This document shows, piece by piece, positions 1-27,606 of a stretch of DNA of 27,606 nucleotides. The stretch is from a virus, in the IMG/VR virus record IMGVR_UViG_3300032093_000678, positions 1 to 27,606 of that record. One strand, given 5' to 3'. The notes below the pieces were generated by a model. The model worked only from the letters and a program-made list of their open reading frames with translations, was not told the origin of the DNA and did not search any database. How positions within the stretch are numbered: the first letter of the stretch is position 1; the number at the start of each line of letters is the position of its first letter. The position numbers were made by a program, and so were the translations under genes.

Positions 1-2177
1 CTCCCTTGGCGATTTATGAAGGCGCAAAGTCCAGCATTGGTAACGTTGATGCGATTAGACCCATACCTAAAACCAGTTACCGTGTCATCAGTAGTCGTTT
101 TGTTTATAAATACATCACCAGCGCTATTAATTCTCATCCGCTCTACAACACCGGCCGACCCATCGGGAGTTGTGAAAAATAGCAGCCTACCTGGACTATC
201 AGTTGTATCTCCAGAAGTTGTCCAGTCTCCGTCCGCCTCAGCTTTAATAAGTGCGGCATCTGACCAGCCAACGCCGTCAGCGCCACGAAATGCTATGTAG
301 CCAAGGGCGTCGCCTGTCGTAACTTCAGTAAATGAACCATCAGTAGTACCGCGAGAGCGGTTTAGATCAAGAACAGGAGCAGTACCTGGGTCTGTACCGT
401 TGTAACTGGTAAAAGCTGCGCCGCCGTAAGCTCCCGATCCGGTGGTAACGATTGCAAGTTTTTCGTCAATACGAAGATTGTTAGTGGCAGTAGACGTGCC
501 AACTAACAACCTGCCGGAGCTATCGATGCGGGCGCGTTCAGATGTGTTTGTATAGAAAGCAAGTGCGTTGGGCGCACCAAAATTCATTACACCGTTAAGG
601 CCACTAGTCGTTGATCCAGTAGTAGGCGTGCCGCTATATGTACCCCAAATGTTTAGATAGTTAGTAAGTACCGTGTCTGATTCGCTGTCGCCATTCAGCA
701 TCATGCTTAGCATTTTTGCCGTGCTGATATTTGACGCATTACGACGCAAAATTAAGCCAGGATAGTTCCAATTCATTGAATTGGCGAAGGATGCCCCAGC
801 GTTTGTGTTAACTACGTCAAGTGCATAAGCAGGGCTAGTAGTGCCAATCCCTAGTCGCCCTAGATAATCCAGCGTCATACGAGTCGCCGGAACATCACCA
901 TTTGAAACCTTGAAGTTAAGGTTTATTTGATTGCTACCATTGTTAGTTGCTTCAACCTGAGCAGATCTTACTCCAGGAGCAGCGTCAGTTGGACTTAAAT
1001 CAAGACTAACTCCTGTTGAAGCTGTCGCTGAGTTATTGCGGATTGCAGCGCCAATTACAGAACTTCCTGCACTTGTTTGGCTGGTGTGGAGAATCGCCCC
1101 AGGGCTACTAGTCCCCAGACCTAAGCGGCCACTGGGGTCCAGGCGCATTCGCTCGGTGTTGTTTGTGCGGAACTCAAGCGCATGATTGCTATATGTCCCG
1201 AGTACACCAGCCCCCGATCCTGTATTGCCCAACAAGACAAATGGACTGGTCAGACCGCGATCACCAAAGCCAGCAAAGCCATTAGTACATAAAGCCTCAG
1301 AGGCAGAGCTAGTGCCGTTGGTGCCAATGCTTATATTTCCACTTGCATTAATGAAGAGTCTGCCAACGGAATTAGTCGAGATGGCTACTTGGTCTGCGCC
1401 GGGGGAGTAGATGCCGGTGTTGGTGTCGCCGGTAAATGTAATGCTTGGTGTTGCAGCCGCACCAGCAGATGCGCTGATAATGCTGTCAAATGTTGCGGTG
1501 CTGGTTACATCCAGCGTGCCAGGTACATCAACGTTGCTAGTCCACTCAACGCCAGTACCAGCAGCGTCGGTCTGCAGCAGCTGGCGAGCAGAACCATCAG
1601 CCAACTTTGAAACAGCAATCTCAGCACTTGCCGAAATGTCGCCATCCACAATCGTGGAATCGGCAATCATCGTGCTGGTAACGCTGCCGGTATCGCCAGT
1701 GGTGACGACAGTACCGGTCACGTCAGGCAGCGTGATCGTCTTATCCGACGCGACCGAGGCAGGTGCCTGCAGCGCGATGTAGTTGGTGCCGTTAGCGGTA
1801 GTTTCGCGGAAACGGACCTGTTGCTGGTTATCCATTACCAGCGCACCAGTCATCGTGTCGCCGCTGGCGTTGACGAACTCGCCGGCTTCACTGCGCCATG
1901 CGGAGCCGTCCCAAATTTTTAGTACGTAATTGCCGCCAGTTGTATCCAGCCACTGTTCGCCAACGGTGTTGCCACTTTGACCGCCACTGGCAGGCGTAGC
2001 GTTTGGTGCAGTCGTACCAATATGGACGGGGCCAACCTTTACAAGGGCGCCAGCACTGTCTTTGAAAAATAGACCGGTGCTTGTGGCGTTCGTGTTAATC
2101 GCCAGTTGCCCGTCGGACATTGCGCCAGGAGTTGGGCGCTTATCTGCAGTGCCGCTACGAAGGTGCTGAAGGGCCAT
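1..2177 (-). CDS. Tail fibre protein 2 (partial, 3' end beyond window)
   Basis: The minus-strand frame starts at the ATG at 2177 (MALQHLRSGTADKR...) and stays open to the left edge, giving at least 725 codons with no stop seen in the stretches I read. The N-terminus (about residues 1-50, including DGQLAINTN and FFKDSAG) is a virion-attachment type segment. It is followed by GDTMTGALVM and KTITLPDVTGTVV modules, then GDTNTGIYSPGADQ. Next come repeated shaft units ending in ERMRLDPSGRLGLGTSSP, RMTLDYLGRLGIGTTSP and ERARIDSSGRLLVGTST, and finally GRLLFFTTPDGSAG and ERMRINSAGDV. These patterns are typical of long trimeric phage fibres that often end in an auto-cleaving chaperone domain, which would lie outside the window. 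It probably recognises the host surface. It follows fibre 1 after a 50-base gap. No good Shine-Dalgarno precedes the ATG (an AAGGA lies too close), but the N-terminal pattern supports this start. Confidence 0.85.
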   Translation of the reverse strand, partial: MALQHLRSGTADKRPTPGAMSDGQLAINTNATSTGLFFKDSAGALVKVGPVHIGTTAPNATPASGGQSGNTVGEQWLDTTGGNYVLKIWDGSAWRSEAGEFVNASGDTMTGALVMDNQQQVRFRETTANGTNYIALQAPASVASDKTITLPDVTGTVVTTGDTGSVTSTMIADSTIVDGDISASAEIAVSKLADGSARQLLQTDAAGTGVEWTSNVDVPGTLDVTSTATFDSIISASAGAAATPSITFTGDTNTGIYSPGADQVAISTNSVGRLFINASGNISIGTNGTSSASEALCTNGFAGFGDRGLTSPFVLLGNTGSGAGVLGTYSNHALEFRTNNTERMRLDPSGRLGLGTSSPGAILHTSQTSAGSSVIGAAIRNNSATASTGVSLDLSPTDAAPGVRSAQVEATNNGSNQINLNFKVSNGDVPATRMTLDYLGRLGIGTTSPAYALDVVNTNAGASFANSMNWNYPGLILRRNASNISTAKMLSMMLNGDSESDTVLTNYLNIWGTYSGTPTTGSTTSGLNGVMNFGAPNALAFYTNTSERARIDSSGRLLVGTSTATNNLRIDEKLAIVTTGSGAYGGAAFTSYNGTDPGTAPVLDLNRSRGTTDGSFTEVTTGDALGYIAFRGADGVGWSDAALIKAEADGDWTTSGDTTDSPGRLLFFTTPDGSAGVVERMRINSAGDVFINKTTTDDTVTGFRYGSNRINVTNAGLCAFINRQG

Positions 2178-2185
2178 TCCTTAAC

Positions 2186-2195
2186 GCCCGCAGGC
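2186..2195. promoter_or_regulatory. Small GCC/GGC inverted repeat in leader of fibre 2
   Basis: The 50-base gap between the two fibre genes holds GCCCGCAGGC, a short GCC...GGC stem with a CGCA loop, about 10 bases before the ATG of fibre 2. The same kind of element occurs in the leaders of fibre 1, capsid and scaffold. Its function is unknown. It could affect translation initiation, or it could be chance in a GC-rich gap. Confidence 0.3.
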
Positions 2196-2227
2196 CGGAA
2201 ATTACCTTCTAACTGTAACGACTCTCC

Positions 2228-4348
2228 TTAATACGTCCCGTCGTTTAAGTCGCTAGTCAAAGCCACCGTGCCAGTGCTATTCGGCAGGGTGATTGTCCGG
2301 TCAGCCGTGGGATCGGTAACGGTCAGCGTGGTTTCGTAATCGTTGGCGGTAAGACCTTCAAAAATGATCGTGGTGCCGGTACCCATCGCTAGGTTGCCGG
2401 TCATGGTGTCGCCGGCTTTAGCGATTTTCTCGTTATCTACTTCGGCAATGGCGCCCTGAACGTTTGTACTGGCGATGTTGCCGGTAGGCGTAAAGCCGAC
2501 GTTCGATGCGATCTGAGCAACAATCGTTTCCGACGTTTCGATCAGGACATAGCTAGTGCCGTTTGACAGCAGAATGTCGGGTGGTTCCAGTGCAACAGCA
2601 GGTGCGGGAGCCGTGCCGGTTCCTGTTTGGCTAACAACGACGTAATAACGATTGTTGTTTGTGGCTGCCGCAGGAAGAGCTGCACCAGATGTAAAACCTG
2701 CCGCCGTACCCTCAGCCGTTACGGAATCCAGCAGGTTGGTGTTTGCGTCATAAGTACCAGCAAGGATAATTTCACCGGCGCTAATACCGACAGGCTGGTA
2801 AACGTTTCCGTCCCAGAGATACAGATCGCGGGTTAGCGGATTAAAGAAGAATTGTCCAATATGTTCAGCTGTAGGCTGCGACTCGCCGAATAGCGAAACA
2901 GCGTAATCAGCGACTTTTGCGCCAGTGATCGCGTTGTTGGCGATGCGTGCAGTGGCAAATTCACCAGTTGTAATTTTGCTGGCGTCAAGGTTTGGGATAT
3001 CAGCGGCTTCAATTGCTGCGCCAGTTGTGACGTGACCTTGGGCGTCAATCGTCACCTTGGAATAGGTGCCGGCAGTTGCGCTATTGCTATGGTTCAGCGT
3101 GCCGCTGCTAACGGAAAGACCTGTGCCAGGTTGGATGATGCCTTTGGTGCTGCCGGTGGCATCCGGTAAATCTCCGGGAACCAGTGCGCGGAAGGCAGGT
3201 GTTGTAGATGCACCGCTTGTAGGACCAGCCCAAACCGTGTTGGCGGACTGGGTGTTAAGCGTTACGTCAACAGCAGCAGTGAAATTATCTGGATAGGTAA
3301 CAGCAAATGCGAGCGGAGTGGATTCCGTAATCGTGATCTCGTTCAGCGCAGATTGCCGCTGCCAAGTGCTACCGGTCCAGGCGTATCCGTAACCAGTTGC
3401 GGTGTTCAGCCACTGCTGACCAGTAAATGCACCAGAGCCGCTTGGAGTGACGTTGCTGACAATGGTGGCGCTGTCGTCCGCAAGTTTGCCGGCAGTTACA
3501 GCGTCATCAACGATCTTGGCTGTAGTTACAGCGTTACTGGCCAGCTTTGCCTCAGTTACAGCAGCGCTAGCGATGGTTGCCGCAAATGAGCCAGTGCCCG
3601 AGCCGGTAACGTCGCCGGTCAGTGTGATCGTCTGGTCGCCGGTGTTGGTGCCGGAGCTGGTGCCGCTGTGCGTGCCAGAGAAGGTGCCGGACTGTGTAGC
3701 GAGAGTTCCCAGTCCCAGCGTGGCGCGTTGGGCGGTGGCATCGGCGTCGTCAAGCAGTGCCCGACCTGCTGCGGTACAGGTAATTTCCTCAACGTCGCCG
3801 GATCCTGCGCTGCTGCGTCCCAGCAGTTTGTCCGTGGCGGAAACGTCTTGGATCTTGGCGTAGGTAACAGCACCGTTCGCTAGTGCTGCCGTGCCAAGGC
3901 TGTCGCATTTTGCAGTTGTAACTGCACCGTCAAGAATTTTGGCGGTCGTTACAGCGTCATTGGCAATGGTCGCGTTGACGTTTGCGAAGGCGCCACCGCT
4001 AAAAACTTGGAGTACCCCAGTGCTGCTGTTGAAATAGCCGCGACCTTCAAAGTTGTCGGAGCTGGGGGCAGTGGTATCAACCGCAATGCTGGAATCAGCC
4101 GCAAGCTTGGCAGCAGTGACAGCGCCGGTGGCCAGTGCGGTAGCACCGATCTTGGTGGTGCTGGACTGATCCAGCTTGGAAAGATCAATACTGCTGGCGT
4201 CTACAAGGTCAAGACCGGCATCTACCAGATCCTTGACCGTGATCTTTTTGGTCTGGCTGGCTGATACGTCAGCAACAGGCAGTACGTCAGTGGCCGCCGC
4301 AGACGCAGCCGGTAGGGCAGGTAACTGCGTAATGCGTTGGTCGGACAA
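2228..4348 (-). CDS. Tail fibre protein 1
   Basis: This 706-residue, low-aromatic, Ala/Thr/Gly-rich protein looks like a trimeric fibre. Residues 1-45 (ITQLPALPAASAAATDVLPV, then KKITVKDLV) resemble the conserved virion-attachment N-terminus found in many phage fibres. Residues about 65-170 and 255-300 carry AVTTAKI/AVTAGKL repeats, and residues about 215-260 carry GT.SGT and TLTGDVTGSGTGSF shaft elements. The C-terminus has GDTMTGNLAMG and RTITLPNSTGTVAL, a module that reappears inside fibre 2. The start is a TTG at 4348, chosen because a perfect GGAGG (4356..4360 on the minus strand) sits seven bases upstream and the N-terminal motif begins there. It lies between a tail-tube-like gene and fibre 2, so it probably forms part of the adsorption apparatus. 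No catalytic domain was recognised. Confidence 0.85.
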   Translation of the reverse strand: MSDQRITQLPALPAASAAATDVLPVADVSASQTKKITVKDLVDAGLDLVDASSIDLSKLDQSSTTKIGATALATGAVTAAKLAADSSIAVDTTAPSSDNFEGRGYFNSSTGVLQVFSGGAFANVNATIANDAVTTAKILDGAVTTAKCDSLGTAALANGAVTYAKIQDVSATDKLLGRSSAGSGDVEEITCTAAGRALLDDADATAQRATLGLGTLATQSGTFSGTHSGTSSGTNTGDQTITLTGDVTGSGTGSFAATIASAAVTEAKLASNAVTTAKIVDDAVTAGKLADDSATIVSNVTPSGSGAFTGQQWLNTATGYGYAWTGSTWQRQSALNEITITESTPLAFAVTYPDNFTAAVDVTLNTQSANTVWAGPTSGASTTPAFRALVPGDLPDATGSTKGIIQPGTGLSVSSGTLNHSNSATAGTYSKVTIDAQGHVTTGAAIEAADIPNLDASKITTGEFATARIANNAITGAKVADYAVSLFGESQPTAEHIGQFFFNPLTRDLYLWDGNVYQPVGISAGEIILAGTYDANTNLLDSVTAEGTAAGFTSGAALPAAATNNNRYYVVVSQTGTGTAPAPAVALEPPDILLSNGTSYVLIETSETIVAQIASNVGFTPTGNIASTNVQGAIAEVDNEKIAKAGDTMTGNLAMGTGTTIIFEGLTANDYETTLTVTDPTADRTITLPNSTGTVALTSDLNDGTY

Positions 4349-4355
4349 GGTAAAG

Positions 4356-4360
4356 CCTCC
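4356..4360 (-). promoter_or_regulatory. Strong ribosome binding site deciding a TTG start
   Basis: The minus strand reads GGAGG seven bases before TTG, the inferred start of fibre 1 (4348). No ATG or GTG is better placed, so this site decides the start. A GCC-TGC-GGC inverted repeat (4364..4372, plus-strand reading) lies immediately upstream. Confidence 0.65.
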
Positions 4361-4384
4361 GGTGCCTGCGGCCGTAAAATCAGT

Positions 4385-5260
4385 TTAGTCAGTAGCTTCC
4401 TGAAGCAGAAAGTCGAGTGACTGCTCCAGTTGGATACGGTCGTCGTCTTCCTTAAGGATGTAATCAGCCGGTCTGCCGACAAGCAACCGGATTTCGCCGG
4501 TAGTCACAAAATCAATCGCGCACTGGATCGTGTCGGTTGTATTGACCGTGACCCCAGCACGAGTCACCATCGCGGTGGTCTGGTAAAAAATCGTCTGCGT
4601 CTCAGGCGTAATTTCTGAGTCGGTCAGATAAAAAGCACAGTCAAATTCGCTGCCAATGTCTAAGCGCTGGATCAACTGCAGCATCAGCAACGGCGATTCT
4701 TTAGAGCCATCGCTGGTGTAGTCAAAAAAGCAGTCAATCGTGCCAGAGCCGCTGATCAGACCGGCGGCATACTGATTGCGGAATTTATCGCTAAGGCTGG
4801 TTACATCCAGTGCTTCACGGTCGGTATTTAGCTGATAGCTGGTGACATTACCGAGCGTGTTGTAACTAACGTCGCGAATTGTGTACGTGATCTCAATCGG
4901 TGCGCCAGTAAAGGCATAAACCGTTAGCTCAGCAGACCTGTTGTTGTTTACGGCGTCAGAAAATGTCGGGAAAAACCGCAGGCCACCGGCGTTGTTGATG
5001 TTGACGTAAGCGGAGATTTCTTTTTCGACCGCTCCAGACAACCAAGATCCTGGCGCGAAACACTCCAAGCCTCGTGCGTCTGCTGTTGAAATGTCCAAGC
5101 GGTCGCCGGTAAGGATGTTGTCTAGCGATGTATCTAGACCGATCCTATTTAGCGTCGTTGTAACGTCTGCCGGATCAATGCTGTCTGCAACTTGTACTGG
5201 GACAGCGCCAGTATTTCGCCGCAGTTTTACGGTGCCGTGAACACCAAGAAAAACCGTCAT
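4385..5260 (-). CDS. Tail-tube-like protein (long form)
   Basis: This 291-residue protein is placed just after the tail tip gene. Its central part (about residues 140-230) has a tail-tube-like signature: an SYQLNTDREALDVTSLSD strand, then a Y..GLISGSGTIDCFFDY hairpin. It lines up by eye with the 145-residue neighbour (5257..5694) and with the major tail protein (13351..14106). The first 130 residues are extra and may form an additional domain. Its ATG overlaps the stop of the upstream gene in an ATGA motif, so the two are probably translationally coupled. Known relatives of the fold form the tail tube or tip adaptors. Lying beside the fibres, it may be a tail-tip or fibre-attachment ring component, which is inference. 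It could also be a decoration protein. Confidence 0.6.
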   Translation of the reverse strand: MTVFLGVHGTVKLRRNTGAVPVQVADSIDPADVTTTLNRIGLDTSLDNILTGDRLDISTADARGLECFAPGSWLSGAVEKEISAYVNINNAGGLRFFPTFSDAVNNNRSAELTVYAFTGAPIEITYTIRDVSYNTLGNVTSYQLNTDREALDVTSLSDKFRNQYAAGLISGSGTIDCFFDYTSDGSKESPLLMLQLIQRLDIGSEFDCAFYLTDSEITPETQTIFYQTTAMVTRAGVTVNTTDTIQCAIDFVTTGEIRLLVGRPADYILKEDDDRIQLEQSLDFLLQEATD

Positions 5261-5694
5261 GCGATTACGCCTCCGGCAATAAAGTCGCCGTCAACCGTAA
5301 ATTGAATTGGTACGGAAGTCAGTTCGCCTGTAGATACCGCAACCTGCGCAGAAGTGATGTAGGCATAAAACTGGATGTTGTCGTTGGAGTTGCTGCCTAC
5401 GCGCAGTTCCATCAGTACACGGTCAGATTCGGCAACCGCGCCAACCTTTTGAATCTTGCTCAGGAGTGCGGTGAACTGGCTGTAGGTAGCGGATTCGCCG
5501 GCTTCGAGCCTGTAGTACACCAGCGTGGCGCTGCCGGTGGCGCTTTTAATGCCGGGGACAAAGGTATTGCTGGTGCTATCGACAGTGTTGGTATTGATCA
5601 GCTCCACGGTCGTGTCCAGCGACCAATCGCGGATCTTGGCGACAGGCTTACTGTCAATCACGAGGGAGCCGGATCGACCTGTGTAAAAACCCAT
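5257..5694 (-). CDS. Tail-tube-like protein (short form)
   Basis: This 145-residue protein starts MGFYTGRSGSLVIDSK and continues with KIRDWSLDTTVELINTNTVD and FVPGIKSATGSATLVYY. The pattern of a WS strand, a [D/N]T.[T/V] turn and a G..SATGSATL hairpin is characteristic of phage tail-tube-type proteins (inference from the family). It is about the length of a minimal tube subunit. It begins 26 bases downstream of the gpJ-like gene and is coupled through ATGA to the 291-residue paralogue. Because a separate 251-residue major tail protein exists at 13351..14106, this one more likely builds a specialised ring near the tip than the tube itself. That role has not been shown. Confidence 0.6.
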   Translation of the reverse strand: MGFYTGRSGSLVIDSKPVAKIRDWSLDTTVELINTNTVDSTSNTFVPGIKSATGSATLVYYRLEAGESATYSQFTALLSKIQKVGAVAESDRVLMELRVGSNSNDNIQFYAYITSAQVAVSTGELTSVPIQFTVDGDFIAGGVIA

Positions 5695-5720
5695 CGGACT
5701 GCGCTATGCGTAGTTTCAGG

Positions 5721-8700
5721 CTAGCGGATGGTAAATAGACCGTCGCTAAAGTCAGCGATCAGGCTTTGACCGGAGTTATCGCACGGATGCTCCACAGCCC
5801 GGACGCTGACTTCGCCTTCCTCGTCCATCTGGACTTCAACCACGCGGAAGGTGCGCTTTGCCTTGGCAGGTGTCCCAAGTACAAACAGCCAACCTTCGTA
5901 GCCGGCAAGGGAGCTAGCCACGTTGGAACTGATGCTGGCGGTTGTGGTAATGACGCTTTGGCCGTCCCTGTAAAGCAGCACGCTGTAGCTGCCGTTGGGG
6001 ATTGCATCTGCCAGCGGGATATTTAACGCACCTCCAGATTCGATCTGTCCGCTGTAGATGCCCTGCCATTCCTGCAAGCCGGCGTCAACGTAGATGTAAG
6101 CGCCAGGGGACAGTGGGCTGTCGGTTGGAAAGGTCTTGAACTCGATGTTGCGGCGGATGTTGCGGCGCTGCTGGCACAACAACTTGGCGTACATGATCGC
6201 TTGACTTCTGTTGGTGACGTATTGCGACAGGTCAAACGTCTGACGGATTGCTGTTGCTTCAGTCACGCCAACAAGGTTTACATCAACGCTGGCATTACGC
6301 GGAAACACGCCGTCACGTTCAGTGTTGCGATAAATCACCGTGGCGATCAAATCCTGAACGCTGCTTCCGTAATCAATAAATTCTTCCTTATAGGAATCCT
6401 CAAGGATGTTGCCAGCGGTGAACATGGCGCGAATTGGCACCGTGCGGGTGATATTCCCGCTGTTGTCACAAGGCACTGCAGGGATCAAAGTCTCCTTGCC
6501 GCCGATGCGTCCCAGTTCCAGCAGGCTGTATGGACCAACTTCTGCCCAGAATTGACGCCAAGCAGTGGGCTCGGCAATTACACCGTCAAAGAACAGGTTA
6601 TTGCGCTGGCAGAAACGTTTAGCCAGTGCCAGTGCAGGCAGATCAATGCCTTCAATTTTGGCGAACTGTCCAATGCCATCCACCGTGTCAAGGATAGTGT
6701 CTAGGAAGATTTCAGGCGCAAGGCTGGTGGCTGTATCTGGTGTGGAGCTGTAACTGCCATCGTCGTTTAGGCGGCGTACCAGCCGACCTTTGTTGACAAA
6801 CACGCTCATGGAGCGCAGATCTTGTACGCCTTGGCCGCTGTAAACGTTGAAGCCCAGCATCGTCAGGTTGCTGTACAGCTGCGGATAGTTGCTGAACGCC
6901 TCGGTGGATTGCTCCGTAACGGCTTTAATTTCTAGTTCGGGCCCGTTGTCAAAGCTGAAGTTCAACTGCGTATCTGAACGCATGGAAAACAGGCTCCATT
7001 CGTCAATTTCAGATGGGTTGCGATTGATTGGTGCAAGATAACCGTCACGGGTACGCAGTTTACCGGTGAAGGTAAAAGTACCGCCGGCAGGACCGGTAAT
7101 GTTTTGAACGGTGCCAGCGTTCTCGACGTAGGCGAAATCAGTGAGACCGTAATACCGCATTTCCGCAGCGGTTTCAGCAATCGGTTCAAACTTAAATTGC
7201 CAGTTGCCGATATTGTCGCCAGCGATGAACTTTAAGAACGTGTAGTTATCCTGATCAGCTCCACGTCGGATTACAAAGATACGTGGCACTCGAACCCATG
7301 CGCCGCCGGTGCGTCGATAAAGCACCCAGAAAAACATAGAGCGGAGCTTATAACCGTTATCGCTGTCTTTGTAGGTTTTGGTCTCAACTTCGCCGTAGGT
7401 TTTGGCACGACCTTGTACGCGCTTAAATACGCGAGCTTTTAAGGCAAAGTCGACAATGCGGCAAGGGGTAATCGTTTCGTACGACGCCTCCTCAATCTTC
7501 ACCATGCACTTGGTGTCGAAAAAGTCGTTTTGCAGTTCTGGATTGTCAATAACCGACTGGTAATAAGCTTTTTCTACTTCCAGTGCCGCAATCTGGGCGC
7601 GCCAGCCGTTTGCCCTTGCTTCTGTAGCTGCCGCATCTACGTTGCCTGAATCACCATAAATAGCGCCAATTTCTTCGTTCAATTTTTGAATACGACGCAG
7701 TTTTGCTTTACGGTCTTCGCGAAGACTGCGGCCTTTGCCGTTGTCCGCAAAACCATACTGGCGGATGGCTTCATCTAGCTTTGCCGTTATATTTTTTAGC
7801 CGTCTGTTTACAGCACGTATCTCTTCTTTCCAGCTACGGATTGCTGCTCTGTTGCGCTGTGCGGCTGGTTTATCCAGTTCGTCATCAATGTACACCTGGA
7901 AGAGCCGACGCCGCTCCCTAGCGTCTTCTACTTTATTAGCAAAGTGAATTACAACTGGGTCGTATATGCTGCCGTCATCGCTTGTGATGGCTTCAATTTC
8001 TTCTGTTGTCCACTTGCGATCTCGTAGTTCTTCAATGCTGTCAATAAGAGCATTGATCTCTGCTACGCGGCTATTGATCTGATCAATGCGCGCTTGTGCT
8101 GAAGGCGTAAGCAGTGGGGGCGTCTGACTGAGCAGCTCGCGTAAAACTTGGATCTCTGTGTTTAATCTTGCAATCTCATCTGAGGCTTCTTTTTCGTTTG
8201 CCTTGTATGTGAGCGTGCCGTAATCTTCGTTAGGGCAAACGCCAGATTCAATACACTCAAAATCAATATTGGTGGCATCATTATCGAGTTCCAGGTCGGT
8301 GATTTGACCTTTTACACGTAGTTTTGCGCTGCCTAGTTTGTAGGTGCTGGCGGCATCAATGGAGCTAAGGAGTGTGCGTCGCAGTTCTGATGCAGCTTGC
8401 CGTACGTCGCTGGCGCCACTGCTGCTGAGTGGTTTGAAGCGCAGCGTAAATACTGTTCCAACGGGAATGGCAGGGCGGGAGTTATCCAGCTTGTTATCGG
8501 GCCAGTATCCGCCACGTCCATTCAATTCGATGCCCAAATCAGCGCGTAGGTTGGAACTACCGCGTTCATCTCGATCTAGGTACAGAACATTGATGGGAAT
8601 TGGAGCTGTGACGCCACAGCGTGTTGCTGTAGACGGTGAAAATGCTTGGCTAAAGCCTTCTGTCCGTGTTGCGCCAGCTAAAGACGCTTTGTACACAAAT

Positions 8701-9332
8701 GACGAAGCTGCTTCGGCGCCTGCAGTGGGGTCAGTGCCACTGCCAAACCTCAGATCGCTGAAACGTAAAATGCCGTTCTGGCGCAGGTACAGCCAATACT
8801 TTTGCGCCGCCATTTGACGCAAAGTTGCTTGGCCAAAGGCTGTGCGGGCTACATCAATACCAGCCGGATCAATGTTGGATGCCCCAATCACTGCAGCCAT
8901 CTGCATGAATTGACTAGAGCCAAAACTTTTAACGGCGGACCACACCATTGAGGTGTTGACGCGGACGCCGCCCGTTGTGTTTTGGTCGGTGTTGCAATAA
9001 ACCAGATTGACAGGATCGCCGTACTTGGCTAACTCCTGTGAACTGTTGAAACCAAAACGCGGGGAGAAAGTTTGATCGCGTCTGCGGCGTTGGTTTTGTT
9101 GAGATGGGAGTTCTGGCTTGGGTGCCAGTAGTGCTGCGCCAACCTGAAACAGAACGCCAACAATCGTCAGAACAAGTGCGACAGTTGCAGGATCATTTTG
9201 CGGAGTTTTTAGTTTGTCCGCAGGCAGTTTTGTGTGATCAAATTGCGCCTGCACAAAGTTCAAATACTCCTGCTCGCTAATGCCCAGCTCAGCAATCAGC
9301 TGGTGTTCGTAGGGCAGTAGGCGGCGGGTCAT
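5721..9332 (-). CDS. Tail tip / host-specificity protein, lambda gpJ-like
   Basis: This 1203-residue protein is the largest in the window. It follows the NlpC-like gene with an ATGA overlap, the usual K-J order of lambda-type tail tips. Residues about 48-71 are strongly hydrophobic (VALVLTIVGVLFQVGAALLA), as in the N-terminal region of many gpJ homologues. Residues about 90-370 and 605-1200 look like hub and fibronectin-like beta domains; RSQAIMYAKLLCQQRRN near residue 1060 and the SPGAYIYVDAG-like segment after it are typical of gpJ C-terminal halves. Between them, residues about 378-600 form a highly charged, heptad-rich segment that I read as a long coiled-coil insertion. The protein should form the central tail hub contacting the host receptor and the fibres. 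The family call is secure from size, order and motifs; the insertion is unusual. Confidence 0.82.
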   Translation of the reverse strand: MTRRLLPYEHQLIAELGISEQEYLNFVQAQFDHTKLPADKLKTPQNDPATVALVLTIVGVLFQVGAALLAPKPELPSQQNQRRRRDQTFSPRFGFNSSQELAKYGDPVNLVYCNTDQNTTGGVRVNTSMVWSAVKSFGSSQFMQMAAVIGASNIDPAGIDVARTAFGQATLRQMAAQKYWLYLRQNGILRFSDLRFGSGTDPTAGAEAASSFVYKASLAGATRTEGFSQAFSPSTATRCGVTAPIPINVLYLDRDERGSSNLRADLGIELNGRGGYWPDNKLDNSRPAIPVGTVFTLRFKPLSSSGASDVRQAASELRRTLLSSIDAASTYKLGSAKLRVKGQITDLELDNDATNIDFECIESGVCPNEDYGTLTYKANEKEASDEIARLNTEIQVLRELLSQTPPLLTPSAQARIDQINSRVAEINALIDSIEELRDRKWTTEEIEAITSDDGSIYDPVVIHFANKVEDARERRRLFQVYIDDELDKPAAQRNRAAIRSWKEEIRAVNRRLKNITAKLDEAIRQYGFADNGKGRSLREDRKAKLRRIQKLNEEIGAIYGDSGNVDAAATEARANGWRAQIAALEVEKAYYQSVIDNPELQNDFFDTKCMVKIEEASYETITPCRIVDFALKARVFKRVQGRAKTYGEVETKTYKDSDNGYKLRSMFFWVLYRRTGGAWVRVPRIFVIRRGADQDNYTFLKFIAGDNIGNWQFKFEPIAETAAEMRYYGLTDFAYVENAGTVQNITGPAGGTFTFTGKLRTRDGYLAPINRNPSEIDEWSLFSMRSDTQLNFSFDNGPELEIKAVTEQSTEAFSNYPQLYSNLTMLGFNVYSGQGVQDLRSMSVFVNKGRLVRRLNDDGSYSSTPDTATSLAPEIFLDTILDTVDGIGQFAKIEGIDLPALALAKRFCQRNNLFFDGVIAEPTAWRQFWAEVGPYSLLELGRIGGKETLIPAVPCDNSGNITRTVPIRAMFTAGNILEDSYKEEFIDYGSSVQDLIATVIYRNTERDGVFPRNASVDVNLVGVTEATAIRQTFDLSQYVTNRSQAIMYAKLLCQQRRNIRRNIEFKTFPTDSPLSPGAYIYVDAGLQEWQGIYSGQIESGGALNIPLADAIPNGSYSVLLYRDGQSVITTTASISSNVASSLAGYEGWLFVLGTPAKAKRTFRVVEVQMDEEGEVSVRAVEHPCDNSGQSLIADFSDGLFTIR

Positions 9333-9709
9333 TTGTGAAGCCTGAAGTAATGGCCGTAATCGGGTGGAAGCGGAGCCAGCACCACGCCGGATCTCTCGCT
9401 AATAAAAAGCACGTTGCCGTCGTCCATCACTGTACCCATGGCGCCGCCCTTTGTACCGGGCAGCAATACAACCGCATGGCGCTCAGGACCGTTTAGCCGT
9501 GTGCCGTTTTGTAGAAGCCATTTCGCCATGATCCGGCGCGGGAAAGTGTTGTCGGTATAGCGCTCAAAGTACCAGGCAAAATCTGGCGTGTGATCGTAGT
9601 AGCCAAGCCGGCGGCGAACCTCGGCAAAGAGCAGGCAGCAATCGACCGTACCTGAACCATCGCCGGGGTAGGCGCCCCACGCACGCTTCAAGCCGATTAG
9701 GTCGTTCAC
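9329..9709 (-). CDS. NlpC/P60-like tail assembly protein, probably catalytically impaired
   Basis: This 126-residue protein has a GTVDCCLLFAEVRRRLG motif (residues 20-36) matching the catalytic Cys helix of NlpC/P60 cysteine peptidases. Lambda gpK-type tail proteins carry this domain, and the position directly before the gpJ-like gene is the canonical place. The later motif, where active members have H-[V/A]-G-[I/V], reads GGAMGTVMDDGNVLFIS (residues 88-104), so Ala90 stands where the catalytic His is expected. The following IHA-type His is Phe. The protein may therefore keep a structural tail-assembly role without peptidoglycan hydrolysis, which is inference. It starts with GTG at 9709, inside a GTGA overlap with the previous gene. 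Confidence 0.72.
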   Translation of the reverse strand: MNDLIGLKRAWGAYPGDGSGTVDCCLLFAEVRRRLGYYDHTPDFAWYFERYTDNTFPRRIMAKWLLQNGTRLNGPERHAVVLLPGTKGGAMGTVMDDGNVLFISERSGVVLAPLPPDYGHYFRLHK

Positions 9710-10170
9710 CGCAAATACAGCTCGCTGTTGAGAGGCAGCGGGCCAACGTTTTCGCGTGTCAGGGTTCTGGCTGGAAAGGCGCTACCCACGCTGTCAATCG
9801 CAGAGCGGAAACGGAGTTCAACAGTGGTTTCGCTAAAGCTGGCGCCAATGCCGACGTAGTAATCGGTCAACGCGGTAAGGATTTGGTCGCTGGCGTTTAG
9901 CCATGCGTTTGTGAATTGCAGTGTGCTCAGGCGGTTTCCGTTGGCTTGCTCCACCAGCCGCAGCACAACCTCTAAGTTCGGGAACAATACTTGCAGCGTT
10001 TCGTTATCGCCGTTCAACGTGGCGAGCGCACCAGATGCCTGAAACGGGGCAAAGCCGTAGGACTCACTCAGGTACGAACTGTTGGCGCCAACAAAATAAT
10101 TCTGATAGCGGTGAACGACACCACCAGCAGTTGTCAGCTTGAAATACTGTGCGATGCGGATTTCGCTCAT
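9706..10170 (-). CDS. Minor tail protein, lambda gpL-like by position
   Basis: This 154-residue protein starts MSEIRIAQYFKLTTAGGVVH and is rich in predicted beta strands. It includes SYLSESYGFAPFQASGA and LRLVEQANGNRLSTLQFTNA, patterns seen in minor tail proteins related to the DUF1833/gpL group (resemblance from memory, not searched). It sits between a gpM-like gene and the NlpC-like gene, reproducing the M-L-K-J order of lambda-like tail tips. Its ATG shares a TGATG junction with the stop of the upstream gene and its own stop forms GTGA with the next start, so the four tip genes should be translated in a coupled chain. It most likely forms part of the tip complex that receives the end of the tube. 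Confidence 0.6.
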   Translation of the reverse strand: MSEIRIAQYFKLTTAGGVVHRYQNYFVGANSSYLSESYGFAPFQASGALATLNGDNETLQVLFPNLEVVLRLVEQANGNRLSTLQFTNAWLNASDQILTALTDYYVGIGASFSETTVELRFRSAIDSVGSAFPARTLTRENVGPLPLNSELYLR

Positions 10171-10559
10171 CAGTAATCAAGCTCCCCGGCAAGGCTGATC
10201 GTCACCGTGTTGCGTCCTACGTAGACCGAACGCACTTCAGGCGGGCTGGTGTATTCCCACTTGATTTGCGTGGGTGATTGGATCTTGCTGGTTAGCGTTG
10301 CGTCCATCCCGGCAAATGTTTCGGCGGGCAAGGTAAACCGGCTGAAACCGCCAGACGTGCCGTTGTAGTGGTCGATCAGCTGAGACGCCGCTGTGTCGGT
10401 GATGTTGGTGAAGGTCAGCTGCAGTTCGTAGCCGTAGGCGCGGTTGCCAAAGGCTCGCTTGACCGTGGCGCCAGACAAGGCGCGGTACACCTTTGTAGGG
10501 AACTGCCCGAGGCGGAAGTTGCGCTCGGATGGTTTGATGCCTGGGAATTGAGCGGTCAT
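10170..10559 (-). CDS. Minor tail protein, lambda gpM-like by position
   Basis: This 129-residue protein follows the tape-measure gene with a TGATG overlap (stop and start share bases). It begins MTAQFPGIKPSERNFRLGQF and has SGATVKRAFGNRAYGYELQL and ASQLIDHYNGTSGGFSRFTL, a pattern of an all-beta domain with a central helix common in small proteins immediately after the tape measure. In lambda-like phages the gene here encodes a distal tail or tip-assembly protein. No enzymatic motif is visible. The function is assigned mainly from order and fold-like composition, so the exact family is unsure. Confidence 0.58.
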   Translation of the reverse strand: MTAQFPGIKPSERNFRLGQFPTKVYRALSGATVKRAFGNRAYGYELQLTFTNITDTAASQLIDHYNGTSGGFSRFTLPAETFAGMDATLTSKIQSPTQIKWEYTSPPEVRSVYVGRNTVTISLAGELDY

Positions 10560-12709
10560 CAGCGGAGACCCACGCGGCTACGGGTGCCAGGGCTTTGTTG
10601 CAGTTTATCCAAGGTCATTGTCATCCCTCGTTTTGCTCCGTCGCTGGCGGCTTGACGGCGGGTGGCTGCCATGGCTTGTTCCAGTTGATCGCGGCTGACG
10701 TATTCGACTCCGCCGATGTTGGTGGTCTGGAAACTCATGTTGAGCACTGGCGCACCTGCTGCAGCGGAGCTGGAACCCATGGCAGAACGCAGGTCGTTGT
10801 TTGACATAACGTTGCCGCCTGTGCTGGGCACAAACAACTCTGGGCCACGCTCACCAACGACATAGGGCTTGCCACCCGCAACAGAACCACCAGCAGCTCT
10901 GCCGCCCACAGCAAGGCCGGGGATAGGTGTTTTTAACGCTCCGGTGCCAGTCAGATTTTTATTGGCTGTGCTCAATGCATTACCGCCACCACTCAAGGCA
11001 TTAAAGATTGTTTGCAAAATAATCAATGTCATTTGCTTGGCGATAATCTCAGCCGCCATATTGATGAAAGCATCACCAATGCTCTTGAAGGCATCAGCCA
11101 ATGCTTGCTGAGTTGATTTGGCGCCAGAAATCACATCGCTAAATGCGGTACTAAAAGCGCTACCAATTGCAGTTGCGCCGCCAACTATTGCGTCAACCTG
11201 AAGTTTGATCGGGTCTAAATCTTCTTTGAGTTTGGCAATGGCGTTAGATAGTCCCCCGACAACAGTGCCTTCACCAGCAACGCCAAATTCGGCTTCGCCA
11301 AGCGCTTTTTTGAAAAGTTTTTCCGCCTCTTCCGCTTGCTTTTCTAACTCCTCCGTTTGTAACTTAATGATTTCAAGTCGTTGAATTTCAGCGTTAAGCG
11401 TTTTGAGGTTGGTCTGTTGCTCGGTATTTTTTAGTTCGCCAATTTGCGCTGCGCGATCTTGAAAATCGAACTGAATTTGTAAGCGCTTGCGTTCAAGCTC
11501 GGAAGACTCAAATAACAGTGCGGCTTGCCGTGAAAATTGAGTGCCAAGCTGATCACCAACTTCTAATGACCGTTCAAGCTCTTTACGTAGGCGCTCTGCC
11601 TCGCGTTCAGCATCAGACTTGCCCTCTTTCTTTTTCTTGCCGCCAGTGGCAGCCATAAGACCCGGCAAGGTAACGGCAGCGGCGGGCGGTGTTGCAGCAG
11701 GCGGCTTGAGAATGCCCTGCTGATAGCCGTATGTCCGCATTAAGTCGCGGAATCTTTCTTCCCGTAACTGCGTAAATTGATCTGCATTGATACGACCGCC
11801 TCCGCGCAATCTGGCAATCTGTTCAGCCTCTTGCCCCGCTTGTTTGAACAAACGATCACGCTGTTGAGCTGAAAGATTTGCGCCTAGTTGACGCTGCAGC
11901 AAGATCGTCTCAAAGACGTTATTAACTTGATTGGCAATATCAATTGCAAGCCCCAAAATGCTTTGCATTGCAGGGGCAAGGATCGAGCCAAGGCGCGACG
12001 CAAGGTTTTGTACAGCGTCCTGCAGTGTGCTTAAACGGCCTGCAAGAGTGTCACTTTGCGCTACAGCGCCATCGGCATATTTGCCGCCAGCAGCGGTAAG
12101 TTTTTGGATGGCATACTCAACGGCTTGTGCGCTAATTTGCCCATCTTGCAGTGCGTCTTGAAACTCCTGCCCGCTAAGTTTGTATTCCTCGCGCAAAACT
12201 TGCTGCAGAGCAACGCCACGTTCTTGAAATTGCAGTAGCTCTTCACCTTGTAACTTGCCTTTCGCTTGGACTTGACCGTAGGCCGTGACAAGACCGCTTA
12301 ACTCTGCACCAGTGGCGCCACTTACATCAGCGAGGCGTCTTGTTGTTTCGACAACCTTATTAGTTTCAACTCCAAACGCTTGCAATCGCTTGGCTGAATC
12401 AATCAGCTCAGTGCTGGTAAATGGTGTTGCCGCACCAAGCTGCTGCAGGTCTTTAATGATCTGCCCAGCCTTTTCGGCACTGCCAGTTAGAACCTGCAGG
12501 CTGCGTGTTTGGCTTTCAATTTCAGCCGTGCTGACAAAGACAAACTTGGCCGCCTGAATTACAGAAAACGCAGCAGCAAGCTTGCCTATCGCTCCACCAA
12601 GGCCACCTATCGCACGCTCTGTTTGCTGCGCCTGCGACTGAACTTCGCGCAGCTTCTGAGTCGCGCCACGGCTATCAACATTGATGGCAACGTTGGCAAC
12701 GACGGACAC
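10559..12709 (-). CDS. Tape measure protein
   Basis: This 716-residue protein sets tail length and occupies the tail lumen. The N-terminal part (about residues 15-250) has the features of the TMP family: a helical QSQAQQTERAIGGLGGAIGK segment, then ATPFTSTELIDSAKRLQAFG and ERGVALQQVL. The middle (about 360-470) is a charged Lys/Glu/Arg coiled coil. Residues about 490-600 are helical with a hydrophobic stretch (EIIAKQMTLIILQTIFNALS). The C-terminus carries GGRAAGGSVAGG and VGERGPELF, common in tape measures. The start is GTG at 12709, 26 bases after the stop of the chaperone extension, which is the expected gene order. The length suggests a tail of roughly 100 nm by the usual rule of about 0.15 nm per residue. 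Confidence 0.9.
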   Translation of the reverse strand: MSVVANVAINVDSRGATQKLREVQSQAQQTERAIGGLGGAIGKLAAAFSVIQAAKFVFVSTAEIESQTRSLQVLTGSAEKAGQIIKDLQQLGAATPFTSTELIDSAKRLQAFGVETNKVVETTRRLADVSGATGAELSGLVTAYGQVQAKGKLQGEELLQFQERGVALQQVLREEYKLSGQEFQDALQDGQISAQAVEYAIQKLTAAGGKYADGAVAQSDTLAGRLSTLQDAVQNLASRLGSILAPAMQSILGLAIDIANQVNNVFETILLQRQLGANLSAQQRDRLFKQAGQEAEQIARLRGGGRINADQFTQLREERFRDLMRTYGYQQGILKPPAATPPAAAVTLPGLMAATGGKKKKEGKSDAEREAERLRKELERSLEVGDQLGTQFSRQAALLFESSELERKRLQIQFDFQDRAAQIGELKNTEQQTNLKTLNAEIQRLEIIKLQTEELEKQAEEAEKLFKKALGEAEFGVAGEGTVVGGLSNAIAKLKEDLDPIKLQVDAIVGGATAIGSAFSTAFSDVISGAKSTQQALADAFKSIGDAFINMAAEIIAKQMTLIILQTIFNALSGGGNALSTANKNLTGTGALKTPIPGLAVGGRAAGGSVAGGKPYVVGERGPELFVPSTGGNVMSNNDLRSAMGSSSAAAGAPVLNMSFQTTNIGGVEYVSRDQLEQAMAATRRQAASDGAKRGMTMTLDKLQQSPGTRSRVGLR

Positions 12710-12735
12710 GGCACGACCCTGATCTTGTTCGCAGT

Positions 12736-12921
12736 CTACCGACGACGCTTCATCTGACGTTCTTGCTCTTCATTCTGCAGCTCAAAATAACTAGACCAAA
12801 TCAGAAGTTCCTCTAGTGTCACTTCCCGATTCAGTCGGGCCAATGTATATCCAAGTTCCTTGGCAACCCCAAGCTGCAGGAGCAAGAGGTTGTCTTTTTT
12901 CAGCTCAGCCTTTACGGCTTT
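12736..12921 (-). CDS. Tail assembly chaperone C-terminal extension, reached by frameshift
   Basis: The minus-strand frame that is +1 to the upstream chaperone is open for 61 codons and lacks an ATG, GTG or Shine-Dalgarno near its beginning. It encodes a convincing helical segment (AELKKDNLLLLQLGVAKELG, then VTLEELLIWSSYFELQ and a QERQMKRRR end). This resembles the gpT-like part of tail assembly chaperones. It ends 26 bases before the tape-measure start, exactly where the T part of gpGT-type proteins lies. I infer it is made only as a fusion to the preceding 119-residue protein, giving a product of about 175 residues. An independent start at a TTG near 12886 is possible but lacks a ribosome site. 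Confidence 0.65.
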   Translation of the reverse strand, partial: KAVKAELKKDNLLLLQLGVAKELGYTLARLNREVTLEELLIWSSYFELQNEEQERQMKRRR

Positions 12922-12922
12922 T
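12905..12922 (-). promoter_or_regulatory. Putative programmed +1 (or -2) frameshift window
   Basis: The shift must occur between the TGA that closes the extension frame (12922..12924) and the TGA ending the chaperone (12905..12907). Read on the minus strand, the window is AAA AGC CGT AAA GGC TGA. Two places allow tRNA-Lys to re-pair after moving one base forward: AAA-A (12922..12919) to AAA, and AAA-G (12913..12910) to AAG. A -1 shift would not reach the extension frame. Most known tail chaperones use -1, but -2 (phage Mu) and +1 (Listeria phage PSA) cases are known. Confidence 0.5.
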
Positions 12923-13264
12923 CATGTCCAGTTCTTTGCCTTCCTCGGGGTTGGTGATAATAGCGAGCATCATGGCTTGAAGGTCAGCGTCAAGCACATC
13001 GTTTTTCAGCTCAGCAATTTCACCAGCCTGAAACAGGCGTTGTCCTGCGTCATCAACAGCTTTCGTGACCAGCAGATTTAAAGCAAATCCATTCGGATCA
13101 TCACCGCCAGGCATCTTCTGCGCACGCTCACGCTCAGCCATCGTCAACGGCGTTGCGTAAAACTCAAACACATCGCCATTGTCCAGTGTCACCACACGCT
13201 TAATAGGCGTCAGGTTGGCTGCCTTTTTCAGACGGGCAAGGGCTGACGATGTAGGCACAGGCAT
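12905..13264 (-). CDS. Tail assembly chaperone (gpG-like)
   Basis: This 119-residue protein lies between the major tail protein and the tape measure, the place of tail assembly chaperones. It begins MPVPTSSALARLKKAANLTP and contains VTLDNGDVFEFYATPLTMAE, PGGDDPNGFALNLLVTKAVD, then a helical end. The pattern of a short beta region with TMAERE and a C-terminal helix about the co-translated assembly factor fits gpG-like proteins, which coat the tape measure during tail assembly and are absent from the finished virion. It has its own ATG just after the terminator that follows the tail-tube gene. Its last codons contain the inferred frameshift window, so a minor fraction should be extended into the 12736..12921 frame. 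Confidence 0.72.
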   Translation of the reverse strand: MPVPTSSALARLKKAANLTPIKRVVTLDNGDVFEFYATPLTMAERERAQKMPGGDDPNGFALNLLVTKAVDDAGQRLFQAGEIAELKNDVLDADLQAMMLAIITNPEEGKELDMKSRKG

Positions 13265-13296
13265 AAAAACAGGTCGTTTGTTATTACTTTAGACGT

Positions 13297-13324
13297 AAAA
13301 AAGCCCCCAGCGCAAGCCAGGGGC
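13297..13324 (-). terminator. Rho-independent terminator after the major tail protein
   Basis: Read on the minus strand, the stem is GCCCCTGGC, loop TTGC, arm GCTGGGGGC, followed directly by six T. Nine pairs form, two of them G-U. It sits 26 bases beyond the tail-tube stop and 32 bases before the chaperone start, inside an otherwise one-directional late operon. It probably ends most tail-tube transcripts, leaving read-through for the low-copy chaperone and tape measure. Confidence 0.8.
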
Positions 13325-13350
13325 GTGAGGAGTACAACCGACTGACCTTA

Positions 13351-14106
13351 TCAGGCAGTGGCAAAGTCGAAGGTGGGCACGCCAGACGGGCGGAAGGTGA
13401 TTTCAACCTGTTGGGCGTCGTCAGGATTGATGTTCAGGCTGGCGGTCAGCAGCACGGCATCCATTGCGATGGAGCGGCTCAAGGCCTCAGTGCCTTGCTT
13501 ATCGGTATACAGCTTGAAGGCGCAACCAACTTGTTGACGCTGTAGCACGTCTTCCACCATGCGGTTAGACAGGGCACTGTCTTCGTTGGTGACGTAAATA
13601 GTGGCAGTGCCGTTGCCATCAGCAAAGCCGGGGATATAGGCGCGGAAGGGCGCATATTGACCGGCGGTTTGACCAATGGTGGTCACGTCGATTTCAGCGC
13701 GGCTGATCTCAAAAGACCAGGATTGAACTTGGCCGACAGCGGCATAATCCGCGTAATACACCTCAAACTCGTTAGGTGCAGCCACAGTGCCATCGTCGGT
13801 AATGGCAAGGATGGTGCCACCAGCAGCAGTCGATACGGTGAGCGCACCAGTAGCAGCGGTGTAGCTCAGGACGTAATAGGTGGTGCTGGAGTCAATAGGG
13901 GAGGGCAGGGTGCCAGTGCCAGATGCACCAGTTTGGCTATTGACGACGCGGAACTTGACAGGATCGCCAACCTTGAAATTTAGGTAAGGCTGAACAGTGA
14001 TCGTGTCAGAACCAGCATTTACGCCAGACTCACCGAATGTACCGGTGGTGCCAGCGGGCTTGTAGTAAAGGGCGCCGGACGTACCGGACAAAACAGTGAC
14101 AGCCAT
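13351..14106 (-). CDS. Major tail (tube) protein
   Basis: This 251-residue protein is placed before the tail chaperone and after the tail terminator-like gene, the standard position of the tube subunit. Residues about 15-110 hold a domain with DTITVQPYLNFKVGDPVKFR and SSTTYYVLSYTAATGALTVS. From about residue 128 it has the tube signature SWSFEISRAEIDVTTIGQ, then AYIPGFADGNGTATIYVTN. It ends with a strand (DAQQVEITFRPSGVP). The tube domain resembles those of the genes at 5257 and 4385. The N-terminal segment may be an extra surface domain. A strong terminator follows, consistent with the need for many copies. The start is the ATG at 14106. Confidence 0.85.
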   Translation of the reverse strand: MAVTVLSGTSGALYYKPAGTTGTFGESGVNAGSDTITVQPYLNFKVGDPVKFRVVNSQTGASGTGTLPSPIDSSTTYYVLSYTAATGALTVSTAAGGTILAITDDGTVAAPNEFEVYYADYAAVGQVQSWSFEISRAEIDVTTIGQTAGQYAPFRAYIPGFADGNGTATIYVTNEDSALSNRMVEDVLQRQQVGCAFKLYTDKQGTEALSRSIAMDAVLLTASLNINPDDAQQVEITFRPSGVPTFDFATA

Positions 14107-14130
14107 GTTTGTGAACGGTAGTGGCTAGGG

Positions 14131-14550
14131 TCAGTCTAGATACGCTTCAAAGGTAGCAGTTAGCTGAGTTTGAAAGTAAGGCTCAGGCGCTGCTGGCGTT
14201 ACTTGTGCTGGTCCCGAGGCTGCGTCAAAGATAATGCTGCTGAACTTTGCGCGGTCAAACTTGTCCTTGATCCGTTCTGCAATAGTGAAGTTTGCAGCGG
14301 CGCCTTGACCCTGTGGCGTAAAAACGTTGACTACCAGCGTGCCAGTCTGACGGTTGAAACCAGTGCTTGGGCCAAGCAGCGTGGCGTAGTTGTTATCGCC
14401 AAAGCGAATGAACACTTGGACCCATGGTGTGTTGTTGGGTGGCGTGAACGGAACGTTTTGGTAGCTGATTGGATAGGCAGGCGATAACGCCAACTCCGTT
14501 GCGATGCGCCCTTCAATGGCAGCGCGAACGTCGTTGTAGGTGCTGCTCAT
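14131..14550 (-). CDS. Tail terminator / tail completion protein
   Basis: This 139-residue protein starts MSSTYNDVRAAIEGRIATEL and contains YPISYQNVPFTPPNNTPWVQ, GPSTGFNRQTGTLVVNVFTP and QGAAANFTIAERIKDKFDRA. These motifs (a first helix, a P.N.PWV strand, an R..G.L.V..F.P strand and an A..I...F helix) are those of small proteins that cap the tail tube and join it to the head (gpU/DUF4128-like). It lies directly before the tail-tube gene. The ATG is preceded by a strong GGGAGG and overlaps the upstream stop in ATGA. The call is well supported by motif order and position. Confidence 0.78.
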   Translation of the reverse strand: MSSTYNDVRAAIEGRIATELALSPAYPISYQNVPFTPPNNTPWVQVFIRFGDNNYATLLGPSTGFNRQTGTLVVNVFTPQGQGAAANFTIAERIKDKFDRAKFSSIIFDAASGPAQVTPAAPEPYFQTQLTATFEAYLD

Positions 14551-14945
14551 GATTCCCTCCCGATGCGGTCAGCGTTGGTTCGCACAAAGCCTTGTATGTC
14601 TTTAGCGATGCCTTGCACCCAGCCTCCAGGAGCCTGCTTTGACCAACCTTGTGCAAGACGTTTTGCGTAAGGAAGGTTGTTATGGATGCTGTAGACGTTC
14701 CCTAGTTTTTCCTGCTGGTAGCCGATTCGCTCAATTTGCGGTGTGCCTGTGTATGTGCCGGGAGGCTTTTCTCCGCCTGGTGCAGCATTTTCGCCAACCT
14801 GCCAGCTAACGCGAAAGCGACCAGTATCAACAGGGCTGGCGGCTTTTAGGCGTGCATCAGTTTCAAGTACAGCAACACGCAACAGCTTTTCCATCTGCTG
14901 CTCTGCGTAGTTGCCAATATCGCCAATCCTGATGGTGCGTGCCAT
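14547..14945 (-). CDS. HK97 gp10-like head-tail protein
   Basis: This 132-residue protein begins MARTIRIGDIGNYAEQQMEK and contains LKAASPVDTGRFRVSWQVGE followed by SIHNNLPYAKRLAQGWSKQA. The 'SPVDTGRFR.SW' and 'NNLPYAKRL..GWS.QAPGG' pair is a hallmark of HK97 gp10-like proteins found between head-tail connector and tail-tube genes. They act at the head-tail or neck interface during tail joining. The ATG forms a TAATG junction with the preceding stop, and its own end overlaps the tail terminator gene by four bases, so the three neck genes are coupled. Confidence 0.8.
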   Translation of the reverse strand: MARTIRIGDIGNYAEQQMEKLLRVAVLETDARLKAASPVDTGRFRVSWQVGENAAPGGEKPPGTYTGTPQIERIGYQQEKLGNVYSIHNNLPYAKRLAQGWSKQAPGGWVQGIAKDIQGFVRTNADRIGRES

Positions 14946-15301
14946 TATGCCCTCAAGATCAGCTCGTAAGTGATCGGGGTGTTGTCCTGTTCAATCGTAC
15001 GCACCTCAATAACCTGATGCGTCACACTGCTAATCAGCACTTCATCAGCAGTCGTAGGCGCGTTGGCAACATCAGCAGCTGCAATCAGCAGCCGTTTGTC
15101 TCCTGCCTGAATTAGATCATTGACTTCGTTCAGCCTGACATCTTCCAACACGCCGCGTACTGTAGTGTCAGCAGTAGTTTCGCTAACGGTGCCTGTCGTT
15201 GTGTTGTAAGCGCCAGTGGTTACGCGGCGGATAGTGGCAACACCACCAAACTTCAGCATCAGCTTGCTGGCGGTCTTACGCAGCGACGTAGCAAGCGCCA
15301 T
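14945..15301 (-). CDS. Head-tail joining (head closure) protein
   Basis: This 118-residue protein begins MALATSLRKTASKLMLKFGG. It has a beta-rich body with ATIRRVTTGAYNTTTGTVSE, TVRGVLEDVRLNEVNDLIQA and GDKRLLIAAADV. The 'G..V.GVL.....E.....I..GD..LLI.A' pattern is typical of small SPP1 gp16/HK97 gp9-like stopper proteins that close the portal channel and join head to tail. It lies immediately before the gp10-like gene, in the expected order. Three accessory genes (15305-16278) separate it from the connector gene. No unusual residue was noted. Confidence 0.7.
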   Translation of the reverse strand: MALATSLRKTASKLMLKFGGVATIRRVTTGAYNTTTGTVSETTADTTVRGVLEDVRLNEVNDLIQAGDKRLLIAAADVANAPTTADEVLISSVTHQVIEVRTIEQDNTPITYELILRA

Positions 15302-15304
15302 TTA

Positions 15305-15838
15305 TTAAGCCACCTGTACTGCTGTCAGGATAATACCGGGAATAGACGGATGCGCCGGCCCCGATGGCGATGATGGTAAAGATTGAATGCTTGCGGCAAC
15401 GTTAGTGGTTGACCAGATCAATTCCAAGTAATCGTTGGCGGCAAGTTTTAGGACGTAATTTACGCAGCCGATAACGTGACCATCAACGCCGCCATGGCTT
15501 GAAATAATGCTGAACTTGCTATCCGATGCAGGTACGTCGCCAGTGCTGCCTTCATTGTTCTTACGCAGCCAGATATTGATATCGTGAATCGAGGTGCTTG
15601 TGTTTACAAACTGAACAGAATAAGTGACACTATAAACGCCTGACCTAGAAAAGGTAACCCGCGATCCAGAAACAATGCTTATGCCACGACTGTCAGGATC
15701 AGTTGAATTGATGCCAATTGAATAGGCAGTGTTAGCGAGTGTCGCAATCTGTTGAGTCGTGTCATAAAACGACCCCCACAACATTTGGTTGCGGACCGTA
15801 TCAAGCTTGCTGGTAAAGGGGTTGAGTTTAAACGCCAT
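15305..15838 (-). CDS. Jelly-roll (C1q/TNF-like) virion accessory protein
   Basis: This 177-residue protein opens with MAFKLNPFTSKLDTV, a short 'NPFT.KLD' anchor often seen at the start of phage structural accessory proteins. The rest (about residues 20-177) is a predicted all-beta domain: SFYDTTQQIATLANTAYSIG, RVTFSRSGVYSVTYSVQFVN, INIWLRKNNEG and LAANDYLELIWSTTN. The 'G.Y.V..S.QF......I..WLRKN' pattern is that of C1q/TNF-like jelly rolls, which form trimers and bind proteins or glycans. A good GAGGAG precedes the ATG. It sits unexpectedly inside the head-tail connector cluster, so it may decorate the head or neck. The exact role is unknown and the fold is inferred from the strand pattern. 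Confidence 0.55.
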   Translation of the reverse strand: MAFKLNPFTSKLDTVRNQMLWGSFYDTTQQIATLANTAYSIGINSTDPDSRGISIVSGSRVTFSRSGVYSVTYSVQFVNTSTSIHDINIWLRKNNEGSTGDVPASDSKFSIISSHGGVDGHVIGCVNYVLKLAANDYLELIWSTTNVAASIQSLPSSPSGPAHPSIPGIILTAVQVA

Positions 15839-15841
15839 TGC

Positions 15842-16051
15842 TCAACTCCTCGTGACGGTCATCAGGTTGTTGTTGCCGTCATAAGTCATGGTCAACGTGG
15901 CGACGACTCTGCCACTTGCGCCGCCACGTTTATACGTTGCAGTCAGCAGGTTGTTAGCGCCGTCGTAAGTGTTAACGATGTAGTCATGCGTTGGGATCTC
16001 AAGTCCATCGCGTGACGTAGCGTCACCACCGCCAAGGAGAACGTAAGCCAT
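15842..16051 (-). CDS. Small protein with two NNL repeats
   Basis: This 69-residue protein is unrecognised. It begins MAYVLLGGGDATSRDGLEIP. The second half has two copies of a short beta-hairpin-like unit: TYDGANNLLTATYKRGG and TYDGNNNLMTVTRS. Start and stop are tightly packed with neighbours (its ATG shares a base with the preceding stop; three bases separate its end from the jelly-roll gene start). Together with the 75- and 177-residue neighbours it forms an accessory block between the connector and the head closure protein. It may be a virion surface or adaptor protein. Real expression is supported by the packing rather than by family membership. Confidence 0.55.
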   Translation of the reverse strand: MAYVLLGGGDATSRDGLEIPTHDYIVNTYDGANNLLTATYKRGGASGRVVATLTMTYDGNNNLMTVTRS

Positions 16052-16278
16052 CAGAGCCTGTAAGCAACGACGGTGCCACTTGTCAGTGTGATGCTGGTAA
16101 AGACACCTTCGATTTCAGTGCTCGCTTTGAAAGGGATTGCACTCAGCGTGTTGCCAGTCCAGTCCTGAGCGGTCAAGCTGGCAATCACAGAATCCTCAAG
16201 GGCAACAATCTTGCCGAAGCGTCCCGCATGTGCTGCGGTGTCGTCGATGAACTCAGCACCGGGGTACATGTAGCCCAT
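16051..16278 (-). CDS. Small virion-associated protein, unknown
   Basis: This 75-residue protein begins MGYMYPGAEFIDDTAAHAGR and contains KIVALEDSVIASLTAQDWTG and TEIEGVFTSITLTSGTVVAY. The pattern of alternating short beta strands ending in 'F..I.L.SG.VVAYR' recurs in small phage structural proteins that lie next to capsid or connector genes, where some are decoration proteins. The ATG follows the connector stop by three bases, and the gene joins the next one with a one-base overlap. I do not recognise a named family. The likely role is a virion accessory. Confidence 0.55.
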   Translation of the reverse strand: MGYMYPGAEFIDDTAAHAGRFGKIVALEDSVIASLTAQDWTGNTLSAIPFKASTEIEGVFTSITLTSGTVVAYRL

Positions 16279-16281
16279 TGA

Positions 16282-16848
16282 TCAGCTCCGGCGGATAGCA
16301 AAGTTGCCTGGTCCACTAATTCTAAGCCCGATCAAATACCGCTCATAAATTGGCGGCACGCGATCGGCTCCGGTTGCCATGCTGCTAGCACCTGCTGATT
16401 CAACACGTAACGAACCGATCTGAACGGACTTGTAATCTTCGATCCCACTCAGCCCCATACCATCCTTGTTGTTGTTCAGGTAAACAGCAAGGACACACTG
16501 AGCCTTTTTGATCTGATCAGGGATCTCAGTGTCGGTGTAATAGTCAGTTGTAATGCGGAAGGGGAACCCTACTGCGTAGGTGTTGATGTAAGTGTCAGGT
16601 TTTCGCACACCAGTACGCGGCCACTGCAAGGCTTGCGTATCAGTTGCACGAGCACCAAGAAAACGTTCACGATCAATGCGCTGCGTTGCCGAAACTAGCG
16701 CACGGTTTTTTTGATCAGTGGTGGCTGATGCCCAAGCGGTTACATCATCGTCCTGAACGAAGCCTTCAATAATCAGCTCCGCTGCTGCCAGTGTCAGGTA
16801 GCTGTTGGCGTTTGCGCCCCCTACCGTTGCGTCGATTGTGATTGCCAT
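16282..16848 (-). CDS. Head-tail connector / adaptor (DnaT-like)
   Basis: This 188-residue protein begins MAITIDATVGGANANSYLTL and has AELIIEGFVQDDDVTAWASA, RALVSATQRIDRERFLGARA and ALQWPRTGVRKPD. The 'NSYLTLA.A......A....D...AL..AT..ID...F.G......Q.L.WPR.GV' pattern defines connector (adaptor) proteins that database tools often name DnaT-like ssDNA-binding. The helical bundle attaches below the portal. The position after the capsid and before neck genes agrees. The start at the ATG at 16848 overlaps the preceding small frame (16766..16963). A weak GGAA precedes it, so translation may depend on coupling to that frame. The name 'DnaT-like' should not be read as a replication role. Confidence 0.8.
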   Translation of the reverse strand: MAITIDATVGGANANSYLTLAAAELIIEGFVQDDDVTAWASATTDQKNRALVSATQRIDRERFLGARATDTQALQWPRTGVRKPDTYINTYAVGFPFRITTDYYTDTEIPDQIKKAQCVLAVYLNNNKDGMGLSGIEDYKSVQIGSLRVESAGASSMATGADRVPPIYERYLIGLRISGPGNFAIRRS

Positions 16849-16963
16849 CGGTAGGTTCCGTGGTCAGTTCAAGTGTAGGTACAGGCTCCGCAATAGGAAA
16901 AGAGGCTGCCTCTTTAGAAGCAGCCTCACGTTCCTGGCGTCGCCTAAAGGCGAACAACCCCAT
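16766..16963 (-). CDS. Small basic protein between capsid module and connector (tentative)
   Basis: This 65-residue frame starts at the ATG at 16963, four bases beyond the stop of the decoration-like gene, and fills the only gap before the connector, which it overlaps by 83 bases. The sequence begins MGLFAFRRRQEREAASKEAA with an Arg/Glu-rich helix, then an acidic linker, and ends in a basic NRRNGRGRKRQQ segment. The last third lies inside the connector gene and may simply be read-through of that frame. Similar short MGLF-R-rich proteins are common at this place in phage genomes (from memory). I regard it as probable but not proven. Its translation might help start the connector. Confidence 0.45.
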   Translation of the reverse strand: MGLFAFRRRQEREAASKEAASFPIAEPVPTLELTTEPTDGNHNRRNGRGRKRQQLPDTGSSGADY

Positions 16964-16966
16964 CTA

Positions 16967-17380
16967 TCAGCCGCCCTTACGGAAAACGGTGAAAGCGGGG
17001 GTGCCCACTGCAGTGCAGACGAACACATAGGTTGCGCTGGAAGCAGCAGCCACAGTTGCCATAGCAGCCACGCCACCTAGGGTGATACCCGAAGCAGCAG
17101 CGGTCAGCGTGATGGCATGAGTGGAAGCAGCCACGTTCACGACGGTCAGCTCAAAAGCTGTGCCGATTTCCAGCGGACCACCGATGTAGGACTTCAGATC
17201 AGCGCCGGTAGGAGTAGTGAGTGCACGACCCGTAGAAGGGGTCATGGTCACAACACCGTTGACGCATTCAGCAGCAGTCAGTGTGGTGGCTTCGTTGGAA
17301 GCAGCCTTGAGTGGGTGCTTCCCGATTGCGATCTCCTGAACTGAAAGGTCAGAAGTCAGCTCAAAGATAGAGGAAGGCAT
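16967..17380 (-). CDS. Head decoration-like protein
   Basis: This 137-residue, Ala/Thr/Val-rich protein follows the capsid gene by 11 bases. It begins MPSSIFELTSDLSVQEIAIG and carries repeated strand-like segments (ALTTPTGADLKSYIGGPLEI, TAFELTVVNVAASTHAITLT, then TVAAASSATYVFVCTAVGTP). Such small beta-rich proteins adjacent to the coat gene generally stabilise or decorate the capsid. A good GAGG lies upstream of the ATG. No specific family is certain. It could alternatively be a fibre-like head protein. Confidence 0.6.
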   Translation of the reverse strand: MPSSIFELTSDLSVQEIAIGKHPLKAASNEATTLTAAECVNGVVTMTPSTGRALTTPTGADLKSYIGGPLEIGTAFELTVVNVAASTHAITLTAAASGITLGGVAAMATVAAASSATYVFVCTAVGTPAFTVFRKGG

Positions 17381-17391
17381 GGTCAGTTACC

Positions 17392-18420
17392 TCAATCAAA
17401 ATTAGAGGTGTTGGTCGAGCGAACGATTCCCAGGTTCTTGGTTTCGTACACTTTCGACCAATTGCCCACGGTCTCGAGCTGAGCACGAGTTGGGTTCACT
17501 GTGGTGACGCCCCACTTGGCACCAACAGGGTGGTACACGTAGTGCAGGTCAATCGACATGGCATCGCTCTTGGCGAGGATGTCACGGTCGGTCTCTGTGT
17601 TCATCGCCATCTGTTCACCGCTGGCGACAGCGCCTTGGGTGAAGAAATAGGTGGCGTACTCAGTGCTAGAACCGCTGCCGTCAGTTTGCACATCGTCGGA
17701 GACGATGACACGCAGACCACAGTAGGTAGGAACTTCAATGCTGCCGCCGTAAGCAGCAACAAGCGAACCACCAGATTGAGTGGTAGAAGTGCCCCGAGCC
17801 TCAGCAGTCGACACATAGTCGATAGCCTTGCGCTCAACCAGGTCGTAATAGACCTTGGAGTGCATAGCGATAGCGGTCAGCTTGTCGCCTTGGTCGCCCA
17901 GCAGAGACTTGGCTTCTGCCACATGACGCGGGGACAGCGTGGTCGGGGTATCACCCGATTCACCGTCGATGGTCAGGGGGAAGAAAGCAGCCGAGCTAGA
18001 AGTGGAGCCGAGGCTGCCGAACACACCAGCAAGGCTGGACAGCAGATCCTTTTGACGCTGGTTAGCGATGTAATCAGCGATCTTGGCGCCGATGGCAGCC
18101 ATGGGATCGGAACCAGCAGCAAGAGCTGCAAGGTCACGAGCCTCAAAGGCACGACCACGGTGCAGGATCACGCCAACTTGCTTGTCAGCAGTGATTTTGC
18201 CGGGGGTTAGGGAGGAGCTGTCGGTCAGCACCTCAAAGTCACCGGAAAGGTTGGCTTTCCAGAAAGGAACGTTGATGAAATCACCGCCCTCGGTGGCATT
18301 CAGCTCCGCCATGGGCTGCACAACACCGCTAGCCAGGAAGGCATCGCGCTGAGTGGTTTGCTCAATGACGTAAGGCGTAAATACCTCGGGGATGATGATG
18401 TCAGAGCGAAGGGTCGCCAT
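17392..18420 (-). CDS. Major capsid protein
   Basis: This 342-residue protein follows the scaffold and is the coat subunit. It starts MATLRSDIIIPEVFTPYVIE and includes FINVPFWKANLSGDFEVLTD, KQVGVILHRGRAFEARDLAA, DPMAAIGAKIADYIANQRQK, HSKVYYDLVERKAIDYV and YHPVGAKWGVTTVNPTRAQL. The 'IPE.F..Y', 'G..F.VP.W..L.G', 'I....A...Y....Q...L...L.G', 'M.S.V...L.....I' and 'H.G.KW' series is typical of HK97-fold coat proteins of the P22/N4-like coat families. The ATG has a clear GGAG seven to eight bases upstream. The 83-base leader holds two GGC-GCA-GCC repeats. The length is usual for the family. Confidence 0.88.
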   Translation of the reverse strand: MATLRSDIIIPEVFTPYVIEQTTQRDAFLASGVVQPMAELNATEGGDFINVPFWKANLSGDFEVLTDSSSLTPGKITADKQVGVILHRGRAFEARDLAALAAGSDPMAAIGAKIADYIANQRQKDLLSSLAGVFGSLGSTSSSAAFFPLTIDGESGDTPTTLSPRHVAEAKSLLGDQGDKLTAIAMHSKVYYDLVERKAIDYVSTAEARGTSTTQSGGSLVAAYGGSIEVPTYCGLRVIVSDDVQTDGSGSSTEYATYFFTQGAVASGEQMAMNTETDRDILAKSDAMSIDLHYVYHPVGAKWGVTTVNPTRAQLETVGNWSKVYETKNLGIVRSTNTSNFD

Positions 18421-18449
18421 GACAAGTCTCCAAGATTGGTTTACGGTTT

Positions 18450-18481
18450 GGGCGCAGCCCTAGGCTCTGTGCGGCGCAGCC
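18450..18481. promoter_or_regulatory. Two GGC-GCA-GCC repeats 22 bases apart in the capsid leader
   Basis: The plus strand shows GGGCGCAGCCC (18450..18460) and GGCGCAGCC (18473..18481). The two nine-base cores are identical, each is an inverted repeat around GCA, and they start 22 bases apart, about two turns of B-DNA. They lie 30 to 60 bases upstream of the capsid ATG. They may be operator half-sites or RNA hairpins. No run of T follows, so a terminator is unlikely. Confidence 0.45.
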
Positions 18482-18503
18482 ATCACGAGCAGACAAATAA
18501 ATA

Positions 18504-19181
18504 CTAACGCCCCGCTGCTACTTTTAACTTCTCGTACAAATCACGGTCAGTACGAAACAGACGTGACTGTTCGGTGAGGTTGAAAGATTCAGGAGCGAAC
18601 GGGTTTTTGGTGCCTGCAGGGATGTCGCCAGTGGTGCGACCAACGGGTGCTCCACTGCCCTGTGGCTTGGGTTGCTTTTGCATCCAGGCTGGCAGTTGCT
18701 TTGCCCACTCCTGCACGGGTGTGCGTTGGTAACCATCTACCACTACGACGGTGCCGTCAGCTTCGCGCTCGATCTTGTCCGGCGATAGCTTGGTCTTCAT
18801 AACCAAGTCAGGATCATGCACGATGTCAGCCAAGGCGCTTACAGCAGGCGTAAGCAGTTCAAGTTCACGGACGCGGGTTTCAAGTTCTGAGATGCGCTTG
18901 TCCTTCTCCGATGTCGCCTCACGGAACTGGTGCTCCAGAGCCTGTCGTGCCTCTTGGTACTTTCCTTGTGATTCGAGCTGCTGTTGCTCGTAGTTGCGTT
19001 TGAACTCAAGCAGTTCATCGACGTTGACCCCATCCGGCAGCTTTGGTGCTTTGGATTTGGCTTGACGCAGTTCAGCGATTAGTTCTTGGTTTTTGCGCTC
19101 CAGTGCTTCTACGCTGCGCTGCAACGCTTCAGCTTCAACCCCAGTAGCCGCAGACTCTTGGGTTTGTTGTTCGTCTGACAT
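18504..19181 (-). CDS. Capsid scaffolding protein
   Basis: This 225-residue protein lies immediately before the capsid gene. Residues about 15-115 form a long charged coiled coil (SVEALERKNQELIAELRQAK and a second run ending ISELETRVRELELLTP). Residues 150-190 are a flexible Gln/Pro/Gly linker (WMQKQPKPQGSGAPVGRT). The C-terminus ends NPFAPESFNLTEQSRLFRTD and then RDLYEKLKVAAGR, the 'F.LT.Q..L...D..L...L...A' coat-binding helix typical of scaffolds next to this coat family. It guides procapsid assembly and then leaves. No Shine-Dalgarno is visible, and a 6-base-pair hairpin covers the place where one should be, so translation may be controlled (see 19185..19222). Confidence 0.8.
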   Translation of the reverse strand: MSDEQQTQESAATGVEAEALQRSVEALERKNQELIAELRQAKSKAPKLPDGVNVDELLEFKRNYEQQQLESQGKYQEARQALEHQFREATSEKDKRISELETRVRELELLTPAVSALADIVHDPDLVMKTKLSPDKIEREADGTVVVVDGYQRTPVQEWAKQLPAWMQKQPKPQGSGAPVGRTTGDIPAGTKNPFAPESFNLTEQSRLFRTDRDLYEKLKVAAGR

Positions 19182-19184
19182 GGA

Positions 19185-19222
19185 TAAGCCGCAGGCTTAA
19201 TTACGCTGGTATCGTACCAGCG
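19185..19222. promoter_or_regulatory. Two perfect hairpins/palindromes between divergent genes
   Basis: In the 50-base gap between the scaffold gene and the only plus-strand gene lie TAAGCC-GCA-GGCTTA (19185..19199, 6-base arms) and CGCTGGTA-TCG-TACCAGCG (19204..19222, 8-base arms). Both are perfect inverted repeats with 3-base centres. Together they fill most of the gap. They could be a divergent operator, or leader RNA hairpins; the first covers the scaffold ribosome-binding region. Confidence 0.6.
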
Positions 19223-19231
19223 AAAGCAGTA

Positions 19232-19459
19232 ATGACACGCGAATGGAATACTCCTATTCGTGAGCCGTGGAATCCTTTAATCAAGCAAGTGCTAAACGCT
19301 ATCGACCGTCATGAGCTGTTGTATCGGCAGACGGGTTTAGGTTGGCACGCTGCCAAGGCGCAAGAGCTGCGCTGGTATATCTCAGAGCTGAAGGACTGGA
19401 TTCACTGCGAAGAAGCTACCATTTCTCCCGATCAGCCCAAAACGCAGCAGCCACGGTAG
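19232..19459 (+). CDS. Small conserved-looking protein, only plus-strand gene
   Basis: This 75-residue frame lies in a stretch without a minus-strand gene. It is divergent from the scaffold (19181) and convergent with 19464..19694, ending only four bases from that gene's stop. It begins MTREWNTPIREPWNPLIKQV and continues with LLYRQTGLGWHAAKAQELRW and YISELKDWIHCEE. The amphipathic helices with many Trp and charged residues look like true coding sequence, and nothing else fills this 280-base gap. No strong Shine-Dalgarno is present (GAAAG nearby). The function is unknown. Its opposite orientation within a late operon suggests expression at a different time, perhaps from a promoter in the hairpin-bearing gap. 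Confidence 0.65.
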   Translation: MTREWNTPIREPWNPLIKQVLNAIDRHELLYRQTGLGWHAAKAQELRWYISELKDWIHCEEATISPDQPKTQQPR

Positions 19460-19463
19460 GTAA

Positions 19464-19694
19464 TCATTTCTTCAGCGGTGCTTCGCGCAGTTCAGACCGT
19501 AGCTTTAGGACTTTGCTGCCAGTGGATTCTGACTTTAGTTCAAGGACAGGATCACCGGGCTGAGCGATCCGCACGACCTGACCACCACCCTGCGTGGTAA
19601 TGGTGGCACGCTTGCCTGCCATGCCAGTCACCCTGCCGAAGGTGCGTGTGCCTTGGTAAACCCAGCTAACGCGTGAACCGATGCCGATTGCCAT
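19464..19694 (-). CDS. Small Tudor-like (DUF2945/HVA1-like) protein
   Basis: This 76-residue protein begins MAIGIGSRVSWVYQGTRTFG and continues RVTGMAGKRATI, ending with DPVLELKSESTGSKVLKLRS. The 'G.RV.W......G.V...........I......DPV.E.KSE..GSKVLK..SEL' pattern is like the DUF2945 (HVA1, Tudor-like) family of very short proteins of unknown biochemical role. The ATG and preceding stop share bases (TAATG). It lies in a cluster of small genes after the Mu gpF-like head protein. Whether it is a virion protein or a DNA/RNA-binding accessory cannot be told from the sequence. Confidence 0.6.
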   Translation of the reverse strand: MAIGIGSRVSWVYQGTRTFGRVTGMAGKRATITTQGGGQVVRIAQPGDPVLELKSESTGSKVLKLRSELREAPLKK

Positions 19695-19882
19695 TACTTC
19701 TTGCCTTTAGTTTGTTTTTTGGATTTGCCAGCTTCGCTAAGTGCGATAGCGATTGCTTGCTTACGGCTTTTTACGGCTGGTCCTTTTCCCGGTCCCGGTT
19801 TGCCGCTTTTCAATGTCCCGGCTTTGTACTCGCTCATCACCTTGCCGATCTTTTTCTCGGCTTTGGTTGGTTTCTTCGCCAT
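19694..19882 (-). CDS. Small Lys-rich DUF6496-like protein
   Basis: This protein of 62 residues from the ATG at 19882 (MAKKPTKAEKKIGKVMSEYK) is strongly basic: GTLKSGKPGPGKGPAVKSRK, then QAIAIALSEAGKSKKQTKGK. The 'K.MSE.K.G.LKSG....VKSRKQAIAIALSEA' pattern matches DUF6496, a short Lys-rich family often seen in phages and bacteria. A TTG start five codons upstream is possible, but the ATG is favoured. It overlaps the end of the 96-residue frame (19761..20051). The function is unknown; its charge suggests nucleic-acid binding, possibly packaged with the DNA, which is inference. Confidence 0.65.
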   Translation of the reverse strand: MAKKPTKAEKKIGKVMSEYKAGTLKSGKPGPGKGPAVKSRKQAIAIALSEAGKSKKQTKGKK

Positions 19883-20051
19883 GACGCCAAGCTTCAATGC
19901 CTGTTAGCAGTGTAGAACCGTCAGCCGTTGCCCAGCCTTTGTCGGTGTACACGGCAGCAATCCAAGCTTCACCGTGTAACGCTTCTACCACGTCGCTTTT
20001 GATGTAGAAGATCCCTTCGTTTTTGAAGTGTCTAAGACTCGGTAGCTCCAT
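19761..20051 (-). CDS. Small hypothetical protein after head morphogenesis gene
   Basis: This 96-residue frame starts at an ATG that overlaps the end of the gpF-like gene by 20 bases. Residues 1-55 (MELPSLRHFKNEGIFYIKSD, VVEALHGEAWIAAVYTDKGW, TGIEAWRHG) look like a genuine small alpha/beta protein. The remaining 40 residues are very hydrophilic (Arg/Lys/Glu/Gln) and lie across the start of the Lys-rich neighbour, so that part may be read-through of overlapping code. I do not recognise it. The overlap with 19694..19882 is 122 bases, longer than usual here, and either frame's boundary could be misread. Confidence 0.5.
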   Translation of the reverse strand: MELPSLRHFKNEGIFYIKSDVVEALHGEAWIAAVYTDKGWATADGSTLLTGIEAWRHGEETNQSREKDRQGDERVQSRDIEKRQTGTGKRTSRKKP

Positions 20052-21225
20052 AGCGTTTTCTCAGTTGCTGCAAGGTTAGTTCGCTGCCATCATCGCGCAC
20101 CAGCTTGGCGATAGCGTCCTTTCCGCCATACTTGTCTACAAGCATGTTGAAGTAGGGCACTTTTTCCTTGCCTAGCACTTCAGCCTTGGTTGTTGCATCC
20201 TGCTTGGCTAGCCATTGCCCGTAGGACAAATCAGCAGGCACCTGCCCGTCCATACTTGCTCGCTTAGCCGGAGGTGGTGGGGTGAAGCCTAGTTCTTCAT
20301 AGTCGATCACTGGCACAGTCGTTGACCTGCAGTTGAAATGCTGCGGTGGTGTTGGACCTTTGCCGTATTCAAACTCACGCCCGTCTAACGCACGGCAGAT
20401 CGAGGAGGTACGGCTATCGAGCGTGGCGACGTAGCGGTACTTTTTGGTGATGTCTTGATTGGCTTCGTAAACCTGTTGGCTGGAAGCGTTAGCGACTTGA
20501 TTGATGCTCGTGCGAACGAGCGTCATCACCTGATTGTCAGTTGCTTGGGTCAACTCGCCACCCTTTTGCGCTAACTGCCTGACGCTGCCAGCATCACCAA
20601 GTTGCAGACTGCCGATTAGGCGTTTAGCGAGAGCAGGCGTTGTCTCGCCGGTTAAGAGACCATTCCGCACAACCTGCGAGAACCGCTCGGCTTGATCGGC
20701 GGCGATGCCACGGAATGCTTTCTGTACAACCTGTCCATTTGGCAGCGTGATGGTTGCGCCTTTGGCAGCGGTAAGGCTGAACGTCTGTGGTGCGCCCTGC
20801 ACAGCGGCAAACAGATCATCACTCAGCGTGACGACGTTGAGCTGGGTTGGATCTGTGGTTACTACAGACTGTGCAAACTGCGGACTGATTTCTACGGTAT
20901 TGACTGCGCTACGGGCACCAGCAGGCAAAGCGCGGCGTAGCTGATCTTCGACAAACTCAGACTGCAACAGGGCTAAGCCTTGCAGTTCACCGGTCAACGT
21001 AGTAACGCTGGCATCAGACCAAGTGCCTAACGAGTCTTTGAGCTGCGCCAAGATTGCACGGAGTCTGGCAGCTTTGACCGGCGCTGCTAATTCATCAATG
21101 GTGCGTAGCTGATTGACCGCATCAATAATGATGTCGTTATACGAAACGACGAGCTGTTTTGCGACGCTATTGCTGTAGCGGTTCAGGTCAATCGCATTAC
21201 GGTACAGGCTGGCTGGTGTGCTCAC
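20032..21225 (-). CDS. Mu gpF-like / SPP1 gp7-like minor head protein
   Basis: This 397-residue protein starts at GTG 21225, in a GTGA overlap with the preceding gene. The N-terminal two thirds is helical (DLNRYSNSVAKQLVVSYNDI). The C-terminal part carries the signature of the Mu gpF/SPP1 gp7 head morphogenesis domain: VRTSINQVANASSQQVYEAN, then YRYVATLDSRTSSICRALDG, REFEYGKGPTPPQHFNCRST and VPVID. The Cys and His residues of the C-H-C motif are all kept. These minor head proteins bind the portal and are often injected with or close to the DNA. The gene follows the portal after one small gene, the usual place. The tail (about 80 residues after the domain) is ordinary. Confidence 0.85.
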   Translation of the reverse strand: MSTPASLYRNAIDLNRYSNSVAKQLVVSYNDIIIDAVNQLRTIDELAAPVKAARLRAILAQLKDSLGTWSDASVTTLTGELQGLALLQSEFVEDQLRRALPAGARSAVNTVEISPQFAQSVVTTDPTQLNVVTLSDDLFAAVQGAPQTFSLTAAKGATITLPNGQVVQKAFRGIAADQAERFSQVVRNGLLTGETTPALAKRLIGSLQLGDAGSVRQLAQKGGELTQATDNQVMTLVRTSINQVANASSQQVYEANQDITKKYRYVATLDSRTSSICRALDGREFEYGKGPTPPQHFNCRSTTVPVIDYEELGFTPPPPAKRASMDGQVPADLSYGQWLAKQDATTKAEVLGKEKVPYFNMLVDKYGGKDAIAKLVRDDGSELTLQQLRKRYGATES

Positions 21226-21497
21226 GGATCAATCCCGATATCAGCAGGGTGACACGACGTGATGGAGTAAACATCAGCGCCTTGTTTTAATGCTTCTTTG
21301 AATAGCAGTATCAGTGCATTGCCGGTTTCATCGCCGGCATCTTCGATGTTCATTTCTTCTACGGCATAGATTCTGCCTTGCTTAAACCAAGAGACCCTAA
21401 CGATGGCAAACAGATCGGGCGGCAATGTGCCCTGCACGCAAGACAGTTGTTGCTTGCGTGGTTTCTTGAAGGCGCCCATCATCAGCCACATCAGCAT
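21222..21497 (-). CDS. Small hypothetical protein between portal and head protein
   Basis: This 91-residue protein with an ATG at 21497 begins MLMWLMMGAFKKPRKQQLSC and continues DLFAIVRVSWFKQGRIYAVE, EMNIEDAGDETGNALILLFK, YSITSCHPADIGIDP. A later ATG (MGAFKKPRK...) is a possible start. It starts 8 bases after the portal stop and its TGA overlaps the GTG of the gpF-like gene, indicating a genuine coupled gene. No family was recognised. The body reads as a small alpha/beta domain, and no membrane segment or catalytic motif is seen. Confidence 0.6.
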   Translation of the reverse strand: MLMWLMMGAFKKPRKQQLSCVQGTLPPDLFAIVRVSWFKQGRIYAVEEMNIEDAGDETGNALILLFKEALKQGADVYSITSCHPADIGIDP

Positions 21498-21504
21498 GGT
21501 TACA

Positions 21505-22953
21505 TCATGCCGGAATTTGTTCTTCGTCTTCGTCGTCTGATGATTCCTCAGGCATTTGTTGCATTTCGCGTGGCTCAGGCTGATCCATTTCGATCAGGCC
21601 ACCGTTTTGCGTAGCTTCTAGCTCTTCTTCTACGTCAAAGTCATCGCCTAGGACTTCCCCTTCGCTGAGCTGATCGAGCAGTGTCTTCTGTGTGATTGTG
21701 CCAGCTGTATAAAGCGCTAGCAGTGATTGGATCTCCTGCGGTTCAAGACGTGAGCCTAGGAAGTCACGGTTAACGTAACTGCTCCCAGCTTCAGGGATAT
21801 TCAGATACTGCGCATGATAAGTGAGGCAATTGTCGATCATGTCTTGCATGTTCTGCGCAATGACCATCATGGTGCTGTCACCTTGACTGCGGTCAATGCG
21901 TTTAGCCTCGGCGGTTTCAGCCGATAGCTTTTGACCAAGCACAGCTGACAAACCTAGTTCGTTGATCTGATAGGCAATCTGCTCTAGGCGCTTGAACTGC
22001 GCTTCAAAGCTGTTGCCACTGGGTTCGATGTACTCTGCCCGCCCTTCTGATGGGAAGGCGATAGCTTCACCAGGACCGGCTGATACTTCCTCGGCAGCAG
22101 ATGGGAAGCCGAAAAACGCCAGCATCGGCACGGCACTGATGTGAAGCTGATTATCTAGGTCAGATTGGATTTGGTATGCCTTCAGATTTAGCTCCGCGAT
22201 GTCTTCCATCGGCGGACGTGATTCCATGAAATTGACGCGGTTAGCGTAGGCAACGCTAAAGGGGATTTGTTCTAGCGTTGTGGTGCCGCTGTCATGGATC
22301 TGGAAGTCGCCAGCCTTTTCGTCGCGGCGGTGGATTTCAAAAGCGCCAGGGGTTAGTACTCTGACCTGTTCGACTTCTTTCTCTCCGTATAACCCATCAG
22401 GCACAACAACACGCTCCAACAGGCGAAGCTGGCTCAGTTGTTGAGCACCGTCTTTTAGTTCAGTGCGCCAGCCTAGGATGTCACGCGGCGTATAGCTGAC
22501 CCAATACGGTCTTCCGTTTTCACCACTAGTAGGTGCATCCACAAGCACGCCAACATGCCCGTAACGCACCATTTTGCGTGCGGTTTCATATGTCCAGACG
22601 TTGAGGTCGTTGCCGAGCAGGTCTACGTCAAAAAGCTGCTCGCGTACCAGATCAGATACATCGTTTAACCTGACCGGCTTGCGTGTCAACATGCCAGCGA
22701 GCATCCGCTCAAGCCGGACGTAATACGGTGCCAGCACTGAACGTGCCAGCCTGTTGTCGTAGCTTTCGTCTAGCTCGCGTGGTTCTTGCGGGAGGTAACG
22801 GCGATGGCGGCGCCGCATTTCGTAGGTGCCGCCGATCAGATCCTCAATCAGAACCCAGTGTGGTTCTTGGTTACGCCAAGCAGAATTGGGATCATTGACC
22901 TGCGCGACGCGACTGGTCAGTTGGCGGTCATAGTGACGAAAGCCGGAGTACAC
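21505..22953 (-). CDS. Portal protein (DUF4055-like)
   Basis: This 482-residue protein forms the dodecameric DNA channel and terminase docking site. It has ALVLRP-type portal features: YDNRLARSVLAPYYVRLERM, LAGMLTRKPVRLND, MVRYGHVGVLVDAPTSGENG, RPYWVSYTPRDILGW, then EQIPFSVAYANRVNFMESRP, ELNLKAYQIQSDLDNQLHIS and ETAEAKRIDRSQGDSTMMVI. This order is that of DUF4055 portals. The acidic C-terminus (EESSDDEDEEQIP) is ordinary for portals. The frame's only sensible start is a GTG at 22953, because a TGA lies in frame at 22978..22980 and the first ATG would remove 45 residues. No clear Shine-Dalgarno precedes it. It begins 29 bases after the cyAbrB stop. Confidence 0.85.
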   Translation of the reverse strand: MYSGFRHYDRQLTSRVAQVNDPNSAWRNQEPHWVLIEDLIGGTYEMRRRHRRYLPQEPRELDESYDNRLARSVLAPYYVRLERMLAGMLTRKPVRLNDVSDLVREQLFDVDLLGNDLNVWTYETARKMVRYGHVGVLVDAPTSGENGRPYWVSYTPRDILGWRTELKDGAQQLSQLRLLERVVVPDGLYGEKEVEQVRVLTPGAFEIHRRDEKAGDFQIHDSGTTTLEQIPFSVAYANRVNFMESRPPMEDIAELNLKAYQIQSDLDNQLHISAVPMLAFFGFPSAAEEVSAGPGEAIAFPSEGRAEYIEPSGNSFEAQFKRLEQIAYQINELGLSAVLGQKLSAETAEAKRIDRSQGDSTMMVIAQNMQDMIDNCLTYHAQYLNIPEAGSSYVNRDFLGSRLEPQEIQSLLALYTAGTITQKTLLDQLSEGEVLGDDFDVEEELEATQNGGLIEMDQPEPREMQQMPEESSDDEDEEQIPA

Positions 22954-22982
22954 CAGTTTTATCGCGCAGGCTATGGATCAGT

Positions 22983-23324
22983 TTAAGCAGCTACAGGTTG
23001 CTCGCTGTTAGCAGCAGAGAGGGTGACAGACTTGCGACCGAGTTTGATTTCAAACTCATCGCCGGGTTTGAAACCCATTTCCTGAACGTAGCCTTCACCG
23101 ATGGACAGTTTGCCGTTGAACTGCACTTTGGTTTTGTAGGTCAGGCTGCGACCACGTTTGGCGGCAGGCTTCAGTTCAAAGCCTTTTGCTTCGAGGAGTG
23201 CTTCGTAGAACTGGGTGAAGCAGAGCTTGTCGCCTTTGAGGTAGCCGCACTCGCGGACCAGCTCAGTTTTGCTGGCATCCTTGAGTTCTTTGACTTTGGC
23301 GAGTAGTTCAGGGCCGGTGAGCAT
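22983..23324 (-). CDS. Cyanobacterial AbrB-type (cyAbrB) DNA-binding protein
   Basis: This 113-residue protein matches the cyAbrB family in layout. Residues 1-14 are MLTGPELLAKVKEL; residues 15-60 hold the cyanobacteria-specific helical region (SKTELVRECGYLKGDKLCFT, YEALLEAKGFELK). After a basic RGRSLTY linker comes the AbrB-like beta-hairpin domain KTKVQFNGKLSIGEGYVQEM, then GFKPGDEFEIKLGRKSVTL (about 66-103). Host family members regulate nitrogen, carbon and other genes as transition-state regulators by binding DNA as dimers. The phage copy keeps all recognisable blocks and has a slightly shorter N-terminal loop. It sits between terL and the portal, where such a gene is unexpected, and has a candidate promoter of its own. 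Whether it targets host or phage genes is unknown. It is strong evidence for a cyanobacterial host. Confidence 0.85.
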   Translation of the reverse strand: MLTGPELLAKVKELKDASKTELVRECGYLKGDKLCFTQFYEALLEAKGFELKPAAKRGRSLTYKTKVQFNGKLSIGEGYVQEMGFKPGDEFEIKLGRKSVTLSAANSEQPVAA

Positions 23325-23351
23325 TAGTAGGGTAAGACCGAGACGCTGCTG

Positions 23352-23380
23352 ACTATAGCTTTAATACAGCCTGATGCCAG
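23352..23380 (-). promoter_or_regulatory. Candidate sigma-70-type promoter for cyAbrB
   Basis: On the minus strand, CTGGCA (23380..23375, four of six matches to TTGACA) and TATAGT (23357..23352, five of six matches to TATAAT) are separated by exactly 17 bases. A start about seven bases beyond the -10 would leave a leader of some 20 bases before the cyAbrB ATG. It overlaps the end of terL. Support is by consensus only; no expression data exist. Confidence 0.4.
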
Positions 23381-24710
23381 TACCTCTGCCCGCGCCAGCG
23401 TGTAGCGGGTTGAACTCACGCCAGATGAGGTAGCCGAGCGCGTCATTCATGTGGTCATGCCCTGAATCCTTGTCAGGGTCGCCCTTTTCGGTATAGCACT
23501 GCAATTCTAGGCATTCGATCATCCGCTTACAGCTTGCGCTGATCTGCAGCCTCACCTGTCCTTTGCCGTTTTCTAGCAGTGCCTGCACAGCAGAAACCCT
23601 GTCTCTGACTGGTGGGTTGGCGCGTGGTGACTGGTTTGACATGCCGTAGGACTCCAAGATCTGGATGTCGGTTTGACTGGCGTTAGTGCTGCGGTTGCCA
23701 CCAGAGGCGTCAGGGTAGATGTAAATACGACGGTCTGGGTAGTGTGCTTTGATCTGCTGGGCTAGGCTATCGGTGTCGTGAGCACCGCTAATCTCGTCGA
23801 TCACGAACAGGGTGTTGTTGAGCTTGACGCCAATCACGGCGGACATGTTGCCGACGTTGAAGTCAACGCCAACGCGTAGCGGTTCGCGCTCAGTGTCTGG
23901 CAGCTTGCTGATGACGTGCTTGTTGCGGTCGAAGCGGTCGTAGACAGTGCCGGTTGTGAGGTTGACGAACTCGCCGTCTAGGTATGCCTTCAGCAGAGTT
24001 GGGTCGTAGTTTGCTTCGAGGCGCTCAATAAAGTCTGGTGGTAGGTGCGGGTTATCGACCGACCGCATTTTGATTAGCTTGCGATCCTGTCTGGTTTGAG
24101 CTTCCTCGCTGCCGAAGGTAGTCCACATCCAGCGGAAACCTTCAGGCGTTGACGCGGCACCGAACTGACGGACGTTGCCAGAACGTAAGCGACCAAGGAT
24201 TTTTGGGAATGCCTTGTTAGCGATGGCTGGGGTAACGGTATCGATCTCGTCTGCCAGCACCCAAGCAAGGTTCAGACCGATGATGCGTGACCAGTTCTCA
24301 AAGCTACGGCACAGGATTTTCGTGTCGCCACCTGGTAGGTGGAGCATGTACTCCGGCAGCGGTGATGCACGAAAGGTGTATGGGATCTCGTAGTGCTCCA
24401 GGAAGTCTTCGAAGTCGTTTTGCCAGATGTCGCGGATTAGCGGTCCGGTTGGTTCCATGACGCAACCGATAAAGCCCTGATTGGCAGCAGCGAGGGTAAC
24501 TGCCTTGGCTGCTAGGGCACGAGTTTTACCAGCGCCGTAGCCTGCGCTGATGCCGATGATCTGCGTTTGATCGTCGGTGACGAACGCTAGCTGTCCAGGG
24601 TGAAGGTCGCTGTGGATGCGCTGCAGCAGTTGGTCAGTGTCTATTAGCTCGCCGGAGTGGTTGAGCTGTTGTAGGACGTGACCTTCTGGCAGCGCAGACA
24701 GAATGCTCAC
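23361..24710 (-). CDS. terL: Terminase large subunit
   Basis: This is the ATPase-nuclease that packages DNA into the prohead. The Walker A motif SAGYGAGKTR lies at about residues 56-64 and Walker B AWVLADEID at about 149-157, with the coupling acidic DE pair. The RNase H-like nuclease part has VGVDFNVGNMSAVIGV (D near 283), IYIYPDASGG (D near 334) and the DHMNDALGYLIW helix (D near 423), so all three metal-binding acids are visible. The open frame could begin at TTG 24716, but GTG 24710 is preferred because it forms a GTGA overlap with the small subunit stop. The protein is then about 449 residues, normal for the family. Confidence 0.92.
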   Translation of the reverse strand: MSILSALPEGHVLQQLNHSGELIDTDQLLQRIHSDLHPGQLAFVTDDQTQIIGISAGYGAGKTRALAAKAVTLAAANQGFIGCVMEPTGPLIRDIWQNDFEDFLEHYEIPYTFRASPLPEYMLHLPGGDTKILCRSFENWSRIIGLNLAWVLADEIDTVTPAIANKAFPKILGRLRSGNVRQFGAASTPEGFRWMWTTFGSEEAQTRQDRKLIKMRSVDNPHLPPDFIERLEANYDPTLLKAYLDGEFVNLTTGTVYDRFDRNKHVISKLPDTEREPLRVGVDFNVGNMSAVIGVKLNNTLFVIDEISGAHDTDSLAQQIKAHYPDRRIYIYPDASGGNRSTNASQTDIQILESYGMSNQSPRANPPVRDRVSAVQALLENGKGQVRLQISASCKRMIECLELQCYTEKGDPDKDSGHDHMNDALGYLIWREFNPLHAGAGRGTGIRLY

Positions 24711-25030
24711 GAGCAAAGCTGCGCCAAGCGTGCAGCAGTATTGATGGCGCCGAGAGCGATGTGATACTGCCCAGCTTTGCGTGCTTCAAGCTGCAGTGTT
24801 GAGCATTGGGATAGAAGATCAGCGATCATCTGCGGGCGTTCTATGTCCCAGTCAGCACGCAGTTGATCACGTGCTAGTTGGAGGTATTTATCACAGGCGC
24901 GTTCGCTTACCCCCCAGTTTTCCGATGCAAATCGTATGCAATCTGAACGTCGCCCACCGTTAGCGATGATGCGAGCGAAGCGTTGAGCGCGAAGTTCAGT
25001 TTCTGCTTTAGTACCGCGATGAGCTGCCAT
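24707..25030 (-). CDS. terS: Terminase small subunit
   Basis: This 107-residue protein directly precedes terL and overlaps it by four bases (GTGA). It has a helix-turn-helix-like N-terminus (KAETELRAQRFARIIANGGR, RSDCIRFASENWGVSERACD), where the 'I..G..R.D.I....E.WGVSER....Y...AR' pattern is typical of phage TerS DNA-binding domains, followed by a helical oligomerisation region (LLSQCSTLQLEARKAGQYHI, ALGAINTAARLAQL). It recognises the packaging site in phage DNA and hands it to TerL. Its ATG shares a base with the stop of the Mom-like gene (TAATG), so expression is coupled with the modification genes. Confidence 0.78.
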   Translation of the reverse strand: MAAHRGTKAETELRAQRFARIIANGGRRSDCIRFASENWGVSERACDKYLQLARDQLRADWDIERPQMIADLLSQCSTLQLEARKAGQYHIALGAINTAARLAQLCS

Positions 25031-25842
25031 TAGGACACCTCTTGCGATGAAATGGAGCGAGGTGGTCGGTGATGCTCCGCCGCCGAGACGCTGGTAGCGC
25101 CTGTTGCCTGCTTACCTCGCGTGGTCATGCTAGCACCTTTATACATTTTGGCACCTACCTCTTCGATTTTAGAGAATGGGAGGATGGGTATGGTTAGGCG
25201 TTGTTTGGCTGATTGATCTATGAGGTAGATGTAGCGTAGCTGGAAGCCAGGAACGAATTTAGCGCCGATTGCTTTAAAGGGTGCGATTGTGGCACCGGAG
25301 TAGTAGGGGATGTTCCATTTTTTACATAGGCGACGACGTAGGGCGCAACCTTCTTTTGATGACCCGCCGTTTGTGATGGGGAGGGTAGCGTAGACCTCGC
25401 CATCAGGAAAGCGAAGCATGGATGTGTTGGGTTTGATGCCTGTGAGGTAAAAACCGCTGGCACGGTAGATAGTGCCATCACCGCACTGTGAACCGTCAGC
25501 GTATGAGACTATCCACTGGATGTGTGGGTATTGTTTGCGGATTAATTTGATGGCGATGGCGATAGCGCGTGATTCGCTGTTGCGTGGCAAGAGGTCATGA
25601 AACGCCATACGGTTGAGTTCTAGGAACCCGTTCCATGGCGTGTCACGGACGAATGCTTGTGTTTTGCGTTTGTCCATGCTGGGACCAAACTGCATTGCAC
25701 CCAGCAGTTGACCGTTTAGGTAGACGCCAAAGTGTAGTTGGCTATTGGGAACTACTTTGCTGGAGTAGTGAACGCGTTTGACCAGTTCGTTTGCGGCGGC
25801 TGCCTTGATGGGTTTAACGAGTATGTCTTTAGCGGAGGCCAT
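25030..25842 (-). CDS. Mom-like DNA-modifying GNAT-fold protein
   Basis: This 270-residue protein resembles the Mom family, which adds a carbamoylmethyl-type group to adenine in phage Mu DNA and blocks many restriction enzymes. Visible motifs are LVKRVHYSSKVVP (H25-Y26), LHFGVYLNGQLLGAMQFGPS, ELNRMAF (R78), NSESRAIAIAIKLIRK, then IVSYADGSQCGDGTIYRASG (D116, D122) and FYLTG. The later block LRYIYLIDQ and IPILPFSKIEEVG is also typical of Mom homologues. About 34 extra polar residues end the protein. The open frame extends to 25923, but I start at the ATG at 25842 (MASAKD...), preceded by GGGG. It overlaps the ParB-like gene by 14 bases and is coupled to terS, so it should be made with packaging genes. 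The exact modification is not deducible here. Confidence 0.78.
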   Translation of the reverse strand: MASAKDILVKPIKAAAANELVKRVHYSSKVVPNSQLHFGVYLNGQLLGAMQFGPSMDKRKTQAFVRDTPWNGFLELNRMAFHDLLPRNSESRAIAIAIKLIRKQYPHIQWIVSYADGSQCGDGTIYRASGFYLTGIKPNTSMLRFPDGEVYATLPITNGGSSKEGCALRRRLCKKWNIPYYSGATIAPFKAIGAKFVPGFQLRYIYLIDQSAKQRLTIPILPFSKIEEVGAKMYKGASMTTRGKQATGATSVSAAEHHRPPRSISSQEVS

Positions 25843-26449
25843 GATCACTACCCCATGAAAGGAAGAGTTCAGCAACACGAGCAAGTGCGTTGCCGTTGCT
25901 GTTTTCGTTGATGGATTCGTCAAAGGAGCCCATCGCCTTTGCTTTGTTTAGGGCTTCTTGGACGATTATGGCTTGGTCGTCATGGAGAGTGAACGCCATC
26001 TGCTGAAAGGGTTGCTTGTCGCCGTCGTCTAGTTCTGGGAATGCTGTTTCAGCGTCGTCCAGCAGGCTGTCTAGGTCGGTTTGCTCAAACCATGGACTGA
26101 TGTCGTGTTCGTTTGATAGATGACGAAGCATGTCCTGATCCCACTCGCTGAGATCGCTGGTGCGGTTATCCGCTAGGGCTAAACCGACTTTTTCGTCTTC
26201 TGACAGTCCGGTGCGACGTACGGCGATGATTTCGTCACCGTCGGTTTCGATGATGCGGACGTTTTTGATGCCTGCTGCTTTAGCCCCTTCGACGGTGCCG
26301 TTGCCGGCGAGGATGCGATTTTCTTCGTCGATGACGATAGAGCGTGCTGCACCGTAACGGTCGATGGATTCTTTGATCAGGGCAGCAGAGCGGTCGGTGC
26401 GCTTGCGGGCATTTTTATGGTCTGACTTCAGTGAATCAATGGATGGCAC
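25829..26449 (-). CDS. ParB-like (ParB/sulfiredoxin-fold) protein
   Basis: This 206-residue protein begins at GTG 26449 (MPSIDSLKSDHKNARKRTDR). Residues 1-95 carry the ParB N-terminal pattern: NARKRTDRSAALIKESIDRY, GAARSIVIDEENRILAGNGT, VEGAKAAGIKNVRIIE and KVGLALADNRTSDLSEWD. The GNGT stretch (49-52) corresponds to the nucleotide-binding GHGR/GERR motif of ParB-like domains, altered as in many phage ParB-like proteins. No HTH follows, so this is not a partition protein. The C-terminal half is acidic. Phage ParB-like proteins often accompany DNA methylases or Mom homologues. Its end overlaps the Mom-like start, so a joint role in DNA modification or protection is likely, though inferred. No clear ribosome site lies before the GTG. 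Confidence 0.78.
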   Translation of the reverse strand: MPSIDSLKSDHKNARKRTDRSAALIKESIDRYGAARSIVIDEENRILAGNGTVEGAKAAGIKNVRIIETDGDEIIAVRRTGLSEDEKVGLALADNRTSDLSEWDQDMLRHLSNEHDISPWFEQTDLDSLLDDAETAFPELDDGDKQPFQQMAFTLHDDQAIIVQEALNKAKAMGSFDESINENSNGNALARVAELFLSWGSDHGLR

Positions 26450-26485
26450 TGCGTAGGTGTAGCGAGTGCAGAAAGGATAACAAGG

Positions 26486-26671
26486 TTAGGTAGAAGATTT
26501 CAACTGCCGTAGCTGATTGATTTTTGGTTCGACGAGGTGATGAGAAGAAACGGTGCCGCAGGTGTCGCCAATGCAAACGCGAACGCTGCCGTCATCGAGC
26601 GTATGGCAAGTCGGCTGGACGGATGAAGCGGCTGATTCGACCAGTAAGTTCAGGCGGTCGCGTGGGGTCAT
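26486..26671 (-). CDS. Small hypothetical protein upstream of ParB-like gene
   Basis: This 61-residue frame starts MTPRDRLNLLVESAASSVQP and continues TCHTLDDGSVRVCIGDTCGT, then HHLVEPKINQLRQLK. Residues look like a helix followed by a small beta hairpin with two Cys (CIGDTC) and a further Cys earlier (QPTC). It overlaps the preceding frame by 80 bases. The position and amino-acid pattern favour a real gene, but no family is known to me. A metal-binding or redox role for the Cys residues would be speculation. Confidence 0.5.
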   Translation of the reverse strand: MTPRDRLNLLVESAASSVQPTCHTLDDGSVRVCIGDTCGTVSSHHLVEPKINQLRQLKSST

Positions 26672-26759
26672 GGCGTTGGTGGTAGAGGGCGGTTAGGTAG
26701 TCATCCATCAGTGTGAGCAGCTCCTGCGGATCGGGTAGCGGGCGTTTGCGGTTTGACAT
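26592..26759 (-). CDS. Small hypothetical protein overlapping its neighbours
   Basis: This 55-residue protein starts from the ATG at 26759 (MSNRKRPLPDPQELLTLMDD). It continues YLTALYHQRHDPTRPPELTG, ISRFIRPADLPYAR. The first 35 residues read as a credible helix-rich protein. The open frame continues upstream to an ATG at 26819, but that part is low-complexity and lies within the preceding gene. The frame overlaps the RHH-like gene by 59 bases and the next gene by 80 bases, so it is one of the least secure small genes here. Confidence 0.42.
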   Translation of the reverse strand: MSNRKRPLPDPQELLTLMDDYLTALYHQRHDPTRPPELTGRISRFIRPADLPYAR

Positions 26760-27030
26760 GGACGGCATTGATGACAGCAGCGGCGATGGCTTCGATGATG
26801 GGGCGCGGTGCGCAACCACGAGAGGCGGCTAGAGCGGCCTGTACGGCGCGGTGGTAGGTCTGCAGGGTGAGCGGGGCTGCAGCGGCGTTAGCAGCGACTG
26901 CAGGGTCACCTAGGGCGCGCAGACGCATCAGGGTGGAGCGATCCATGCCAAGGGCTTGGGCTTGGCGGGTGATGTGGGCGTTTTCGTCGACGGTCAAGCC
27001 GACTTTGACGGCGGTGCGCTTTTCGGTCAA
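26701..27030 (-). CDS. Putative ribbon-helix-helix-like small protein
   Basis: This 109-residue protein begins MTEKRTAVKVGLTVDENAHI and TRQAQALGMDRSTLMRLRAL. The 'KVGLTVDEN..I...A..LGMDRSTL.R..AL' pattern looks like a ribbon-helix-helix DNA-binding motif: a basic strand, a helix, a turn at LGM-D-RS-TL, and a second helix. The remainder is Ala-rich helix (PAVAANAAAAPLTLQTYHRA, PIIEAIAAAVINAVHVK). It may regulate nearby early genes or act as a mobilisation-like accessory. Its start lies four bases after the stop of the preceding gene. The family call is by motif resemblance only. Confidence 0.5.
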   Translation of the reverse strand: MTEKRTAVKVGLTVDENAHITRQAQALGMDRSTLMRLRALGDPAVAANAAAAPLTLQTYHRAVQAALAASRGCAPRPIIEAIAAAVINAVHVKPQTPATRSAGAAHTDG

Positions 27031-27033
27031 ATC

Positions 27034-27267
27034 TCAGTACGGGAGCGGGTTTTCGTCGGGTTCAGGCTGGAAGTCACGCGGGTCTGTGACCTGAACGTGC
27101 GGGTTGGCGTAATGCTCAGGATCGCGTAACAGGTTCCTGTAGGCGCTTGGGTTGTTGTGCCCTGGTGGCGGGCTGTCGAAATCTTCGATGGTGCAGCGCC
27201 CAGCAGCGATGAGGCGTTCTAGGAGCTGGCGAGCACCGTGCTCGGTGGACAGGCGTTTTAGCGGCAT
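27034..27267 (-). CDS. Hypothetical protein
   Basis: This 77-residue protein is unrecognised. It begins MPLKRLSTEHGARQLLERLI and AAGRCTIEDFDSPPPGHNNP, then AYRNLLRDPEHYANPHVQVT and ends DENPLPY. A short N-terminal helix with a Pro/Asn-rich, acidic remainder is seen. The LLRDPEHYAN segment looks like a conserved small-protein patch. The ATG shares a base with the preceding stop (TGATG), supporting a real coupled gene. Confidence 0.55.
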   Translation of the reverse strand: MPLKRLSTEHGARQLLERLIAAGRCTIEDFDSPPPGHNNPSAYRNLLRDPEHYANPHVQVTDPRDFQPEPDENPLPY

Positions 27268-27563
27268 CAGGCGAATGCCTCCTCGCGCTTGCGTTCTTCC
27301 TCGGCGAACGGGTGGATGACGAACCTGCCGGGCGTGCCGCCTTCGACTGGCGGCTTGTAGGTCATGTACCTGCCGAACTCGTCGTAGCGCCCTAGCGGGT
27401 AGGGGTAGGCGTTGCGTAGCTGGAACTTATCTAGCTTTCGCTCTGCCTCCTCAAAGTCGCTGGCATCGACGGTGCGAAACGCGGGGGCGGTGCCTTCCTT
27501 GGCTGATTTAGGGAGGACGGCGTAGACGATGTGGTTTTTGCTTTCAGGGTTGAACAGTTTCAT
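27267..27563 (-). CDS. Hypothetical protein
   Basis: This 98-residue protein is unrecognised. It begins MKLFNPESKNHIVYAVLPKS and contains FRTVDASDFEEAERKLDKFQ and YPYPLGRYDEFGRYMTYKPP, ending in an acidic/basic helix (AEEERKREEAFA). The mix of a beta strand, a charged helix and a Tyr/Pro-rich loop suggests a small folded protein. Its ATG overlaps the stop of the partial gene at the right edge (ATGA), so it belongs to the same operon. Confidence 0.6.
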   Translation of the reverse strand: MKLFNPESKNHIVYAVLPKSAKEGTAPAFRTVDASDFEEAERKLDKFQLRNAYPYPLGRYDEFGRYMTYKPPVEGGTPGRFVIHPFAEEERKREEAFA

Positions 27564-27606
27564 CGGATCACGTCGGGGATGGTGCCATGCGCGATTGGGC
27601 GGTCGG
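27560..27606 (-). CDS. C-terminal end of a gene entering from the right edge
   Basis: On the minus strand the last 14 codons read DRPIAHGTIPDVIR followed by TGA, whose bases overlap the ATG of the 98-residue gene (ATGA). Overlap of this kind is the rule in this genome, and the residues look coding, so I read it as the end of an upstream gene of unknown function. The remaining sequence is outside the window. Confidence 0.45.
   Translation of the reverse strand, partial: DRPIAHGTIPDVIR

Follow-up and report, generated by a model that had tools for sequence, protein, structure and literature searches.

A cyAbrB-family protein encoded between terL and portal in a lineage of uncultured cyanobacterial viruses

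Why should a tailed phage carry, between the genes for its terminase large subunit and its portal protein, a relative of the cyAbrB regulators of cyanobacteria? The question bears on the infection of picocyanobacteria, which are among the most abundant photosynthetic cells. The window analysed here is an entire IMG/VR record of 27,606 bases, and the findings made in it are confined to that part of the phage genome. Four of its genes define the locus:

22983..23324, minus strand: cyAbrB coding sequence, 113 aa (ORF calling and Pfam)
23361..24716, minus strand: terL, terminase large subunit, upstream flank (phrog_2, Terminase_6N/6C)
21505..22953, minus strand: portal, downstream flank (phrog_145)
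24707..25030, minus strand: 107-aa protein adjoining terL, both genes being divergent in some cases (phrog_34910)

The preliminary description had recognised the protein as cyAbrB from the letters alone, and a profile search bore this out: PF14250 'AbrB-like', the cyAbrB family, matched the 113-aa product over the whole profile (Pfam, E = 1.1e-23, 83.5 bits against a curated cut-off of 25 bits, profile positions 1-70 of 70), and the protein is the exact carrier of the N-terminal block MLTGPELLAKVKEL... and of the block GFKPGDEFEIKLGRKS. The plus-strand reading of 22983-23324 is broken by a stop. Identity to host cyAbrB proteins is 52-64% across residues 1-102 or more, the invariant residues including G4, L7, R24, G27, F39 and Y40. 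Because the alignment with host proteins is nearly full-length and the position recurs in more than 100 contigs, the assignment lies far beyond chance. PHROGs contained no family matching the window cyAbrB, and an NCBIfam MazE match to the protein (0.073) was dismissed as a chance hit. The flanking genes, identified by both Pfam and PHROG, likewise place cyAbrB between terL and portal, as had been described. The head module of the window runs terL, cyAbrB, portal, then a Mu-F-like head protein and the major capsid protein (MCP), with gaps around cyAbrB of 36 bp on the terL side and 29 bp on the portal side. The 107-aa phrog_34910 protein is a possible small terminase.

Relatives were collected from IMG/VR by two scans, one with the window protein (best 80 of 189 relatives) and one with a Cyanobium cyAbrB (best 80 of 278), and the window genes were mapped onto the loci of these relatives to score gene order. 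The order terL-cyAbrB-portal was found in 135/135 scorable loci from these best matches, a set selected for containing cyAbrB and including some contigs that are near-copies; it persists where terL has been swapped for a version only 27-30% identical. Given this selection bias, loci were refetched through the MCP gene: among 40 loci containing all of terL, portal and MCP, cyAbrB occupies the junction in 25 and is absent from 15, so that about 60% of related phages carry it. The gene is thus position-fixed and lineage-wide in uncultured cyanobacterial viruses, and the single capture implied at the outset gives way to recurrence at a fixed position. Judged by kinship, the carriers would be siphoviruses of picocyanobacteria, related to KBS-S-2A. 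A survey of further terL-portal junctions had been proposed, and its outcome was divided, with cyAbrB common in uncultured relatives (25/40) and absent from the junction in the cultured relatives examined (KBS-S-2A, S-H1 and P-HS2). Their junctions hold an unrelated 85-aa ORF in KBS-S-2A, a dNMP-kinase-like ORF in S-H1 and a 30-bp gap in P-HS2, which rules out these cultured phages as carriers.

Phages lacking cyAbrB with intact flanks are common, and the gene is therefore dispensable; in several of them (L174, L175, L184, L218, L244) the terL-portal gap measures 6-60 bp. This bears on the possibility that the product is a virion or packaging accessory, a small basic DNA-binding protein that would aid packaging or be ejected with the genome. 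The location between terL and portal, the basic character of the phage protein and the proximity of other viral copies to capsid genes (L325, L342) or tail genes (a metagenomic podovirus) are in keeping with such a role; against it stand its dispensability in about 40% of relatives sharing the terL-portal pair, its clear homology to regulators and its own promoter-like element, and we regard this explanation as highly unlikely.

Presence of cyAbrB is patchy over the MCP and portal trees, and pairwise distances between neighbouring genes correlate only moderately, as expected for exchange by recombination within conserved flanks. The junction of terL and portal acts as a hotspot for insertions: HNH-like ORFs occur on either side of cyAbrB in some loci (L008:5327-5962, L013:5706-6215, L024:6524-6985). 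A passenger with no selected role, kept at the junction merely by recombination, would fit both the patchiness and the entry of HNH-like and other inserts on both sides. The coding sequence speaks against this: phage cyAbrB evolves under purifying selection, with a median pairwise dN/dS of 0.19 over 1265 pairs, and its core residues are conserved across a diverse clade, which makes an unselected passenger very improbable.

In a tree of phage and host cyAbrB proteins, which rests on few columns and is uncertain in its inner branching, all copies from the terL-portal junction together with L325 and L342 formed one clade (support 100/98). This clade is nested in the picocyanobacterial (Cyanobium/Synechococcus) group, apart from the cyAbrB1 and cyAbrB2 clades of other cyanobacteria. 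This placement shows that the gene was captured from a host, as the preliminary description had suggested. Host genomes with a cyAbrB match hold 2 copies in most typical cyanobacteria and 4-11 in four picocyanobacteria, showing an expansion of cyAbrB in some of the latter; in one sample of 39 genomes, 26 gave no match. In Cyanobium sp. ATX 6A2 (G001; L083, L245-L271) PF14250 matched 11 times, the usual number for typical matching cyanobacteria being 2.

The captured protein departs from the host form. Its layout comprises three parts:

residues about 1-50 of cyAbrB: N-terminal helical domain
residues 56-60 of cyAbrB: basic linker with a GR motif
residues about 64-104 of cyAbrB: C-terminal AbrB-like beta-beta-alpha-beta-beta unit, the acidic tail being absent

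All family core residues are retained in the phage copies. A short segment of the N-terminal domain is missing from most of them, and the acidic C-terminal tail of host cyAbrB from nearly all. The last 15 residues contain about 1.0 acidic residues in phages, 3.8 in picocyanobacterial hosts and 6.5 in other cyanobacteria, and net charge is +4.4, +1.6 and +0.8, respectively. The predicted model of the window protein is of moderate quality (pLDDT 71, pTM 0.40). Its C-terminal half (residues 57-111) best matches AbrB, Abh, SpoVT and MazE, at Z no higher than 4.5 and Foldseek E of at least 0.3 in a model with pTM 0.40, and its N-terminal half weakly resembles an Lrp-type HTH. These scores are too low to serve as sole proof of an AbrB fold, yet the predicted similarity agrees with the Pfam assignment.

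A working cyAbrB could act at host nitrogen, carbon and stress promoters and keep metabolism favourable during infection, since every family core residue is retained. Host cyAbrB proteins do regulate genes of these three kinds according to references given in PMC11368403, and host-like copies recur in other phages. The consistent absence of the acidic tail, and mostly also of the N-domain segment, counts against such host steering, as this loss suggests an altered rather than an identical function; metabolic genes are also absent beside cyAbrB at the terL-portal junction. Taken together, this explanation appears unlikely.

The protein had also been described as part of the phage structural operon. 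Its strand and the spacing to its neighbours (36 and 29 bp) agree with this; a conserved -10-like box ahead of it points instead to a promoter of its own. Three promoter-like elements of the window are relevant:

23352..23357, minus strand: TATAGT, -10-like box of cyAbrB, located just past the terL stop and 27 nt upstream of the ATG, kept in relatives
23375..23380, minus strand: CTGGCA, weak candidate -35-like hexamer with a 17-nt spacer, inside the terL coding sequence
22980..22985, minus strand: TAAACT, weak -10-like box ahead of portal that shares bases with the stop codon of cyAbrB

The window has 5 promoter-like sites, against an expectation of 3.9; the TATAGT box is among them and, taken alone, is unremarkable. 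The comparison between phages is more telling. A sigma70-like -10 box lies at a near-constant distance from the cyAbrB ATG, inside the preceding 33 nt, as TATAGT in the window and TATACT or TATATT in relatives. A match of at least 5/6 to the -10 consensus was found in 32 of 51 deduplicated cyAbrB upstream regions, against a mean of 2.0 and a maximum of 6 in shuffled sequences and at most 6 for other genes of the same contigs; only this threshold separates cyAbrB, and that of at least 4/6, at which portal itself scores high, was not used. Part of the conservation may be coding constraint, because terL ends over the box, its last codons overlapping it in 14/40 upstream regions; where no such overlap exists, 9/26 still carry a -10-like hexamer, against about 1.2 in shuffles. 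In 7 of 19 loci with a long terL-cyAbrB gap, a terminator-like hairpin lies between terL and the -10 box. The comparative data thus support a predicted promoter-plus-gene cassette. On the minus strand of the window, no terminator-like site was found between cyAbrB and portal, and the cassette is therefore termed 'moron-like' only.

The TAAACT-like box before portal occurs in phages with cyAbrB and in many that lack it (loci with the box include L204, L218, L220, L228, L230 and L242) and is a possible head-operon promoter. In KBS-S-2A it sits behind a terminator-like hairpin. One could imagine that cyAbrB, located just before this box, is a late-gene regulator that switches the head operon, as the near-invariant location upstream of portal, with the box in between, would allow. 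Close relatives without cyAbrB nevertheless share the head operon and a similar box, and cyAbrB is found elsewhere in the genomes of other phages; control of late genes is, on this evidence, distinctly unlikely.

What is known of the host proteins suggests another role. In Synechocystis, the nucleoid-associated protein cyAbrB2 coats AT-rich regions and keeps sigma factors out, and nucleoid-associated behaviour is known for cyAbrB2 only (PMC11368403); a guarding function against foreign DNA is only a suggestion of that study (eLife paper, PMC11368403). A nucleoid-protein and anti-silencing role suits this knowledge of cyAbrB2 better than the steering of metabolism or of late expression. Expression of the phage protein would be early or uncoupled from that of the late genes, and the protein would adopt the swapped-hairpin dimer of AbrB proteins, joined by an additional N-terminal domain resembling an HTH. 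It would bind AT-richer DNA broadly, and would mix with or displace the host's H-NS/Lsr2-like nucleoid proteins cyAbrB1 and cyAbrB2; silencing of the phage genome would thereby be relieved and global host expression shifted. G+C content is about 52.5% in the phages versus 66.3% in the loci of the nearest cells that carry cyAbrB, the host being assigned by kinship. DNA binding, mixing with the host protein and anti-silencing are steps that we infer, the last of them by analogy, and the protein is probably used to override host control of gene expression during infection. That it is specifically a nucleoid-protein homologue competing with host cyAbrB, encoded by a moron-like cassette in a siphovirus lineage, is the reading we favour, tentatively and at somewhat less than even confidence.

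The closest known relatives are the host cyAbrB1 and cyAbrB2 proteins (PF14250; Sll0359/Sll0822, CalA), with which the phage copies share family, core residues and two-part layout; the host proteins possess the acidic tail and the N-domain segment and are less basic, whereas the phage copies sit in a head module. Lsr2 of actinobacteriophages (PMC8612146) offers a parallel, in that a host nucleoid-associated protein was taken up, synteny is group-specific, phage sequences fall inside host clades and phage G+C is lower; Lsr2 belongs to an unrelated family, and phage cyAbrB differs in its constant location between terL and portal and in stemming from one dominant capture. Phage H-NS homologues and H-NST-type truncations similarly represent copies of silencers on phages and other elements, and N-terminal-only H-NS forms act as antagonists (PMC7074111). 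As in the morons of tailed phages, an extra gene with a promoter-like sequence of its own separates two virion genes that are direct neighbours in related phages; the window cyAbrB differs in having no terminator-like site after it, and some relatives have one upstream.

The setting of cyAbrB in other viruses is varied. In INPHARED, the window protein had no match at 1e-3, and host cyAbrB as query returned only partial N-terminal matches (P-TIM68, B23, S-B28 and kin) and one divergent AbrB (S39-C11). The latter, BAQ94494.1 of the uncultured podovirus MedDCM-OCT-S39-C11, is annotated as 'AbrB family transcriptional regulator' (PF14250, 1.3e-6) and adjoins tail genes; like the window protein, it is a phage-encoded PF14250 member with virion genes as neighbours, and it differs in being very divergent, with only 11 relatives found, and in belonging to another phage group with tail-gene neighbours. 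In L325 and L342, from another phage group with a different portal, a cyAbrB of the viral clade follows a fused protease-capsid gene. Host-like copies follow an endolysin gene in viral contig L307 and stand beside RecT/exonuclease in viral contig L299; some host-like copies in viral contigs could be host or prophage sequence. A 44 kb phage-like contig from an assembly of a picocyanobacterial family holds a very divergent antisense cyAbrB (L384:3936-4274, minus strand) between portal and scaffold. No prophage with a close portal was found in 13 genomes of the genus; a portal match was present in 3 of 300 family genomes, and of these three the one at 56% is accompanied by the antisense cyAbrB. 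In view of these varied placements in other phages, with the antisense copy speaking for its autonomy, cyAbrB behaves like a moron.

N-terminal-only forms occur in cultured cyanophages, as a stand-alone protein of 52 aa or joined to further sequence. P-TIM68 gp074 (L366:1501-1659) is a 52-aa protein matching the N-terminal part of cyAbrB only, and S-B28 (L368:1480-2040) and B23 (L367:1414-1842) encode the N-terminal domain without the C-terminal part. The P-TIM68 protein resembles an H-NST-type truncation in this respect; its fold differs. Such proteins are possible natural antagonists.

The absence of a characterised phage example, noted at the start, holds for the literature search, which took in few subscription papers and turned up no account of cyAbrB in phages; one metagenomic podovirus 'AbrB' is annotated. 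Phages with copies of host nucleoid proteins are a known phenomenon; the involvement of the cyAbrB family, in altered form and at a constant position, appears new to us. Only recently has cyAbrB2 been described as a cyanobacterial nucleoid-associated protein that may silence foreign DNA (PMC11368403). An altered cyAbrB kept at a fixed site suggests that the cyAbrB layer of host control matters in infection, and makes xenogeneic silencing and counter-silencing open to test in picocyanobacteria; the terL-cyAbrB-portal arrangement is also a marker for a large group of uncultured cyanophages. A wider proposal, that cyanophages repeatedly recruited cyAbrB and that one widespread picocyanobacterial siphovirus lineage fixed a tail-less, more basic form, expressed from its own promoter, as a dedicated counter-silencing factor, is doubtful at present; if true, this factor would be the cyanobacterial counterpart of phage Lsr2 and H-NS and would mark cyAbrB as a xenogeneic silencer.

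Neighbouring modules are also exchanged. Two terL versions, 27-30% identical, occur in otherwise near-identical neighbourhoods (window 23361-25030; L004, L005, L017, L032), often with a divergent 107-aa neighbour, the breakpoint lying between terL and cyAbrB. Further upstream lie two overlapping genes, for a Mom-like DNA modification protein (PF25680, 8e-52) and a ParB-like protein (window 25030-25923 and 25829-26449). The Mom slot is occupied in L006 and L024 by a 285-aa ORF, which in L006 matches a TET-associated glycosyltransferase (PF20691); given this replacement in relatives, the position seems to be an exchangeable slot for DNA hypermodification.
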